Program-made: the position numbers and the translations under genes
The notes under the pieces: generated by a model
Databases searched by the model: none
Told to the model about the DNA's origin: nothing
Seen by the model: the letters and a program-made list of their open reading frames with translations, nothing else
From: Acidobacteriota bacterium
GTDB taxonomy: Bacteria; Acidobacteriota; Terriglobia; Terriglobales; SCQP01
Reading direction: 5' to 3'
Assembly: GCA_027459505.1 (NCBI GenBank)
Contig: DAIDIE010000014.1
Span: forward strand, 1 to 64,000
DNA length: 64,000 bases
Part shown: in pieces, positions 1 to 64,000 of the stretch
How the letters are laid out: every line of letters starts with the position of its first letter
How positions within the stretch are numbered: the first letter of the stretch is position 1

Positions 1-90
1 ATGCGACCCGAGCGCCGCTGCCGGTCCAAACACGGTTGAGAAAGCGCGGCCAAGCGGTCGCGCCTTCTCCTATCTCCGGCGCTGCCGACC

Positions 91-139
91 ATTAACGTAA
101 TCCGGCCATAAAATGGTCCAGCGTTTGGGGTCCACCTCA
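91..139 (-). mobile_element. IS3-like terminal remnant
   Basis: Read on the minus strand this stretch has the layout of the better preserved IS3-type end at 2820-2858: a terminal GTGGACCCCAAAC-like block, then CTGGACCA, then a TTACGTTAAT block. No transposase reading frame is attached. It is most simply a solitary IS end left by rearrangement. Bases 1-90 beside it hold nothing I can identify. Confidence 0.4.
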
Positions 140-177
140 GCACTACACTCGCGCTCACGGGACTGACGAGCGTTCGA

Positions 178-753
178 TCACTCGCCCACCCTGATCTTTA
201 GGGTGTTTGAGGAAACCGATCCGTTTTCGCGGCTCCAGATAGGCAAGCCGAAGTTCATGCTTGCGGGAATCGGGCCATGGTACTCGGCGACTAGCTCGTA
301 CGTGCCCCTCTGTCGAATGTTGAGGTCGGCCAGACTCGACGTGAATTCTACGCCGTAAATATGGTGGGGCAGGAGTTTTATGAAAGCTTCTTTCGAAGCA
401 GGGGGCGGCGGGAGAGTATCCGCGATGAATTCTTCCGGGACATCTTTCCCTGTCGCGGCGTCCTTGACCCAGAGCGTAAGGCTTGCGGACTCCCCCCAAT
501 CGAGTGCCGCGTAAAGGTACAAAGGACTTTTCGATGTATTCGTCAGAAGCACGTGAACAGTGATCTTGTCTCCCAGCTTGTAGGAGTCCCTATCCGTTTT
601 CAGGGCCACAACCAGCGAAGGCTTTTCGCGCCCCGTGCCTTTAACTTTAGCACTGGTGGCCGCGGACTGTCCGAGACCTGTACGGGCCGACAAGCACGTG
701 AGACCTAAGATGCACAAAAGGCGAATTCGACTGCGGCCGATTCGTGGTAACAC
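178..753 (-). CDS. Secreted immunity candidate for the zincin-like tip
   Basis: 191 residues with a basic N-terminus and a hydrophobic stretch (about residues 10-28) typical of a Sec signal peptide, so it should act outside the inner membrane. The mature part begins with a segment (about residues 45-80: SLVVALKTDRDSYKLGDKI, then VLLTNTS) that resembles the beta-sandwich of BsuPI-type proteinase-inhibitor domains. The start is GTG with AGGGGG upstream. It begins 16 bp after the stop of the tip fragment at 770-1088, the spacing expected of a toxin-immunity pair. Immunity function is inferred from position and export signal; the family name is tentative. Confidence 0.6.
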   Translation of the reverse strand: MLPRIGRSRIRLLCILGLTCLSARTGLGQSAATSAKVKGTGREKPSLVVALKTDRDSYKLGDKITVHVLLTNTSKSPLYLYAALDWGESASLTLWVKDAATGKDVPEEFIADTLPPPPASKEAFIKLLPHHIYGVEFTSSLADLNIRQRGTYELVAEYHGPIPASMNFGLPIWSRENGSVSSNTLKIRVGE

Positions 754-769
754 AGTTCTTTCCCCCTCG

Positions 770-1088
770 CTAGTATGGATCTGTGTTGTACAGCGTGTGC
801 TTGTCGCTTTTGAGATAATTCAGTTGGGAGGGCGTTAGCCCGAATACCGCCCCCACACGCATCTGGAAGTTGTCGGCCGCGCGCTCAAGTCCAGCCGCAG
901 TCTGGCGATTATAAACCAGGCCTTGCTGGTACTGTGTGACGTGGTAGGCGTCGTGCCCAATCGCCGACGCAAGCCATGCGGTGGTGTCGCCAAGTGCCAG
1001 GACGTACGTGGATCGAAGATTGAATGCGCCGGTTTTTACGTTCACGCCGGTGCGCAGTTTATCGTTGACGGTGATGCTTTTGATGTGC
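770..1088 (-). pseudogene. Orphan RHS-type C-terminal tip, zincin-like, 5' truncated
   Basis: The frame encodes about 105 residues ending at a TAG. It contains LASAIGHDAYHVTQYQQG followed by AAGLERAADNF: an HxxxH pair with a downstream Glu in a helix, which could be the zinc site of a metallopeptidase-like fold. The 5' side is abruptly replaced by IS66 transposase sequence reading on the other strand, so no start or RHS core remains. The secreted protein at 178-753 follows after 16 bp. By analogy with the tips at 6127 and 9537 I read it as a displaced toxin tip. The catalytic assignment is a guess from the motif only. Confidence 0.5.
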
Positions 1089-1320
1089 AAGAACTGGATT
1101 CACGTGGGCCACCCCGGGGCCGGACCGCGCGTGGCCGCCATCATCTCGGTGATCGAAAGCTGCCGCCGGCTCAATATCCCGGTCCGCCAGTACCTGGCCG
1201 ACACCCTGCCGGGCCTGAAGCGGCGCAGCCACCGCCAGCTCGCCGAGCTCACCCCCCAAGCCTGGGCCGCCACTCACGCCTGACCAAAACGCGCAATACT
1301 GTGGTTGGCCGGATGCTTAC
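1089..1320 (+). mobile_element. IS66-family 3' fragment (transposase C-terminus plus right end)
   Basis: The plus strand encodes the last 64 residues of an IS66 TnpC transposase (KNWIHVGHPGAGPRVAAI to the end, stop at 1281-1283), followed by a 37-bp tail ending in GCTTAC, the inverse of the GTAAGC that opens IS66-family ends. The same tail occurs at 7504-7540. The upstream part of the transposase is missing, so the fragment cannot move itself. It truncates the tip on its left and the lysozyme tip on its right. Confidence 0.8.
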
Positions 1321-1709
1321 GCTCTTCCGTTCACATGAATATAGCGGTAGGCGGTGAAGTTTGATTCCGCGACGTGGCCAGCATTGACGGCGCTCATCAT
1401 CTCGCGACCGCCCGCAACGGAGCCTGGTCCCTGTTGAAGGCCAAATCCACGAGCGCGTCGAACCGATTTTGCGACACGGGACCCTTTAAGCCTGCATTTA
1501 CTTCCCCAGCCGCCGTCGCCACATCCTGCTTGAGTAGAGCGACGGCCTGGGCTTTTGTGATGCCTTTGGAAAACTCTTCACCCGAAAGGATTTTGTGCCC
1601 GTATCCGATGGTCTCGTGACCGGCTTGGTCTTTATAAACCTTGCCTCTGAATCCCTCTTCGCGCTCTATGAATTGAAGACCCTTATCGCTTATCTGCTGT
1701 TGGGCCTTT
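1321..1709 (-). pseudogene. GH24 lysozyme toxin tip, copy A, frameshifted and 3' truncated
   Basis: Reading from 1709 downward, the frame opens with KAQQQ, the same residues that end the RHS linker at 6127-6897. It then shows the T4-type lysozyme signature: FIEREEGF (catalytic Glu), VYKDQAG (Asp) and TIGYGH (Thr). Bases 1321-1540 match 2298-2518 except for one base missing beside 1430, which shifts the frame after DLAF. The 3' end is cut by the IS66 end at 1320. It begins inside the stop codon of the upstream gene at 1708-2226, with no start codon of its own. This is a displaced peptidoglycan-cleaving tip that is now dead. Confidence 0.75.
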
Positions 1710-2226
1710 ACTTGGCTGCTGGTATCTCACACGTACAGGCGGCGTCGCCCGGCTTTGCCTTCTCAGCCACGAAGTAGTCTCCCTCGACCGCAATGACAAT
1801 GTCTCTCGCGCGCAGATATGCGTAATTGCCCGGAAAGTCCAAGTCCGAAAGGTTGCCCGGCAAAGCCATCTGAACCTCAGTAACCTGTTTCGCATGCACA
1901 CCTATCTGGCTGAGCTCAACATAATAGCCGAGCCGGAAAAAATCTCGGTCAGACACGACCTTGACAGAATATGCTGGCGATTTCACGACCGTCCGGCCTG
2001 AGCGCGCGCAGGTGGGCGTAAAAACAATCCGCTTGCCAATGATGGCTTCTTCCTGCTTTGGTGATAGGCCACTAGCGTTCGTTACCGGCAATAGTTTCGT
2101 TACGGTCCAGCATCCCCAGAACCAACTCGGCGGGGACTTCGGTGGAATCGGCTTGGCTGCACCCAAGAGCAAGACCGAAAGCAGCAGAAGCGGCACGCGG
2201 CGAATACGAATGCTCGATACACTCAT
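1708..2226 (-). CDS. Secreted immunity candidate for lysozyme tip (SPPSWFWGCW family)
   Basis: 172 residues starting at ATG 2226, one base after the stop of lysozyme copy B. A Sec signal peptide (RRVPLLLLSVLLLGAAKPIP) directs it across the inner membrane, where a muramidase would act. The mature protein carries SPPSWFWGCW, a central SQIGVHAKQVTEVQ segment, and a C-terminal ACTCE pair of cysteines. It is clearly homologous to the protein at 7773-8420 over nearly its full length. The tight coupling to a lysozyme tip argues for an immunity role like that of periplasmic lysozyme inhibitors, but I do not recognise an established inhibitor family. Confidence 0.65.
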   Translation of the reverse strand: MSVSSIRIRRVPLLLLSVLLLGAAKPIPPKSPPSWFWGCWTVTKLLPVTNASGLSPKQEEAIIGKRIVFTPTCARSGRTVVKSPAYSVKVVSDRDFFRLGYYVELSQIGVHAKQVTEVQMALPGNLSDLDFPGNYAYLRARDIVIAVEGDYFVAEKAKPGDAACTCEIPAAK

Positions 2227-2227
2227 C

Positions 2228-2518
2228 TCAGTAGACCCCCTTCGAGTAGAGGAGCCATTCATCTTCTCGACGGTTGAGCAGCCCCTGGCTGACTACGGCT
2301 CTTCCGTTCACATGAATATAGCGGTAGGCGGTGAAGTTTGATTCCGCGACGTGGCCAGCATTGACGGCGCTCATCATCTCGCGACCGCCCGCAACGGAGC
2401 CTGGTCCCTCGTTGAAGGCCAAATCCACGAGCGCGTCGAACCGATTTTGCGACACGGGACCCTTTAAGCCTGCATTTACTTCCCCAGCCGCCGTCGCCAC
2501 ATCCTGCTTGAGTAGAGC
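2228..2518 (-). pseudogene. GH24 lysozyme toxin tip, copy B, C-terminal part
   Basis: This copy keeps the C-terminal 96 residues of the lysozyme tip (ALLKQDVATAAGEVNAGLKG through YSKGVY) with an intact stop at 2228-2230. It has lost the N-terminal third with the catalytic Glu, Asp and Thr, which is replaced at 2519 by an IS3-type orfA reading on the same strand. The frame runs on from that orfA, making a chimeric reading frame. Copies A and B therefore lack complementary ends. The secreted partner gene starts one base downstream. Confidence 0.7.
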
Positions 2519-2858
2519 TTTTTTTGGTCCAGTCCAGCTCCACCTTGAGCCGCCCGATTTCCTCGTACAGGGCCTGCTTTTCCCCTTCATCGTCCGGGTC
2601 CCCCTTCGGCCGCCCTTCTTGAAACGCCTCGGGCAGCGCTTCCAGCGCCGCTCGCTTCCATTGCGATACCTGGATCGGATTCACGCCGAAATGCCCCGCG
2701 ATCTCGTTGATCGTCCGGTCGCCCCGAATCGCCTCCACCGCCACCTTGGCCTTAAACTGTGCCGTGTACCGTTTGCGCGTTGTCGTCATACTTTTCCTTG
2801 TTACGACACCGCCAGAATATTAACGTACCCGGTGGTCCAGTTTTTGGGGACCACTACA
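2519..2858 (-). mobile_element. IS3-family fragment: left end plus orfA
   Basis: An ATG at 2789 starts an OrfA-type protein of about 88 residues (MTTTRKRYTAQFKAKVAVEA, helix-turn-helix with HFGVNPIQVSQWKR, then a leucine-rich helix ELDWTKK) that is cut at the lysozyme junction. No orfB follows. Upstream, 2820-2858 reads on the minus strand as TGTAGTGGTCCCCAAAAACT then GGACCACC, the usual look of an IS3-family terminus. Without orfB the fragment cannot transpose. Confidence 0.75.
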
Positions 2859-3163
2859 GAGCCGACCCTGATCGGGTTGCACGAAGCTATATTCGTCGTG
2901 TTTTTGAGCTTTTCAACTGGAACACAGCGGACGATGGGATGATTTCCCAGTGGCAGCGTAGGCTTGCGAGGGCGTTCCCTCGATGATTCTTGGGGTAATC
3001 CTAACACATCAGTCGGATGAGTCGTGCCGTGTTGCGCCTCAACAGTATGCGATTCCGCTTTCCCGGCTGGCTCAGTTTGCCAAACAGTTCACGCATTTGG
3101 CAGCTCCACAACCCATGGCGTGATACTCTCACCTGTGCGGATTTAGTGGGCAGGTCACCATCA
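2859..3163. other. About 305 bp without a recognisable gene
   Basis: The minus strand has a short open frame (from about 3007) that continues into the IS3 end, and a second frame that runs out of the RHS fragment to a stop near 3001. Neither resembles a known domain. It is probably shuffled RHS-tip or linker debris. Confidence 0.3.
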
Positions 3164-3262
3164 GCCATCAGCGCCGTCGAGCCAATGTGGTCGGGGAAGT
3201 AGTAGCTCACCGCGCCGCCCTGAATAGTGGCAATACGGTCATCGCCTAGGAAAATGCGGTGT
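3164..3262 (-). pseudogene. RHS core fragment
   Basis: About 33 codons read GGAVSYYFPDHIGSTALM on the minus strand, the same core motif that lies near 10381-10478 in the intact RHS gene. Nucleotides 3171-3232 match the intact gene almost exactly and then diverge. It is a small piece of RHS core left without N-terminus, end-of-core motif or tip, and shows that a second RHS copy or a duplicated 3' end once existed here. Confidence 0.75.
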
Positions 3263-3395
3263 CAACTCTCAAGACACCTGTAATGCCGGTTGGTACCTCT
3301 ATGGAACGGGTGGGGCAATCGATGCTTCTGACGCTGGTGAAGGCTGGAGTTTGAAGTGGGAAGCTTCGAACAGGGAGCATTCCTCTGACGCCTAG

Positions 3396-4912
3396 TACTA
3401 CTGTGTTATAAACTAGATTCCCTTTGCGTCGATTGTGCTGGCCCCTCCGGGGGGCGGAGGTTAATGATGTCGCATGAAGCGCCGATCGCCGCGCCTAGCC
3501 ACCCCCGCCGCACGTCTGGAGACCTATCTTAACCATGTGAGCCGCTACGCTGGGCATGCCGACCGCATTCTTCCCATGCAGAGCTACGCCAAGGGACTGC
3601 TGTTGCCGCTGGAGCGCAAGAGCATCGAACCGATGGCGGCACGGCTGGCCCCCGGCAATGTACGCCAGACGCACCAATCGCTGCATCACGTCGTGGCCGA
3701 CGCGGCCTGGAGCGACGCGGCGCTGCTGGGAGCGGTACGTGACGAGGTGTTGCCGGAACTGACGCGGCGGTATCCGGTGATCGCTTGGATCGTGGATGAT
3801 ACCGGGTTTCCCAAGAAGGGCCGCCACTCGGTCGGTGTGGCGCGGCAGTACTGCGGGCAGGTGGGCAAGCAGGACAACTGCCAGGTGGCGGTCAGCGTCT
3901 CGCTGGCCACCGCGCACGACAGTTTGCCGGTGAAGTATCAGCTGTATCTCCCCGAGAGTTGGGCAAACGATGGAGAACGCCGCAAGAAGGCGGGCGTACC
4001 TGCCGAGGTTTGTTTTCAGACCAAGCCGGAGATCGCGCTGTCACAGCTGCGTGCGCTTTTGGACGAGGGCGTTCCGCGCGGGGTGGTCCTGGCTGACGCC
4101 GCCTATGGCAACGACCACGGCTTTCGCTCGCACCTGGGAGCGCTCGGCCTGGAGTACGTGGTGGGCATTCAGTCGTCGACCACGCTGTGGCCACCGGGCC
4201 AGGCCCCGCAGTCGCCGGCTCCGCGAAAGGCCACGGGACGGCCGCCCCGCTTGTTGCGACGTGACGAGCGCCATCCGCCGCTGCCGGCCAAGGAGTTGGC
4301 ACTGTGCCTCACCGGCAGCGATCTGCGCACCGTGAGTTGGCGCGAGGGCACGCGCGGCACGATGCGCTCGCGTTTCGCCGCTCTTCGCGTGCGCGCGGCC
4401 CATCGCGATAGCTGGCGCCGGGAACCCCATCCGGAGCAGTGGCTGCTCCTGGAATGGCCGCAGCACGAACCCGAGCCGACCAAGTACTGGCTGTCGAATC
4501 TGCCCGCATCGGTTTCGCTCCGCCAGTTGGTGCGTCTGGCCAAACAGCGCTGGATCATCGAGCGCGACTACGAGAAACTCAAGCAGGAACTGGGCCTGGG
4601 CCATTTCGAAGGTCGCGGCTGGCGTGGCTTTCATCATCATGCGTCGCTCTGTATCGCCGCGTACGGCTTTCTAGTCCTGGAGCGGTGCCTTTTTTCCCCT
4701 CCGGCGGGCTCGCCGCCGCGGCCGGCGGTTGGCCTCCGCCTTCGCCTACCCCGTCCCGAACCCAGATACACGCCCCGAGGCGCTGCCCGCGCGCATGGAA
4801 CGCCATAATCCAGGGTCCATCGCCACCCTCCGCCTTCAACTCGCCTCCCTCCTGGCCCACACTCTGCCACGATGCCCTTGCCGCCTGCGCGGCTTCTTAT
4901 AACACAGTAGTA
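3396..4912 (+). mobile_element. Intact IS701-family insertion sequence
   Basis: The ends are perfect 16-bp inverted repeats, TACTACTGTGTTATAA at 3396-3411 and its complement at 4897-4912, each bordered by CTAG (3392-3395 and 4913-4916), the expected 4-bp target duplication. The 1517-bp length fits IS701-family elements. The single transposase gene is uninterrupted. This is the only complete mobile element in the window and probably the most recent arrival in the island. Confidence 0.85.
3474..4808 (+). CDS. IS701-family DDE transposase
   Basis: 444 residues. The region around residues 105-140 (AWIVDDTGFPKKGRHSVGV, ARQYCGQVGKQDNCQ) is the IS701/IS4-superfamily DDE signature containing the first catalytic Asp. 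A second Asp lies in VVLADAAYGND (about residue 207). The C-terminal YxxxR-type helix and Glu lie in RWIIERDYEKLKQELGL. The last 40 residues are proline/arginine-rich and run toward the right inverted repeat. No stop or frameshift is visible, so the enzyme may be active. Confidence 0.85.
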   Translation: MKRRSPRLATPAARLETYLNHVSRYAGHADRILPMQSYAKGLLLPLERKSIEPMAARLAPGNVRQTHQSLHHVVADAAWSDAALLGAVRDEVLPELTRRYPVIAWIVDDTGFPKKGRHSVGVARQYCGQVGKQDNCQVAVSVSLATAHDSLPVKYQLYLPESWANDGERRKKAGVPAEVCFQTKPEIALSQLRALLDEGVPRGVVLADAAYGNDHGFRSHLGALGLEYVVGIQSSTTLWPPGQAPQSPAPRKATGRPPRLLRRDERHPPLPAKELALCLTGSDLRTVSWREGTRGTMRSRFAALRVRAAHRDSWRREPHPEQWLLLEWPQHEPEPTKYWLSNLPASVSLRQLVRLAKQRWIIERDYEKLKQELGLGHFEGRGWRGFHHHASLCIAAYGFLVLERCLFSPPAGSPPRPAVGLRLRLPRPEPRYTPRGAARAHGTP

Positions 4913-5027
4913 CTAGGGACCCACTTCAACTTACCAGAGGCGTCCGCCCGCTACGCCGCCGCCCGAGCCGGGCTGCCGCCGTGTTCGTCAAAACCCAATT
5001 TGGACGGAAGTGATCCTCCCATGAACT

Positions 5028-5501
5028 TTACGGTTTGATATCGCTCACATTGTTGAAGACATCGAATCCCATAACCGTCGTGATGTGCTCAAACTCAGTA
5101 CTAAGATCAGTTATCTTGCCGCTGTAACTTACACTAAATGTTTGATAGACACTACAGTTTCCGGCGTTAAAGCCGGCTTGTAACGATGTGTATCCGACCG
5201 TATCAACATATTCACCTTTTGAGTCCTGGGGAACAAATACGCCTTCGCTATTATGACCTACTGTCGCGTGCACTGTGGCATCTTGATTCGACCATAAGTG
5301 CTCTTCCAGGCCATATTTTCCTGTGAGCTTCTGACCTTCCTTATTCCGTAGCTGGTAGTGAAACTTGGAGGATCCATTTCCGATTTCTGTTTCTTCCGAA
5401 TTGATAACCAGCCCATATGGCACATGGTCGGCATGAAAGAACCTGCAGGCGAAGCCGCAGGATTGTTGCCCTTCTTGTTTTTGCTGATGGGCCAAGTCCA
5501 C
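5028..5501 (-). CDS. Unrecognised protein, possibly truncated
   Basis: 157 codons from a weak GTG with no convincing ribosome-binding site. From about residue 28 (VPYGLVINSEETEIG onward) the composition looks like a real beta-rich protein, with segments such as GVFVPQDSKGEYVDTVGYTS and QTFSVSYSGKITDLS. The first 25 residues look like a wrong frame, so a frameshift or 5' loss is likely. It lies just 3' of the secreted protein 5524-6111, in a patch visibly richer in A+T than the backbone. It could be a second immunity gene or a remnant tip; I see no family match. Confidence 0.4.
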   Translation of the reverse strand: MDLAHQQKQEGQQSCGFACRFFHADHVPYGLVINSEETEIGNGSSKFHYQLRNKEGQKLTGKYGLEEHLWSNQDATVHATVGHNSEGVFVPQDSKGEYVDTVGYTSLQAGFNAGNCSVYQTFSVSYSGKITDLSTEFEHITTVMGFDVFNNVSDIKP

Positions 5502-5523
5502 ATGCCGTTAGTTCATATGAAGG

Positions 5524-6111
5524 CTAATGCAATCCGACCCAACGAGGCCCCTCGCATCCTTCGGAGAGGATACCGGTCAGCGTCGAGCTTTCTCCAGAAT
5601 CATCCTTGGAAAAGAGCACGTCGTCCAGCACGAAACGACCGTTCTCTAGTATCACGTGGTCTGTCACGTTCCACGACCCAGGGCCATCTCCAGGACGATA
5701 CGTGAAGCCCACGACTACTTGAAAGGAACCATCCCTAGTTTTGTGAATGCTCTCGATGTGAAATGTTGCTGGAGAAGTGCGCTCGTTCGCACCCGAAAAT
5801 ATCCCGAATTCGGACCACGCAAATGGCGCTTTTATCATTTGTCCGTGATTCTGACGATTCCAGTCCTCTCCGCATGCCTGAGCTAGACGAATCTTCCGGC
5901 GCAATGATTCGCTGAGGTAGGGAGCAAATATTCGCATATCTTTATCGCCAAGCAGGCCAGACGGTGCGAGACGCTGCACTTCCCGATAGAGACTTCGCAC
6001 CGTTGATTCAGGACGACTAGGTGGCATCACATGTTTTGTGCGTTGTGCTGTAGCCATAAGCGCCAACGCGGCTAATAAACTGGGTAGAGCGACCTTGAGA
6101 ATCGGATTCAT
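5524..6111 (-). CDS. Secreted immunity candidate for the NlpC/P60-like tip (DUF3828-like)
   Basis: 195 residues with a signal peptide (PILKVALPSLLAALALMATA). The mature start (TVRSLYREVQRLA, then DKDMRIFAPYLSESLRRKI) resembles the opening helices of DUF3828-type secreted proteins, followed by a beta-rich half (GSFQVVVGFTYR, NVTDHVILENGRFVLDDVLF). The ATG at 6111 has GAGGAAGTGG just upstream and begins 15 bp after the TAG that would end the repaired tip frame at 6127. Spacing and export signal support immunity against the wall amidase tip. The DUF assignment is from memory of the family and is moderate. Confidence 0.6.
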   Translation of the reverse strand: MNPILKVALPSLLAALALMATAQRTKHVMPPSRPESTVRSLYREVQRLAPSGLLGDKDMRIFAPYLSESLRRKIRLAQACGEDWNRQNHGQMIKAPFAWSEFGIFSGANERTSPATFHIESIHKTRDGSFQVVVGFTYRPGDGPGSWNVTDHVILENGRFVLDDVLFSKDDSGESSTLTGILSEGCEGPRWVGLH

Positions 6112-6126
6112 TCCACTTCCTCGAAG

Positions 6127-6897
6127 CTACGGTTTCGGAACTATGATCACAAAATACGCATTGGGGTCCATGTCAGGCCCCTCGTCATGCCTAGTCAAAG
6201 TGTGTTCGAACGGGTGGTTATACTGTGGCCCATTATTCGGCCACTGATCGACAATCTTGATGCCCCATTCGCATCATGCCCCATATAGATTCCGGAGTTC
6301 CCGCGTTGTGAAGGATAAGTTCCTGATCCGAGAGTCGCAATCGCGAGCCCGATATCAGTTGTGTCGTTAAGATCCATCGCAGCCCGTCCTTTTCGCCACT
6401 GACTTGTACCGATGTTCTTCATGCCTGACAAAGCTTTACATGCAAAGACACACTCAGATTTATGATCCGGATTGCCTGGCTCAAGAATTGGTTTTCCAGC
6501 TTTGATTGCTGCTTGCACCTTTGCAGGATCGGCTTTGTACGATCCATCGGCCTGGCGTCCATACTGCTGTTGGGCCTTTTTGTTTTTTGCAGGAGGTTTG
6601 TTGTTGGTTTTCCCTTGCGTTCCCGCGTTGCCGGTGCCCGTCAGGCTGTGGTGTCCTTGCGCTAGGCCATTGCCGCCACCGTTCCAGGAAAGATCCCCGG
6701 AGGCTCCGCACGCACAGAGGAACATCCCCGTTGGGTCCGTGAACCGTAGCGGGTTATCCGTCACGTACACGAACCGGTTCAGGGTCTGCGGGTTGGCGAT
6801 CGTGCCCTGCAGCGCGTCCGGGGTCATGAAGCGGCCCAGGCTGCTGCTATTGTAGCGGGCTTCGAAGTAGTCGAGACCGGTATTGGGGTCGCGCTCC
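6127..6897 (-). pseudogene. RHS 3' fragment with NlpC/P60-like (BPSL0067-like) toxin tip, frameshifted
   Basis: The frame opens inside the end-of-core motif (DPNTGLDYFEARYNSSSLGR, then DPTGMF), nearly identical to the intact RHS gene (6621-6897 against 10002-10278). It passes a GN/Lys linker ending KKAQQQ and enters a tip with ECVFACKALSG (candidate catalytic Cys), TSQWRKG, IATLGSGTYPS and GIYMG, the motif order of BPSL0067-type peptidases. A run of four G bases near 6265 has apparently lost one base. Restoring it continues the frame as GIKIVDQWPNNGPQ and on to VIIVPKP with TAG at 6127-6129. The usual HAAIY histidine reads as Asn here. IS66 sequence replaces everything 5' of 6897. Confidence 0.7.
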
Positions 6898-7540
6898 ACC
6901 GCCTACGACCGGTGCGGCGGCAGCGGCGGGCGACGCGCCGCCTGCTGGGCGCACGCGCGGCGCGGCTTTGTCGAGGCGCTGAAACTGCATCCGGACGACC
7001 GCCACAGCGAGGCCGTTTTGCGCCTAATGAGCGAGCTGTTCGCCGTTGACGCCGAGGCGCGCGAGCAAAAGCTCGGCCACGAACAACGCCGCCTGTCGCG
7101 CGAGGAGCGCTCGCGGGCAGCGCTGGCCCAGCTGTTCACCGTGCTTCAGGATCTGCAAACGCGGGCGCTGCCGGCAAACGCGCTGGGCAAGGCGGTGGCC
7201 TACACGCTCAAGCGCTGGGAGCGGCTCACGCTGTTTCTCGAACATCCGCGCCTGGAGCTGAGCAACAACCTGGCGGAAAACTCCATGCGTCCGGTGGCGG
7301 TGGACCGCAAGAACTGGATTCACGTCGGCCACCCGGGGGCCGGACCGCGCGTGGCCGCCATCATCTCGGTGATCGAAAGCTGCCGCCGCCTCAATATCCC
7401 GGTGCGCCAGTAGCTGGCCGACACCCTGCCGGGCCTGCAGCGGCGCAGCCACCGCCAGCTCGCCGAGCTCACTCCCCAAGCCTGGGCCGCCACTCACGCC
7501 TGACCAAAACGCGCAATACTGTGGTTGGCCGGACGCTTAC
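6898..7540 (+). mobile_element. IS66-family 3' fragment with internal stop
   Basis: The plus strand encodes about 200 residues of an IS66 TnpC C-terminal half (ACWAHARRGFVEALKLH; LSNNLAENSMRPVAVDRKNW). An in-frame TAG at 7411-7413 interrupts it before the final 30 codons. The tail 7504-7540 ends in GCTTAC, the IS66 right end, and matches the tail of the fragment at 1089-1320. The 5' half and left end are missing. It is fused directly to RHS sequence at 6897, so the junction arose by recombination or deletion after insertion. Confidence 0.8.
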
Positions 7541-7544
7541 CGCC

Positions 7545-7610
7545 CAACCGCCAACTGGGGGGTCAATTCTTCATGATCGCCAGGGGGTCAGCTTTACATG
7601 AGTGCCGACA
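7545..7610. mobile_element. IS21-like end remnant with internal repeats
   Basis: Two near-copies of a block (GGGGGTCA, about 4 bp, T, ATGA, then GCC) follow each other, ending in GCCGACA, which reads TGTCGGCACTC from the outside. Multiple internal repeats behind a TGT terminus are characteristic of IS21-family ends. No istA or istB sequence is present. From 7611 to 7772 I see nothing identifiable. Confidence 0.5.
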
Positions 7611-7772
7611 GGGATGCTGAGGCGCGCCGCGGATTATCCGCTGCATGCCCAAACCGGTTGAGCGTCCTCAGATTGGCAGCAGTACGCTGGAGCGCGTCGC
7701 TCATCGTGAGGCGGCCCTACCCAGCAGCCGAATTCCAGGTGCTGCGACTGAATCGCCTTTTTGGGGCGGCCT

Positions 7773-8420
7773 CTATCTTCGCCGGAGCCGGCCACTCAGG
7801 CGACCGCCGCAAGGGCGTGCTACGATTTTTTTTACGCACCCGCAGGCCTCGCCTGTCTTTGCCCTTACCGCGAGAAATGATTGGTTCTCAACGTTGATTA
7901 TGATATCTTTCCGGCGCAGGTACACTCGGCTGCCCGGAAACTTCATATCCGACATGTTAACAGGTAAATGGATCTGCACCTCTGTCACCTGCTGCCCGTG
8001 TACCCCTATCTGGCTCAGCGGGAAATAGCCTAATTTGAAAAACTCCCTCGCGGAAAGAACCGTGACCGAATACTTTGGAGAGCGGATAACGGCGCAACCT
8101 GAGCGCGCATAGGCGGGGGAAAATCTGATCCTGGTGCCGATGATCGCGTCCACTTGCTTCTGGGAGAGGCCGGAGACCCCAGCCGTTGGCAGACTTTTGG
8201 TCACCAGCCAGCACCCCCAGAACCATGACGGAGGGGAAAGCTTGGCCATGGGCGTGGCTGTTGCCAGGAAAGCCAGCACGAACACGCACCAAAAGGCACT
8301 CGAACCCCCGCACAAACCCAGCCGCAGACTCCTGCGCCGTATGGAACAGATCGAGCATTTGCCTCGCCGCAAGCAACGGGCTTTGCTGACCACCATTGAT
8401 GCCTTCCTGCACAGTGCCAC
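7773..8420 (-). CDS. Orphan secreted immunity paralogue (SPPSWFWGCW family)
   Basis: Homologue of the lysozyme partner at 1708-2226: it shares SPPSWFWGCW, VTKSLP, GLSQKQVDAIIGTRI, SQIGVHGQQVTEVQ and a C-terminal double-Cys segment (EACGCV). The long frame starts at a GTG and gives 215 residues. The N-terminus contains a hydrophobic export segment (FWCVFVLAFLATATP) preceded by extra basic residues, so the true start may be internal. Its C-terminus is extended by an Arg-rich tail compared with the paralogue, suggesting the original stop was lost. No lysozyme tip remains upstream, so it is an immunity gene without its toxin, useful only if related toxins are met. Confidence 0.55.
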   Translation of the reverse strand: MALCRKASMVVSKARCLRRGKCSICSIRRRSLRLGLCGGSSAFWCVFVLAFLATATPMAKLSPPSWFWGCWLVTKSLPTAGVSGLSQKQVDAIIGTRIRFSPAYARSGCAVIRSPKYSVTVLSAREFFKLGYFPLSQIGVHGQQVTEVQIHLPVNMSDMKFPGSRVYLRRKDIIINVENQSFLAVRAKTGEACGCVKKIVARPCGGRLSGRLRRR

Positions 8421-8518
8421 GGGCAGAGCTGCATCATGATCGTTGTTCGTGGGAAGGTGCGCGGCTAAAGAAAGAATTGGCGGGCGCGCACACCGCGGCG
8501 TGCTCGAAGCCGTTGCCT

Positions 8519-8725
8519 TCAGGGTTTTGAAAAGCCTGCAATAAAACTCTTCGACATCATCGCGACGAGGATTTCGTTCGCCGGTGCGATGGGATTTTTG
8601 TTGCCCAGGTCGTCGGCGGTGATGCGAAGCGTGATGGGTTTGGTGTAATGAAGATTGTGATGGCCGGTGTCGTACGGCGTGAGAAAAGCGATTTTCGGGG
8701 CCTCGGCCAAGTGCCTCGCGCTCAA
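8519..8725 (-). pseudogene. Unrecognised coding fragment
   Basis: About 68 codons (including PKIAFLTPYDTGHHNLHYTK and ITADDLGNKNPIAPANEI) end at a stop at 8519. The 5' side merges with the repeat-bearing IS-like end at 8727-8826, so it has no upstream start with a ribosome-binding site. I recognise no family. It may be the tail of a tip or of a passenger gene. Confidence 0.3.
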
Positions 8726-8726
8726 C

Positions 8727-8826
8727 AGGTTCCCATATGGGATCGCAGGTTTACATAGGCGATCACGAGACCAGTAAGCTGTGGGCGCTCAATAGGTTCC
8801 CATACAGGAACGAAAGTTTCTCTACA
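8727..8826. mobile_element. IS-like end with a repeated 25-bp block
   Basis: Two copies of GCGCTCAA(C/T)AGGTTCCCATA lie about 60 bp apart and are followed by GTTTCTCTACA, i.e. TGTAGAGAAAC from the outside. A TGT terminus backed by spaced repeats again suggests an IS21-type end, but no transposase is attached. Medium-low confidence. Confidence 0.4.
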
Positions 8827-8835
8827 GCACCCAAC

Positions 8836-8858
8836 ATGGGGTGACGTGTCACCCCCAT
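8836..8858. repeat. Short palindrome
   Basis: ATGGGGTGAC, GT, then GTCACCCC(C)AT forms a near-perfect inverted repeat just outside the IS-like end and downstream of the immunity gene 8956-9507. It could be a weak terminator (no T-run) or an integration scar. Confidence 0.4.
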
Positions 8859-8955
8859 CAGCCGGTGCGCAGCACCGCTTCACCCCACAGCGCCCGCCAC
8901 AAGGCCGGTTAAGGGGGGATCAAGCAGCGAGGGGGAGTGCGCGCCGTGGCCGTCG

Positions 8956-9507
8956 CTATTCAGAGGCTACGACAGAAGCGTAGTGGCCGCGCTCCCAATA
9001 GAAGACTACCACCTCGGCCTCGATGGCTTCGTAGGCGACTGAGTCCCGCCTCGTCTCAACGGTTTTACCGGTTTCCTCGTCGCTGAGTTTCCCCGGGGGA
9101 ATGCTGTGCACGACTAGCAAGTATGTTCGACTCTCGGGCGGATCGAGGACCTGTAGGTCATACCGACGCCGGTGCCTGCTAACGACCACAAGTGCCTCTG
9201 TGTAGGATGTCCCGTTTCGCCGAAACAGCGCCAGCGCGTAGGCCGGGCCGTCGGACGGTTCGAATCTTCCCACTGCGACCCCAGGGCACTCGTGCCCGCG
9301 TGCGCTCGACCACAGCCTCTGATCGTCCTCTCGTAAGTCGCGCAGTTGAACGATCCTCATTCCCGGAAACCGTGCCCTGACCACGGCCAAGGCTGATTCG
9401 GGAAGGGCTACGGTACCACACGTCTTCGTGGCCCCGCGCACCGTGAGAGCACAGCATAAGACACCAGCGACAGCTAACGCCAATGTCCTTGAGTCCCGAA
9501 TCGCCAT
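8956..9507 (-). CDS. Secreted immunity candidate for the M15-type RHS tip
   Basis: 183 residues from ATG 9507, chosen because GGAGGTTGAG sits directly upstream and a signal peptide (RTLALAVAGVLCCALTVRGA) starts there; a longer frame upstream only overlaps the RHS gene. Mature segments include VVRARFPGMRIVQLRDL, DGPAYALALFRRNGTS and EAEVVVFYWERGHYASVV, a small alpha/beta protein I cannot name. It starts 29 bp after the RHS stop on the same strand, as expected for the immunity gene of the wall-peptidase tip. Function is inferred from position and periplasmic targeting. Confidence 0.6.
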   Translation of the reverse strand: MAIRDSRTLALAVAGVLCCALTVRGATKTCGTVALPESALAVVRARFPGMRIVQLRDLREDDQRLWSSARGHECPGVAVGRFEPSDGPAYALALFRRNGTSYTEALVVVSRHRRRYDLQVLDPPESRTYLLVVHSIPPGKLSDEETGKTVETRRDSVAYEAIEAEVVVFYWERGHYASVVASE

Positions 9508-9536
9508 CTCAACCTCCAGTCCGTTCCCAGCCGTCG

Positions 9537-12500
9537 CTATTCCCAAGGCATTGACAGGCCAAGGATCCCCAGTTCCTCCGGCGACAGAGGCATCGGCAAG
9601 TCGCCGCGGCCTCCATTTCTGCCCGGGGTGATCTGCAAGTGTACGTGCGGAGCCACCCACCCGTGTGACGGATGTCTGCCCTCGTCAAGCCCGAATTTGG
9701 CTCCGCAAACAGACGCGCAGGTCAGGATCGCGCCACCCGTCCCCGGGAGTTCCCGAACGTCAGCGGCCTCGCCCCTGCCGTGTGGGGTGTTTGGCCCATG
9801 GGCAACTACGCGCCCATGGCGAATCACCTCGTCCGTGGTTGAGGTGACGGTCAATTGAAACCCCGTGCAGCTCTGCGTGCAGCCAAGCATCCTGCCAAGT
9901 GCCGGCGACGCTGGTGGCACACCTTTCTTGTAATGCAATGTGTTCTGCTTATGCGCCTTCTTACTTTTCGGGGGTGGCTTGTTGTTGTTTTTCTTTTGAC
10001 TTCCCGCGTTGCCGGTGCCCGTCAGGCTGTGGTGTCCTTGCGCTAGGCCATTGCCGCCACCGTTCCAGGAAAGATCCCCGGAGGCTCCGCACGCACAGAG
10101 GAACATCCCCGTCGGGTCCGTAAACCTTAGGGGATTGTCGGCCACGTACACGAACCGGTTCAGGGTCTGTGGGTTGGCGATGGTGCCCTGCAGCGCGTCC
10201 GGGGTCATGAAGCGGCCAAGGCTGCTGCTATTGTAGCGGGCTTCGAAGTAATCGAGCCCGGTATTGGGGTCGCGCTCCTTGCCGGTGAAACGGCGGCGCT
10301 CGCTGACGCTGCCGCCCCAGTCCTCGCCGAAGGCGGTGTAGGCGTGGTTGGCCCAGCCGGACAGCTCGTTGCCGTTGCCGTCGGTCATCAGCGCCGTCGA
10401 GCCAATGTGGTCGGGGAAGTAGTAGCTCACCGCGCCGCCCTGGATGTCGGCAACGCGCTCGTCACCCAGGTAGATGTAGTCGTTCGACGAGGTGAAATTG
10501 GTCATTTCGTAAATCACCTTGTCCGAACCGCCCAGGTAAAAAAAGTGGCGTTCCTGGCTGGAGCCGAAGGCCGCCTCCACGCGCCGGTCATGTCCGTCGT
10601 AGAGGTAGGAGGCGCTGCCGGCGCTATAGCCGCAGGCACTGCCATCATCGACTGCGCAGATTTCGCCGGTGCTGAAGTAGGAGTAGGTGTGCCCCTGCAA
10701 CTGCGTGTTGCCGTTGGAGGGTGTTGCGATCACGCGGCCCGCCGCGTCCGTGGTGAACCCGCCGCCGTTCAGCTTGTTGTTGGAATCAATCGGATTGGAG
10801 CTCGCCACGCCGTCCGGCGCGGTGTAGTTCAGCATGTTGCCGTAAGGATCGTAGCTGAACGACTCGTTGATCATGCCCGACGACGAAGTGATGCGGTTGA
10901 GGTCATCATAGCAGTAGCTGTTGCTCTGGCCGTTGGTGTAGCTCTGGCTGATGATGTTGCCGTTGTTCGCCCCCTGGCAGCCGCCGGTGTAGGAGACGCT
11001 CAGGTTGAGCAGCGTCTGGCTGCTGTTCCAGACCTGTTCGGTCCAGGGCTGGAAGCGGTTATTGGTCGCCCGCTGCGCGTGCAAGCCGTTCGGGTAGGAG
11101 TCGGAGACGGTCAGACCCAGGTTCCCGGCGCCCCCCAGGCTGTAGCTGCGGTTCAGCGATCCTCCCGGGAAGTTGACGGAGACCTCGCGGCCCTGCGGGT
11201 CTGGTGCTCCGTAGTTGACCACCATGCCATCCGGGTAGGTGATGCTGGAGAGCGCGCCGTTGTTGTAGTAGCCGAAGCTGGTGGTGAACTGGCTGACGTC
11301 GATCTGCTTGAGCTCACTGGTCAGGCGCCCTCGGACGTCGAAGCCAGTCTCCTCGACCCAGCCGCGCGGGTTGCTCTCATAGGTCTGGTGCCCAATGCCG
11401 TTGGGCACGCTTGCGCCATTTGGCAGCAGGTCGTAATCGTAGGTATTGCTCTGCGTGATGCCGTCGGTGAAGCTGCGGCTGGTCAGGCGGTTAAGCGCGT
11501 CGTACTGCATGTTCTCCGCCACCGTCCCGCTGCCGGTCTGGTTGGGCGCCGGCATCCCCTTGCTGATAAGGTTGCCGTTGTTGTCATAGGTATAGGTGAT
11601 TGTGCCGGTTTCGGGGTTCGATTGCGAAATCAGGCGGCTGAGCGCGTCGTAGGTAAAGCTGCGACCACGCGAGGCGGTCGTGTTTGCGGTCTGGCTGGCG
11701 CCGCTAAGATTCCCCAAAATGTCATAGCTGTAGGTCGTGAGGTAGCCGTTGGCGCCGAAGCCGTTGTTGCAGGCGGCGCTGCCGGACATGCCGGTGACTT
11801 CGCAGACGGAAGTCAGTTCGCCAAGCGCGTTGTACTGGCTGACCTTGGACTTGCCCGCCTCGTCGGTCACCCTGACCGAACTGCCGGAGTATTGGCTGGT
11901 GCTGACGGTTCCGTCGATGTGCTGAATTTGCGTGGTGCGGTCCAGCGCGTCATAGCTCATCGTGTCTCCGCCCGCGCCCGCCGAACCGGTCCAGGCGGCA
12001 CAGGAGGAGGCGTAAGGCTTGCTCACCAGCAGCTTGCGCCCATCGCCGTCATAAGTGGTGTCGGTTGTGTCCCAGCTCCCCTGTGCGTTCAACTGGCAGT
12101 CGCGGACGGTACGGCCCAGACCGTCAAACAGCACACGGTGATCGGACCAGTTGTTGGCGCTGAGCAACGACCGCACCTCCACCGAGAGGGAACCTGGGGT
12201 GTCGTTGTAGCTGTAATCGGTTTCGTCGGCCACACCGCTGTACGTGACGCGGGTGATCCGGTTCGTCGCCGGGTCGTAATTGTAGTAGGTGCTGTTGCCG
12301 TTCTGGTCGACGTATTGGGTGATGAGCCCGGTGTTGAAGTCGTAGCTGCCCTGCACCCGGTGCTGGACGGTGACGCCGCCCGTCGAGGTGCTGGGCATGT
12401 CGGTCTCGGTCGGGTAGGCGCCGCCGTAGCTGTTGCTGTAGTAAATGGTGGTGACGTTGCCGTTGGGATCCGTCTTCGTGAACGGCATACCCGAGTCGTA

Positions 12501-14375
12501 GTAGGTGGTATGCGAGCTGACGGTGCCCGTTGCTTCCCAAGCTTCCTGCGGCTGCTGGTAGCAGTATGGAGGACTATAGGGGCGGGTGTATTCGCACACC
12601 GTCGTGTACCCTGTAATTACCCAGCCAAAATTTGTGGCCTTCACGATGCTGGTGATGTTGCCGCGCTGGGTGCCGACACCCGTGTTGAGGTTAGGCGTGC
12701 CGGAGGGCTGCAGCGAGTATTCGTCGTAGTTGTACGTGGTCTGAGCGTGAACCGTACCGCTGGAGTCCTCGACAGTCGTCTGCGTGACCAGATCCAGCAT
12801 GTTCGTATTGAAATAGCTGGAATTGCCGCTGGCAATCAGGTAGGAGTTCAGCGTCTGGCGGAGGAGCGCGCCTGGTGAGCCCGAGCCGTAGCCGTACTCG
12901 CGTTTGGCGGTGACATCGCCAAATGTCTGGACTGGAATGCTTTGGGAAGTCAGGCCGGAGTCATAGTCGGTCTGGACTTGCGAAGTCTCTCCATCGTCGA
13001 GCGTGGTGGTGACGCTGGTGGGTACGGCGCCGCTAAAGCCCGCGGAGGTGGTGCTTGACGTCTGCCACTGCGTGACCCAGGTTTTGTAGGCGGTCGCTAC
13101 GGTCTTGAGAAGGCGTCCGCCGTTATTCTGATAGTATTGGCGCTGCGTCTCAACCTGATTACTGCAGCCGCCCCCGAAGGTGTACACGGTGTACTCAGAA
13201 GAAGGGGATGTTACCGCGTTGGTTGAGCCCCACGTATACCTCCAGGTTTGTGGCGCGGCTCCATCGTTGGCGTCCACCGTTCTGGTTGCGGCAAAGCGTT
13301 GCGGCTGTCCGCTACAACTGCTCACCGTGGTGTAGGTGTAGCTAATGGAACCGCCGGTCGGAAACGTCACCCGGGTCAGGTTGCCATAGTTGACAGTAGA
13401 GGGATCCCCCGGATCACGGTCCTGGTACTCGAAGGTCCAGGCGTGTCCATTTGGCATGACGATGCTCTGCAGAAGTTCCCATGTTGTGCTCGGCTGCGCG
13501 TAGGAATCGGGGAAATTAGGGTGAACGGCGACATTCGCGTAGCAAAATTTGTAGCTAACTGGCTGTCCGCCGAAGCCTGGGTACGGCGCCCAAGTGTAGG
13601 CAGCGGCGATCGGTAATGGGCCGGAGCACCCGCTGAAGTCTGACGTGGCGACAGGGATACCCGACACCTGCCTATTCAAAGTGTCCGTAATCGCCCCCGA
13701 GTTCGTATTTTCGGTAATGGTGTTTCCGTTCGGGTCCGAAAGGCTGATAACGCCGTTGCTAAGCCAGCTCTGAACGTCCGTCACGATACCGTGCCGGTCG
13801 ACAACGCTGACTGCGTTGCCGTTGCTCACGTTAATGCGGTAGCCGGTGGCGTCGTTGCTTTCCGCCCCATACGAGGTGTTAACGCCAGGGTGATTCGCCC
13901 CGGTAGAGTCGATCACGCTCCAGTAGGTCGCGGTCCCGCTCCCAACGCTGTAGGAGTGCGATGCGGGCCAGCTCGCTTGGTCCCAAATGAAGCCGCTCAC
14001 CGGACCGTCGCCCTGAGGACTCCACAGCAAGTGGTTTTCCTTCGGAGCGGCAATCCACGTCTTTGTATTGCTCCCCTGGGCGGTATAAAGTTGCCATCCT
14101 TGCTGATTGATGATGTAGGAAAAGCTGAGGCTCAGGGCGCCCCGCTGAGGGTAGGAGGCCAACGGAATTTTCAGGAACACGTTCCCGTTGGAGAGGTTCA
14201 CCTGATCGTACTTGCCCCCTTGATAGCTGGAAAAAGGCGTGAGGCCCTGCCCCATGTTTGGGAGCTGCTGAGCTGCCGCCCGCGGGTAGGCAGCAAAGAA
14301 GGCGAGCAGTATCAGGGCAGTACGACAACTGTAACTCGCGAGCTTGCTCGCGCGGATGGGGCCATTCTTGATCAT
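9537..14375 (-). CDS. Sec-exported RHS/YD-repeat polymorphic toxin with M15 peptidase tip
   Basis: 1612 residues, ATG with AGGAT upstream. Residues 1-36 form a signal peptide (ALILLAFFAAYPRAAAQ), so export is by Sec. A beta-rich N-terminal region is followed by many YD repeats (TYNYDEYSL, TYSYDILGN, YDALSRLIS) to about residue 1350. The core closes with LDYFEARYNSSSLGRFM and DPTGMF near 1370-1400, then a GN/Lys-rich linker. The last 140 residues contain TPHGRGEAAD (HxxGxAxD) and WVAPHVHLQ (HxH), the zinc ligands of M15/D-Ala-D-Ala carboxypeptidase folds, so the tip should cut peptidoglycan peptides. No T6SS genes lie nearby. The secreted protein 8956-9507 follows. This is the only intact member of the cassette array. 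Confidence 0.85.
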   Translation of the reverse strand: MIKNGPIRASKLASYSCRTALILLAFFAAYPRAAAQQLPNMGQGLTPFSSYQGGKYDQVNLSNGNVFLKIPLASYPQRGALSLSFSYIINQQGWQLYTAQGSNTKTWIAAPKENHLLWSPQGDGPVSGFIWDQASWPASHSYSVGSGTATYWSVIDSTGANHPGVNTSYGAESNDATGYRINVSNGNAVSVVDRHGIVTDVQSWLSNGVISLSDPNGNTITENTNSGAITDTLNRQVSGIPVATSDFSGCSGPLPIAAAYTWAPYPGFGGQPVSYKFCYANVAVHPNFPDSYAQPSTTWELLQSIVMPNGHAWTFEYQDRDPGDPSTVNYGNLTRVTFPTGGSISYTYTTVSSCSGQPQRFAATRTVDANDGAAPQTWRYTWGSTNAVTSPSSEYTVYTFGGGCSNQVETQRQYYQNNGGRLLKTVATAYKTWVTQWQTSSTTSAGFSGAVPTSVTTTLDDGETSQVQTDYDSGLTSQSIPVQTFGDVTAKREYGYGSGSPGALLRQTLNSYLIASGNSSYFNTNMLDLVTQTTVEDSSGTVHAQTTYNYDEYSLQPSGTPNLNTGVGTQRGNITSIVKATNFGWVITGYTTVCEYTRPYSPPYCYQQPQEAWEATGTVSSHTTYYDSGMPFTKTDPNGNVTTIYYSNSYGGAYPTETDMPSTSTGGVTVQHRVQGSYDFNTGLITQYVDQNGNSTYYNYDPATNRITRVTYSGVADETDYSYNDTPGSLSVEVRSLLSANNWSDHRVLFDGLGRTVRDCQLNAQGSWDTTDTTYDGDGRKLLVSKPYASSCAAWTGSAGAGGDTMSYDALDRTTQIQHIDGTVSTSQYSGSSVRVTDEAGKSKVSQYNALGELTSVCEVTGMSGSAACNNGFGANGYLTTYSYDILGNLSGASQTANTTASRGRSFTYDALSRLISQSNPETGTITYTYDNNGNLISKGMPAPNQTGSGTVAENMQYDALNRLTSRSFTDGITQSNTYDYDLLPNGASVPNGIGHQTYESNPRGWVEETGFDVRGRLTSELKQIDVSQFTTSFGYYNNGALSSITYPDGMVVNYGAPDPQGREVSVNFPGGSLNRSYSLGGAGNLGLTVSDSYPNGLHAQRATNNRFQPWTEQVWNSSQTLLNLSVSYTGGCQGANNGNIISQSYTNGQSNSYCYDDLNRITSSSGMINESFSYDPYGNMLNYTAPDGVASSNPIDSNNKLNGGGFTTDAAGRVIATPSNGNTQLQGHTYSYFSTGEICAVDDGSACGYSAGSASYLYDGHDRRVEAAFGSSQERHFFYLGGSDKVIYEMTNFTSSNDYIYLGDERVADIQGGAVSYYFPDHIGSTALMTDGNGNELSGWANHAYTAFGEDWGGSVSERRRFTGKERDPNTGLDYFEARYNSSSLGRFMTPDALQGTIANPQTLNRFVYVADNPLRFTDPTGMFLCACGASGDLSWNGGGNGLAQGHHSLTGTGNAGSQKKNNNKPPPKSKKAHKQNTLHYKKGVPPASPALGRMLGCTQSCTGFQLTVTSTTDEVIRHGRVVAHGPNTPHGRGEAADVRELPGTGGAILTCASVCGAKFGLDEGRHPSHGWVAPHVHLQITPGRNGGRGDLPMPLSPEELGILGLSMPWE

Positions 14376-14618
14376 TCAGATCCTCACACAGAGACCGAAA
14401 CGAGAATGGACATTAGAATGCACTCAGTATTGCTTTGTCAATAGGACAACCTCGCGGAGATGGCGGCCGAAGTTGGGCGGGCAATTCCGAGGGTTTCCCG
14501 CAACCTGATTGCTCAGTCCTCCAACAAGGACATCGTCGGCCAAACGGTGGAGTCGTTTCTCGATTCCCATGATCGCGGAAGCGACCGCGCAGCGCCTTCG
14601 GATGCTGACTCCAAGACT
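14376..14618. other. Region upstream of the RHS gene
   Basis: It holds the RHS leader and, on the plus strand at about 14459-14632, an open stretch (MAAEVGRAIPRVSRN, then IVGQTVESFLDS) that may belong to the decayed NTPase gene to the right. I see no clear promoter. Confidence 0.3.
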
Positions 14619-14986
14619 CTAAGGACTCGGTGACCTGAGTCAGATTCTGGATGAGCGCGCTTGCGCGCAGGCGCGAGCACTTCTCGCGTCTATGCGCGAC
14701 GATCTTTCGCAGATTGTCGCCGACAAGCGCCTACAAAAGGGCTATCGCGGCTCTTGATCAACACGGGTTTGTGCTGCTGATCGGCGAGCCCGCCGCCGGG
14801 AAGACAACGATTGCATCGCTCCTCGCGATGGCTGCTCTCGACCAATGGCGTGCGTCGACGCTCAAGCCAGACAGGCCGGAAGAAGTGAGGGACCAATGGA
14901 ACCCAGACGAGCCCTCGCAATTCTTCTGGATCGACGATGCTTTCGGTGTGAGCCAGTATGGGCCCGGGTTGGTCTCTGGAGCTTAA
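14619..14986 (+). pseudogene. Remnant of a STAND-type (nSTAND3-like) P-loop NTPase
   Basis: The frame from 14651 contains a Walker A (LLIGEPAAGKTTIASLL), then WNPDEPSQFFWIDDAFG, a Walker B with the DDxFG ending typical of the novel STAND NTPase 3 group often found in defence genes. A second frame just upstream (LGDLSQILDERA through VADKRLQKGY) looks like the preceding helices, so one frameshift is likely near 14730. The gene stops at 14984-14986, inside backbone sequence, leaving less than a tenth of a normal STAND protein. It is a dead fragment at the right edge of the island. Confidence 0.55.
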
Positions 14987-15327
14987 CGCGCGGCGAGTTC
15001 AGAGGCCGGTTCTGTGCTTGGCTGAGCGACGCCTTTACACCCCTCTTCATCGCACGTCCAGACCTGAACGCCGCCTTCCTGCCGCAGAGACAGGAACTTG
15101 CCGGCGTGCTCCGGACAGGGATGCTGCCGCATCTCCTCCGGATGATAGTTGGACTTGTTGTGAGTGAAATAGCCGTGTTTCACGGCGTAAAGGCGTGAGC
15201 ACCCCGGCTCTTTGCAGGCATAGCTCTCCGCCCAGTACGGTCCTTTGCCCGGCACAACCATATACACCACATCCGGCCGCATGGGCTTGAGGTGACGATC
15301 GCACAACGGGTTCAGATCCCGGCGCAT
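14983..15327 (-). CDS. Small cysteine/histidine-rich protein
   Basis: 114 residues from ATG 15327, which has GGAGGAG 8 bp upstream; the longer frame upstream is not needed. Cys/His pairs are spread as LCDRHLK, YACKEPGCSRLY, HPCPEHAG and WTCDEEGCKG, which suggests two zinc-binding knuckles. No enzyme motif is visible. The C-terminus overlaps the NTPase remnant by four bases, so the last few residues may have been altered by the island boundary. I do not recognise a named family. Confidence 0.6.
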   Translation of the reverse strand: MRRDLNPLCDRHLKPMRPDVVYMVVPGKGPYWAESYACKEPGCSRLYAVKHGYFTHNKSNYHPEEMRQHPCPEHAGKFLSLRQEGGVQVWTCDEEGCKGVAQPSTEPASELAAR

Positions 15328-15734
15328 GTGACGCACTCCTCCTGAGTCGATATTTGTTCGATTCCGTTCCGGAAGATCGGCCGCGCCACCCCTGTGGGGC
15401 GCGCGGCGGGGGGAACGAAGCTTCATTTTAGCGAAGTTCCCGAGGGCGCTCCAGTGGCGCACATGGCCGCGTGCCGATCGTCTGGGGGGCAGGGGCTCCG
15501 GCTGACAGTGCACGGCAGACAGTGCACAGTTCACCGTTCACAGTTCACCGTAGGGCGTAGCTGTTGTTTTTGCGTCGCACATGACTGCGAAAGGGGGAAT
15601 TGTGGGATTTGGCGCATTTGGATTTTGGGGTCCGTGCGCGGGACTGTGCGGGCAGGGGCGCGGCCGCCTTGACTCCACTGCATCCAGTGGCGCAGATAGC
15701 GATCCCGGAGGCACGCCGCTCGAACGTTTCGCTC
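15328..15734. other. Intergenic, short repeats only
   Basis: No gene is seen. Bases 15505-15557 contain shuffled copies of ACAGTGCAC and CAGTTCACCG, and ACAGTTCACCGTAGGGCG (15540-15557) recurs with one change at 18861-18878. Confidence 0.5.
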
Positions 15735-16487
15735 TTAGCGGCCGAAGAAGCGCTGAATCTCCGCCCAGTAACGGCGCGTCACGAAGTCGGTGCTGATGTG
15801 GCCACCCGTCCGCAACGTCTTCAAGCGCGCGCCGGTGGCGCCGGCAAACGCTTTGGCCGTCTCGTAGGGCACGTGCGGATCGTCTTTGGCGTGGATCATC
15901 ATCACCTTGCCGCCATCGATTTCCGCGCGGTGATGCCAGGGACTGTAAAACCTGCCGCCGCGCAGCTTGTTCCAGTTGCGTTCGCGAAGCCGGTAGGCGT
16001 TGCCGAAGGCCTCCCGGATATAGCTGGGATAGCTTTCCCGTGAGGTTTCCGCCAGTTCCGCCCGGTCGAGAATCGACCAGTCGACCACCGCGCAATTCGC
16101 CAGCACCTTTGTGACACGTGAGTCGCGCGCAGCCAACAGTGCCGCCGCACCCCCAAAACTGCCGCCAATGATGAAAACGCGCTCCGGGCGCAGGGCGAAG
16201 CGCTCGCCAAAGGCGATGTCTTCCAGTACTCCCGGGAGGCTGTCGAGCACGTCCAGCAAGTCCTGATGCGGAGACTTCTCCAGAAAGCTTCCCCCGCTTT
16301 CCCAGGCGCCCCGATAGCGCGGGTAAATGACCCAGTAGCCTTTTTCCGCCAGGAAAGCCGCAAGCGACTGTTTGCGGGGAATCGAGGGCATGCCATCGCA
16401 CAGCAGGATCAGCTCGTGGCGCTTGCGCTGGCGTTTGGGCGGGAGAAACTCCGCCACGATGTCGTGGGCAAAGCGGGTACGGAACAT
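15735..16487 (-). CDS. Alpha/beta hydrolase, S9 prolyl-oligopeptidase-like
   Basis: 250 residues. The nucleophile elbow is IIGGSFGGAAALL (GxSxG, Ser near residue 110), with the acid in MIHAKDDPHVPYE and the histidine in RTGGHISTDF, in the normal order of the fold. There is no signal peptide, so it is cytoplasmic. It is close in layout to S9-type hydrolases without the propeller domain; the substrate cannot be told. The start has no ribosome-binding site, but TATAAT lies 9 bp upstream (16497-16502). Confidence 0.75.
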   Translation of the reverse strand: MFRTRFAHDIVAEFLPPKRQRKRHELILLCDGMPSIPRKQSLAAFLAEKGYWVIYPRYRGAWESGGSFLEKSPHQDLLDVLDSLPGVLEDIAFGERFALRPERVFIIGGSFGGAAALLAARDSRVTKVLANCAVVDWSILDRAELAETSRESYPSYIREAFGNAYRLRERNWNKLRGGRFYSPWHHRAEIDGGKVMMIHAKDDPHVPYETAKAFAGATGARLKTLRTGGHISTDFVTRRYWAEIQRFFGR

Positions 16488-16502
16488 AGCACTTGCATTA
16501 TA
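16488..16502 (-). promoter_or_regulatory. -10 element abutting the S9 hydrolase start
   Basis: A perfect TATAAT on the minus strand at 16497-16502 ends 9 bp before the ATG at 16487. Transcription would begin at or next to the start codon, so the message is probably leaderless. Confidence 0.5.
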
Positions 16503-16583
16503 GGGAAGAGGAGCCGGGGGCGGGGGGGGGTGTCAGCGCATGGCGCACGGTACGCAGTGAAGACTACACAGTTCACATTTACA

Positions 16584-16608
16584 CAGTTGTCAGTTGTCAG
16601 TTGTCAGT
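16584..16608. repeat. CAGTTGT tandem repeat
   Basis: Three exact tandem copies of CAGTTGT and a fourth partial copy (CAGT) lie between the S9 hydrolase and the OmpA-like gene, flanked by ACACAGTTCAC and GTGCACAG. Confidence 0.7.
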
Positions 16609-16635
16609 GCACAGGCGTATTTGGATTTTTGGGGC

Positions 16636-16670
16636 AAAAAAAGGGCATTCACGCGCAGGTGAATGCCCTT
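16636..16670 (-). terminator. Rho-independent terminator of the OmpA-like gene
   Basis: A 10-bp perfect stem (GGGCATTCAC / GTGAATGCCC) with a 6-base loop is followed on the minus strand by a run of seven T. It lies 33 bp after the stop at 16703. Confidence 0.85.
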
Positions 16671-16702
16671 TGCAATTGCACGGAAGAACCGCGAGACAGC
16701 GC

Positions 16703-17779
16703 TTACTGATTCGCCGGCTGGCTGGACTGCTGGTTGTTCTGCTGATTCATCTGCCCGTTGTTCATCTGTCCATTGTTCATCTGCTGGTTCTGATTCATCG
16801 GCATCTGGTTGTTATTCATGCCGGGGTTGCTGTTGGGCATGGGTGAAGCCTGGCTTCCCTGCGTCCCCTGGTTTTGCGCGGTGGTTCCGGCCAGGCTGTT
16901 GTGCAGGATGCGGATCTCGACGCGCCCACCGTGGGTCAAACGGCGCGGCGCTTCACCGCCAGTGGAGGCCTGCACCGGCGTGTTCCCTAATCCCATGGTG
17001 TAAATGCGATACAGGGGAATGTTGTTGTGCAGCACCAGGTAGCGCACCACCGTGTCGGCGAGGCGCTGGCTGTTGCGCACCGCCGCCAGGCCACGGCCCG
17101 CCGAGTAGGCCTGCACCTCGACGATGTAGCCATTCTGGTTCGGCAGGCTGCCAACGAATTGCGAAAGCGCGTCCTGCGCACGGCGGCTGAGGCGCGCCGC
17201 GCCCGGGCGGAAACGCATTTCCGCGGTCTGTGCCACCTGATACTGATCGGCGTTCTGCAGGTTCTGGTTCACCTGCTGGACCTGCTGATTCAGCTGGGTG
17301 GCCTGGGTGCTGACCTGCTGCACCTGCTGTTGCGCCTGGTCGGCGGTCTGGCTGGCCTGATTGGCGCGGCTCTGCGCGTCGTGGATGCCGGCGGTGGCGC
17401 GGCTATCGAGGTCAGTAAGCGCGCGGCCGTTAGACGCAGTCAGCTCGTCGAGTTCATTGACGCGGTCGCGGATCGGCGACAACTGCGTCTGCACATACTT
17501 TTTGCGGGCGAAGGGGTTGATCTTGCCCCAGAAGCCCTGCCGAGTCTGCGGCACCAGCCGGCGTTGTTGCACCTGCTGCTGGCTCATGGTGTCGGGGGTG
17601 GCGGCGCCGGTACTGGCCGTGGTCTGGTTCTGGCCCTCGGCGGCGGGGGCGCTGGCGGCCGGTGTCGCCTGGTTTTGATCGGGGTTTTGGGTGCTGGCCT
17701 GCTGCGCTACCCCGGGCATTGCCAGAGCAGCCGAAATAGCGGCGACAGCCAAAAATTGGGTGATATCTTGCCTGCGCAT
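16703..17779 (-). CDS. OmpA-family C-terminal domain envelope protein
   Basis: 358 residues from ATG 17779 (AAAGGAGAGG upstream; a TTG 18 bp earlier is less likely). Signal peptide FLAVAAISAALAMPGVA. Residues 20-90 are Gln/Thr/Ala-rich, then a Gln-rich coiled coil with QxxQ heptads (about 115-180). The OmpA/MotB-type peptidoglycan-binding domain follows (MRFRPGAARLSRRAQDAL, VEVQAYSAG, RLADTVVRYL). The C-terminal 55 residues are a low-complexity Asn/Gln/Met tail (NPGMNNNQMPMNQNQQMN). It probably links the wall to the outer envelope. Confidence 0.8.
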   Translation of the reverse strand: MRRQDITQFLAVAAISAALAMPGVAQQASTQNPDQNQATPAASAPAAEGQNQTTASTGAATPDTMSQQQVQQRRLVPQTRQGFWGKINPFARKKYVQTQLSPIRDRVNELDELTASNGRALTDLDSRATAGIHDAQSRANQASQTADQAQQQVQQVSTQATQLNQQVQQVNQNLQNADQYQVAQTAEMRFRPGAARLSRRAQDALSQFVGSLPNQNGYIVEVQAYSAGRGLAAVRNSQRLADTVVRYLVLHNNIPLYRIYTMGLGNTPVQASTGGEAPRRLTHGGRVEIRILHNSLAGTTAQNQGTQGSQASPMPNSNPGMNNNQMPMNQNQQMNNGQMNNGQMNQQNNQQSSQPANQ

Positions 17780-18189
17780 CGTCCTCTCCTTTGCCAACCA
17801 AAAACTGGGGATGAACTCGTTGAGATGGGCGCTACCCCGCAGGGTGCTGCCGCGTTGCCTGCCCTGGATGCTGGACCGCTCCCGGGTGGCCAGGTCCGTG
17901 GAACAAAATCCACTCTCTGGCCCGCTCCGCTGTCGCGCGGCCGCTGGGTCCGAATCCCCATAAGGACCCGCGCCACAGCGCCCATCCGTTCACAAGCCGG
18001 CACTGAATCGGCCTGCGAACTTCTGGCTTTTTGCTATACACGCGCCATGCCAAAACCGCTTGCAGTGAGAAATCAACCACTTAGAGTGGACATGCCGGGT
18101 AGGGCGAGGCCCAAAGCAGGTATTTTTTACCCAAGCCGCCCCGGACCGGGGAGGGGGCATGGCCACGTGACAAAGGGCCTGTGGTCAAC
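17780..18189. other. 410-bp intergenic region
   Basis: Upstream region of the OmpA-like gene. No gene, RNA or clear promoter could be supported. The plus strand is open from 18047 for 52 codons but has no ribosome-binding site or recognisable content. Confidence 0.4.
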
Positions 18190-18215
18190 AAAAAAGGCAG
18201 GCTGAATGCCTGCCT
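18190..18215 (-). terminator. Rho-independent terminator
   Basis: An 8-bp stem AGGCAGGC / GCCTGCCT with a TGAAT loop (18195-18215) is followed on the minus strand by six T. It serves the gene ending at 18243. Confidence 0.8.
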
Positions 18216-18242
18216 AATGGTGAAAGACGGAGTAGCAAGAAA

Positions 18243-18770
18243 TCAGGAGCGCCGGTGACGCGATTGCCGCACACGGGCGGCAGCCGGGTAAGGCATGGCT
18301 TTGGGATCGGGAAACTGCAACAGCTTGCCAACGGCGCGCGTAGCCCGCGCCTCCTCGGCTTGCACGCGCGCGGCCTGGGGAGGATCGGGGCGGTGCGGAT
18401 CGGGGCTGCGCTCAGGCTGCAACTCCTCTTGCAGTTGCTGCACCAGTTGCTGCTCTCCATTGGAGGCGATCAGAGCGCGCCATTTTTCCGATAAGGTGAC
18501 GTTCAGTCCAGTGGTAGCCGTAATCGACGCCCACAAGGCAATCGCCTCCTGGACCTGCTGGGGCGAAATGCTCTCTTCGGCGACAGTCACGGTGTTGCCG
18601 GTGCGCGGATCGAAGACAAAGACCAAACCCGCTGCCGCACCGACCAGCTCACCGCCCCCCTGCAGAACTACGTCCTTCAAGCTGTTGTCGACTTCAAGCA
18701 TGGCACCTACCTGGGCATTCACCCGTGATTGGATGAGAGTCAAGCGAGCCGAGTTGCCCTGTTTTGCCAC
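18243..18770 (-). CDS. Conserved-looking protein of unknown function
   Basis: 175 residues from GTG 18770 with GGGGAGG upstream. The N-terminal half (RLTLIQSRVNAQVGAML, then GLVFVFDPRTGNTVTVAEES, then VQEAIALWASI) looks like a compact alpha/beta fold. The C-terminal 60 residues are Gln/Glu/Arg/Pro-rich and probably disordered. There is no signal peptide or membrane segment. It is a single gene with its own terminator. I do not recognise the family. Confidence 0.55.
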   Translation of the reverse strand: MAKQGNSARLTLIQSRVNAQVGAMLEVDNSLKDVVLQGGGELVGAAAGLVFVFDPRTGNTVTVAEESISPQQVQEAIALWASITATTGLNVTLSEKWRALIASNGEQQLVQQLQEELQPERSPDPHRPDPPQAARVQAEEARATRAVGKLLQFPDPKAMPYPAAARVRQSRHRRS

Positions 18771-19073
18771 TCCGCCTCCCCAGGAACCAGTGACCCTTGC
18801 CTTTGCTTAGAGCTCCAGCGGTTTGCTGGTGCTGCCTGAGCGGATGGGAGTTTACCGTAAACAGTTCACAGTAGGGCGCACTGGTGCATCTGGGGCGCGC
18901 TCGACCTGGGGCGCAGCGGGACGCAGTGGAGCGCGCTGAGGCGGTACGGCGGTTTTACGACCCAGTCGCAGGCTACCCCATCCCGCGCGCAGGGGTGGCG
19001 AGCTGACAACTGGCAACCGGCAACCGACCGCAACTCCCGACAACTGAGGAACCGCTCTGCTACCCTTTCTGCA
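18771..19073. other. 303-bp intergenic region with short repeats
   Basis: Divergent region between the unknown protein and the lipid kinase. It contains ACAGTTCACAGTAGGGCG (18861-18878), near-identical to 15540-15557, and runs of CAACTGGCAAC / CAACCGGCAAC type sequence. TACCCT at 19061-19066 sits 7 bp before the next start codon. Confidence 0.5.
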
Positions 19074-19970
19074 GTGCGCACGCTGCTCATCTTCAATCCC
19101 GTCGCCGGACGCCACCCCGCTCGCCATTATCGCCGTCTCACCGCCGCCGCGAAGCTTCTCGCGGGGGCGGGCTGGCAGGTGGACTGGGCGGAAACGGAGC
19201 CGGGCACCGGAGGCCGTCTCCCCGCACAACGGGGAGTTGAGGAAGGTTACGACCTGTTGCTGACCTCCGGAGGAGATGGCACGATCGCCCAGGTCGCCGC
19301 TTCCCTGATCGAAGCGCGCCTCGCCGGCAACAGCAACACTCCCGCACTGGGTCTGCTGCCGGGAGGCACCGCCAACGTCTATGCCCGCGAATTCGGCATC
19401 CCCTTCCATCCAACGCAGGCGGTGCAGCGGCTCTTACGGGCCCGGCGCAGCCCGGTTCCCGCGGGCCGCGCGCGCTTTCCGGATGGCCGCCAACAATTTT
19501 TTCTCGCGCTGGCAAGCGCCGGCTTCGACGCCCACGTGGTGCACACCCTCAGCAGCGCCGCGAAAAAACGTTGGGGGAAACTTGCATTCGTGGGCACCGC
19601 CCTGCGGGAAAGCTTTCGCTACGGCTTTCCCACATTCCAGGCAGCCGCGGAGGGCCACCCCGAGCAGCATGCCGATTTGGCGCTGTTTGCGTTGACCCGT
19701 TACTACGCCGGCGGCTTTCGCTTTGTTGCAAAACGCCCGGCGTTGACCCCGGCGCTTCTGCTGATGCGCAGCGGTCCCCTGACGCTGCCACTGCAGTCCA
19801 CACTGTTGGTTGCCGGACAGCTTCACCATGCCCCTGGGGCACACTTGTGGAACGTCCCCAGCCTGCGCCTTTGCGGCGCTCCAGTTCCGCTGGAACTCGA
19901 CGGAGAAGACGCCGGGTCCACTCCTGTCACACTGGATGTCATCCCTGAGGCACTTGAGCTTCTTGTCTGA
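19074..19970 (+). CDS. Diacylglycerol/lipid kinase family protein
   Basis: 298 residues, GTG start. It opens with LLIFNPVAG and carries the catalytic-domain motif LLLTSGGDGTIAQVAASL (GGDGT, about residue 66) and GLLPGGTANVYARE, the DAGK-family nucleotide-binding loop. The C-terminal half is the beta-sandwich lid. YegS/DgkB-type enzymes phosphorylate diacylglycerol or related lipids; the exact substrate is open. It is followed 63 bp later by the APC permease on the same strand. Confidence 0.8.
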   Translation: MRTLLIFNPVAGRHPARHYRRLTAAAKLLAGAGWQVDWAETEPGTGGRLPAQRGVEEGYDLLLTSGGDGTIAQVAASLIEARLAGNSNTPALGLLPGGTANVYAREFGIPFHPTQAVQRLLRARRSPVPAGRARFPDGRQQFFLALASAGFDAHVVHTLSSAAKKRWGKLAFVGTALRESFRYGFPTFQAAAEGHPEQHADLALFALTRYYAGGFRFVAKRPALTPALLLMRSGPLTLPLQSTLLVAGQLHHAPGAHLWNVPSLRLCGAPVPLELDGEDAGSTPVTLDVIPEALELLV

Positions 19971-20033
19971 TTCTGTCGTCAGCGGTGCTCATAATGGGGA
20001 GACCGTCGCCGCATTTGAAGCAATCGAAAACCC

Positions 20034-21467
20034 ATGACCTCGCCAAACCAGCAGCAGGAAAACGCGCTTCCCCGCGAAATGCGGTTGTGGGACGTTGTGC
20101 TGTTCAACGTTGCCGCCGTTCTCGGGCCGCGCTGGGTGGCTGCCGCGGCGCATACCGGACCCAGTTCAATTTCCATATGGGTTCTGGCGGCGCTGATGTT
20201 TTTCCTGCCCTCCGCGGTGGTCATCATCGAACTCTCCACCCGCTATCCCTCCGAAGGGGGGCTGTACGTCTGGAGCCGTGAGGCGTTTGGCCCCTTCCAC
20301 GGCTTCATCGCCGGCTGGACCTACTGGATTTACACCATCATCTACTTCCCCGCCCTGCTCAACGCCAGTGTCGCCATGGCCGCCTACATGGGAGGCGAGC
20401 GTTGGGCGTGGCTGGCTGGCAACCGCGTTTACATCACCGCCGCTTCACTGCTGATGCTGGCAGTGGCTATCGGATTCAACCTGGTGGGCGTGCGGATCGG
20501 CAAATGGCTGGAAAACGCGGGCGGTATTGGCACCTATTTGCCTCTGGTATTGCTCGTGGTCTTTGCGCTGGTGTTTGTGCTGCACCGCGGCTCGGTAACG
20601 CATTTTTCCTGGCACAGCCTGGCTTTCCACTTTGACTCGGGGACAGTGAACTACTGGTCGCAGATTGCCTTTGCCTTCACCGGCCTGGAACTGGTCTGCG
20701 CCATGAGCGGAGAGATTCACGATCCGCGCCGCACCCTCCGCCGCAGCGCGTGGATTTCGGCGGTGGCGATCACGCTGATGTACGTGGCGGGAACCGCGGC
20801 GGTGCTGGGCGTGGAACCGGCTGCGCAGGTGGACGTGCGTACCGGTCCAGTGCAGGCGCTCACCCATGCCGCGTCGTTTTTCGGCGTGGCCTGGATCGCT
20901 ATTCTGGCGACGATTCTGCTTACCATCGGAAACACGGGCGGAGTGGGCACAACGGTGGCGGGGGTGGCCCGCATTCCGTTTGTGGCCGGCATTGACCGGT
21001 ATCTGCCGCCGGCGTTCGGCAAGATCCACCCGCGCTGGAAGACGCCCTACGTGGCCATGCTCGTGCAGGGCGTGCTCTCCGCCGTGCTGCTGATCCTCAG
21101 CCAGGTGGGAGAGACCGCCGCCAGCGGCTACCAGGTGCTGGTGGATGCAACCACGATCATGTACTTCATCCCCTTCCTGTACATGTTTCTGGCCATCATC
21201 GCCCTGCGGCGGCGGCCCGATCGCGGCGCACATCAGGAACACAGCCTGGTTCCGCTGGGCCACTTCGGCGTCTGGCTGTTTGGACTGCTGGGATTTCTGG
21301 TGACCGCGGTGTCTATTGTGCTGGCGCTGATTCCGCCCGCGGATGTGGGCTCGCGCCTGGTGTTCGAGTGCAAGATCATTGGCGGCTGCGTGGCGCTGGT
21401 TGCGGCCGGCCTGTTGCTGTACCGGCGCGGCCGGCGCGCGCCGGAGATGGCGGAGAGCCTGCCGTGA
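20034..21467 (+). CDS. APC-superfamily amino-acid permease
   Basis: 477 residues, about 12 hydrophobic spans. The first membrane segment has LWDVVLFNVAAVLGPRWVA, and the FTGLELVCAMSGEIHDPRR segment matches the conserved cytoplasmic loop of APC transporters (FEGLE...GEVKNPRR in relatives). It likely imports an amino acid by proton symport. Its last codons overlap the GTG start of the UvrC-like gene, implying one transcript. Confidence 0.8.
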   Translation: MTSPNQQQENALPREMRLWDVVLFNVAAVLGPRWVAAAAHTGPSSISIWVLAALMFFLPSAVVIIELSTRYPSEGGLYVWSREAFGPFHGFIAGWTYWIYTIIYFPALLNASVAMAAYMGGERWAWLAGNRVYITAASLLMLAVAIGFNLVGVRIGKWLENAGGIGTYLPLVLLVVFALVFVLHRGSVTHFSWHSLAFHFDSGTVNYWSQIAFAFTGLELVCAMSGEIHDPRRTLRRSAWISAVAITLMYVAGTAAVLGVEPAAQVDVRTGPVQALTHAASFFGVAWIAILATILLTIGNTGGVGTTVAGVARIPFVAGIDRYLPPAFGKIHPRWKTPYVAMLVQGVLSAVLLILSQVGETAASGYQVLVDATTIMYFIPFLYMFLAIIALRRRPDRGAHQEHSLVPLGHFGVWLFGLLGFLVTAVSIVLALIPPADVGSRLVFECKIIGGCVALVAAGLLLYRRGRRAPEMAESLP

Positions 21468-22543
21468 TCACAGTAGCGTTTGACCCGCTGGCCAGCGATG
21501 CGCAGAGCGCCTGGTGGGAACAGTTTCCCGACGCCGCGGCGGTTCTGCTGCTGGAGACTGGCACGGAAACGGCGGCAAGCGGCGAGCCTTACCTCACCTC
21601 CACGCGGCACCTGCGCAAGCGCCTGCAGCGGCTGTTAGCGCCCGCCCCGGAGGAGCGTACCCGCATCGACTTTTCCCGCATTACGCGCGCCATCCGCTAT
21701 TGGCCGGTATACTCCGAGTTTGAGAGCCGCTGGACCGTTTACCAGCGTACCCGCGAGCTTTTCCCCAACGACTACCGCAAGCGCCTGCGCATGCGGGCGC
21801 CAGTGTTTTTCAAACTGCATCTGGACGACCCCTATCCACGGGTTTCGGTGCGCCGCGGGCTGGGGCGGCCTCCAGCGCGTTTTTGGGGACCACTGCCCAG
21901 CCGCCGGGGCGCGGAAAGTCTGGCGGGAGAGGTGCTGGACCAGTTCCGTATACGGCGCTGCCCTGACGTGCTCCACCCCGATCCCAGTTTTCCCGGCTGC
22001 GTCTATTCGGAGATGAAGATGTGCCTGGCGCCCTGCCAGTGTGGCTGCACTGACGCGCAGTACCGCCGCGAATTGCAGCGTGTCAGCGACTTTCTTGCCA
22101 GCCGCGGAGCGCAATTGCGCGATCAACTGCTGCGTGAGCGGCAGGAGGCCAGCGAGCGGCTCGATTTCGAAGCCGCCGCCCGCGCCCACAAAAAGATCGA
22201 AAAGATTACTCCCGTGCTGCGGCGGCTGCCCGCGCACGCGCAATTTGTCGACCAGCTCAACGGCGCGCTGCTGCTGCCGGGGCCGGCGCCGCGGCAGACC
22301 GCCTTCCTGGTCAGGCAGGGGGGCATCTGCGCGATGGAGAGGCTAGAATGGCCGCAGAGCACGCCGGCAGCAGCCGAAGAAGCGCAAAGCCAGCGCGCCG
22401 CCGCCCTGCGGCATCTGCGTGAACGGCTGGCCTGCGCGCCGCTCCTCAGCAGGGCGGAACGCAACGAGCACCTGGCCTTGCTGCTGCGCTGTTGGAGTGC
22501 GAAAAAGCCGGAAGGGGAGTGGCTGGAACTCATCGGTGCCTGA
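21464..22543 (+). CDS. UvrC-like protein with degenerate GIY-YIG region
   Basis: 359 residues from GTG 21464, overlapping the permease stop by four bases. The order is that of UvrC: an N-terminal region where GIY-YIG would lie (AAVLLLETG then EPYLTSTRHLRKRLQRLL), a central part with CPDVLHPDPSFPGCVY, a Cys cluster (MCLAPCQCGC), and a UVR helix (RLDFEAAARAHKKIEKI). The GIY and YIG tripeptides are not recognisable and the C-terminal RNase H-like nuclease domain of real UvrC is absent. It may be a non-catalytic or repurposed relative, similar in size to Cho-type proteins. Confidence 0.65.
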   Translation: MITVAFDPLASDAQSAWWEQFPDAAAVLLLETGTETAASGEPYLTSTRHLRKRLQRLLAPAPEERTRIDFSRITRAIRYWPVYSEFESRWTVYQRTRELFPNDYRKRLRMRAPVFFKLHLDDPYPRVSVRRGLGRPPARFWGPLPSRRGAESLAGEVLDQFRIRRCPDVLHPDPSFPGCVYSEMKMCLAPCQCGCTDAQYRRELQRVSDFLASRGAQLRDQLLRERQEASERLDFEAAARAHKKIEKITPVLRRLPAHAQFVDQLNGALLLPGPAPRQTAFLVRQGGICAMERLEWPQSTPAAAEEAQSQRAAALRHLRERLACAPLLSRAERNEHLALLLRCWSAKKPEGEWLELIGA

Positions 22544-22573
22544 GACAGATGGCAAGATTGCGGAGAAGCGATT

Positions 22574-22879
22574 ATGGGATCGTCGGTAACCTGCTGGAAG
22601 TGTGGACAACAGTTGCAACTGCTCACCGGTGAAAAGGTGGGGAGGCGCGAGAGCTGCGAGAAGTGCGATGCAGACCTGCACGTCTGCCGCAACTGCCGCC
22701 ATTTCGATCCCACCTCGCACAACGAGTGCCGTGAAAATCAGGCGGAATGGGTGCGCTTCAAGGACAAGAACAATTACTGTGACTACTTTTCCCCAGTAGC
22801 CGTGGTAGGCCGTCCCGCCGGGCGCCAGGACCCAGCCGCCGACGCGCGCAAGAAACTCGACGACCTGTTCAAGTTCTGA
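22574..22879 (+). CDS. Small zinc-ribbon protein
   Basis: 101 residues. Two Cys-pair knuckles, CWKCGQ and CEKC, are followed by CRNCRHFDPTSHNECREN and NYCDYF, enough ligands for two metal sites. The C-terminus ends RKKLDDLFKF. There is no membrane segment. It follows the UvrC-like gene after 30 bp on the same strand and could be cotranscribed. Proteins of this layout are seen across several phyla without a known role. Confidence 0.65.
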   Translation: MGSSVTCWKCGQQLQLLTGEKVGRRESCEKCDADLHVCRNCRHFDPTSHNECRENQAEWVRFKDKNNYCDYFSPVAVVGRPAGRQDPAADARKKLDDLFKF

Positions 22880-22884
22880 AGTGT

Positions 22885-22920
22885 TCCCCGGCAACCCAGC
22901 AGGCGCAGGGTTGCCGGGGA
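22885..22920 (+). terminator. Strong hairpin after the zinc-ribbon gene
   Basis: A 13-bp perfect stem TCCCCGGCAACCC / GGGTTGCCGGGGA with a 10-base loop starts 6 bp after the stop. There is no T-run, so it may terminate poorly or protect the 3' end. Confidence 0.55.
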
Positions 22921-22927
22921 TGCGGCA

Positions 22928-22990
22928 CGGCCGCTTTTATTCCACCCGCTTCGGTGTCCGGCCGAAGCTCGCGGATGGTGGCCGCGCTTA
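22928..22990. repeat. REP-like dispersed repeat, copy 1
   Basis: The block GGCCGCTTTT ... GCTTCGG, TGTCCGG, CCGAAGC ... CGGATGGTGGCCG.GCTTAA recurs at 57797-57861, with a core also at 60263-60286. An internal stem GCTTCGG / CCGAAGC suggests a structured intergenic repeat. Nothing else is recognisable in 22991-23117. Confidence 0.6.
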
Positions 22991-23117
22991 ACTAGTTGCC
23001 AGCGGTGCGGGACCTAAACGGCAACCCCGGGCCCTTTCTACCACTTCGGCCTGCGATTTCGAACTCGAAAGCAGTTCGACTCGGCCCTGGCTCGTTTCGC
23101 ACAAGCGCTAGCGGCCT

Positions 23118-23966
23118 TTAAGCCGCCGCCACGGGCGCGCTTTGCCGGGTGCGGAAGCGCCGCAGGCCACCGCCGCCGATCACGCCGCCGACGGCGGCGC
23201 AAATCAGCGTAATCAGCGCAAACCAGAAGCCCGCCCAAGAGGCGCGGGCGGCAACCGTTTTCGCGGTTGAAGCCACCTGCCCGCCGCTGACCCCCGCGAG
23301 CGGTGAATTGGCGTTCACCTGGTTAATGATGGCCGTGGCGCGGGCGTTGGGCAGGTTGGCGTCGCGCGCCAGAGTGCTGGCCGCGCCGGTGCGATCACCC
23401 GCCGCCAGACGCGCCTGCAGGGCGGTGGTCTGAGCCGCGCTCAACTGAATGCCGTTATTCTGCAGCACGGTTGGCAGGTCGCTGGTGCTGCCGGCCACGC
23501 TGGTTGCCGCCTGAGCCGCGGTGGGACTACTAGCGATGCTGCTTGCCGTTGTCAGGGCCGTTCCCGCCAGCAAAGCTCCCAGCGCAATGGCGCTCACCAT
23601 CAACAATCCCCACATGGTCACGCCCTTGAGCAGGCCAATGCGCCGCGTTGAAGCTGGGCTGCGTCCCGCCACCCAGCCACCAATAAACGTGGCAATCAGA
23701 AAGCAGATGCCGACCCAGATGCCCGTTCCGGCAGCGGCCGATTTCCAGGAGTTGGCGTCGACCGGGTTCACACTCGACAACCCCAGTCCCAGAACCAGGA
23801 ACATCAACAGGAGCGCCACGCCGATGGAAATGACGTAACCGGACCAGACGCCACTCCACTCCACCTTTTCTGGCGCGCCCGCCACCGGCATGTTGACCAC
23901 TTCGCCTTGCCGGTCGGTCTCCCGGCGTGAAAACATTCGCCGCTCAATACTTCGCACGGTGTTCAT
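23118..23966 (-). CDS. Membrane protein of unknown function
   Basis: 282 residues from ATG 23966 with GGAGGTG about 12 bp upstream; the longer frame is not supported. Hydrophobic segments lie near residues 43-66 (GYVISIGVALLLMFLVLGLG), 82-101, 112-135 and 250-272, giving four spans. Between spans 3 and 4 is an Ala/Thr/Gln-rich extracytoplasmic segment of about 110 residues. The C-terminus is basic (GGGLRRFRTRQ). I recognise no named family. Confidence 0.6.
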   Translation of the reverse strand: MNTVRSIERRMFSRRETDRQGEVVNMPVAGAPEKVEWSGVWSGYVISIGVALLLMFLVLGLGLSSVNPVDANSWKSAAAGTGIWVGICFLIATFIGGWVAGRSPASTRRIGLLKGVTMWGLLMVSAIALGALLAGTALTTASSIASSPTAAQAATSVAGSTSDLPTVLQNNGIQLSAAQTTALQARLAAGDRTGAASTLARDANLPNARATAIINQVNANSPLAGVSGGQVASTAKTVAARASWAGFWFALITLICAAVGGVIGGGGLRRFRTRQSAPVAAA

Positions 23967-24166
23967 AACGCTATTGACACCTCCTCGCCATTCTTGTGTT
24001 GGGCTAATAGCGTGCGATGCGTGCAGGTGGGGTGAAGGTGGGCAGTCGGCGCATTGGCACGGCGGAACTCCAAAATGGAAATGCGCAGCACCGTGGGGTG
24101 CCGCGCATCTTTTGGTCTCCCAAAACAGAGGTCGATTTACCGCTGCGCGATTTACCGCTGATCGAC

Positions 24167-25288
24167 CTACCGTTGATCGATGGCCACGTAATGCTGTGGC
24201 ACGGTGGGCCCGGTGTACTCCGAGCGCGGGCGGATGAGCCGGTTGTCGGAATACTGTTCCAGCACGTGCGCCGTCCATCCACTCATGCGTGAGAAGGCGA
24301 AAATCGGGGTAAACAGGTCGACGGGAATGCCGAGGTCGTAGTACATGGAAGCCGAGTAGAAGTCCACGTTGGGATTGAGCCCCTTTTCAGCCTTCACGAA
24401 CTCCTCGATCTGCCGCGACATTTTGTAGAGGTGGGTGTTGCCGGTGCGCTCTCCCAATTCACGCGACATCTGCCGCAGGTGCGTGGCCCGCGGATCTTCG
24501 GTGCGGTAGACGCGATGGCCAAAGCCGGGAACCTTCTTCTTTTCGGCAAACATCTGCTTGATAAACGCGATAGGGTCGTTGTTGCCGATTTTCAGCAGCA
24601 GGTGAATCACAGCCTCGTTGGCGCCGCCATGCAGCGGGCCTTTCAGCGCTCCCAGCGCGGAAGTCACAGCGGAGTAGATATCGCTCAAAGTGGCGGCGGT
24701 GACGCGGGCGGCGAAGGTGGAGGCGTTAAACTCGTGATCCGCGTGCAGGATGAGAGCGATATCCAGCGAACGCGCCGCCGTCGGGCTGGGACGCTCGCCG
24801 CTCAGCATGTACAGGAAATTGCCGGCCAGGTTGAGATCGGGGGCGGGAGCGATGGGCTGCTTGCCATTGCGGATGCGGTCAAAGGCGGCGATCAGGGTTC
24901 CGGTCTGGGCCACCAGGCGGCGCGCTTTGCGCTGGTTGGCGGCGGTGGACATGTCACCTGCCTCGGGATCGTAGAGCGCGAGCGCGGAGACCGCGGTGCG
25001 CAGCAGGTCCATGGGGGCCGACTTAGGTGGCAAGTGGCGCAGCAGATCCAGCAGCGGCGCGGGCACGGCCGCCGCGGCGCGCAGTTCCTGTTGCAACTGC
25101 TGCAGTTCACCCGACTTGGGCAGCCGCCCGTTCCACAGCAGAAAAGCGGTTTCCTCAAACGTCGAGCGTTCCGCCAGATCGTGAATGTCGTAGCCGCCGT
25201 AGGCCAGAATCCCTTTTTCGCCATCTATGAAACAAATCGAGGAAGGGGAGGCGACAATATCCGCCAACCCGCGCGAAGCTACGGTGGG
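24167..25288 (-). CDS. gltA: Citrate synthase (short, type-II-like)
   Basis: 373 residues from ATG 25288 (AGGAG upstream). The active-site residues are in place: LKGPLHGGANEAV (His), KVPGFGHRVYRTEDPR (His) and LNPNVDFYSASMYYDLG (Asp). The size is that of the short citrate/2-methylcitrate synthases, which condense acetyl-CoA (or propionyl-CoA) with oxaloacetate. There is no prp context, so citrate synthase of the TCA cycle is more likely, though 2-methylcitrate synthase cannot be excluded. Confidence 0.85.
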   Translation of the reverse strand, partial: PTVASRGLADIVASPSSICFIDGEKGILAYGGYDIHDLAERSTFEETAFLLWNGRLPKSGELQQLQQELRAAAAVPAPLLDLLRHLPPKSAPMDLLRTAVSALALYDPEAGDMSTAANQRKARRLVAQTGTLIAAFDRIRNGKQPIAPAPDLNLAGNFLYMLSGERPSPTAARSLDIALILHADHEFNASTFAARVTAATLSDIYSAVTSALGALKGPLHGGANEAVIHLLLKIGNNDPIAFIKQMFAEKKKVPGFGHRVYRTEDPRATHLRQMSRELGERTGNTHLYKMSRQIEEFVKAEKGLNPNVDFYSASMYYDLGIPVDLFTPIFAFSRMSGWTAHVLEQYSDNRLIRPRSEYTGPTVPQHYVAIDQR

Positions 25289-25422
25289 CATTCCGATCTC
25301 CTGCCGCGGCCTGAAAGCCGCAAAAGCCTGAACGTTTGGACTACCAGGGCTGGCCGCTGGTGAGGTGCGGGAGAATACCAGCACCGCGTCGGGGCGGCCC
25401 GAGCCGGATTCTCCAACCTTCC

Positions 25423-25452
25423 TTTATAGCTTACTTCGCGTGCCCCGGTAAA
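25423..25452 (-). promoter_or_regulatory. Promoter candidate for citrate synthase
   Basis: On the minus strand TTTACC (25447-25452) is followed after 18 bp by TATAAA (25423-25428), about 135 bp before the ATG. The remaining intergenic sequence up to 25727 shows nothing else. Confidence 0.4.
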
Positions 25453-25727
25453 CCTAAGGAAAAGAGGTCAGACGGCGCTTGGTTCCCGCAAGTGGGTGTG
25501 ACTTGGAGCAAAGTCTCACAGTTTTTCCCGGCAAACGGCGCTGTGCTGTGCGACGCCCTGGCATTGAGAGGCCAATCTCTCTAGCCGAAACGCATTGCCG
25601 CGTTCACGGCAACAGCGCGCCACCCTGCAGACGTTGCTGAGCAGCCCCATGGCCCAGAAGACGCGGCGCTCCCTGTTGTGCAATGATGGAGGCCGTCGGG
25701 CGCAGCCGTGCGCGCCCGCTTCCCGTC

Positions 25728-26513
25728 ATGCGCATTGTGACCCTCACCACAGACTTCGGCTTCAGTGATCCATACGTTGGCGCCGTCAAAGGAGTGCTGC
25801 TCAGCACCAACCCCGAGATCAATATCGTAGACATCAGCAACGGGGTGAACCCTTTCGACCTGCTCGACGGCGGCTACACGCTCGCCCAGGCCTACCGGTA
25901 CTTCCCCTCGGGAACCATTCACCTAGTGGTCGTCGATCCCGGGGTGAACACCAACCGGCGTCCATTGGTGGTGCGGGCCGGCGCTTACACGTTTGTGGCG
26001 CCCGACAATGGCGTGCTGTCGCTGGTCTACGAGCAGGAGCCCGAGTTTCGCGCCTTCCACGTCACCGCGGAACACTACTTCCGCGACTCCGGCCGCGGCA
26101 CCTTTCAGGGCCGGGACCTGTTTGCCCCGGTGGCGGGATGGCTGACCAAGAACATCGATCCCGACAAGTTCGGACCGCAAGTCAGTGATGTGGTCCGTTT
26201 TGCGCTGCCCAAGACGCGCACAGAAGCGGACGGGGTTCATGGTGTGGTCCTCAAGACCGACCGCTTTGGGAATCTGATCACGAATCTGCGCCGCGAACAG
26301 CTTCCCGAGCTGAACCGCCAAAGCCGTTTTGAACTGCGGGTCGGCAAAGTCACCATTCAGAAGCTGGTAGACGCCTACGCGGAGGGCGGCAGCGGTGAAC
26401 TGTTTGCGATCTGGGGATCGGCGGGGTTTCTGGAAATTTCCGGCAACCGGGCGCCAGCGGCGCGTCTGGCTGGCGCCGAGCGCGGCGCGGAAGTGGTCAT
26501 CAAAGTTGGATGA
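25728..26513 (+). CDS. SAM hydroxide adenosyltransferase (DUF62 family)
   Basis: 261 residues. The N-terminus is the fluorinase/chlorinase/SAM-hydrolase signature: RIVTLTTDFGFSDPYVGAVK, then LVVVDPGVNTNRRPLVV and TFVAPDNGVLSLV. These enzymes split S-adenosylmethionine into adenosine and methionine using water. ATG 25728 is chosen because it opens the domain; an upstream ATG adds 15 non-conserved residues. It is convergent with the response regulator gene, with only 15 bp between stops and no visible terminator. Confidence 0.8.
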   Translation: MRIVTLTTDFGFSDPYVGAVKGVLLSTNPEINIVDISNGVNPFDLLDGGYTLAQAYRYFPSGTIHLVVVDPGVNTNRRPLVVRAGAYTFVAPDNGVLSLVYEQEPEFRAFHVTAEHYFRDSGRGTFQGRDLFAPVAGWLTKNIDPDKFGPQVSDVVRFALPKTRTEADGVHGVVLKTDRFGNLITNLRREQLPELNRQSRFELRVGKVTIQKLVDAYAEGGSGELFAIWGSAGFLEISGNRAPAARLAGAERGAEVVIKVG

Positions 26514-26528
26514 GTACTCGCGCCCGCT

Positions 26529-27158
26529 TCACAGCCAGCCTTTGGTGCGGGCAATGCGCGCCGCCTCGATGCGGTTGGAGGCGCCCAGCTTACTGATAGC
26601 CTCGGAGAGGTAATTGCGCACCGTCCCCTCGGAAAGCCTGAGCTCGTCGGCAATGTCGCCGCTGGTGCGTCCTTCCGCCGCCATGCCGAGAATACGGCGC
26701 TCGCGTTCGGTCAGCGGGTCGGGTTCGGTCCACGCCTCAGCCGCCAACTCGGGGTCGATGACGCGCTGCCCCCGGCAGACCTTGCGCACCGCCTCGGCCA
26801 GTTCGGCGGCGGGACAGTCCTTGAGCAGGTAGCCCCAGGCGCCGCTGTCGAGGGCCCGCCGCAGGTAGCCGGGGCGCGCAAAGGTAGTCACGATAATGAT
26901 GCGGGTTTTGTCGCCGCGATTGCGCATCTCCGCCGCTAGCGCGAGCCCGGTCATGCGCGGCATCTCAATATCGGTGATGAGGATATCCGGGCGGTGCTGC
27001 GCCACCAACTGCAAGGCCTGCTCACCATCGCTGGCCTGGGCCACCACCTCGATGTCGGGTTCGGTCTCCAGCAGCGCTTTCAAGGCGCCGCGCACCATTC
27101 CCTGATCTTCGGCGAGCATGGCGCGAATTTTGCGTGCTGGACTCATCGCGGTGATCAC
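26529..27158 (-). CDS. NarL/FixJ-family response regulator (DesR-like)
   Basis: 209 residues: a receiver domain with the acidic pair AEDQ, phospho-acceptor Asp in ILITDIEMPRMTG (about residue 60), Thr in IVTTFA and Lys in LLKDCPAAEL, then a LuxR-type helix-turn-helix (DPLTERERRILGMAAEGRT, EGTVRNYLSEAISKLG). It begins 16 bp after the stop of the kinase gene, so the pair is one operon and the cognate partner is clear. Target genes are unknown. Confidence 0.85.
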   Translation of the reverse strand: MITAMSPARKIRAMLAEDQGMVRGALKALLETEPDIEVVAQASDGEQALQLVAQHRPDILITDIEMPRMTGLALAAEMRNRGDKTRIIIVTTFARPGYLRRALDSGAWGYLLKDCPAAELAEAVRKVCRGQRVIDPELAAEAWTEPDPLTERERRILGMAAEGRTSGDIADELRLSEGTVRNYLSEAISKLGASNRIEAARIARTKGWL

Positions 27159-27174
27159 GGCTTCCGCCGGAGCC

Positions 27175-28422
27175 TTACAGGGTGGCGGCGTTTACCGGCA
27201 GCGAAATGCGTATGCGCGTGCTGCCCCCGGTTTCGCAACCCAGTGTACCGCCAAGCGCTTCGACCCGTTCCCGCATGCCGCGCAGGCCGTTCCCTTCCGA
27301 CAGTTCCGCCGCGCGGCCGTTGTCTTCAATGATCACCCGCAGTTCGTCGCCAAACTGTTGCACACGGATCGTACAGCGCGTCGCCTGGGCATGGCGCACG
27401 ATGTTGGTGACCGCCTCGCGCAAAGCGAGCGACAGCACGGTCTCGGTGGAGGGCCCCAGGCTGACCTCCCCGAGTTCCAGCGCCGGCTCGACACCCGCCG
27501 CGGTCAGCACCAGGCGGGCGCGTTCGACCTCCGCCACCAAGCCTTCGGAACGGTAGCCGCGAATCGCCTGGCGCACGTCGGCGAGGGTGCGCCGCGCGGT
27601 CTCCTCGACATCCTGCAATTCCTTGCGCGCGCGCTCCTGATCGCGATCCAGGAGCCGTCCCGCCAATTCGGACTTCAGCACAATGAGCGATAGGGTATGG
27701 CCGAGCACATCGTGCAGGTCCCTGGCAATACGCTCCCGCTCGGCGATTTTAGCCAGCCGCTCGACCTCTTCCTGCGCCATGCGCAGCTTGCCTTGCGCCT
27801 GCCGCTCGCGCACCGCGTAGATGTTGGCGGCGCACAGCCCCGCCGAAACCACGCCCACCCAGATGGCCGCCAGAGGGGATATGTGATGCAGGTGCATCTC
27901 TTCCGCGTACAACCCGATTTGCGCCAGCGTAAACAACAGCGCTCGCCGCGCTTCAAACGCAAACGGCGCCATCGCAGCCGCGTACAGGATGAAGGTCGCG
28001 CCGCCGCCGCTCAGCCAGGAAAAGCCCAGCCCGAGCATCGTTACCAAAATCACCGCCGCTTGCCGCCGCCGCGCGTTGGGCAGCCAGATAGTGAAGTAAA
28101 GCGGCAGAAACAACAGCACCGAAAGAACGCCCAGCCCCACCGTGCGCCAGGCAGCGTGCTCAAACCACAAGGGAATGAAGACGAACACCAGGTAGATGAG
28201 CGTGAGGTAGGCCACCGGCTCGAAGCGGCGGCGCCCCTGCACCCAAGCTTGCGCCTGGGCGCTATCGCCGCCGGTCCAAAACTTTTTCAGTCCGTCCATC
28301 TCTCTTCCTAACTCCCCATAAGGCTTCCCATTTTCCCTGGCCTGCCAGGCAGGCGCCCGGGCCAGCAGCGCCATTCCGGCGGCACCCATGATGCTCGTCG
28401 AACGCTGCTGCAGTTTTGTCAT
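27175..28422 (-). CDS. Membrane sensor histidine kinase, DesK-like
   Basis: 415 residues. The N-terminal half has about five hydrophobic spans (YLTLIYLVFVFIPLWF; VLSVLLFLPLYFTIWL and others). The HisKA_3 phospho-acceptor is in ERERIARDLHDVLGHTLSLI (His near residue 252). The HATPase_c domain has LREAVTNIVRHAQATRC and IIEDNGR, then GLRGMRERVEALGG. The architecture matches DesK, which senses membrane state. The start at 28422 is uncertain; an internal Met before LKKFW would also work. Confidence 0.85.
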   Translation of the reverse strand: MTKLQQRSTSIMGAAGMALLARAPAWQARENGKPYGELGREMDGLKKFWTGGDSAQAQAWVQGRRRFEPVAYLTLIYLVFVFIPLWFEHAAWRTVGLGVLSVLLFLPLYFTIWLPNARRRQAAVILVTMLGLGFSWLSGGGATFILYAAAMAPFAFEARRALLFTLAQIGLYAEEMHLHHISPLAAIWVGVVSAGLCAANIYAVRERQAQGKLRMAQEEVERLAKIAERERIARDLHDVLGHTLSLIVLKSELAGRLLDRDQERARKELQDVEETARRTLADVRQAIRGYRSEGLVAEVERARLVLTAAGVEPALELGEVSLGPSTETVLSLALREAVTNIVRHAQATRCTIRVQQFGDELRVIIEDNGRAAELSEGNGLRGMRERVEALGGTLGCETGGSTRIRISLPVNAATL

Positions 28423-28600
28423 TGTCTACTGGCGCGGCCGCGCGCGCCAGTGCCAGCCATCAGCCACCGGACCTGACACTTGTCATACTCCTCGCAGCCC
28501 GGTTTTAGCCTGGGGGCGCACTGGGCCAGATTTGGCTCACTCCTAGGGGGAAATCACCCGACTCACCATTTTTCCGCTGGAGCGGCGGGGGCTCTGCCAG

Positions 28601-28612
28601 TATGATCGGGCT
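28601..28612 (+). promoter_or_regulatory. -10 element abutting the MBL hydrolase start
   Basis: TATGAT at 28601-28606 ends 6 bp before the GTG at 28613, with no ribosome-binding site between: a leaderless-type start. Bases 28423-28600 show nothing else. Confidence 0.45.
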
Positions 28613-29395
28613 GTGGCAGTGCAGGTGACCATTCTGGGCAGCGGCAGTGGCGGCAATTGCGCCGTCGTCTCCAGCAGCCGCACCCGTCTTTTAGTGGATG
28701 CCGGCTTCAGCCGCCGCGAGATTCTGCGCCGCCTGCAGGCGGCAGGGGAAGACGCGGAAAACTTTGACGCCCTGCTGATCTCCCACGAGCACTCCGACCA
28801 CGTTGCAGGACTTCGCGTGCTCGCCCGCAAGTCCAGCTTTCCGGTTTTCCTGAATCCGCTCACCCGCCGCGCACTGGGAACGGATGCGGCCGAGCTGCCG
28901 CGAGTCGAGGAGTTTCGTTCCGGAGAAGCCTTCTGGATCGGCGATATCGAGATCACCCCAATGACGGTTCCCCACGACGCCGCCGACCCGGTCGCCTTTT
29001 GTTTCCAGGCAGAGGGCGTCAAGGTGGCCATTGTGACCGACCTGGGATACATGCCAGAAAACGTCAAGCAGCAGATTCGCGGCGCCGCCTGCCTGGTGAT
29101 GGAGTCCAACCACGACCTGGAGATGCTGAAGGTGGGTCCTTACCCCTGGTCGTTGAAACAGCGCGTTCTCAGCCGGGTTGGACACCTCTCCAACGAAGGT
29201 CTGGGGCAGTTTCTGGCAAACGACTTCGACGGCATCGCTTCGCATCTGGTGCTCGCGCATCTCAGCGAAAACAATAACCTGCCCCAACTGGCGGAACTTT
29301 GCGCCCAGCAAGCCCTGGACGCGCGCCCGGCGCGCAGCACCACCAGCGTCCAGGTCGCCCAGCAGCACGCGCCCCTTGCCACGCTGCGGTATTAA
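28613..29395 (+). CDS. MBL-fold hydrolase, WalJ/YycJ-like
   Basis: 260 residues, GTG start. Metallo-beta-lactamase fold motifs are TILGSGSGGNCAVV, DAGFS and LISHEHSDHVAG (HxHxDH, about residues 59-64), then an Asp in VTDLGYM and His in LVLAHLSENN. This is the layout of the YycJ subgroup of dinuclear zinc nucleases/phosphodiesterases, soluble and cytoplasmic. It is a single gene ahead of the GT-C gene. Confidence 0.8.
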   Translation: MAVQVTILGSGSGGNCAVVSSSRTRLLVDAGFSRREILRRLQAAGEDAENFDALLISHEHSDHVAGLRVLARKSSFPVFLNPLTRRALGTDAAELPRVEEFRSGEAFWIGDIEITPMTVPHDAADPVAFCFQAEGVKVAIVTDLGYMPENVKQQIRGAACLVMESNHDLEMLKVGPYPWSLKQRVLSRVGHLSNEGLGQFLANDFDGIASHLVLAHLSENNNLPQLAELCAQQALDARPARSTTSVQVAQQHAPLATLRY

Positions 29396-29502
29396 CCGGC
29401 GGCGATATTACCGTTGTCATTTACCGCTTCTCATCTGTCAGCCAGCCGCTTGCCGCTAAAGCGCCCGCGCCTGTTACGAAGCTTTCGCGCCGGGTCACCT
29501 CC

Positions 29503-29516
29503 TATACTGTTTGCTT
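29503..29516 (+). promoter_or_regulatory. -10 element abutting the GT-C gene start
   Basis: TATACT at 29503-29508 ends 8 bp before ATG 29517, again without a Shine-Dalgarno sequence. Confidence 0.45.
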
Positions 29517-31532
29517 ATGTCCCTTCCGAGTTCCTGGCGCGGGCGGCGCGCTGATCTGCTGAGCTTTGGGTCACTGGCGGGCCTGTTTGCAGTGATGACG
29601 GCAGTCACCTGGAAGCAATGGTTTAATCCCGTCATCGACAGCGGCCGCGAAATGGACCAGCCCTGGCGCGTCCTGCAGGGGCAGCACCTGTATTCGCAGG
29701 TCTATCAGTTGTACCAGCCGCTTGGACCCTATATTGGGGCACTGCTGTATCGCGTCTTCGGGATCTCCCTGAACACGCTCTATGGCGAAGGCGGGGTGTG
29801 CGCGCTGATCGTGCTGGGATGCGTTTACTGGGTTGCGCGGCGCCGCGCCAGACCGCTGGGCGCCTGGGCGGCGGGGGCCAGTTATATCGCGCTGTGCGTT
29901 TTCAAGCCCTCCGGCGTGTACTTTTTCCCGTACAGCTTCGCGGGAGTGGATGCGGTCGCCTGCAGCGCGCTGGCCATGGTTTTGCTGCTGCGTTTCGTAG
30001 AGCGGGCGCGCTGGGCTGGCGAGCCGGCGGGGGCTACTCAGCCCAGCGGTTTCGGCTGGCTGCTTACCGCTGGCGTGCTCACCGGCATTGCGCTGGCCTG
30101 CAAGGTGGAGATTGGCGCCGCTCCCGCTGTTTGCGGATTCGTCCTTCTCCTGCGCTGGGGCGGCGCGCGCGACGCGCGCCGGTTGCGCTGGCGGCGGATT
30201 GCGCTTTTTGTGCTGCCCGGCGCCGCGATACCGCTGGGCGCCTATGCCTGGGTGTTGCGTTTTGCGACGTGGAAGCAGGTTGTCACCGACAGCTACGTCC
30301 TGCTCTACAACCTGCCCGCCGGGCTGAAGTATTACAACAGTTGGAAGGCCGGCACCAATCGCCCGCTGCATAGCGTTTTGCAACTGCTGCTGGAGAACGC
30401 GAGCTGGTTCCTCATCTGCGGCCTGATCGCGCTGGGCGCGCGCACGCGGGCCGCGGGCCGCTTCCCAACCTGGAGAGAGCTGCCAACACTGCTGCGCCGG
30501 CTGCTGATCTGGAGTGCCCTGATCTGCCTGTTGGCCGTGCCGTTGCGGCTGAAATACCATGGCCCCCTCGGTGCGTCGCCTTTACTGGCGCTGGGAGTCA
30601 TTATTTTGCTTACCAGCCGCTGGCGCCGCGTTCTTCGCGAACAGGGGCGCACCAGTGATAATGCGGTTCCAGCTCAATCAGCAGCGGCGGAGACCGGGCA
30701 GAGCGAATCAGACGTGGCTGGCTGGTCACGGAGTGATTGGGTTCTGCTGTTACTGGCTCTGCACACGGTGGTGATCTCCTTACGCGTGTTCCTGCGGCTG
30801 CCCAGCGGCGGAGTGGCGGGTTCATTCCTGCTTCCACTCACTATCGTGTTTTTCACCTGGATTACGGTTGAGTTCCCAGCGTGGCTAGCAGGGCTGCCGG
30901 GCATTCCTGCCGAAGTGAGCGATGGGGCCTCCGCGAGCCCGGTTGAAAAAGTTCAAAAAGCCACGAGCGCCGCCGCAACCGCCGCCTGTTGGGCCACCGG
31001 GCTGGTTTGCGTTCTGGGGCTGGTTGTCACCGTCGTAATCTCGTTTCGCTACCACGCGCAACCGGAGATGGCGGTGGCGACCAATCGTGGAACGTTTTAC
31101 ACTCCGCCGGAGCTGGCCACCAGCTTTCAACAGGCGCTTCAATTCATCCAGACGCACACCCGGCCGGGCGATTCCATCCTGTCGCTCCCCGAAGGTTCCG
31201 ACCTGAATTTTCTGGCTGCACGCCCTACGCCTGAGCGATATGAGATTTTTACCCCAGGGTTTCTGGACCAGGCAGCGGAAAAAGACGCCATACAGCGGCT
31301 GGCCAGCAGCAACACGCAATTTATTTTCGTGATGGACCGCCCCACGGGCGAGTTTGGGGCAAAAGCTCTGGGGGTCGACTACTACCAAACGTTGATGAGC
31401 TGGATTTATTCCCATTACCGTCTGGAACGTGTGCTGGGCCGCGGGGCCAATCCCAACAGCCCCATTGGCTCTCCCCACTTTTGGATTAAGATTTATGCCA
31501 GACGGTCGCCTGTGAAAAGGCATTCCTCCTGA
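29517..31532 (+). CDS. GT-C-type membrane glycosyltransferase-like protein
   Basis: 671 residues from ATG 29517. The first long span is followed by a luminal loop VIDSGREMDQPWRVLQGQ, the acidic loop where GT39/PMT-like enzymes bind the polyprenyl-phosphate sugar. More than ten hydrophobic spans follow to about residue 510, then a C-terminal extracytoplasmic domain (RPGDSILSLPEGSDLNFLAA and others). It probably transfers a sugar from a lipid carrier to an envelope acceptor; donor and acceptor are unknown. Confidence 0.65.
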   Translation: MSLPSSWRGRRADLLSFGSLAGLFAVMTAVTWKQWFNPVIDSGREMDQPWRVLQGQHLYSQVYQLYQPLGPYIGALLYRVFGISLNTLYGEGGVCALIVLGCVYWVARRRARPLGAWAAGASYIALCVFKPSGVYFFPYSFAGVDAVACSALAMVLLLRFVERARWAGEPAGATQPSGFGWLLTAGVLTGIALACKVEIGAAPAVCGFVLLLRWGGARDARRLRWRRIALFVLPGAAIPLGAYAWVLRFATWKQVVTDSYVLLYNLPAGLKYYNSWKAGTNRPLHSVLQLLLENASWFLICGLIALGARTRAAGRFPTWRELPTLLRRLLIWSALICLLAVPLRLKYHGPLGASPLLALGVIILLTSRWRRVLREQGRTSDNAVPAQSAAAETGQSESDVAGWSRSDWVLLLLALHTVVISLRVFLRLPSGGVAGSFLLPLTIVFFTWITVEFPAWLAGLPGIPAEVSDGASASPVEKVQKATSAAATAACWATGLVCVLGLVVTVVISFRYHAQPEMAVATNRGTFYTPPELATSFQQALQFIQTHTRPGDSILSLPEGSDLNFLAARPTPERYEIFTPGFLDQAAEKDAIQRLASSNTQFIFVMDRPTGEFGAKALGVDYYQTLMSWIYSHYRLERVLGRGANPNSPIGSPHFWIKIYARRSPVKRHSS

Positions 31533-31614
31533 TTCCACCAACTCCCAAAAAGCGCTGCACCCGGCGTGTGTGTCATGGCGCGGCAGGGGTGGAGTGACGC
31601 AGCGGTGAAGCTCT

Positions 31615-33156
31615 ATGAACGAGGCGAAAGCGCACATCTCCAGCCAGGCAGTTGACCTGCTTCGTGAACGCGCGGCTGAACTATTGCGGGCGCAATCGGA
31701 AGATGGATGGCGGAGTTGGGCCTGGGGGGAGCCGTCTCATCAGGCGGAGTTGTACGCGCGTTACCCCGGACTGTTTTCCGCCGCCAATCTGCGGCATGTG
31801 GAGCGGGCTCACGCCGAGCCGCGCTCCGGAGCGGAAGCAGAGGAGCGCGAAGCGCTGCAGCTTTTCCAGCTTTACCTGGAACGCGAGATCATCGGCCAAC
31901 GCCTGGCGCCCCTGCAGGACGAGATCACCAACGCGGAGGCGGCGGCCAGCGCCGCACTTCCCGGCGGTGGAACGGCGCCATTCCGGCAGGTCGCGGTGTT
32001 GCTTAGCAATGAAGACGACGCAGTGCGCCGGCGCGCGCTGTTTACTGCCTGCGATCCGGTGTACGAGCGCCTCAACCCGCTGCGGCTGCGCGCTCTCCAG
32101 CTCATGCACGCGGGCGCGCGGGAACTGGGCTACCCAGATTACACCGCCATGGGTGAGGCGCAGCGGCTGGCGGATTTCAAGGCCTTAGGGGCACTCGCTG
32201 CGTCGGTTTTGCGGGAGACCAACGAGCTCTACGCACAACTTTTGGCGGAGGAGAGGCGGCGCGAACTGGGCCCGGGACCTTTCACACGGGCCGACACGGC
32301 ACGCCTCATGCGTTCGCGCGCTTTTGACGCCGCCTTTCCGCCGGAGCGCATGGAGGAGTTGCTCAAGACCACGTTGCAAGGTTTGGGAATTGAGCTGGAA
32401 CGGCAGCCCAACATTCTGCTGGATCTCGAGGCGCGCCCGCAGAAAGTGCCGCGGGCGGTGATGTTTGCGATTGATGCGCCGGGCGACATACGGCTCTCCG
32501 TGAAGCCGGTGGGAGGCAGCGAGGATTACGCCGCGCTGTTTCACGAAATGGGACACGCACAGCATTTCGCCCACACCACTGAACATGCCTGGGAGTTCCG
32601 CAACGTGGGCGCCTCCAACGCGGTGACCGAGCTGTTCGCGTTTCTCTTCGAACACCTGCTCGACGATCCCGCGTGGCTGGAGCTGCACACTTCAATGAGC
32701 GCGGGCATGCGTGGCCAGTTTGCCCGCTCGCGGGCGTTTCGCCGCCTGTTTCTGGTGCGCCGCTATTGCGCCAAGCTGCAATACGAGCTGGCCCTGCACG
32801 ACGATGCCGGACCCGGCACAGCGGAGTTGGCGGCGCGCTACGCCGCAACCCTCTCCGCCGCCCTGCATTACGAGTCGCTGCCCAGTGAACCAATGCGCTA
32901 TTTAGCTGACGTGGACGAGCTCTTCTACGCCGCCGACTATCTGCGCGCGTGGCTGATGGAGGCGCAGCTTGTGCGTCATTTTCGCGAGCGTTACGGACGG
33001 CAATGGTTTGCCAGCGCGGAGTGTGGCGCCGAGCTGCACCGCCTCTGGGGGCCTGGACAACGCTACGGGGCGGCGGATTTCATGCGCATTTTTGGACTGC
33101 CGCCACTATCGGCCACATCGCTTCTGCAAGAAGTTGCGCAGCTCGCGCGCGGCTGA
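31615..33156 (+). CDS. M3-family zinc metallopeptidase
   Basis: 513 residues. The zinc site is ALFHEMGHAQHFAHT (HExxH, about residue 308), with the third ligand Glu near VGASNAVTELFAFLFEHLL. Upstream helices are typical of the M3 oligopeptidase fold, and a late segment (YGAADFMRIFGLPPLS) contributes the substrate-binding side. There is no signal peptide, so it is a cytoplasmic oligopeptidase, shorter than PepF-type members (about 600) but with an intact catalytic core. Confidence 0.75.
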   Translation: MNEAKAHISSQAVDLLRERAAELLRAQSEDGWRSWAWGEPSHQAELYARYPGLFSAANLRHVERAHAEPRSGAEAEEREALQLFQLYLEREIIGQRLAPLQDEITNAEAAASAALPGGGTAPFRQVAVLLSNEDDAVRRRALFTACDPVYERLNPLRLRALQLMHAGARELGYPDYTAMGEAQRLADFKALGALAASVLRETNELYAQLLAEERRRELGPGPFTRADTARLMRSRAFDAAFPPERMEELLKTTLQGLGIELERQPNILLDLEARPQKVPRAVMFAIDAPGDIRLSVKPVGGSEDYAALFHEMGHAQHFAHTTEHAWEFRNVGASNAVTELFAFLFEHLLDDPAWLELHTSMSAGMRGQFARSRAFRRLFLVRRYCAKLQYELALHDDAGPGTAELAARYAATLSAALHYESLPSEPMRYLADVDELFYAADYLRAWLMEAQLVRHFRERYGRQWFASAECGAELHRLWGPGQRYGAADFMRIFGLPPLSATSLLQEVAQLARG

Positions 33157-33295
33157 GCCCCCGTTTCCGCCGAGTAGCCCCACAACAAGCGAGACTGGCA
33201 GCATGGCCCGGCCCTCCCCTGGCCACTCGCGATTGCAGCGCTCGTTTGGCCACCTTCGGCAATTCGCCGCCCATCCCATTTTTTGGAGGGTTGAT

Positions 33296-33562
33296 ATGAA
33301 CAAGGACCAGTTGAAAGGCTCCGCGAAGGACATGGCGGGGCGCGCCCGCCGCCAGGCTGCGGAGTGGACGGGCGACAACCAAGGTCAGGCCCGCGGCGCC
33401 ATGCAACAGGCCGAGGGCAAAGCCCAGAACGCGATGGGCGATATCAAACAGTCCGCTAACAATGCCGTCATCGAAATGAAACGGCGTTCCAGCGATATCC
33501 ATCCGGAGGCGCACGCCGGGGAACGGCCGGTGGCCAATGAACGGCGTCGCAGAACCGGCTGA
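33296..33562 (+). CDS. CsbD-family stress protein, copy 1
   Basis: 88 residues from ATG 33296 with GGAGGG upstream. It has the CsbD signature NKDQLKGSAKDMAGRARRQA then EWTGDNQGQARG and AEGKAQNAMGDIKQ. The C-terminal 25 residues are charged and probably disordered. CsbD-like proteins are small, helix-rich, soluble and often induced by stress; the function is unknown. The second copy follows 56 bp downstream. Confidence 0.8.
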   Translation: MNKDQLKGSAKDMAGRARRQAAEWTGDNQGQARGAMQQAEGKAQNAMGDIKQSANNAVIEMKRRSSDIHPEAHAGERPVANERRRRTG

Positions 33563-33618
33563 GACACGTAACCGTCCAGTCTTTTTTTATTTTGGGAAGC
33601 CATATTCAGGAGGCACTG

Positions 33619-33861
33619 ATGACCAATGATGAGCTGAAGGGCAAGATGAAAGACATGGAAGGACGAGCCGAGCGCCAGGCTGGCGAGTGGACTGGCGATG
33701 CCAAAAAGCAGGCGGAGGGCGCCAAGCACCAGGCCGAAGGCAAAGCGCAGAACTTTGCCGGCAAGGCCAAGCAGGCGGGGCAAGATATCAAGCACGATGT
33801 CTCGCGCGATCTGGAAGAAGATGACGCGGCGAAACAGCGGCCGGAGCGCAAGACCGCCTGA
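33619..33861 (+). CDS. CsbD-family stress protein, copy 2
   Basis: 80 residues from ATG 33619 with AGGAGG upstream. It shares DELKGKMKDMEGRAERQAGE and EGKAQNFAGKAKQAG with copy 1, so the pair arose by tandem duplication. It has a shorter acidic/basic tail. The copies have separate ribosome-binding sites and no terminator between them. Confidence 0.8.
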   Translation: MTNDELKGKMKDMEGRAERQAGEWTGDAKKQAEGAKHQAEGKAQNFAGKAKQAGQDIKHDVSRDLEEDDAAKQRPERKTA

Positions 33862-33978
33862 CGCTCGGGCCTGAATTTCTCTATTCTGAATTTCTCTCTG
33901 GAGGGTCGTCTTCGCTTTCGCTTGATTCGCTCCGCGTAAGAGCCCACGTAAGGGCCGGCATGATTTCCCGGCCGCTTG

Positions 33979-34015
33979 TTCCTGGCGTAATAGCCGCAGG
34001 GCTTTACGCCAGGAA
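33979..34015. repeat. Hairpin at the aminotransferase stop
   Basis: A 12-bp perfect stem TTCCTGGCGTAA / TTACGCCAGGAA with a 13-base loop includes the TAA stop of the aminotransferase gene. There is no T-run on either side. Confidence 0.5.
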
Positions 34016-35158
34016 TGAGCGCACCGCGGCTAGCGTCTGGTTCATTTCATCGAGGGTGTTGTAGCCGTGCGGAGACAAGCGGACAAAACCCAGGCGATGA
34101 GCACAGCAAATGCGCTGCTGGATCAGGCGCCGATGCAGGGCGGCTGAATCCTGGGCGGGGAAACGGAAGCTGACGATACCGCTGCGCTCGTTCTCCTGTT
34201 CCGAACCCAGGACTTCCGCACCCATTTCCAACAACCCAGCTCGCAGCTTACCGGTGAGCGCCAGGATGTGGGCGGCAATCCGCTCGACGCCGTGCGACTG
34301 CAGCAGTGCGGCGGCGGCTTTGAGGCCGTGAATGCCCACCGTATTCAGCGTGCCACTCTCAAAACGCCCTGCGCCCCTGCGCCAGACAAGCCTGCGATCA
34401 GTTTGGGCCAGGAAATCCTCCGCCGCTCCCATGTCATTGGCGTTTTCCACCGAAAACCAGCCCGGCTGACTTACCTGAAGCTGCTCCAGGACCGCTTCAT
34501 CGGCGAAAAAGATGGCGCAACCCTCCGGGCCGGTAAGCCATTTATGTCCGTCGGCGGCCAGGAAGTGAACGCCGGCGCGTTTGACGTCAAGCGGAAACGC
34601 GCCCAGCCCCTGGATTGCATCAAGCAGAAAGAGCGTTCCGGTTTCGCGGCAGATTTCCCCCACTGCGGCCACGTCGAGGCGGTAGCCGGAGAGGAACTGC
34701 ACAAAACTCAACGAAAGCAGGCGGGCGCCGCGGCAAAGGCGCCGCAACTCATCGAGATCGAGCCGCCCGTTGCGGATTTGGGCCGCCTCCACCCGCACTC
34801 CCAACCGCTGCCGCAACTCCACCCAGGGATAGACATTCGCCGGGAACTCCTGGCCGCAGGCGACAATCACGTCCCCGGGCTTCCATTGCAGTCCCCGCGC
34901 CACGGTGCAAATGCCTTCGGAAGTATTTTTCAGGAACGCGAGTTCGGCGGGGGTGGCGCCAATAAAGTGGGCCAGCGCGCCGCGAGCCTGCTCGCAAGTT
35001 TCATTCCAGCGCTCGAAATTCCACGCCCCATGGCGCTCCACATCTTCCAGCATCAGGCGCATGGCCTCGCTGGTCGCATGGGCAATGGGGGCAACCGCCG
35101 CGTGGTTGAGGTAGATGAGCTCTTTCGCGACCGGGAATTGAGTGCGTAACGACTCCAT
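34004..35158 (-). CDS. Class V aminotransferase / cysteine-desulfurase-like enzyme
   Basis: 384 residues, ATG start. PLP-fold landmarks are YLNHAAVAPIA, FLKNTSEGI, LDAIQGLGAFPLDV (Asp of the PLP pyridine) and FLAADGHKWLTGPEGCAIFF, where Lys would form the Schiff base. The sequence resembles the isopenicillin-N-epimerase/SufS-like subgroup, but there are no sulfur-transfer neighbours. The reaction cannot be assigned. Confidence 0.75.
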   Translation of the reverse strand: MESLRTQFPVAKELIYLNHAAVAPIAHATSEAMRLMLEDVERHGAWNFERWNETCEQARGALAHFIGATPAELAFLKNTSEGICTVARGLQWKPGDVIVACGQEFPANVYPWVELRQRLGVRVEAAQIRNGRLDLDELRRLCRGARLLSLSFVQFLSGYRLDVAAVGEICRETGTLFLLDAIQGLGAFPLDVKRAGVHFLAADGHKWLTGPEGCAIFFADEAVLEQLQVSQPGWFSVENANDMGAAEDFLAQTDRRLVWRRGAGRFESGTLNTVGIHGLKAAAALLQSHGVERIAAHILALTGKLRAGLLEMGAEVLGSEQENERSGIVSFRFPAQDSAALHRRLIQQRICCAHRLGFVRLSPHGYNTLDEMNQTLAAVRSFLA

Positions 35159-35473
35159 CCCTCCACTGTATCCCAGCGCTCCCTGGGCCAGGAGGAGTGG
35201 GGTGAGCCGCTGCTATGGAACTCCCTGCTTCCTGCCGAAGGAGCTACCGCCAACAGGGGAGCCGGGCGTTTTCGGGGGCGCTTGGCGGCTGCCGGCTGAG
35301 CAACTGAGTAACTAATTCCGGCCCCGAAGCGTCCATTAGAATGCCATCCCGGTTGGCGGCGCCGTCATTTCGCAGTTCCGGAGCGCATGGCCGTTACCCA
35401 ACTCGCCCTGCCGCCCGCCTTGCCCTTTCGCCCCAGCCGTAATAGCGTGGAGATGGCTCGCGAAGGACTTCCC

Positions 35474-36478
35474 ATGCACTCCAACGCCTTGTTGCTCCGC
35501 CGACCCGCCAAAGCCTTTGCCGCGTTTGCCGCCGCCCTCGGCCTGATACTGGGCAGCGGCGTCGCCCTGCAGGCGCAGAGCAAGAACGAGTACGACCTCA
35601 AGGATATTGGCCACCGTGGCGTGGGCAAAGGCCTGGACTTCTACTCGTTAAGCAAGGAGATGGCCCTCGGCAAGACGCTGGCGCAGCAGGTGGTTAGCAC
35701 CGCGCACATCGTCAAGGATCCGCAAATCAATGAATACGTAAACCGGGTGGCGCAGAATCTGGTTCGGCATTCCGACGCTCATGTGCCGTTTACGGTTTAC
35801 GTAGTGGATTCGCCGGAAATCAACGCGATGGCGCTGCCGGGGGGTTACTTCTTTGTCAACACTGGGCTCATCATGGCCGCCGATGACGAATCCGAGTTGG
35901 CTGGAGTCATGGCGCACGAGATCGCCCACGTTGCCGCGCGTCACGCCACCCGCAATATGACCAAGGCAGAGTTGCTCAACTACGCCAGCCTGCCCCTGAT
36001 CTTTGTGGGTGGCGGCATTGGATATGGCATCCAAAGCGCCGCCAGCCTAGCGCTGCCGCTCAGCTTCCTGAAGTTTTCCCGGGGCGCGGAAAAGGAAGCC
36101 GACTTCCTCGGAACGGAGTACATGTACGAGGCGGGCTACGATCCGCAGGGTATGGTCGATATGTTCGAGAAGCTCAAAGCCCTGCAGAAGCACAGTCCCG
36201 GGCTGGTGGCGAAGGCTTTTTCCACGCACCCGGCAACCCCGGATCGTATTCGGGCCACAGAGCGGGAAATCGCCAAGGTATTGCCTCCCAAGCCGGAATA
36301 CGTGGTGACTACCTCCGACTTCAATCGCATGAAAGCCCGCTTGGCCATGCTGGAGCACCGCTACCGGGAAGAAGACCAGTTGACGCGCGCCAACCGCCCC
36401 TCGCTGCGCCACCCGGCGGCGGCGAACAAGCCACACAGCAAGAACGGCAAACCGACCCTGGAGCGGCGGCCGGAGTAG
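35474..36478 (+). CDS. Secreted M48-family metalloprotease (BepA/LoiP-like)
   Basis: 334 residues from ATG 35474 (AAGGA upstream). A signal peptide (AFAAFAAALGLILGSGVALQA) places it in the periplasm. The zinc site is VMAHEIAHVAARH (HExxH), with a downstream Glu in RGAEKEADFLGTEYMYEAG. The substrate groove segment INAMALPGGYFFVNTGL is the M48 hallmark. Such enzymes help outer-membrane assembly quality control. It lacks the TPR half of BepA. Confidence 0.8.
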   Translation: MHSNALLLRRPAKAFAAFAAALGLILGSGVALQAQSKNEYDLKDIGHRGVGKGLDFYSLSKEMALGKTLAQQVVSTAHIVKDPQINEYVNRVAQNLVRHSDAHVPFTVYVVDSPEINAMALPGGYFFVNTGLIMAADDESELAGVMAHEIAHVAARHATRNMTKAELLNYASLPLIFVGGGIGYGIQSAASLALPLSFLKFSRGAEKEADFLGTEYMYEAGYDPQGMVDMFEKLKALQKHSPGLVAKAFSTHPATPDRIRATEREIAKVLPPKPEYVVTTSDFNRMKARLAMLEHRYREEDQLTRANRPSLRHPAAANKPHSKNGKPTLERRPE

Positions 36479-36517
36479 TCGCCAGTCTTCACTGGCCGCG
36501 GCTGCATCTATTCCGTT

Positions 36518-38254
36518 GTGAACTCTGGCCAACGGCAGCAGTTGCTGCATCTTGCCCGCCAACACTTCGACATTGATGAGTTCCGGCCCGGGCAATGGGA
36601 AATCATCGCAGCGGTGCTGCAGGGCCGGAGTGTGCTCGGCGTTATGCCGACCGGCGCCGGGAAGTCGCTGTGTTTTCAACTCCCCGCGCTAGTTTTGCCG
36701 GGCCTCACCGTCGTGGTGTCTCCGCTGCTCGCGCTGATGCGAGATCAAAGCGACAGGCTGGCCGAAGCGTCCATTCCCGCGACCCGTCTGGATTCCACCT
36801 TGAGCGCAGAAAAAGAGCGCACCGAGGAGGAACGCATTCTGGAAGGCGAGCCGAATCTGGCGTACGTCACCCCGGAACGGCTGGAGCGTCCCGCGTTCCT
36901 GGAACTGCTGCGCCGTCGCGGCGTCTCGCTCTTTGTGGTCGATGAGGCGCATTGTGTAAGCCAATGGGGACACGATTTCCGTCCCGCGTACCTGGGCCTG
37001 CGGCCGGTACGGCGCCATCTCGGCAATCCACCCCTGCTGGCCCTCACCGCGACCGCGCCTCCGGAAGTTGCGCGCGACATTTTGACCCAACTCGGTGCGG
37101 AAGAAGCGCAGGTCGTGAATGCCGGCATTGACCGCCCCAACCTGAGCCTCGCGGTGGAGCGGACGGTCAACGATGCCGTGAAACGCGAGGCGTTGTTGCG
37201 CCTCCTCGAGGATGAGCCCGGGCCTACCCTGGTCTATACGGCCACTGTCCGTACCGCCAATGAGCTGTGGGCCTGGCTGCGCGACCAGGGTTTTGAAGCC
37301 GGACGCTACCATGGCGCCCTGAAGAAATCGGAACGCGAACGCGCCCAAAGCCAGTTCATGGGTAACCAGACCCGCCTGCTGGTTGCCACCAACGCCTTTG
37401 GATTAGGCATCGACAAGTCCGACCTGCGGCAAGTGATCCATTACAACTTTCCCAACTCGCTGGAAAGCTATTACCAGGAGGCGGGCCGGTCGGGGCGTGA
37501 TGGCCATCCCGCCAAAGCCGTGTTGCTGTACCGCCTGGAAGACAAGCGCGTGCAGAGCTATTTCCTGGCCGGCAAATACCCGAACCCGGAACAGGTGCTG
37601 GCCTTCTATTTCGCATTGCGGCAGGCGGCTTCGGAAAACCGTTCAACGGCGATCAAGGCAGTGGCCGCGGGCAGCGGCATCGCTTTGGGGCGGGCCAAAG
37701 TCATCGCCGCTCACCTGGAGGACGCTGGCGTGGCCCGCCGTGGGGCGCGCGGCGTGCGGCTGCTGCGGGAGTTCGCCACCGGCGAAGAACTGCAGGGCTG
37801 TCTCGATGAGTTCCGCGCGCGCCGCCACGAGGACCAGGAGCGCTTGCGGCGGATGATGGCTTACGCGGCCAGCACCGGGTGCCGCATGCGCATGATGCGC
37901 GAATACTTTGGCTTTGACGCTGGCAGGGCCTGCGGCATTTGCGACAATTGCCGCTCGCCAGTGGCGGCCGTCGAGCCGGCGGCGCATCCGCCCCAAAGCG
38001 CCGCTTTTGCGGAAGCATCTCCAGAGCTGTCTTCCGACAATCCCGTCGAGCGGGCGCTGCGCAAGGAACGTCACGTGCTGCAAGCCGGAGACAAGGTGCG
38101 GCACAAAACGTTTGGGGCGGGCGAGGTCGTGGAGAACAACGGCGGCCGCGTCACGGTGCGCTTTCAAACGCGAGCCGGCAGAGGCGCACCGCAGCCCGCA
38201 ACCAAGCCGGTCATCAAGCGCGTGCAGGCAAACTACCTGCGCCGAGTGGCCTGA
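36518..38254 (+). CDS. RecQ-family DNA helicase with an unusual PcrA-like C-terminal tail
   Basis: 578 residues, GTG start. Helicase motifs are MPTGAGKSLCFQLPA (I), VVDEAHCVSQWGHDFR (II, DEAH and the RecQ aromatic loop), LTATAPPEV (III), YQEAGRSGRDG (VI). A RecQ zinc site follows (GCRMRMMR ... CGICDNC). The HRDC domain of standard RecQ is absent. Instead, residues 520-560 read VLQAGDKVRHKTFGAGEVVE then GGRVTVRF, the Tudor-like end of PcrA/UvrD helicases. It acts in recombinational repair and fork restart. Confidence 0.8.
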   Translation: MNSGQRQQLLHLARQHFDIDEFRPGQWEIIAAVLQGRSVLGVMPTGAGKSLCFQLPALVLPGLTVVVSPLLALMRDQSDRLAEASIPATRLDSTLSAEKERTEEERILEGEPNLAYVTPERLERPAFLELLRRRGVSLFVVDEAHCVSQWGHDFRPAYLGLRPVRRHLGNPPLLALTATAPPEVARDILTQLGAEEAQVVNAGIDRPNLSLAVERTVNDAVKREALLRLLEDEPGPTLVYTATVRTANELWAWLRDQGFEAGRYHGALKKSERERAQSQFMGNQTRLLVATNAFGLGIDKSDLRQVIHYNFPNSLESYYQEAGRSGRDGHPAKAVLLYRLEDKRVQSYFLAGKYPNPEQVLAFYFALRQAASENRSTAIKAVAAGSGIALGRAKVIAAHLEDAGVARRGARGVRLLREFATGEELQGCLDEFRARRHEDQERLRRMMAYAASTGCRMRMMREYFGFDAGRACGICDNCRSPVAAVEPAAHPPQSAAFAEASPELSSDNPVERALRKERHVLQAGDKVRHKTFGAGEVVENNGGRVTVRFQTRAGRGAPQPATKPVIKRVQANYLRRVA

Positions 38255-38269
38255 GGAACTGCTCTCTTT

Positions 38270-38947
38270 TCAGCCAACGATCTGGCCGTCGCGCATGTGC
38301 AACGTGCGGTTACCAAAGGCGGCCGCGTCGGGGTTATGGGTAATCATGACAATCGTCTGCCCCAGACTGCGGTTGAGTTCCTGCAGGACCTGCAGTACGG
38401 CATCGGAGTTTTTCGAATCCAGGTTGCCGGTGGGCTCGTCAGCCAGGAGAATGCGGGGTTCATTGACCAGGGCGCGCGCGATGGCCACACGCTGCTGCTC
38501 GCCGCCGGAGAGTTGGTTGGGGCGGTGATTGAGCCGCGCGCGAATGCCCAGCAGATCAATCAAGCGATCGCGGTGCTGGGGCACTCCAGCCTCGGGGCCG
38601 GCAATTTCGCGGGCCAACTCGATGTTGCCGCGCGCGTCGAGGGTGGGCAGCAGATTGAATTTTTGAAAGACGAAACCAATGTTGCGGCGGCGCAGGGCGG
38701 TACGCTGAGCGTCGCTCAGACTGCCATACGCCCGTCCATCAATGGACACTTCGCCGGAAGTGGGGTGCGTCAGGCCCCCCAGAATGTGCAGCAGGGTGCT
38801 TTTGCCACTCCCCGAGGCGCCTACCACGGTAACGAACTCACCCGCTTCCACCCGCAGCGATACGCCGCGCAGGGCGTGCACGTCGACTTCCCCGATCCGG
38901 TAGATTTTCACCAGATCTTTTGCCGTAATCCGAGCTTCGTCTGACAT
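38270..38947 (-). CDS. ABC transporter ATP-binding protein, LolD/MacB type
   Basis: 225 residues. It has Walker A GASGSGKSTLLHILGG, Q-loop FVFQKFNLLP, signature LSGGEQQRVAIARAL, Walker B ILLADEPTGNLDS and H-loop MITHNPD. The GNLDS ending and FVFQ loop are typical of LolD/MacB/FtsE-like ATPases that work with FtsX-like permeases. No permease lies beside it in this window, so the partner must be elsewhere. It is divergent from the membrane acyltransferase gene. Confidence 0.8.
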   Translation of the reverse strand: MSDEARITAKDLVKIYRIGEVDVHALRGVSLRVEAGEFVTVVGASGSGKSTLLHILGGLTHPTSGEVSIDGRAYGSLSDAQRTALRRRNIGFVFQKFNLLPTLDARGNIELAREIAGPEAGVPQHRDRLIDLLGIRARLNHRPNQLSGGEQQRVAIARALVNEPRILLADEPTGNLDSKNSDAVLQVLQELNRSLGQTIVMITHNPDAAAFGNRTLHMRDGQIVG

Positions 38948-39036
38948 CTCATCATTGTATGCTGCACCGGCCATTGGCGCCTAAGCAGCCGTCAGACTCT
39001 GGCCACCACCGCGGCTCCGGCTGTCATCCAATCATC

Positions 39037-40260
39037 ATGGCCACTAATCGGGCCCGCTGTTTAGAATCAATAGAGGAGACCGGGCTCGCCGCCCCACTCG
39101 TGCCGACCACGCTTACGCTCACCGAAACAAAGCCAGCCTCACTGCCGATGTCCGGTGTCGCACCGCGCGACCTCAGCGTGGATCTCATCAAGGGATTCGC
39201 CTGCGCGCTGATGCTGCTGGCCCACATCCATTTTCCCGACGCCATCTGGGTGTCGCGCGCCACGCTGGCCACCGTCTTGTTTTTCGCCTCGACGGGAATG
39301 AATTTCTTCACCATCACCGAGCGGCATCCCGGAGACGATTTGCGGCTGGCGGGAAATGGCTTATTCCTGATCTTTGGCGGCTTCGCCGACAACTACGTGC
39401 AGGGGACGATGGGGATGGCCGACGTTTTTCAAAGCGCCGGCATGGCCATGCTCGCAATGTTGCTGCTGCGCCGCCTGTTGCCGCATTACTGGACCTGGCT
39501 TTTTCCCGTTCCCTTCCTGCTTCACCTGCTCAACCAGCATGCCTATTGGAAGATTCATGACGGCGGGCTGGGTTCATTTTTTCTGGCGCCCGGCCTATTC
39601 CCACTGCTGCCCTGGCTGAGCTTTTACTTGCTGGGGGCGCACCTGAAGCGCTATCCCTCGCAGCGCATGCGCCTGCTGCTGGCAGGCGGGGCCGCACTGC
39701 TGCTGACGGCGCACGCCACGCTTTGGCCATTCGCCTTTCACAAATTCTGGATGAACCCCGAGTACTTCCTCATTGGGGTGATTGGGCTGGTCCTGGTGAG
39801 CACAGGGTTACGGCAATGGGTGGCAGCGCGCTGGGTACAGCACCGGCGCTGGGCGACATTGCCGCAGGTGCGGCGCTGGGGCGCCAACTCACTGGTGTTT
39901 TACGTCCTGCACACGTTTGTCCTGCACGCCCTTTCGCCGTGGATTCAGCGGCCGCTGGTGCTGTTTGTGGCAGGCCTCAGCTCCACCGCCGCACTTCTCT
40001 ACCCAGCGCTGGCGCTGCAGAAGTTGGTGGAGCGCTGCGGCAGCCCCCGGATGCCGCTCGCATTCGCGGCGCTGCTCTCTTCTGCCGTTGTTTTCGCTGA
40101 ATTCAATCTGCTGCACGGCTACATGGCTCGCAGTTGGACCAGCTACGGCCTGACACTTTCGTTTGTGATTGCCTATCCCGCGTGGCGGCAGTGGACGCGG
40201 CAGTGGCCCAAGCTCGCCAGCCCGGCGCCACTTCCCGAAGCTCAGCCTGAAGCCGCCTAG
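39037..40260 (+). CDS. Multi-span membrane protein, acyltransferase-like
   Basis: 407 residues from ATG 39037; a later ATG (39148) opening MSGVAPRDLSVDLIKGFA is equally plausible. About ten hydrophobic spans follow. The opening SVDLIKGFACALMLLAHI resembles the RxxDxLRGxA start of acyltransferase-3/DUF1624 proteins, with a later H-containing span (LVFYVLHTFVLHAL). Such proteins add acyl groups to envelope glycans. The family call is from this start and topology only. Confidence 0.55.
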   Translation: MATNRARCLESIEETGLAAPLVPTTLTLTETKPASLPMSGVAPRDLSVDLIKGFACALMLLAHIHFPDAIWVSRATLATVLFFASTGMNFFTITERHPGDDLRLAGNGLFLIFGGFADNYVQGTMGMADVFQSAGMAMLAMLLLRRLLPHYWTWLFPVPFLLHLLNQHAYWKIHDGGLGSFFLAPGLFPLLPWLSFYLLGAHLKRYPSQRMRLLLAGGAALLLTAHATLWPFAFHKFWMNPEYFLIGVIGLVLVSTGLRQWVAARWVQHRRWATLPQVRRWGANSLVFYVLHTFVLHALSPWIQRPLVLFVAGLSSTAALLYPALALQKLVERCGSPRMPLAFAALLSSAVVFAEFNLLHGYMARSWTSYGLTLSFVIAYPAWRQWTRQWPKLASPAPLPEAQPEAA

Positions 40261-40311
40261 GTTGCGGAGGGCCATTCTGCTCGAAACCCTTTCGAATGGG
40301 CCATGGCTCCT

Positions 40312-41337
40312 TCAGCGCGCGAAGTGTTCCCATCCAGTGATGGCCAGCGGTTCGATTCTTCCAGCCGCGGTTTTCACGCGCAGGCCCCGCCGTCTGGTGA
40401 TCTCGCCAATGCGGGTGAGGGGCAGGCGCAGTTCCTTCGCCAATGTCTTTACCTTACTGCTGCGCGAGGGCGCGACGGTGAAGAGCAACTCGTAATCTTC
40501 ACCACCACCCAAAGCGAGTTCAAGGCCAGCGGAAACGGCAGGATGAGGAATCACGGCGGCATCGACCACCGCACCCACCCTGCTCTCCTCACAAATGTGA
40601 TCGAGATCGGTGGAGAGCCCATCGCTGATGTCAATGGCCGCGCTGGCCAGGCCGCGCAACGCTATGCCCAATTCCCAACGGGCACGCGGCCGCTGGTGAC
40701 GGCGCAACGCCGCGCGCGCGGCGGCATTGGTAGGAAGTGCGCCGGAATGAGCCAGGCGGCGTCCCCAGGCGGCCAGGCCGGGGGTACCGGAAACAAAGAT
40801 GAGGTCGCCGGGTTGAGCGCCGCGGCGCAGCAGCGCATGCCGAGGAGGAACCCGCCCCAGACCGACGATATCCGCGAAAACGCCGTGCGGTGAGCGTGCG
40901 AGATCGCCTCCGGCCAGGGCGGCGCCCGCCTCACGCGCGGCGGAGACTACACCACGAATCAGGCCTTTGCGCCAAGCGTCGTCCACATCCTCAGGGAAGC
41001 CGCAGGAGAGAAACACGGCCAGCGGCTCGGCGCCCATGGCCGCCAGATCGCTCAGGGCGCGGGTCGCCAGGCGGCGGCCACAGGTCAATGCACTGTCGCG
41101 CTCCCGCAGAAAATGAACACCCTCGACGAAGAGGTCGGTAGTCAGTACCGCCTCGTTGCCCGCGCCGATGCGTAACAGGGCGGCATCATCGCCGATGCCC
41201 AGGCGAAGCGTCGGCGTCCGCGGACCAGCGGCGGCCATACGACGCACCTTGCGCAGCAAGGCCCGCTCGCCGGAGCCGGCCCGGGCTGGGCCTCTGACGG
41301 GAATCTGAGCGGGTGGCGTGCTTCGCTGGCGGGGCAT
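40312..41337 (-). CDS. thiL: Thiamine-monophosphate kinase
   Basis: 341 residues. AIR-synthase-like fold motifs are RLGIGDDAALLRI, VLTTDLFVEGVHFL, RALSDLAAMGAEPL, ISDGLSTDLDHICEES and GGGEDYELLFTV, all ThiL hallmarks. It phosphorylates thiamine monophosphate to the diphosphate cofactor. The start is ATG 41337, with TATAAT 8 bp upstream (41346-41351) and no ribosome-binding site, so the transcript is probably leaderless. Confidence 0.9.
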   Translation of the reverse strand: MPRQRSTPPAQIPVRGPARAGSGERALLRKVRRMAAAGPRTPTLRLGIGDDAALLRIGAGNEAVLTTDLFVEGVHFLRERDSALTCGRRLATRALSDLAAMGAEPLAVFLSCGFPEDVDDAWRKGLIRGVVSAAREAGAALAGGDLARSPHGVFADIVGLGRVPPRHALLRRGAQPGDLIFVSGTPGLAAWGRRLAHSGALPTNAAARAALRRHQRPRARWELGIALRGLASAAIDISDGLSTDLDHICEESRVGAVVDAAVIPHPAVSAGLELALGGGEDYELLFTVAPSRSSKVKTLAKELRLPLTRIGEITRRRGLRVKTAAGRIEPLAITGWEHFAR

Positions 41338-41351
41338 GTTCCGCCATTATA
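41338..41351 (-). promoter_or_regulatory. -10 element abutting the thiL start
   Basis: A perfect TATAAT on the minus strand (41346-41351) ends 8 bp before the ATG of thiL. Confidence 0.5.
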
Positions 41352-41863
41352 GCTACGTCCGCCGTAGTGGCCCTGCCTGCCGCGTCAGTGCTTTCTCCCG
41401 TGCGGCAAGGGGAAATAGCTGAAGCACCACTCCCCCATTCGGTATAAGCTGGGAACACTGAAGCGCCCGGGTGCAGGCGCGCTGGTTTCTGCCCTGGCAG
41501 CCGCTGCCCGGCGCCGAGCCAGCCGCGACCCGTTCAGTCTGCAGTGACATCTCTGGCGGGGAGGCGTACAATCGCCCAAGCTGGAGGATGTCCTCCCTTG
41601 TGGCTTGCGGAAACGCGAGTCCGTCTGGCAGTCTGAGTGACGTTCCACGAATTCAGCCGTCCGGTGTTTTTTGTCAGAAAGACGCTGGGACGGAGGACTT
41701 GGCCCATGCGCCGGTCCTGAGTCGTGCGAATGGTGTCACGGCCCCGGTTGTGCGTCGCGATCTCCGCGGAGGGCGCGCGAGCGACCAGCGGGAGCGGGCG
41801 GCCTGAAACATTTGAGGCCGCGCCTCTGCGCGCTTTCGTCAATTCAAAGAGGTGAACCGATCT
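41352..41863. other. 512-bp intergenic region between thiL and bactofilin
   Basis: This is long for this genome. It has several GC-rich inverted segments and two A/T-rich stretches (near 41410 and 41670) but no frame with a ribosome-binding site and no RNA family I can name. A long leader for the bactofilin gene is possible. Confidence 0.35.
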
Positions 41864-42337
41864 ATGTGGAAGAACCAGAACGAAAAAGACTCTTCTGTCC
41901 CGCAACCCCGCGCGGCCCAGCCCGCCGCCACTCCCGCACCCGCTCCGGCGCTCGCGCCTCCAGTCGCGGCCCCGGCCACCACGCGCAGCGCTGAGCGCCC
42001 CACCCACATTGGCAAGTCGATCAGCCTGAAGGGCACCATCACCGGCAGTGAAGACCTGTATGTTGACGGCAAGATCGAAGGATCGATCGACCTCGGCAAG
42101 AACAGCGTCACCATCGGTTTGAACGGTCAGGTGCAGGCCGATGTCAGCGCCCGCGAGGTGATCATCCTGGGCAAGCTGAGCGGCAATGTGACCGCCACCG
42201 ACCGGGTCGAGATCCGCGCCCAGGGCGCGCTCACCGGCGACGTCACCGCGGCGCGCATCAGCATCGAAGACGGCGCCTTCTTCAAGGGTGGTATCGACAT
42301 CCAGAAGACCGCCAAGAACGTGGCCAACGCCAGCTAG
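41864..42337 (+). CDS. Bactofilin
   Basis: 157 residues from ATG 41864 (AGAGGTGA upstream; a GTG 12 bp earlier is less likely). An Ala/Pro-rich disordered N-terminus of about 45 residues is followed by the bactofilin beta-helix: THIGKSISLKGTITGSEDLY, VDGKIEGSIDL, VIILGKLSGNVTA, GALTGDVTAARISIEDGAFF. Bactofilins self-assemble into filaments at the membrane and organise cell shape or wall synthesis. The normal partner, an M23 peptidase, is not adjacent. Confidence 0.9.
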   Translation: MWKNQNEKDSSVPQPRAAQPAATPAPAPALAPPVAAPATTRSAERPTHIGKSISLKGTITGSEDLYVDGKIEGSIDLGKNSVTIGLNGQVQADVSAREVIILGKLSGNVTATDRVEIRAQGALTGDVTAARISIEDGAFFKGGIDIQKTAKNVANAS

Positions 42338-42357
42338 TTCCGCAAATCACCCACCCA

Positions 42358-42407
42358 CCCAAACGCGACAACGCCGGGAGCTTGCTCCCGGCGTTGTCGC
42401 GTTTGGG
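42358..42407. terminator. Bidirectional terminator between bactofilin and lipA
   Basis: A perfect 23-bp inverted repeat (CCCAAACGCGACAACGCCGG onward) with a CTTG loop. It lies 20 bp after bactofilin and 52 bp after the lipA stop, serving both convergent genes. Confidence 0.7.
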
Positions 42408-42458
42408 TATGCATTTGAGGGCGCGCTGAGGCTTTGCCGCGGATTGCTCGATCTGCCG

Positions 42459-43373
42459 CTACCGCGCTTCCGAAGCGCCTGGTCCGCAGGCGGCCGCCTG
42501 CTCGTGGGCGTGGTAGGAGCTGCGCACGAGGGGGCCGGATTCGACGTGGCGGAAGCCCATACGCAAGCCCTCTGTCTTGTAGCGCGCGAACTCCTCCGGG
42601 GTGTACAGGCGCTTCACCGGCAGGTGATTCAGCGACGGGCGCAAATACTGTCCCAGTGTCAAGATGTCGCAGCCGGTTGCGGCGAGCTGGCGCATGGTGT
42701 TGAGCAGTTGCTCTTCCGTCTCCCCGAGGCCCAGCATGAGGCCCGTTTTGGAAGGCATGCGCGGATCCAGTTTCTTGACGTTGCGCAGCAGTTGCAGGGA
42801 ACGGGCAAAGCGCGCCCCCGGACGCACAAACGCATACAGTTCGGGAACGGTTTCGGTGTTGTGGTTGAGGATTTCCGGACGGGCGTCGACCACGATCCTG
42901 AGCGCTTCCTCGCTGCCCTTGAAATCCGGGATCAATACTTCGATGGAGCACTCCGGCAAGCGCTCGCGGACAGCGGCAATGGTCTGGGCAAAGATTTTGG
43001 CCGCTCCCATGTCATCGTCGTCGCGGTTCACCGAAGTAATTACCGCGTGCTTGAGTCCGAGGTGCGCGGCGGCTTCGCCGATGCGGCGGGGTTCGTCCCA
43101 GTCAATTGGCTGGGGGCGGCCCTTGGGGACGGCGCAGAAGCCGCAGCGGCGCGTGCAGATGTCGCCCAGCAGCATGAAGGTGGCGGTGCCGTGATTCCAG
43201 CACTCGCCAATGTTGGGGCAACGCGCCGACTCGCAGACGGTGTGCAGTTCCAGTCCGCGGGCGAGGTTGCGCAGGCGCTGAAAGTTTTCGCCACCCGGCG
43301 CGCGCACCCGCAACCACTCCGGACGCGGACTGCGCGGCGGATTGGCGGCGGCGATCTGGACCAGGGTTTCCAT
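42459..43373 (-). CDS. lipA: Lipoyl synthase
   Basis: 304 residues. Two Cys sets are present: the auxiliary cluster CESARCPNIGEC and the radical-SAM CTRRCGFC. Further motifs are LITSVNRDD-like AVITSVNRDDD, LIPDFKG, LNHNTETVPEL and KTGLMLGLGET, with YLRPS near the end. It inserts sulfur at C6 and C8 of protein-bound octanoyl groups to give lipoamide. Full length, nothing odd. Confidence 0.95.
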   Translation of the reverse strand: METLVQIAAANPPRSPRPEWLRVRAPGGENFQRLRNLARGLELHTVCESARCPNIGECWNHGTATFMLLGDICTRRCGFCAVPKGRPQPIDWDEPRRIGEAAAHLGLKHAVITSVNRDDDDMGAAKIFAQTIAAVRERLPECSIEVLIPDFKGSEEALRIVVDARPEILNHNTETVPELYAFVRPGARFARSLQLLRNVKKLDPRMPSKTGLMLGLGETEEQLLNTMRQLAATGCDILTLGQYLRPSLNHLPVKRLYTPEEFARYKTEGLRMGFRHVESGPLVRSSYHAHEQAAACGPGASEAR

Positions 43374-43402
43374 AGGAATACCCTTTCAGTTTAGCAGCCG
43401 CA

Positions 43403-44107
43403 CTATCGAACCATTTTTTTTTCGAGGAGCCGCAGGACGGAAGCGGCGCTTTCCCTCTCAAGCTCCTGGCCGCTCACCACCAGGTCGGCAAAGTCGCGCG
43501 TGGGCTCGATATGGGCGAGATGCATGGGACGCACGGTGGCCAGGTACTGCGCAATGACGGACTCCATGGTCCGCCCCCGTTCCAGGCAGTCGCGCCGCAG
43601 ACGGCGAATGAAACGCACATCGGCGGGAGCGTCAACGAATACTTTGAAGTCCAGCAGTTGGCGCACAGACTCATGCGCCAGCGCAAACAGACCCTCAAGA
43701 ATCACCAGCGGCGCGGGCGCGACATTCTCCACCCGCGGCAGGCGCGCATGCTCGGCGAAGCTGTAGCAGGGGCGCGCTATTGGCGCACCCCCCAGCAGCA
43801 CGCCGAGGTGTTGGCACAGCAAATCGTGGTCAATGGCGGAGGGCTCGTCGTAGTTGAGCAGTTGACGCTGTTGAAGCGTCAGGTCTGAACGGTCGCGGTA
43901 ATAGCAATCCAGCTCGATCAGGCAAGCGCTCCCTTCAAACTGCCGCAGCAGGTCGCGCGCAAGGGTGGTCTTGCCGCTGCCGGTTCCCCCGGCAATGCCC
44001 AACAGAAAGGGCCGTCGCGCGACCGCTTCGGCTGCCGCGCCGGCGCCGGACCCGCGGCGCCTCTCGCGGGCATCGCTGAACGCATGCTCCCGCCGCCTGG
44101 GCTTCAC
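43403..44107 (-). CDS. udk: Uridine kinase
   Basis: 234 residues. Walker A GIAGGTGSGKTTLARDL, ELDCYYRDRSDL, NYDEPSAIDHDLL, VILEGLFAL and a lid RFIRRLRRDCLERGRTMESV match uridine/cytidine kinases, which make UMP and CMP in pyrimidine salvage. The first 30 residues are a basic extension. The ATG overlaps the stop of the next gene upstream (44104-45033) by four bases, so they are coupled. Confidence 0.9.
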   Translation of the reverse strand: MKPRRREHAFSDARERRRGSGAGAAAEAVARRPFLLGIAGGTGSGKTTLARDLLRQFEGSACLIELDCYYRDRSDLTLQQRQLLNYDEPSAIDHDLLCQHLGVLLGGAPIARPCYSFAEHARLPRVENVAPAPLVILEGLFALAHESVRQLLDFKVFVDAPADVRFIRRLRRDCLERGRTMESVIAQYLATVRPMHLAHIEPTRDFADLVVSGQELERESAASVLRLLEKKMVR

Positions 44108-45033
44108 GGCGCCTCCAAGGGTAATTGCTGTTGTACGTACTCCATAAACTCCAGCGGCGGCGCGAAAACGGGTTCGCCCTCCTGCTCGCTGACCGGTAGC
44201 AGCCGGAGGTGGCCGCCGTGGAACCAGAAGAGATTGCGGCTCAATGAACCCGGCCCGCGGTTATAGGCATTGATCACCAAGGCGACCAGCCCCGGGATTG
44301 TATTCACCAGCAGGCGCAGGCTGGTCAGGGGATGCAGCAGCAGCAGGTGCCGATTGGGAACGGCGACCACCGCGCCATGCGGGTGCTGTTCCGCGGGCAC
44401 ATAGCGTTCCAGCAGGAGCAGGTGGGTGGAGGTAAAGAACTGCTCGGAAGCGAAGGCCAGCGCCGCGCCGTTGTTGGGCAGCTTGAGCGGCTGCGGCTGC
44501 AGCAGGCCATCGGCGGCGACGTTTTGCAGCCCAAGCTCGAAGAGCCGCTCCTCGGCAATGCCCCAGGCAGCGGGCAACGCGGGAGCTACCGAGCGCAAGC
44601 TGTGCGGCAGGTCGAAGACCAGCGTGCCTTCCAGCCCCGGCGCGACACTGCGGTGCAGCGCGCCTTCAAAGTCCTGCCAGGTGCTGGGGTAGAGGCGCAG
44701 CTTGATGCGGTCGCAAACGGCGTTGAAGTCCAGCTGCTGCTGCTCGATCGCGCTGCCCTCGGATTCAGCTTGCCGCACCCCTTCAAAGTGACCGTTGATG
44801 ATCTGTTCCCATTGCGGCCGCGGCGCCAGGGCGCACACCTGAGCGAGATTGGTGATGCCATATTGCTGATGCGGAGGCGTTTCCGGAAGCGCGCCTGCAT
44901 CGGAGTGGTACCAGACGTTGACCCTACCCTCCTCAAACTCCAGGCGTGCGCACTGCGGGCGCAACGTAGCCTCGACGAGTCCGAGAAAATGTTCGGCATC
45001 CCCCTGATTTTCAAACGGTCCGAAAGTGGACAT
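44104..45033 (-). CDS. DUF1444-like protein of unknown function
   Basis: 309 residues from ATG 45033. There is no signal peptide or membrane span. Segments such as HGAVVAVPNRHLLLLHPL, LVALVINAYNRGPGSLS and LFWFHGGHLRLLPV resemble the C-terminal half of DUF1444/YtpQ proteins. It is translationally coupled to udk. Role unknown; the family call is moderate. Confidence 0.5.
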   Translation of the reverse strand: MSTFGPFENQGDAEHFLGLVEATLRPQCARLEFEEGRVNVWYHSDAGALPETPPHQQYGITNLAQVCALAPRPQWEQIINGHFEGVRQAESEGSAIEQQQLDFNAVCDRIKLRLYPSTWQDFEGALHRSVAPGLEGTLVFDLPHSLRSVAPALPAAWGIAEERLFELGLQNVAADGLLQPQPLKLPNNGAALAFASEQFFTSTHLLLLERYVPAEQHPHGAVVAVPNRHLLLLHPLTSLRLLVNTIPGLVALVINAYNRGPGSLSRNLFWFHGGHLRLLPVSEQEGEPVFAPPLEFMEYVQQQLPLEAP

Positions 45034-45171
45034 AGGACCCCACGCGGCGGAGGGCGGCGGCAGAATTGACCGCCAGGTTGGCACTCCCATCAGCCTTGTG
45101 CAGTGCCGTTGCTGGCAATATAGCAGGTCCACACGGCTGGCGTGAACCCGGCCGCGGCGAAAACGGAAGTG

Positions 45172-45663
45172 CTAGCGCGCAAAATCCAGCATCGCCTGGG
45201 CGCGCGTGCGATCGCGGGGCTGCTCCAGCACCGTCTCCACGTATTCACGCAAGCTGGCGACGTAGACGGGGGGAAAGTCCGCCACTGGCCGGCGGCCCTG
45301 AATGAGCTGAATGGCGTCATCGAGGTCAAAGCCGGATGCGCACAAGATGGCGGCCATGGTGATGGGGGCGCGGTGCACGCCAGCGGCACAGTGAACATAA
45401 AGCCGGGCGGCATCGTCTTCCAGCGCTTGGCGGGCGAACTCTACCGAACGCTGGAAAAACTCCGCCGGCTTGGGCTCGAAATCGTCCTCGGTGGGATTCC
45501 AAAGCACCGCGATGCCAAAGGGTTTGGCCAATTCAGTGTCGTCGAACTCCATCTGGAGATCGATGATGTGGGTGTAACCCTGGGCAGCGATCAACGCCAT
45601 GCGATCAGAGGCCCAGATGCCGTCGCCGAGTCCCAGCCGCTCAGTAATTTTGCTGATATCCAC
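45172..45663 (-). CDS. Dual-specificity/tyrosine phosphatase-like protein
   Basis: 163 residues. The P-loop is LYVHCAAGVHRAPITMAAIL (HCxxGxxR), with a candidate general acid in WNPTEDDFEP. The size and fold order are those of small DSP-type phosphatases. It is cytoplasmic. No kinase is adjacent, so the substrate is open. Confidence 0.8.
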   Translation of the reverse strand: MDISKITERLGLGDGIWASDRMALIAAQGYTHIIDLQMEFDDTELAKPFGIAVLWNPTEDDFEPKPAEFFQRSVEFARQALEDDAARLYVHCAAGVHRAPITMAAILCASGFDLDDAIQLIQGRRPVADFPPVYVASLREYVETVLEQPRDRTRAQAMLDFAR

Positions 45664-45773
45664 AGTTCTGTCTTAAGTTCCGCACCAATGTAGCTGCCGG
45701 GCGAAGCGGAGGCACGAACCGCTAGGCGGTGCCTACAGGCCGGAGTGACTGTGCCGCGCCCTCGCGCGGGCAC

Positions 45774-45811
45774 AAAAAAACAGGGAGACGCGCAGATCGC
45801 AATCTCCCTGT
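45774..45811 (-). terminator. Rho-independent terminator of the H1-like gene
   Basis: The 9-bp stem ACAGGGAGA / TCTCCCTGT is followed on the minus strand by seven T. It lies 17 bp after the stop at 45828. Confidence 0.8.
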
Positions 45812-45827
45812 TTGGATGCGGCTCTGG

Positions 45828-46403
45828 CTAGCGGCGTTTGCCGGAGCTCTTCTTGGCGGCGCCCTTCTTGGCCTTGGCGGCCGGCTTGGCGGCCTTCTTG
45901 GCAGCGGGCTTTTTGGCGGCGCTCTTCTTGGCGCTGCTTTTCTTAGCGCTGGACTTGGCGGCAGTTTTCTTACCGCCGGCCTTAGCCGCGCTCTTGCGAG
46001 CGGCGGGCTTGGCGGCCTTCTTGGCCGGCGCCTTCGCGCGGGAAGCGGAACTGGACTTCTTGGCGCCCTTGGACGCGGCTTTGGCGGAACTGCTCTTGGT
46101 TGCTTTTTTGGTAGCCATTCGTTTCGTCTTCTTGCTGCCGGATTTTGATGCCGTCTTCTTGGCATTGCTCTTGCGAGCGGGTTTACGGGTGGGCGCTGAG
46201 ACGGACTGACGAATTTCTGGTTCTGCGATAATTGTCAGCTCTTCAACGACCTCTTCATCTTCATCGGCGGCCGCTTCGGCCGCTTCCTGTGATGATTCTT
46301 CCTCGTCGTAGTCGTGGTCCTGTTCGTCGTCGCCGTAGTTGAAGCTGGACGCCTCTTCATCGTCGGCGGCGCAATACAGGCGCAGGCGGTCATCCGAAGT
46401 CAT
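45828..46403 (-). CDS. Histone H1-like Lys/Ala-rich protein with acidic N-terminus
   Basis: 191 residues. Residues 12-62 are strongly acidic (DDEQDHDYDEEESSQEAAEA), and the rest is a run of KKAAKPAAKK/SSAKK repeats as in bacterial H1-like and AlgP/HU-tail proteins. It probably binds DNA or RNA by charge. The acidic head could serve as an autoinhibitory or protein-binding segment; this is inference from composition. Confidence 0.7.
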   Translation of the reverse strand: MTSDDRLRLYCAADDEEASSFNYGDDEQDHDYDEEESSQEAAEAAADEDEEVVEELTIIAEPEIRQSVSAPTRKPARKSNAKKTASKSGSKKTKRMATKKATKSSSAKAASKGAKKSSSASRAKAPAKKAAKPAARKSAAKAGGKKTAAKSSAKKSSAKKSAAKKPAAKKAAKPAAKAKKGAAKKSSGKRR

Positions 46404-46681
46404 CTTTCCTCCTTACCCTGGACCCTTCTGGCCCGGAGTCAATGTCTCCGGAGCCGGCTTGGGCAGAACCGGCACAGCCCCGCGCACACGAGTGCGTGGC
46501 CGCAGAAAGCCCGCAGCTTGGTTTTACTCAGGGAAAACGCTTATGTCAAGTATTCGTTTCACAGCGTCTGCGCGGAGGCCCCCAATGGGGTGGCGCCGCA
46601 ACCGCTGCCGAGGCGCCAAACCCGTTGCCGGAAACATTCCGGATCGCCGTGCCGAAGAGGCGAGTGCCGCAGAAAAGCGCT
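46404..46681. other. Intergenic, 278 bp
   Basis: This is the upstream region of the H1-like gene and the downstream region of the transglycosylase gene. No gene or clear promoter seen. Confidence 0.4.
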
Positions 46682-48547
46682 TCAGGACTTGCGCTTGTGA
46701 TGGGTGTGCGCACGCCGCGAGCGCCTGACGCGCAGGTGGCGCTTGGGCTTGGGATGCCGCACGCGGGCGCGGTGAACGACGCGTCGGCGGGCATGCACGG
46801 GGTGGCGCGTGTAACGGCGCCGCCGCGCGGCATGGCGGCGCGTGTAACGGCGGCGCCGCAGGGGCGCGCGTTCCACCCGCACGATCCGGATGTAGAGGTA
46901 ATGACCGGTCCGTAAACGGTTGAAACGCAAGTGGTTCCAGAGGCGCAACTGGCGCTCGGTGACATGGAAACGACGCGCCACCCGGAACAAGGTATCGCCG
47001 CGCCGCACCCGATAGCGCACCAGCCGTGTGGACCGGATCTCGGGTTCATGATTGATCGGAATCACCAGGTCCTGGCCATCGCGCAAGGTCTCGTCTTCGC
47101 GGAGATTGTTGACCTCGCGGATGGAGGAGGCGGTGCTGTGATAGTGACGCGCGATTTCGGTCAGGGTCTCGCCACCGCGAACCCGATGGTAGCGCCATAG
47201 AACGCGCTTGGCAGCGGGGATGTGCTGGATGGCTGCCTCAAAGCGTTCTGCCGACCCCACCGGAAGATGCAGCTCGAAGCCCGGCTCGTTGGGGGTGGTC
47301 AGGCGCAAGAGGCTGGGGTTGAGCTCCTGCAGTTGCTCCACTGTGGTGTTGGCGCACTCGGCAGCCAAGCGCAGATCCAGTGGAGAATCCAGGCGGACCG
47401 TGTCGAAACGCAGGGGCTCGTCCAGCCGCAGGTTGTTCAAACCGTACTGCTGCGGATTCTTGCCGATCAGCGCCATCGCCAAAATGATGGGGACGTAGTT
47501 GCGCGTCTCTTGCGGAAGCACTCCGCGTTTGTAGAGTTCCCAGAAATCCGCATAGCCGGTTTCGGCAACGGCCCGCTGCACCGTTCCCGGCCCGCCATCA
47601 TAGGCGGCCATGGCCAGGTACCAGTCGCCAAACTGGCGATGCAGGTACTTGAGGAATTCCGCCGCCGCCACTGTGCTTTTGACTGGATCTTCGCGTTCAT
47701 CAATCCACCAGTCGCGCTTGAGGTGATAGTCGGCGGCCTCGCCCGGCATGAACTGCCAGATGCCCAGAGCGCCGGTACGTGACAGCGAGTGCGGATAGAA
47801 GCTGCTCTCCGCCATGGCCAAATAGATCAGATCCTGCGGCAGCCCTTCCTGCTTCAGCACACGCTGAATCATGGGGCGATAGAGCCCTGCCCGCTGAAAG
47901 CTGTTTTCCAGGTACTTGCGACCACTGGTGCTGAAGAAGTGAATGTAGCGGATGACAGGATCAGTCAGTTCCAGAGGTAAATCGCCTTTGGTGTCTTTGA
48001 TCTGACTCAGCACCTGGGCGCGCATGGCCGCGGTGATGGGGAAGGTGAGCTGCGCGACCGAGTCGATGGGGGCAGGTTGCAATCGCTGTTCGGTGAAGCC
48101 ATCACCGGCGCGCAGTGCTTCCACTTCCAGGGCGTGAATACGGTCCACCAGCGAATCGAACTCGTGCTGCAGCAATGGACTGTCGCGCACGGAGTATTGG
48201 CTGGTCAGGAGCCGGTTGATAGCGCTATTGAAAGCGTGGCGCGCGTCGTCGAGGTGCCCGGAATTGTAGAGGTTGACGCCTTGAGCGTAGTCGGCCTCGC
48301 ACTGCTGTACCAAGGCAATCTTCGGGTCGGTAGTGACCGCGGGCAGCGCCGGCTTGGGCGCAACGTGTTCTGTCCAGCGCCCCACTCGCTGCGCTGGGGG
48401 TTTGGGCGCCACCGGGGGAGGAAGCGGCGGCCGCACGACCACGCGGGGATGCTGGGTACAGGCGGTCAGCGCCCCCAAAGCCAGCAGCAGGAGACCGGCG
48501 GAAACGTGATTCTTCCAGCAATGAAATCGTTGCAGCACAGGGGACAA
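46682..48547 (-). CDS. MltD-like lytic transglycosylase lipoprotein with two LysM domains
   Basis: 621 residues. A lipobox (LLALGALTACTQ) makes it a lipoprotein. The SLT domain (about residues 220-345) has catalytic Glu in YLAMAESSFYPHSLSRTGAL followed by GIWQFMP and AMAAYDGGPGTV. Two LysM repeats follow (YHRVRGGETLTEIARHYHST; RYRVRRGDTLFRVARRFHVT). The last 70 residues are almost pure Arg/His/Lys, unusual for the family. It cleaves the glycan strands of peptidoglycan. Confidence 0.85.
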   Translation of the reverse strand: MSPVLQRFHCWKNHVSAGLLLLALGALTACTQHPRVVVRPPLPPPVAPKPPAQRVGRWTEHVAPKPALPAVTTDPKIALVQQCEADYAQGVNLYNSGHLDDARHAFNSAINRLLTSQYSVRDSPLLQHEFDSLVDRIHALEVEALRAGDGFTEQRLQPAPIDSVAQLTFPITAAMRAQVLSQIKDTKGDLPLELTDPVIRYIHFFSTSGRKYLENSFQRAGLYRPMIQRVLKQEGLPQDLIYLAMAESSFYPHSLSRTGALGIWQFMPGEAADYHLKRDWWIDEREDPVKSTVAAAEFLKYLHRQFGDWYLAMAAYDGGPGTVQRAVAETGYADFWELYKRGVLPQETRNYVPIILAMALIGKNPQQYGLNNLRLDEPLRFDTVRLDSPLDLRLAAECANTTVEQLQELNPSLLRLTTPNEPGFELHLPVGSAERFEAAIQHIPAAKRVLWRYHRVRGGETLTEIARHYHSTASSIREVNNLREDETLRDGQDLVIPINHEPEIRSTRLVRYRVRRGDTLFRVARRFHVTERQLRLWNHLRFNRLRTGHYLYIRIVRVERAPLRRRRYTRRHAARRRRYTRHPVHARRRVVHRARVRHPKPKRHLRVRRSRRAHTHHKRKS

Positions 48548-48820
48548 CAGTCACAACCTCAGCAGACAGTCTGACCAGCGGCAGGGCCAAAAGACAGCAC
48601 CATCCCAGTGTAAGCTTCCCCATCCTACTCTGGCGGCCGGTTGGGGTCAAAGGCCTGAGGGTCCCTTAATTCCGTATCAAGCCAAACACTCGCCAGCCAA
48701 CAACCCAAGGCCCCCTCGCCCGTGGCTCACGCACGACAAAGCGCGACTACAGGTGGTGTCGCTCTTCTTCGCTTGGCGCCGCCGGGCACCGGCTGCAACA
48801 GTCGAAGAGGAGGCTTAACC
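48548..48820. other. Intergenic, 273 bp
   Basis: Divergent region between the transglycosylase and the secreted protein. No gene supported; promoters for both are expected here but I cannot place them. Confidence 0.35.
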
Positions 48821-49504
48821 ATGCGTCGGATCGCAAGCACTCTTCCTCTCGTCTGCCTCGCCTTTTCCCCGATCACGGCATCGACCCAGCAACTCGCCAT
48901 CACACCCATTCTCCACAGCCCTCAAACCTGCGGCGCCTTGCACCGGGGTGACCGTTTGACGCTTGAGCTACAGCCCCGGTATGCGGACTTTGGCTCACTC
49001 TACGGGGCTCATACGGTCAGCTTCCGGGTGGTCAAGCCTAGTCTGGGATTCGCACGCGGCCTGGTTGCTCGCGCTCAGGTGGAACCACTTCGTCTTAACA
49101 ACTTAAACGTCCTCGAGCTTCGCCTGGCCTGGCGCTCGGCTTGCCGGCTTGGCGGAGGTTGTGTTCCCCTGCAAGGCTCTCTGCAGGGAGGCGCGTTCTC
49201 AAAGGCCTTTATCCTTCCCGGCAACGTCGTCGGCGTTCGCCTGCCTTCGTCTACGCACAAGCTCCGGGCCAAACCATGGATTATCAAGGCGGCGGTACTC
49301 GCCGGAACGTTCTTCTTGTTCTCCAAACAAAGCCAAGGCGAAAATCATTCGAATGCGAGGGGCATCTTCACCACACTTCTTATCGCGGGGCTAATTCTAC
49401 CCATCGGCACCCAACATCAGACGACGACTCTCCGCCTGCGCTTTCCACCGGGAATGCGGTGGCGCCTGGAGGTCGCACGCAGTGTCCCTGTCCCTTGCCC
49501 CTAG
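48821..49504 (+). CDS. Secreted or membrane-anchored protein of unknown function
   Basis: 227 residues from ATG 48821 with AGAGGAGG upstream; a longer frame from 48722 lacks such a site. Signal peptide STLPLVCLAFSPITASTQQ. The middle has beta-rich stretches (LTLELQPRYADFGSL, HTVSFRVVKPSLGF) with paired Cys (ACRLGGGC). Two weak hydrophobic stretches (IKAAVLAGTFFLF and LLIAGLILPIG) could anchor it. No family recognised. Confidence 0.5.
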   Translation: MRRIASTLPLVCLAFSPITASTQQLAITPILHSPQTCGALHRGDRLTLELQPRYADFGSLYGAHTVSFRVVKPSLGFARGLVARAQVEPLRLNNLNVLELRLAWRSACRLGGGCVPLQGSLQGGAFSKAFILPGNVVGVRLPSSTHKLRAKPWIIKAAVLAGTFFLFSKQSQGENHSNARGIFTTLLIAGLILPIGTQHQTTTLRLRFPPGMRWRLEVARSVPVPCP

Positions 49505-49689
49505 TGTTGCCAACCTCACGGAGGTTTACCTCACGCGCAGGCTGGCCGCCTGGGCCCTGTCACGTAAGGCACGCACTTTCCCTGGCAGGACTGTCTCATG
49601 CGATTTGCCCCACAGCGAGGGCCGGGAGCACTCCGGGCCCTAAAAAGCAGCATGGTAAACTGATGCAAGTCCCGCCTGTTGCACCTCGC

Positions 49690-49784
<95 letters not shown>

Positions 49785-49913
49785 CCCCACCATTAGCGCA
49801 ATGCGAGCAGTTGACCACGGGCCAGTCCGTTTCAAGAACGGCAGCGCGTCCGCGCTCGTCTGCGTACCCCAAGCACAGAGGCACGGCATCGCGCGGCGCG
49901 GCCATGGCTCCCC

Positions 49914-49925
49914 TACAATCAAAAT
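49914..49925 (+). promoter_or_regulatory. -10 element abutting the fmt start
   Basis: TACAAT at 49914-49919 ends 6 bp before the GTG at 49926 with no ribosome-binding site between. Confidence 0.45.
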
Positions 49926-50864
49926 GTGAGAATTGTTTTCCTCGGCACACCCGCCTTTGCCGTTCCATCCCTGGAACGGTTGGCCAGCGAGCCCGGTTTT
50001 GAAGCCGCCGGCGTGATCTGCCAGCCGGACCGTCCCGTGGGTCGCAAAGGGGAGTTGCGCGCTCCCGCTGTTAAAGAGACAGCGCAACGGTTGGGGCTGG
50101 AAATTTATCAGCCGGAAAAGATTCGCAGCGACGATGCCTTTGCCTGGATGCAGGCGCGCCAACCCGGGGCCATCGTGGTGATTGCCTACGGACAGATCAT
50201 TCCCCGCCGCATCTTCGAACTGCCCCGCTGGGGAACCATCAACGCGCACGCCTCGCTGCTGCCGAAATACCGCGGCGCGGCGCCCATCCAATGGGCTATC
50301 GCGTCGGGAGAGCACATCACCGGGGTGACCACCATGAAGATTGACACCGGGCTGGACACCGGCGACATGCTGCTTAAGCGCAGCCTTGAGATCGGCGCCC
50401 ACGAGACGGCGCCGCAGTTGAGCGCGCGTCTGGCGGCGCTTTCCGCCGAGCTTCTGGTGGAAACCCTGCGGGAATTGCAAGCCGGCCGTATCCAGGCCGA
50501 GCCGCAGAACAATGCCGAAGCGACGCTTGCGCCGATTTTGAAGCGGGAAGACGGACGCGCCGATTGGGGGCGGCCCGCCGTGGAACTCTACAACCGCTGG
50601 CGAGGCTTTCAACCCTGGCCCGGCCTGCACACACGCCTGCAGGGCCAGCAGCTTACGATTCATCGCTGCGAGGTGGATTCAGAGCCTGAACCTTCCCGCG
50701 CAGCCGCTCCCGGAACATTGCTGGAACGCAACGGACGTTGGCTCGCACAGTGCGCCCAGGGCCAGCTCGTGCTGGAAGAAGTGCAGCTTGAGGGGCGCAA
50801 ACGCATGCCGGCGGATGCCTTCTTCCGCGGCGCCCGCGTCACCAGCGGAACCGTCCTGGAGTAG
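49926..50864 (+). CDS. fmt: Methionyl-tRNA formyltransferase
   Basis: 312 residues, GTG start. The formyl-transferase motifs are FLGTPAFAVPSL, INAHASLLPKYRGAAPIQWA (with the SLLPKYRG loop) and TTMKIDTGLDTGDML. The C-terminal tRNA-binding domain follows (LYNRWRGFQPWPGLHT). It formylates initiator Met-tRNA. No def gene is adjacent, although def-fmt pairs are common elsewhere. Confidence 0.95.
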   Translation: MRIVFLGTPAFAVPSLERLASEPGFEAAGVICQPDRPVGRKGELRAPAVKETAQRLGLEIYQPEKIRSDDAFAWMQARQPGAIVVIAYGQIIPRRIFELPRWGTINAHASLLPKYRGAAPIQWAIASGEHITGVTTMKIDTGLDTGDMLLKRSLEIGAHETAPQLSARLAALSAELLVETLRELQAGRIQAEPQNNAEATLAPILKREDGRADWGRPAVELYNRWRGFQPWPGLHTRLQGQQLTIHRCEVDSEPEPSRAAAPGTLLERNGRWLAQCAQGQLVLEEVQLEGRKRMPADAFFRGARVTSGTVLE

Positions 50865-50922
50865 GCGGGTCAGCGCCCCTGAACCGCACGGGCTTGCAGC
50901 CGCCCGGGAGCCGCCTCCCGGT

Positions 50923-51537
50923 TCAAACGATTGCGACGCCCGCCTGACGCATTTCTTCCAAGGCGCGCTCACTGTCTCCGGGCTGCAGATTGACGCCGCG
51001 GCAGGCCTGCTGGTGCAGCACGGTGCGGAACCCCAGTTGCCGTGCAGCGAGGGCGCTGAACTTCACGCAATAGTCGGTAGCCAGGCCCAGCAGGTGCAAC
51101 TCCTCCACGCCGTGCTCGCGCAGGAGCCCAGCGAGACCAGTGGCCCGCAGCTGCCCGTTGTCGAAGAAGGCGCTGTAGCTGTCGATTTCGCGATCCGTTC
51201 CCTTTTGAATGACGTGCTGGACAAGCTGCCGGGGAATCGCGGCGGCCAATTGCGCGCCAAAGCTGTTCTGCACGCAATGCGCCGGCCAGAGCACCTGGGA
51301 GTTACCGTGCAGATCGATGACCTCTCCCACTTTATGTCCGGGGTGATTGACGGCGAAGCTGGAATGATCAGGCGGATGCCAGTCCTGGGAGGCGATGACA
51401 AGTTCGCCAGCAGCGGCAAATTGGCGGGCCAACTCGACCGCCGGGGCCACAACGGCATCGCCGCCGGGAACCGCCAGGGCGCCGCCCGGCAGGAAGTCGT
51501 TTTGCAAATCCACCAGCAGAAGAGCGCGGCGAGGCAC
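50923..51537 (-). CDS. pncA: Nicotinamidase/pyrazinamidase
   Basis: 204 residues from GTG 51537 with GGAGAA upstream. The isochorismatase-fold motifs are LLVDLQNDFLPGGAL (catalytic Asp), SQDWHPPDHSSF (metal His) and GLATDYCVKFSALAA (nucleophilic Cys). It hydrolyses nicotinamide to nicotinate for NAD salvage. It precedes hemB-independent genes only; no operon partner. Confidence 0.9.
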   Translation of the reverse strand: MPRRALLLVDLQNDFLPGGALAVPGGDAVVAPAVELARQFAAAGELVIASQDWHPPDHSSFAVNHPGHKVGEVIDLHGNSQVLWPAHCVQNSFGAQLAAAIPRQLVQHVIQKGTDREIDSYSAFFDNGQLRATGLAGLLREHGVEELHLLGLATDYCVKFSALAARQLGFRTVLHQQACRGVNLQPGDSERALEEMRQAGVAIV

Positions 51538-51556
51538 GGCAATTCTCCGTAAAGGA

Positions 51557-52543
51557 CTATTTCAGCAGTTTCGCGGCCTGAGGCGCGAAGTAGGTCAGGA
51601 TGATGTCGGCGCCGGCACGGCGAATCGCGAGCAGGCTTTCCATCATGATGCGCTCCTCGTCGATCCAGCCCTGGCGCGCGGCAGCCACGATCATGGAGTA
51701 CTCGCCGGAGACCTGGTAGGCCGCCAGCGGGACTTCAAAACGGTCGCGTGCCGCCGCAAGAATATCCAGGTAAGCCAACGCCGGTTTAACCATCAGGATG
51801 TCGGCGCCTTCGGCGAAATCCAGTTCCATTTCAAACATCGCCTCGCGGCCATTGCCGGCGTCCATCTGGTAGCCGGAGCGGTCGCCAAACTGGGGCGTGG
51901 ATTCGGCGGCCTCGCGGAAAGGGCCATAGAAGCCGGAGGCATACTTGGCGGCGTAGGACATGATCGGCGTGTCGACGAAACCGGTCTCGTCCAGGGCTTC
52001 GCGGATAGCGGCAACACGGCCGTCCATCATGTCGCTGGGAGCTACCAGGTCGGCGCCCGCCTGCGCGTGTGAAACGGCGGTTTTGGCCAGCAATTCCAGC
52101 GTCTCGTCATTCAACACGCCGCCGCGCCCGCCACAGGCTTCGGGCGAAACAATGCCGCAATGGCCATGGCTGGTGTATTCGCATAGGCAGACGTCAGTGA
52201 AGACCTGCAGAGAGGAAACCTGCTTTTTCAGAGCCCGGGTGGCTTGCTGCACAATGCCGTCTTCCGTCCAGGCGCCGGTGGCCTGCTCATCTTTGCTTTC
52301 GGGAATGCCGAAAAGCAGCACGGCGGGAATGCCCAGCGCGGCAACCCGTTTGGCCTCCTCGACAAGCTGGTCCACGGAGAAGCGGTAGTTGCCGGGCATG
52401 GAGCCAATCTCCTGCCGCACTCCTTTGCCGGGAACGGCAAACATGGGGAAGACCAGGTTTTCGCGGCCCAGCCGCGTCTCGCGCACCATGGAGCGCAAGA
52501 CCGGGTTCTGCCGCAGACGCCGGGGGCGGTGCGTGGGGAACAT
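51557..52543 (-). CDS. hemB: Delta-aminolevulinic acid dehydratase (porphobilinogen synthase)
   Basis: 328 residues. The motifs are [18 protein letters not shown] (zinc-type Cys), [30 protein letters not shown] (Schiff-base Lys region) and [13 protein letters not shown] with the second Lys. It condenses two 5-aminolevulinates to porphobilinogen in tetrapyrrole synthesis. TATCCT lies 6 bp before the ATG (52550-52555) and no ribosome-binding site is seen, so the start may be leaderless. Confidence 0.95.
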
Positions 52544-52594
52544 GAGTTTAGGATACGTCCGGTGGGCGTCCGAGGTGTGACCCGGGGCCGTTGT

Positions 52595-53140
52595 TCAGAC
52601 CAGCGGTTTGCGGCGGGCCGCCATCTCCTCGCCGATTTGCCTGGTCTGGCTAGCGGAGAAATGCGCGCTAGCCACCGGGAAGACCTCTTGTTCTTCCATG
52701 GTGATGTGCTCGCGGTACAAGTCCTGCAATTGGCGCAGGCGGTTTGCCAGCTTTTCGCTTTCGGCCGCCGGCAGTGTTCCCCCGGTCAACCATTGCCGCC
52801 CAAGCGTTTCGATTTCCGCGTGCGCCTCGTCGGCGATCTGGTGCTCGCGGTGCAGGTTCTCGATCTTTTCCAGCGCGGTCCGCATGGATCCCTCAGCGCG
52901 CATGCGCGGGAACAGCGAGTCTTCCTCGTCGGCGGTATGGCGCGGGCCGGAGGTCTGAAAGTAATCCAGCGCGCGCTGCAGCGCGGCCGCCTGGTCCGGG
53001 TTCAGCGCACCTCCGTGCAACTGCTCGCTGAGTTTCACCAGCACTCCCAGAAACATTTCGATACGGCGGTGACAATCGGTCAGCAGGCCAATGGGGTTAT
53101 CGAATCCACTCTCGCGATGGGCACCGATTTGTACTGGCAT
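52595..53140 (-). CDS. Hemerythrin-like HHE-domain protein
   Basis: 181 residues. Iron ligands are spread as LLTDCHRRIEMFL, RHTADEEDSLFP, LHREHQIADEAHAE and YREHITMEEQEVFP, the HHE cation-binding pattern in a four-helix bundle. It is soluble, and probably binds a di-iron centre for oxygen or NO sensing/storage. It lies between hemB and the CCA-adding gene on the same strand, 51 bp from hemB. Confidence 0.8.
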   Translation of the reverse strand: MPVQIGAHRESGFDNPIGLLTDCHRRIEMFLGVLVKLSEQLHGGALNPDQAAALQRALDYFQTSGPRHTADEEDSLFPRMRAEGSMRTALEKIENLHREHQIADEAHAEIETLGRQWLTGGTLPAAESEKLANRLRQLQDLYREHITMEEQEVFPVASAHFSASQTRQIGEEMAARRKPLV

Positions 53141-53149
53141 AGCTTCAGT

Positions 53150-54709
53150 TTATGCCTCTTGCTCAGAGGGGTGCTTGGGGAAGCGGCGGTGCACGAACTC
53201 CAGCGCGGCTGCGCGAGTGGGCAACTCGCCCTCCAGTTGCGCATCCTCGACCGCCTCCAGAATGCGGCGAAAATCCGGACCAGGCTGGTAGCCGAGCTCG
53301 AGCAGGTCGCGCCCGTCAATCAAACGCGGCGGCCGCATGGCCTCCGCGGGCGCCGCCTTGAGCTGGTTCCGCACAAACTCATAAAGCCGCAAATGCCCAT
53401 GGCTCATGAGGCAATCCAGCCGGTGCAGTTCCAGGTGCTCGTCGAATTGCTTTTGCCGCATAAAGCGCTTCAGAGTGCTCTGTTTCATGCGTTCGACGTC
53501 GGCGAACTTCATGTGCTGACGCACCAGCTCGCAGACCTGCTTGCACTGTTCGCGCGCCATGCGCAACCGCTGACAAATCTTTTCCGCCATGAGGGCGCCA
53601 ACTTCGGCGTGGCGGTCAAAGCGGATGCGGTCCGGGGCAACGCGAAACGTGGGCGGCTTGCCCACGTCGTGCAGTAGAACCCCCAGGGCCAGGGTTGGCG
53701 CGACTCCTTCCGGAAGACCTTCCAGCATCATGCAGGTGTGGGTCCACACATCGCCTTCAGGGTGGTACTCGGGCGGCTGCTGGACGCCCTTCATGTCGGC
53801 AACCTCGGGCAGAACCTGCTCTAACAGACCCGCCCGGTCCAGCAGTTCGAAGGCGGCGCGGGCGTGCCCTTCGGTGAGCATTTTGAGGAGCTCGTCGCGG
53901 ATGCGTTCCTGGCTGACGCAGTGAATCTCCGCCGCGGCAGCCTGGATGGCCGCAAAGGTCCGCTCCTCGATGCGGAAACCAAAGCGGGCGGCAAAGCGCA
54001 CGGCGCGCAACATGCGCAAGCGGTCTTCGCGGAAGCGCTGCGCCGGATCGCCAATGGCGCGCACCAGGCCGGCCTGGAGATCGGCGCGCCCACCCACGAA
54101 ATCGAGGACCTCGCCGCTGACCGGCTCCTGCAGCAGGCCGTTAATGGTGAAATCGCGCCGGACAACATCTTGCTCGGGATGCTGCGCATATTGCACCGCG
54201 TCGGGGTGGCGTCCATCGCTGTAGCTGAGGTCGGTGCGAAAGGTGGCCACCTCGACGGAGATGAGCGGCGCCCCCTGTGGGCTCTCGCCGCGCTCTGGCT
54301 TCTGTAGCGTCTTCCGCTCGCCATATTCCTGGCCGCGCGCGCTCGGATCGCGCCTCTCCGGATCGTACCCTTTTGAATCAGGTTCATGGTGATCGCGGCA
54401 GTGAACCAACACCACCCCGAAGTGGGCCCCTACGGCGGAGTGCCGCGGAAAGAGCCGCATGACCGCGTCCGGATGAGCGTTGGTGGTGACGTCGTAATCC
54501 AGCGGGAGGCGGTTCAATAACTGGTCACGCACGCAGCCGCCGGCAAAGTAGGCGAGGTAGCCCTGTTCGCGCAACCGCTCGACAATGTGCAAGGCGGCCA
54601 CCCGCGCTGCGGCGGCAACGCGGACGCGCCCTTCCGTTCCTTGCAGTGGAGCTGGTTGCTGCCGCGCAGCCTCATTCGGCTGCCCGGCCGGCGGCATTGG
54701 GCCTGACAT
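53150..54709 (-). CDS. CCA-adding-type nucleotidyltransferase with HD domain and a long insertion
   Basis: 519 residues. The head domain has FAGGCVRDQLLNRLPLDYDV (metal Asp pair), then TFRTDLSYSDGRHPD, VVRRDFTINGLL and RMLRAVRFAARFGF. A C-terminal HD domain has LLHDVGKPPTF. Between the second and third strands there is an extra charged insertion of about 45 residues (HCRDHHEPDSKGYDPERRDP onward) missing from the usual enzyme. It probably adds or repairs the CCA end of tRNA; a poly(A) polymerase role is the main alternative. Confidence 0.8.
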   Translation of the reverse strand: MSGPMPPAGQPNEAARQQPAPLQGTEGRVRVAAAARVAALHIVERLREQGYLAYFAGGCVRDQLLNRLPLDYDVTTNAHPDAVMRLFPRHSAVGAHFGVVLVHCRDHHEPDSKGYDPERRDPSARGQEYGERKTLQKPERGESPQGAPLISVEVATFRTDLSYSDGRHPDAVQYAQHPEQDVVRRDFTINGLLQEPVSGEVLDFVGGRADLQAGLVRAIGDPAQRFREDRLRMLRAVRFAARFGFRIEERTFAAIQAAAAEIHCVSQERIRDELLKMLTEGHARAAFELLDRAGLLEQVLPEVADMKGVQQPPEYHPEGDVWTHTCMMLEGLPEGVAPTLALGVLLHDVGKPPTFRVAPDRIRFDRHAEVGALMAEKICQRLRMAREQCKQVCELVRQHMKFADVERMKQSTLKRFMRQKQFDEHLELHRLDCLMSHGHLRLYEFVRNQLKAAPAEAMRPPRLIDGRDLLELGYQPGPDFRRILEAVEDAQLEGELPTRAAALEFVHRRFPKHPSEQEA

Positions 54710-54792
54710 GCCCTATTTTCGCCCGGAATGCGGCCAAGCACGCTACAATCAGCGGGAACAGCGCCGCTTTTGCGGCGTGTTGAACCGCTTCC

Positions 54793-55152
54793 ATGGCTGG
54801 CGAACACATTCCGGACAAGCTTTACTTCCGCATTGGCGAGGTAGCGAAGATCGCTGGCGTGGAGCCCTATGTGCTGCGCTTCTGGGAGACCGAGTTCCCC
54901 GCCCTGCGTCCCGGTAAAAGTCCCTCCGGGCAGCGTCTCTACCGCCGTCGCGAGGTGGAGTTGGCGCTGGAAATCAAGAACCTGTTGCACGAACAGGGCT
55001 TCACCATCGAAGGCGCCCGCAAGAAGTTGGAACAAGGCAAGAAGGCGCGCCAACCCAAGCTGGCATTTCAAAACGGCCCCGACCCGGCTTCCCTGTCCAA
55101 GATTCGCTCGGAAGTGGACGAATTACTCAAGCTGCTGAAAAAGAAGAAATGA
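54793..55152 (+). CDS. MerR-family transcriptional regulator
   Basis: 119 residues. MerR helix-turn-helix [20 protein letters not shown] with [10 protein letters not shown], then the wing [19 protein letters not shown] and a dimerisation helix. The short C-terminus ([17 protein letters not shown]) has no effector domain, as in the HspR/TolR-like small MerR group. TACAAT at 54742-54747 is a candidate -10. Confidence 0.8.
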
Positions 55153-55163
55153 GGGTTTGACCC

Positions 55164-55622
55164 TTGCGAAGAATTCAGGGCCTGATCGCCGGAATTGTAA
55201 TTTCACTGCCAATGGCAGCGGGCGCGCTTACCCCGGCGCAGCAGGTAGCCGCCTTCAACCGGATCTTTACCGCTTCGATTCTGCGCATGGACAACGCCGC
55301 CGTCCTGCGCTTATGGGCGAATGATGGAGTGACACTGCTTCCCGGGCAGCCGCCCATCGCCGGCAAATCGGCGATCAGGCGCTTCATGGATCAGGCCTCC
55401 CGGAACGCCTCAGGCTACAAGCTCGTTGCCCAGAAAGACGCTTTTCATGGCTTGCACATTTCGGGGAATTGGGCTGCGGAATGGGCAGAGACCACCCAGG
55501 TTGTTCAGCCGCCGCACCATAAGCCACAGATGACCATCAAAGGAAAAATGCTGCTGGTGCTTCACCGCGAAGCGGATGGCCAATGGCGAATTGAGGATGA
55601 AGCCTGGACTCCGGGCCTGTAG
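55164..55622 (+). CDS. Secreted SnoaL/DUF4440-like protein
   Basis: 152 residues from TTG 55164. Signal peptide (LIAGIVISLPMAAGA). The mature part follows the cystatin-like cone fold: QVAAFNRIFTASILRMDNAA, LRLWANDGVTLLPGQPPIAG, MLLVLHREADGQWRIEDEAW. It starts 11 bp after the MerR stop on the same strand, likely one transcript. No catalytic residue can be assigned. Confidence 0.65.
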   Translation: MRRIQGLIAGIVISLPMAAGALTPAQQVAAFNRIFTASILRMDNAAVLRLWANDGVTLLPGQPPIAGKSAIRRFMDQASRNASGYKLVAQKDAFHGLHISGNWAAEWAETTQVVQPPHHKPQMTIKGKMLLVLHREADGQWRIEDEAWTPGL

Positions 55623-55704
55623 GTTGATAGCTCTATACAGTTTGAGGTTTCAAGAATTCCGCGAACCGCGGCAAGCATTCGATAGTGCCGTCTCCAGGCG
55701 CTCT

Positions 55705-56622
55705 CTAGGGCTTCGGCGGTTTCCGATCCGTTGAGTTGGCGGTCTCAGGCCGGGAAACGATCAACTCCCGCCGCGGAATGTCGTAAGTGACGGCTCTTCC
55801 ATGCCAGAAGTCTACGCCGGCAACGCAATCGTAGATGATGTCTGAAAAGGAGACCCGCGGACGTGTTTGCTGAACCGCTGGCGCGCTTTGCAGCGCCAGC
55901 GCGGGAATGGTCGCGTCGTAATTGGTAACTTCCACTCCTGCCATGTTGCGCTTCACGCGCTTGTGCACACCCGGGCTGGCGGGAGTGAGGCCAAACGGCG
56001 ACATCAGCCGCGTACTGATGGTCGACTCCGGGCTGCCGGTATCGATTTCACATAAGCCAGTCCGCGATCCCAACCGGAAGCTGGCGAATGAATCCAGGGC
56101 GATGCCGCGGTAATCGTCAAAGTGCAGCGGGATCACCGTTCCCTGCGCAACTCGCCGCGCCAGCGATTCCGCAGTCTCGAAAACAAAAACATGGTGGGCG
56201 AAGTCAATGGTAAATGGCTGATGGCGGAAATCGTTAAGGGTGATGATGCCCTGAAAATCCGGGAAGCCGTCCAGCGCCTTCCAGACGCCAACGCCGGAAT
56301 CAGTCCAACGCATGGCGCCCACTTCGATGGACGGCATTGAATAGAGCGCCAGGTCCATGCGCTCACCATTCATGCGGAAGCCGGTGAAAACCCCCTGCGG
56401 CTTGCCTCCCAGCCGCTGCACCAGGCTGGGCGCGAAGACGTCCAGGCCGCCTCCGGTATCGAAAATCACGTGCCCCTCGACGCCGTCGCCAAATGTTGCC
56501 GGCAGGATCACCATGCCATCGGAGTTGGTCGTGAAGGGGACCGCTTGCGGCCGGCTCTGGGCCGCGCCGCCTTGGATCAAAGAGATTATCGAGAGCCACA
56601 CAACGATGATGGCGTGCCGCAT
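55705..56622 (-). CDS. Secreted retropepsin-like aspartyl protease family protein
   Basis: 305 residues with a signal peptide (IIVVWLSIISLIQGGAA). Two Asp motifs, VIFDTGGGLDVFAP and CEIDTGSPESTIS, are spaced as in two-domain pepsin-type proteins rather than single retropepsins. The extracytoplasmic location and DTG pair suggest proteolysis, but relatives may only bind ligands. Single gene. Confidence 0.65.
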   Translation of the reverse strand: MRHAIIVVWLSIISLIQGGAAQSRPQAVPFTTNSDGMVILPATFGDGVEGHVIFDTGGGLDVFAPSLVQRLGGKPQGVFTGFRMNGERMDLALYSMPSIEVGAMRWTDSGVGVWKALDGFPDFQGIITLNDFRHQPFTIDFAHHVFVFETAESLARRVAQGTVIPLHFDDYRGIALDSFASFRLGSRTGLCEIDTGSPESTISTRLMSPFGLTPASPGVHKRVKRNMAGVEVTNYDATIPALALQSAPAVQQTRPRVSFSDIIYDCVAGVDFWHGRAVTYDIPRRELIVSRPETANSTDRKPPKP

Positions 56623-56670
56623 GGGACCAGTTTAGAGACAAATTCAGCGATTATTGGCAAATCACGCTCC

Positions 56671-57750
56671 CTACTGTGCTCCCGTGCGGTAGCTTTGCCC
56701 TCGTTGCGTTCGCGAGTTAAAAACCCGTACAACGCCGCTGGGCCAGACGGTTACCCTTAGGTAGTTGCCGTCGCTGCCGCCCTGGATGTTGGCAATGTAT
56801 GGGGCGGGCACGTTATGGGTGGCGCCGCCTTCGGCGGAGGTGTGCAACTGCCAAAGCTGCCGCAGCCCCGGAGCGCTCTCGATAATGCTCCAGGTGGAGG
56901 GCGTGCCGCCCTTGTGCTCGCCATTATCCATGATCGCCAGTGGCGCTCGTATGCCGTGCACCAGCGCCGGGCTGCCACTCTGCATCCAGCCATGGTGGGA
57001 AACAACGTACAGGTTGAAGTGACCCAGCTTGTTTACCGGGCACATGAGTTGCATTTCCTTGTCCCAGGTCAGATCACCAAGATCGAGGATGCGCACGCGG
57101 CCAAACGTCAATACCGAGCCCACCGAACGGGCGTTCTCGGTCTGGTCCGCGGGGCGCGGCGCTGACGCCTTGCACGCAGTCGCGTTGTTCTGACCCGCGC
57201 CCGGCAACGCTTGCTGGATGAGCGCGCCGTCCGCGCTCACAATTTCATCGCGCAACGACCCGATGTGCAGCACCATGCCCGGGTGCGCCAGGATGTGGCG
57301 ATACTTTCCTGTGGCCAGCACCTTGCGGTAGGCCAGGTAGTCGGTTTCAGTGGGCTTGTCATCAGTCTGACGGTTGACCCCGTGGTCGATAAACGTGCGC
57401 ACGGGAATGCGCGCCACCAGGTTCGGGACCCCGCCCACATGATCTTCGTGGAAGTGCGTAATCAGAACGTAGTCAATCTTGTGCACGCCGGCGGCATGGG
57501 CGGCGGCGACAATGCGCTCCGCGTCGCGCCCGTTATTGCCCGGCCAACCCGTATCGACCAACAGCGATTTGCCTTCCGGAGTAACGAAAAGTGTGGATTG
57601 CCCGCCCTCGACATCAATGAAGTAGATGCGCAGCGGCTTGTTGGTGTGCCGCATGGCGGGGGTGTTCCCGGCGGCCCAAGCGGTCAGCGAAAAGAGGGTG
57701 CCGAGGACAAATAAGCCGCAACGATGGAGGAAGGCGGCAGCTTTGGTCAT
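56671..57750 (-). CDS. Secreted MBL-fold hydrolase (ComEC-C-like)
   Basis: 359 residues from ATG 57750. A signal peptide (CGLFVLGTLFSLTAWA) sends it out of the cytoplasm. Metal motifs are YVLITHFHEDHVGGVPN (HxHxDH), LLVDTGWPGN, LDLGDLTWDKE and VVSHHGWMQSG, the order seen in ComEC C-terminal and related MBL hydrolases. The substrate is unknown. Confidence 0.75.
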   Translation of the reverse strand: MTKAAAFLHRCGLFVLGTLFSLTAWAAGNTPAMRHTNKPLRIYFIDVEGGQSTLFVTPEGKSLLVDTGWPGNNGRDAERIVAAAHAAGVHKIDYVLITHFHEDHVGGVPNLVARIPVRTFIDHGVNRQTDDKPTETDYLAYRKVLATGKYRHILAHPGMVLHIGSLRDEIVSADGALIQQALPGAGQNNATACKASAPRPADQTENARSVGSVLTFGRVRILDLGDLTWDKEMQLMCPVNKLGHFNLYVVSHHGWMQSGSPALVHGIRAPLAIMDNGEHKGGTPSTWSIIESAPGLRQLWQLHTSAEGGATHNVPAPYIANIQGGSDGNYLRVTVWPSGVVRVFNSRTQRGQSYRTGAQ

Positions 57751-57796
57751 AGGATCGTCTCCATCCAGCAGCTTAGCCCAGAAAGCAGCGCCAGCG

Positions 57797-57861
57797 GCGC
57801 GGCCGCTTTTCCAGTCGCTTCGGTTCCGGCCAAAGCTCACGGATGGTGGCCGGGCTTAAAC
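57797..57861. repeat. REP-like dispersed repeat, copy 2
   Basis: It shares GGCCGCTTTT, GCTTCGGT, TCCGGCC.AAGCTC and CGGATGGTGGCCG with copy 1 (22928-22990). The copies lie 35 kb apart in unrelated intergenic sites. Confidence 0.6.
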
Positions 57862-57929
57862 TTCTGTACCGTTTGGGAGCTAACGATGGGGATATTTCTA
57901 TTGAGGTTTGACAACGACGAGACGCCAAC

Positions 57930-57959
57930 TTGACGCCGCGCACAGCCCTCCCCTAGACT
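57930..57959 (+). promoter_or_regulatory. Promoter candidate for peroxiredoxin
   Basis: TTGACG (57930-57935), 18-bp spacer, TAGACT (57954-57959). The leader to the ATG at 58184 would be about 215 bp. Confidence 0.4.
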
Positions 57960-58183
57960 ATTCCCATGTCCACCTTGATCCGGCTCCTGTGTTGTTGTTG
58001 CTGCTGTTGCAGCCCGAGCCGGAGGTGCGACTAGCGGATTTCCAGTTTTCTGGTTCATCCCACTGCCCACCCGGCTTGCTCCCGCGGTGGGTTTTGTCTT
58101 TTCAGGCCCTGCCCCGGGTGATGCCCCTCGCAGCACGAATTCATTGAGTCCAGCAGATTAATTGGAACAGGAGAAAATTTCCC

Positions 58184-58864
58184 ATGAGCGATACCCAAAC
58201 CGTGACGCAGCGCACACTGCCCCGCATCAACGAACCCGCCCCCGAATTTGAAGCCAAGTCCACCCACGGCGTCATCCGCCTCAGCGACTTTAAAGGCAAA
58301 TGGGTGATGTTGTTTTCCCATCCGGCCGATTTCACCCCGGTCTGCAGTACCGAGTTCATTCAGTTCGCGCGCCGCTACCCTGAATTTCAGGCGCTCAATA
58401 TCCAGCCGATTGGCGTCAGTGTGGACAGCGTTTTCGCCCATATCGCCTGGATGCGCAACCTCGAAGAAAATGCCGGCGTCAAGGTCGCCTTCCCGGTCAT
58501 CGCCGATCTGGACATGAAGGTTTCGCAGGCGTTCGGCATGCTGCATCCTGGCGCCAGCGACACGGCGCCGGTTCGCGCCGTCTTCTTCATTGACCCCAAG
58601 CAGGTCATTCGCGCCATCCTCTACTATCCGCAGTCCACCGGACGCAGCGTGGACGAAATCCTGCGTGTATTCGAAGCGCTGCAGACCACGGATAAGCATG
58701 GTGTTTCCACCCCCGCCGACTGGAAGAAGGGACAGAACGTCGTCCTGCCGCCACCGCAAACCCAGGCCGACGCGGAAAAGCGCGCCAGCGACAAAAACCT
58801 CAAGCAGCTCGACTGGTACCTGGCCGAGAAGCAGCTTGAGGAAGCGGCAACCGCGAAGAAGTAG
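58184..58864 (+). CDS. Peroxiredoxin, AhpC/TSA (Prx6-like)
   Basis: 226 residues from ATG 58184 (GGAGAAAA upstream). The peroxidatic Cys is in HPADFTPVCSTEFIQFARRY, with VIADLDMKVSQAFGML and VRAVFFIDPKQVIRA typical of the Prx6/AhpC2 group. The C-terminal extension (ADWKKGQNVVLPPPQ) also fits that group. It reduces peroxides with thiol electrons. Confidence 0.85.
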   Translation: MSDTQTVTQRTLPRINEPAPEFEAKSTHGVIRLSDFKGKWVMLFSHPADFTPVCSTEFIQFARRYPEFQALNIQPIGVSVDSVFAHIAWMRNLEENAGVKVAFPVIADLDMKVSQAFGMLHPGASDTAPVRAVFFIDPKQVIRAILYYPQSTGRSVDEILRVFEALQTTDKHGVSTPADWKKGQNVVLPPPQTQADAEKRASDKNLKQLDWYLAEKQLEEAATAKK

Positions 58865-58884
58865 GCGGCACACGCCAGTTCAGC

Positions 58885-58933
58885 AAAAAAGGAACAAGGG
58901 CCGGATGGCGAGCTCGCCATCCGGCCCTTGTTC
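58885..58933 (-). terminator. Bidirectional terminator between peroxiredoxin and recA
   Basis: A perfect 21-bp inverted repeat (GAACAAGGGCCGGATGGCGA, centre GAGCTC) lies 21 bp downstream of recA. Six T follow on the minus strand. Confidence 0.8.
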
Positions 58934-58953
58934 GTGCAACTAAGAAATCCGCC

Positions 58954-60087
58954 TCAGCCGCGCCGCGCCGGTGGCGGTGGCGGCGTGGGGCGCGATCCGC
59001 CCGCGGCGGCGGCGTTAGCCGCCGGACGCGCTGTCCCGTTGCTGGCCCCATTGGCTGCACCGTTTTCTGTGGCGGCGGGAAGCTCCGGGTTGTCCCGCAC
59101 CAAGCCCAATTCCTTGCGCAGTTGCGCCTCCAGCTTTGCGGCGATGTCTTTGTTGTCGCGCAGGAACTGCTTGGCGTTTTCCCGCCCCTGGCCGATGCGG
59201 TCGCCGCTGTAGGAGAGCCACGAACCGGATTTATCGACCACACCTTTTTCCACGCCGATATCGATCATGTCGCCCTCCAGCGAAATGCCTTCGCCGTACA
59301 TGATGTCGAATTCGGCTTCGCGGAAGGGGGCCGCCACCTTGTTTTTCACCACCTTGGCCTTGGTGCGGCTGCCGATTACCACATCGCCATCCTTGATTGC
59401 GGCGATCCGGCGGATATCGACACGAACGCTGGAGTAAAATTTCAGCGCGCGGCCGCCGGTAGTGGTCTCCGGGCTGCCAAACATCACGCCGATTTTTTCA
59501 CGGATCTGGTTGATGAAAATCAGGCAGGTGCGCGACTTGGCGACAATGCCGGTGAGCTTGCGCAGCGCCTGCGACATCAGGCGCGCCTGCAGGCCCACAT
59601 GGGAGTCGCCCATCTCGCCATCCAGTTCGGCTTTGGGCACCAGCGCCGCCACCGAGTCGACCACCACCACATCCAGAGCTCCGGAGCGCACCAGCGCCTC
59701 GGCAATTTCCAGTGCCTGCTCGCCATAGTCGGGCTGTGAAACCAGCAGGTCGTCCACATTCACGCCGAGCTTGCGGGCATAAATGGGATCGAGGGCGTGT
59801 TCGGCGTCGACAAAGGCGGCCATGCCGCCCATTTTTTGGGCATGGGCAATGACCTGCAGCGCCACCGTCGTTTTGCCGGAGGATTCCGGACCGAAAATCT
59901 CGACCACACGGCCACGCGGCATGCCTCCCACCCCAAGCGCGGCGTCAAAAGCCAGCGAGCCGGTGGAGATCACCGCGATGGGAACAATCGCATCCTTGGC
60001 CCCCAGCCGCATGACCGAACCCTTGCCAAACTGTTTTTCGATTTGCGACAAAGCCGCTTCAATAGCGCGGGAACGATCATCGGCCAT
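58954..60087 (-). CDS. recA: Recombinase RecA
   Basis: 377 residues. Motifs: [19 protein letters not shown] (Walker A), [30 protein letters not shown] (Walker B), [21 protein letters not shown] (L2). The C-terminal 35 residues are low-complexity (Ala/Asn/Gly/Pro) and differ from the acidic tail of E. coli RecA. It is the strand-exchange protein and SOS co-protease. Confidence 0.95.
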
Positions 60088-60129
60088 GGTTCAACTCCGG
60101 AAAAAATTTTTCCACAGCGCCGCTGCGGA

Positions 60130-60144
60130 CGAACATGTGTTTTC
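60130..60144. promoter_or_regulatory. LexA/Cheo-type SOS box upstream of recA
   Basis: CGAACATGTGTTTTC matches the Gram-positive-type LexA box (CGAACRNRYGTTYC) at 13 of 14 positions, 42 bp before the recA start. It should overlap the promoter. Confidence 0.6.
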
Positions 60145-60353
60145 TCGATGCAAACACTCCACGCAGCGCATCATAGCATGAGCCACCCCCATGGGCGAAG
60201 AAAAAGCGAACGAAACCCCCACGGCCGGGGGTACGCAAGTGGGTGGGGGCGGCATCTGCCGCCCGCTGCGGTGTCCGGCCGAAGCTCACGCCTGGCACCT
60301 GCCTGGAAAAAGGGAGCGCAACGCCGCTCAGTTTCCCTGGGCGCGCGTCAAAC

Positions 60354-61586
60354 TCAGTGCCAGTGCCACTTGCTACGCGCCTCGGGGCCACGGACCAGGC
60401 GGTCGCGCCACAGCCGGTCGCCGTTCTCCCGGTTAAACGCCTGCAACGCTCCATCGTCCCACACCACCAGTTGCTTGGAGGTCAGCACCGCGGGGGTGTA
60501 GCTGCCATGGGCGTTCCATAGGGTTTTACCGCTCTGTGCGTCGATGGCGCGCAATTGGCTGTCGCCAAATAAGATCCAGGAAGAGCGATCCCCCACCGTC
60601 CGGTTGACACGGAAGGGGACCTGTTGCGAGAACATCGGCTTGCCGCTATCGAGATGCACCGCAACTACCTGCGTTGCGTAAGGGCCGGAGAGTTTATGCT
60701 CCGCATGGGAAGGGGTGAGCATGTTCCAGGCCAGCGCCAGGGCGGCGCGGCCCGTCGTCAGAAGGCTGTGAATGGGAGCGGTAAACCCGCTGAAGCTCCA
60801 GGCCTGGCCAGTGAAGGTGGCGCCGCGCAGCAGGTCTCTTCCGCCGGCCTGGTCGGTGAAGGCGAAGCCCGCGGAGCTGATGTCCACGCGTGGGAAGGCC
60901 GCGCCGGATTCCCGCATGAGCGGATGCAGCGAACCCGGCGCCAGGTATTCGCCCTGGCGGGGAGCATAGAGGACATTGCCGCCGGAACCGCGCACCGGGA
61001 GCAAGGGCTGCTCGTAGGAGGCCAACTGCACTTTTTTTGTTCCCGGACGCCATTGGCAAATACGGCTGCGGTCGCCATTGCTGCTGAGCATCTCCACGCC
61101 ACCCTCGGGCAGTAGCAGCAACGGGCCGCGCGCCCAAAAGGGCGTATGAAGCGAGGCGAGCTTGCCGCCATTGTGAACATTGATTACCAACAGATGGCCG
61201 TCGCTGAGGATGTAGAAGAGCCGCACACGGGCGTCAAGAGCCATCTCCTCGGGGCGTGGCAGCAGGCGCGACCAGAGCTGGCCTCCAGTGCGTGGATTGA
61301 TGCGGCGGAGGCGGATCAACGGCGTGTGAATGACGGGTATCTGGCCGCCCGCCTCGGAGACGATCAGCAGGCGCGCGCCATCGCTGAACACATCCCGCCG
61401 CAGCAGCGTGCTGGAGGTCTGCAAACGCCACCGCAGGTTTCCGTTGCGCGCATCCAGGGCAACCCCCGAGGTGGGCAGGAGCAGCACACCCGGCGCGACT
61501 GCGAGAACCGGCTCTTGGGCCTGCAGCGGGGCCACAATCCAGGCAAAAGCAATAAGAACGGCAGCGAAGCGGAGCGGATGTTTCAC
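60354..61586 (-). CDS. Secreted PQQ-like beta-propeller protein
   Basis: 410 residues with a signal peptide (FAAVLIAFAWIVAPLQA). PQQ-type blade motifs repeat: LDARNGNLRWRLQ, INPRTGGQLWSRLL, AIDAQSGKTLWNAHG, AFNRENGDRLWRDRL. This is the WD40/PQQ-like fold of BamB-type proteins, without dehydrogenase catalytic residues visible. It is outside the inner membrane, probably a scaffold. Confidence 0.7.
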   Translation of the reverse strand: MKHPLRFAAVLIAFAWIVAPLQAQEPVLAVAPGVLLLPTSGVALDARNGNLRWRLQTSSTLLRRDVFSDGARLLIVSEAGGQIPVIHTPLIRLRRINPRTGGQLWSRLLPRPEEMALDARVRLFYILSDGHLLVINVHNGGKLASLHTPFWARGPLLLLPEGGVEMLSSNGDRSRICQWRPGTKKVQLASYEQPLLPVRGSGGNVLYAPRQGEYLAPGSLHPLMRESGAAFPRVDISSAGFAFTDQAGGRDLLRGATFTGQAWSFSGFTAPIHSLLTTGRAALALAWNMLTPSHAEHKLSGPYATQVVAVHLDSGKPMFSQQVPFRVNRTVGDRSSWILFGDSQLRAIDAQSGKTLWNAHGSYTPAVLTSKQLVVWDDGALQAFNRENGDRLWRDRLVRGPEARSKWHWH

Positions 61587-61777
61587 GCGTTAGCCAGCGC
61601 CAGATTAGGCGGCGCCGGGGCCTCTCTGCTATTGGACGCCAGTGGCAGGCAGCTTGGATATCCCAAGCTGCTGATGATTTTGCTAATGCGAGAAACCGGC
61701 GCAACCGGACAGCGATGAAACTTCTCTTGGGCTCTCCCCGCCTCATACGCGCCTGCCTGCGCTTTTACCCCGGACTG
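61587..61777. other. Intergenic, 191 bp
   Basis: Region between the propeller gene and the acyl-CoA dehydrogenase gene. No gene or hairpin with a T-run seen. Confidence 0.4.
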
Positions 61778-62629
61778 CTAGCGGTAGTTGAAAAACCCGC
61801 GTCCGCTTTTGCGTCCTAACCAGCCGGCGGCGACCATCCGTTTCAGCAGCGGACAGGGACGGTACTTATTATCCTGAAAACCGTCATACAGCACCTGCAG
61901 GATATCGAGGCAGACATCCAGCCCGATGAAGTCGGCCAGTGTCAGCGGGCCCATGGGATGGTTCATGCCCAGCTTCATCACCTGATCCACCGCCTCCGCC
62001 GTCCCCACCCCTTCAAAGACGCAGTACATGGCTTCGTTCAACATCGGCATCAACACGCGGTTGGAAACAAAGCCCGGATAATCCTGCACCTCGACCGGCG
62101 TTTTACCCAGCGCCAGCGTCAGTTCCTTCACCCGGGCGCGGGTATCGTCACTGGTGGCAATGCCGCAGACGAGTTCCACCAGCGGCATGACCGGGGCGGG
62201 ATTCATGAAATGCATGCCGATAAAGCGGTCCGGGCGCTCCGTGGCCGCCGCCAGGGAAGTAATCGAGATGGCGCTGGTGTTGCTGGCCAAAATGGCGCTG
62301 GGCTGCAACAAGCGGTCGAGCTTTTGAAACAGCTCCTGCTTGAGTTGCGGGCGCTCCGGAATAGCCTCAATGACCAGCGCGGCCTTGGAGAGGCGTTCGA
62401 GTTGCGTGGTCCCTTCAATGGAGTCCAGCGCGGCCGCTACCTGCTCGGGACTCAGCTTGCCCTTCTTCCGCTCGCGCTCCAGGTTGGCGGCGATGGTGGC
62501 CAAGGCCTGCTCCAGCCGCTGATCATTGATTTCGCAGAGCTGAACGGCAAAACCCGCGCGCGCGGCGGTATGAGCGATGCCGTTGCCCATAGTGCCACCG
62601 CCAACAACCGCGATTCTGATATCTGGCAA
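61778..62629 (-). CDS. hbd: 3-hydroxybutyryl-CoA dehydrogenase
   Basis: 283 residues, TTG start. The Rossmann motif is [20 protein letters not shown]. The catalytic His/Glu region is [19 protein letters not shown], then [19 protein letters not shown] and [16 protein letters not shown]. It oxidises (S)-3-hydroxybutyryl-CoA with NAD(P). It follows the thiolase gene after 86 bp on the same strand, completing two successive steps of acetyl-CoA/acetoacetyl-CoA metabolism. Confidence 0.9.
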
Positions 62630-62715
62630 AGGGTTCTTCTCCTCTTTTTCCGAGACATGGCCTCGTCACGTTCTCGCCGCCCGCTCCAAGACTCGGTGGC
62701 TTGCTCCTTAGGCGT

Positions 62716-63900
62716 TCAGCCCATGCGCTCGATCGCCATTCCCACCGCGTTGCCACCGCCCAGGCAGAGGGCGGCAATGCCGCGCCGCGAACCGCGCCGC
62801 TCCATCTCATACATCAGTGTCACCAACACGCGGGCGCCGCTGGCGCCAATAGGATGTCCCAAAGCTACCGCGCCGCCGTTGACATTCACGCGATCCATGG
62901 ATAGACCGAGTTCCCGCACCACCGCCATGGCTTGCACGGCGAAGGCTTCGTTGAGTTCATAAAGATCGACGTCGCCAGCCGTCCAACCGGTCTTGCTCCA
63001 CAACTTGCGCACCGCCTCCACGGGCGCCATCATCACCCATTTGGGCTCGATGCCGCTAGTGGCTTGGGCAGCGATTTTGAAGCGAGGTTTGATCCCAAGT
63101 TCCCGCGCCTTTCGTTCACTGGTGACCACGGTGGCGGCCGCTCCGTCGTTCACCCCCGGGGCATTGCCGGCAGTGACGGTGCCGTCCTTTTTGAACGCCG
63201 GCTTCAGCTTGCGGAGCGCCTCGGCGGAGGTGTCTTCGCGCGGCCCTTCATCGCGGCTGATCACCGTCACCTCACCCTTCTTGCCGGGTATCTCTACCGG
63301 CACAATCTCCTGCGAAAAGCGGCACTCCTTGATGGCCGCCACCGCGCGGCGATGACTCTCCAGGGCATAGGCGTCCTGCTCCTCGCGGCTGACGCGGTAC
63401 TTGTCGCTGACCAGTTCCGCCGTCTGCCCCATGTGGAAGTTTTCAAAGGCATCCCAAAGACCATCGTGCACCATGGAGTCAACCAGTTCGGCCGAACCCA
63501 ATTTGTAGCCCTGACGCGCGCCGGGCAGCAGGTAGGGACAGTTCGACATGGACTCCATTCCGCCGGCGACCACAATCTCCGAATCGCCCACCTGCACCGC
63601 CTGCGCGGCCAACGCGACCGCTTTGAGCCCCGAACCACAGACCTTGTTGACGGTGAGGGCGCCGACCTGCGGCTTCAGACCGCCGTGCAGAGCCGCTTGC
63701 CGGGCGGGATTTTGACCTAGCCCGGCCTGCACCACGTTGCCCATGATGCATTCGTCCACCAGCGCTGGGTCGATACTGGCGCGGCGCACCGCCTCGCGCA
63801 CCACAATCGCGCCTAACTTCGGCGCCGAAAGCGGTGACAGCCCGCCAAGAAAACGCCCTACCGGAGTGCGCACACCCGAGAGAATGACTGCCTCATCCAT
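62716..63900 (-). CDS. Acetyl-CoA acetyltransferase (thiolase)
   Basis: 394 residues, ATG with GGAGCTTCT upstream. Nucleophilic Cys in [17 protein letters not shown]; His in [18 protein letters not shown]; second Cys in [16 protein letters not shown]. It condenses two acetyl-CoA or cleaves acetoacetyl-CoA. It is upstream of hbd in the same direction. TATACT at 63951-63956 is a candidate -10. Confidence 0.9.
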
Positions 63901-63950
63901 AGAAGCTCCGCCGGAAGGAACGGTCCCCTCCGTTTCTGCCTTCTTGATTC

Positions 63951-63956
63951 AGTATA
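63951..63956 (-). promoter_or_regulatory. -10 candidate of the thiolase-hbd pair
   Basis: TATACT on the minus strand, about 50 bp before the thiolase ATG. No good -35 is seen. Confidence 0.3.
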
Positions 63957-64000
63957 GGCAGGCTGGGAGCAGCGACTGAGACCGAACGGTCAGGGAGGAA

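Follow-up and report, generated by a model that had tools for sequence, protein, structure and literature searches.

A UvrC-like paralogue with a degenerate GIY-YIG nuclease centre retained across the Terriglobia

Introduction

In bacterial excision repair the cutting is known to be done by UvrC. The window (the whole stretch of DNA analysed, 64,000 nucleotides from an Acidobacteriota bacterium) holds a UvrC-like open reading frame that was originally predicted to keep the UVR helix and cysteine cluster of UvrC without recognisable nuclease centres, and which, judged by its sequence, may be a regulator or adaptor for UvrB.

Gene organization and domain content

The gene, its parts and its two flanking genes were placed as follows, with the basis of each assignment in brackets where one applies.

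20034–21467, + strand: APC permease gene, outside the system (Pfam AA_permease_2, 3.9e-55)
21452–21455, + strand: GGAG, likely ribosome-binding site, 8 nt 5' of the GTG (direct sequence reading)
21464–22543, + strand: UvrC-like ORF, 359 aa, GTG start, putatively nuclease-dead UvrC paralogue (family of 110 loci)
21506–21781, + strand: degenerate GIY-YIG domain, residues 15–106 (alignment with the organism's own UvrC, 1yd6 profile match, AF2/Foldseek/VIA)
21959–22048, + strand: cysteine cluster C166, C179, C187 and C191, at the UvrC 4Fe-4S positions, with the family-specific C195
22121–22207, + strand: UVR helix pair, residues 220–248 (Pfam UVR, 17.2 bits)
22241–22540, + strand: C-terminal domain, residues 260–359, shorter than in other members (AF2)
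22574–22879, + strand: gene for a Cys-rich (zinc-ribbon-like) protein of 101 aa, downstream, a neighbour only in f1, the source organism's own family

G+C by codon position in the UvrC-like ORF was coding-like (0.71/0.52/0.78). UVR was the sole Pfam match of the window protein, at 17.2 bits against a cut-off of 21.5, and the full-length UvrC of the same genome (4.06 Mb, 97% complete) likewise fell below this cut-off, at 17.0 bits. No Pfam match to PF08459 (RNase H) or HhH was obtained for the window protein; as first proposed, the ORF stops short of the catalytic RNase H region, and of HhH too. A search for a full uvrC elsewhere in the genome found one of 652 aa on a separate contig, and this one matches the RNase H, HhH and GIY-YIG families. 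The NCBIfam families matched by the window protein, 13 in number, were UvrC-like proteins only; TIGR00194 (uvrC) gave 75.1 bits against a cut-off of 285.45, and the best match was NF005906 (DEDD exonuclease plus UvrC-like), at 96 bits over residues 19–301.

Genomic context

The overlap with the permease gene, described in the original prediction as odd for a repair gene, proved to be an ordinary 4-bp coupling (21464–21467) of the stop/start type usual between coupled genes. Among 113 loci the permease adjoins the UvrC-like gene in the window only, apart from one weak match (L076), and because the adjacency is not conserved the overlap carries no weight and was dropped as a functional clue. Neighbours were counted after gene calling by a simple script: TldD/PmbA lay near the UvrC-like gene at 46 of 81 loci and an IstB/DnaC-like ATPase at 29 of 101. 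At loci L034–L113 the gene often follows closely 3' of the TldD/PmbA peptidase gene (commonly by 5–25 bp) or of the IstB/DnaC-like ATPase gene. Gene neighbours in general were dropped as a clue to function, since, common as these two are, no conserved repair neighbour was found among the family loci and no neighbour was common to different orders.

The 101-aa Cys-rich protein was found in all 14 f1 genomes (51–70% identity in the other 13, G001–G013), its gene lying close to one for a membrane protein resembling that encoded at 23118–24278 in 6 of 10 genomes examined; in the sister family f2, distant matches (39–42%) were found in 5 of 46 genomes. Its candidacy as an obligate partner was dropped, as only 3 of those 14 f1 genomes have the UvrC-like gene. 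No UvrC-like remnant was seen beside the Cys-rich gene in 10 of the 11 f1 genomes that lack the gene (G012 was left out).

Distribution and descent

Among 60 relatives searched, family-grade matches (E ≤ 1.8e-38) were found in 49, and in f2 all 46 genomes carry the short gene and, in addition, a long frame of UvrC size that also matches. In a sample of the class (E ≤ 1e-45), matches were found in 196 of 250 genomes, 175 of the 203 good ones, and 70 of 95 genera. A sample of the phylum (396 genomes, same threshold) gave 47 matches, all within the organism's own class; the best match outside it (2.3e-40) was to a 602-aa frame, which is UvrC-sized. Among the 80 loci retained of 123 found, the named relatives are all Acidobacteria/Terriglobia; conserved members include those of Acidipila rosea (L109) and Occallatibacter savannae (L067). 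In a 45-row tree, rooted at its midpoint only, the 24 family rows lie on one side of a branch with support 98/99, and the f4, f41 and UvrC rows each branch apart. The family is monophyletic and did not arise through recent shortening of the local uvrC. Profile–profile comparison of UvrC (TIGR00194) with the family aligned 270 columns (E 3.5e-28).

The GIY-YIG nuclease centre

The 110 members were aligned at the GIY-YIG positions, taken as Y19, Y29, G31, K32, R39, E76 and N88 in T. maritima numbering. In the window copy these read Y19→L28, Y29=Y43, G31→T45, K32→S46, R39=R53, E76→V92 and N88→Y104. Across the family, the catalytic Glu76 position is occupied by L (71), Q (34), M (3), V (1) or F (1) and in no member by Glu; the first Tyr is replaced by F in 105 members and L in 3, with Y kept in 2; and the Asn88 position holds Y (50), A (37), V (9), S (9) or others. 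The second Tyr is kept in 108 of 110 members and Arg39 in 109, the Lys32 position is K in 59 and R in 43, and that of Gly31 is S in 55, G in 35 and T in 15. Each of the 16 UvrC controls had all eight GIY-YIG positions intact.

The register was set by a MAFFT alignment and by a profile match to UvrC of B. caldotenax that runs without gaps across the helix of the catalytic Glu. The hhalign register differs by one residue, and the residue there is Y, F, L or C in the 110 members, never Glu; a displaced catalytic Glu was ruled out, any Glu at residues 89–95 occurring in 12 of 110. The catalytic Glu is also absent from four f4 proteins and from six additional members that belong to other families of the class; in a seventh, L161, the contig ends ahead of the GIY-YIG Glu region. 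Pfam GIY-YIG (E ≤ 0.01) was matched by none of 27 family members, the organism's own UvrC giving 1.4e-9. The domain is thus degenerate, and the case that might have overturned the original prediction, a full catalytic set in divergent form, was not seen in the alignment of 110 members.

Cysteine cluster, UVR helix and predicted structure

The proposed retention of the cysteine cluster and UVR helix was borne out. C166, C179, C187 and C191 occupy the positions of the four UvrC cysteines, without exception among the 110 members; the added C195 is present in 109, and the window copy has a further extra cysteine, C193. A 4Fe-4S cluster in UvrC is reported in the accessible text of PMC8837605 and PMC9426483, and a part of it in dsDNA binding in the latter; the family may carry such a cluster as well. 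A UVR match at E ≤ 0.01 was obtained for 20 of 27 members, and in the window protein the match scores as in the organism's own UvrC.

An AF2 model built from 27 sequences had a mean pLDDT of 87.8, with the cysteine region modelled poorly (blocks at 52–71). Its best PDB match, and the only plausible one, was 1yd6, the GIY-YIG domain of B. caldotenax UvrC (Foldseek probability 0.96, E 0.27), and VIA gave Z 5.5 against this entry (3.3 Å, 85 residues aligned), followed by T. maritima entries at Z 4.2–4.5. These Z values are middling alone but agree with the sequence evidence, and in the model the GIY-YIG fold is kept. The C-terminal domain was modelled as strands (266–295) followed by helices (301–344). 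When the family C-terminal domain was modelled separately (pLDDT 80.9), no structural match exceeded Z 4.0 and none reached E ≤ 0.001; compared with the first RNase H-like domain of UvrC (PF22920), the strand hairpin alone aligned, weakly (hhalign probability 3.7, E 0.012). The family has a C-terminal motif of its own, of which the window copy lacks the W-Y-Y-R part, stopping before the motif end.

Comparison with known UvrC-like proteins

With UvrC (TIGR00194) the family shares the GIY-YIG fold, the Cys4 cluster, the UVR helix and the first strands after that helix, but the window protein has 359 aa against 652 in the organism's own UvrC, there is no catalytic RNase H and no HhH, and the catalytic residues are lost. 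PRK07883, a DEDD exonuclease joined to a UvrC-like part ('Cho-like+Exo' in PMC1564403), resembles it in that NF005906 is the best NCBIfam match of the window protein and has the lowest best E-value among the families matched by all 27 members; the N-terminal exonuclease domain is however absent here, the match covering profile positions 210–488 of 563. A special kinship with PRK07883 is unsupported, as the same profile gives true UvrC 229 bits. Cho (NF007833) is matched weakly in 18 of 27 members but is not among the families matched by the window protein, and UVR is present here, which may stand in place of the C-terminal domain that Cho has by the description in the accessible text of PMC1564403.

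The architecture resembles that of the 'Cho-like' class of PMC1564403, given in its accessible text as GIY-YIG, C4 and UvrB-binding regions without EndoV. One such protein is in Gloeobacter violaceus, and those of Actinobacteria are joined to an exonuclease; UvrC-like satellites without EndoV are listed there too. The Gloeobacter protein, with no RNase H or HhH, is alike in architecture as described; catalytic residues were compared for the present family, in which they are lost family-wide. To the extent of that text, the architecture is already known. Catalytic loss throughout the family and fixation throughout the class appear unreported in the literature searched, which takes in few subscription papers.

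Proposed function and alternative explanations

The explanation we favour, and to which we give about an even chance, is that the family is a fixed, vertically kept Terriglobia paralogue of UvrC which is nuclease-dead and interacts with DNA, with a UVR partner (UvrB, for example), or with both. Here the GIY-YIG fold, retained with its phosphate-side residues (second Tyr, Arg and mostly Lys/Arg), would form with the Fe-S region a DNA-binding half, the UVR helix would dock on UvrB or another UVR protein, and the paralogue would occupy UvrB–DNA complexes or DNA junctions without cutting. In favour of this reading are the lost catalytic residues in a retained fold, the four invariant cysteines, the presence across the class as one clade and the full uvrC alongside it in the genome; against it count the lack of a conserved repair neighbour, the lost R-D pair of the UVR helix, the poorly modelled cysteine region and the deviations of the window copy. 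It could then compete with real UvrC or hand over to it, restrain it, or protect intermediates, or it could hold a nuclease-free job like that of H. pylori UvrC in DNA import. A cut-free role has precedent, because H. pylori UvrC mutated in its catalytic (both nuclease) and DNA-binding sites keeps its effect on DNA import (accessible text of PMC9426483). A class-wide paralogue of this kind would be a natural separation-of-function form made of the non-cutting parts only, and culturable Acidobacteria would then allow a direct test of the nuclease-independent roles of UvrC and of how UvrB is controlled.

Alternatively, though this seems unlikely, the family may be a DNA-binding Fe-S protein uncoupled from UvrB, its UVR helix homodimerising or binding another UVR protein. 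After the UVR core (FExAA), 14 UvrCs have an R-D pair without exception; in the family the Arg is replaced by an invariant His and the next residue varies, so the partner of the helix could differ from UvrB; the extra near-invariant cysteine, the family-specific C-terminal motif and the absence of repair genes from the neighbourhood point the same way. Against it, the core itself is kept (F235 in 109, E236 in 110, A238 in 110 and A239 in 106 of 110 members).

We think it improbable that the non-cutting work of UvrC has been split into a separate protein, a dedicated nuclease-free UvrC kept class-wide; such work might be the holding of UvrB–DNA complexes or the capping of D-loops or other junctions, a role that has been proposed for the UvrC of H. 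pylori, perhaps redox-switched by the Fe-S cluster. It is equally doubtful that the family has kept its cutting activity as a Cho-like enzyme whose active site was rebuilt, with E41 or E87, for instance, as metal ligand. The kept phosphate-side residues, the near-invariance of E41 (101/110) and E87 (103/110), and a domain order equal to that of the 'Cho-like' class (PMC1564403) would suit such an enzyme, but E87 aligns gap-free with a second, non-catalytic Glu that UvrC also has and not with the catalytic one, the first Tyr and the Asn are lost along with the catalytic Glu, and the Pfam GIY-YIG profile fails to match any of the 27 members.

Within f1 the gene is absent from 11 of 14 genomes, 6 of these 11 being at least 95% complete, and the three f1 copies are the most deviant of the 110 members: the window copy departs at 13 of 62 near-invariant positions (the median of the 110 members is 1), and the related L011 and L013 at 15 of 63 and 18 of 64. 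The gene evolves fast in f1, and its function in the source organism may be altered or fading, because of those 13 changes and the early cut in the C-terminal motif. That it is a decaying leftover there is very unlikely: the changed positions in all three copies, the patchy presence in f1 and the broken motif would fit decay, but the frame is open with the full domain order and a coding-like base pattern, all cysteines are kept, and GGAG stands 5' of the start.

Other UvrC-like proteins in Acidobacteria

Further short or altered UvrC-like proteins were encountered during the searches. The proteins of f4, a family of the same class, (L151–L154) are a distinct UvrC-like paralogue with the cysteines and a UVR-like helix and no catalytic Glu, branching apart from the main family. 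Genomes of another acidobacterial family, f41, carry separate short UvrC-like proteins (L158:1177-2706, −; L169:349-2448, +; L171:1132-2169, −) that lack both GIY-YIG tyrosines and the UVR helix; they may keep the catalytic Glu, the alignment being read as placing a Glu one position on from the catalytic site. In genomes G120 and G258 the f41 short gene lies about 20 kb from a full uvrC on the same contig. Locus L173 (G380:C15:491585) is a UvrC form whose frame has no GIY-YIG domain but retains RNase H-like sequence; a full-length uvrC is present in its genome as well.
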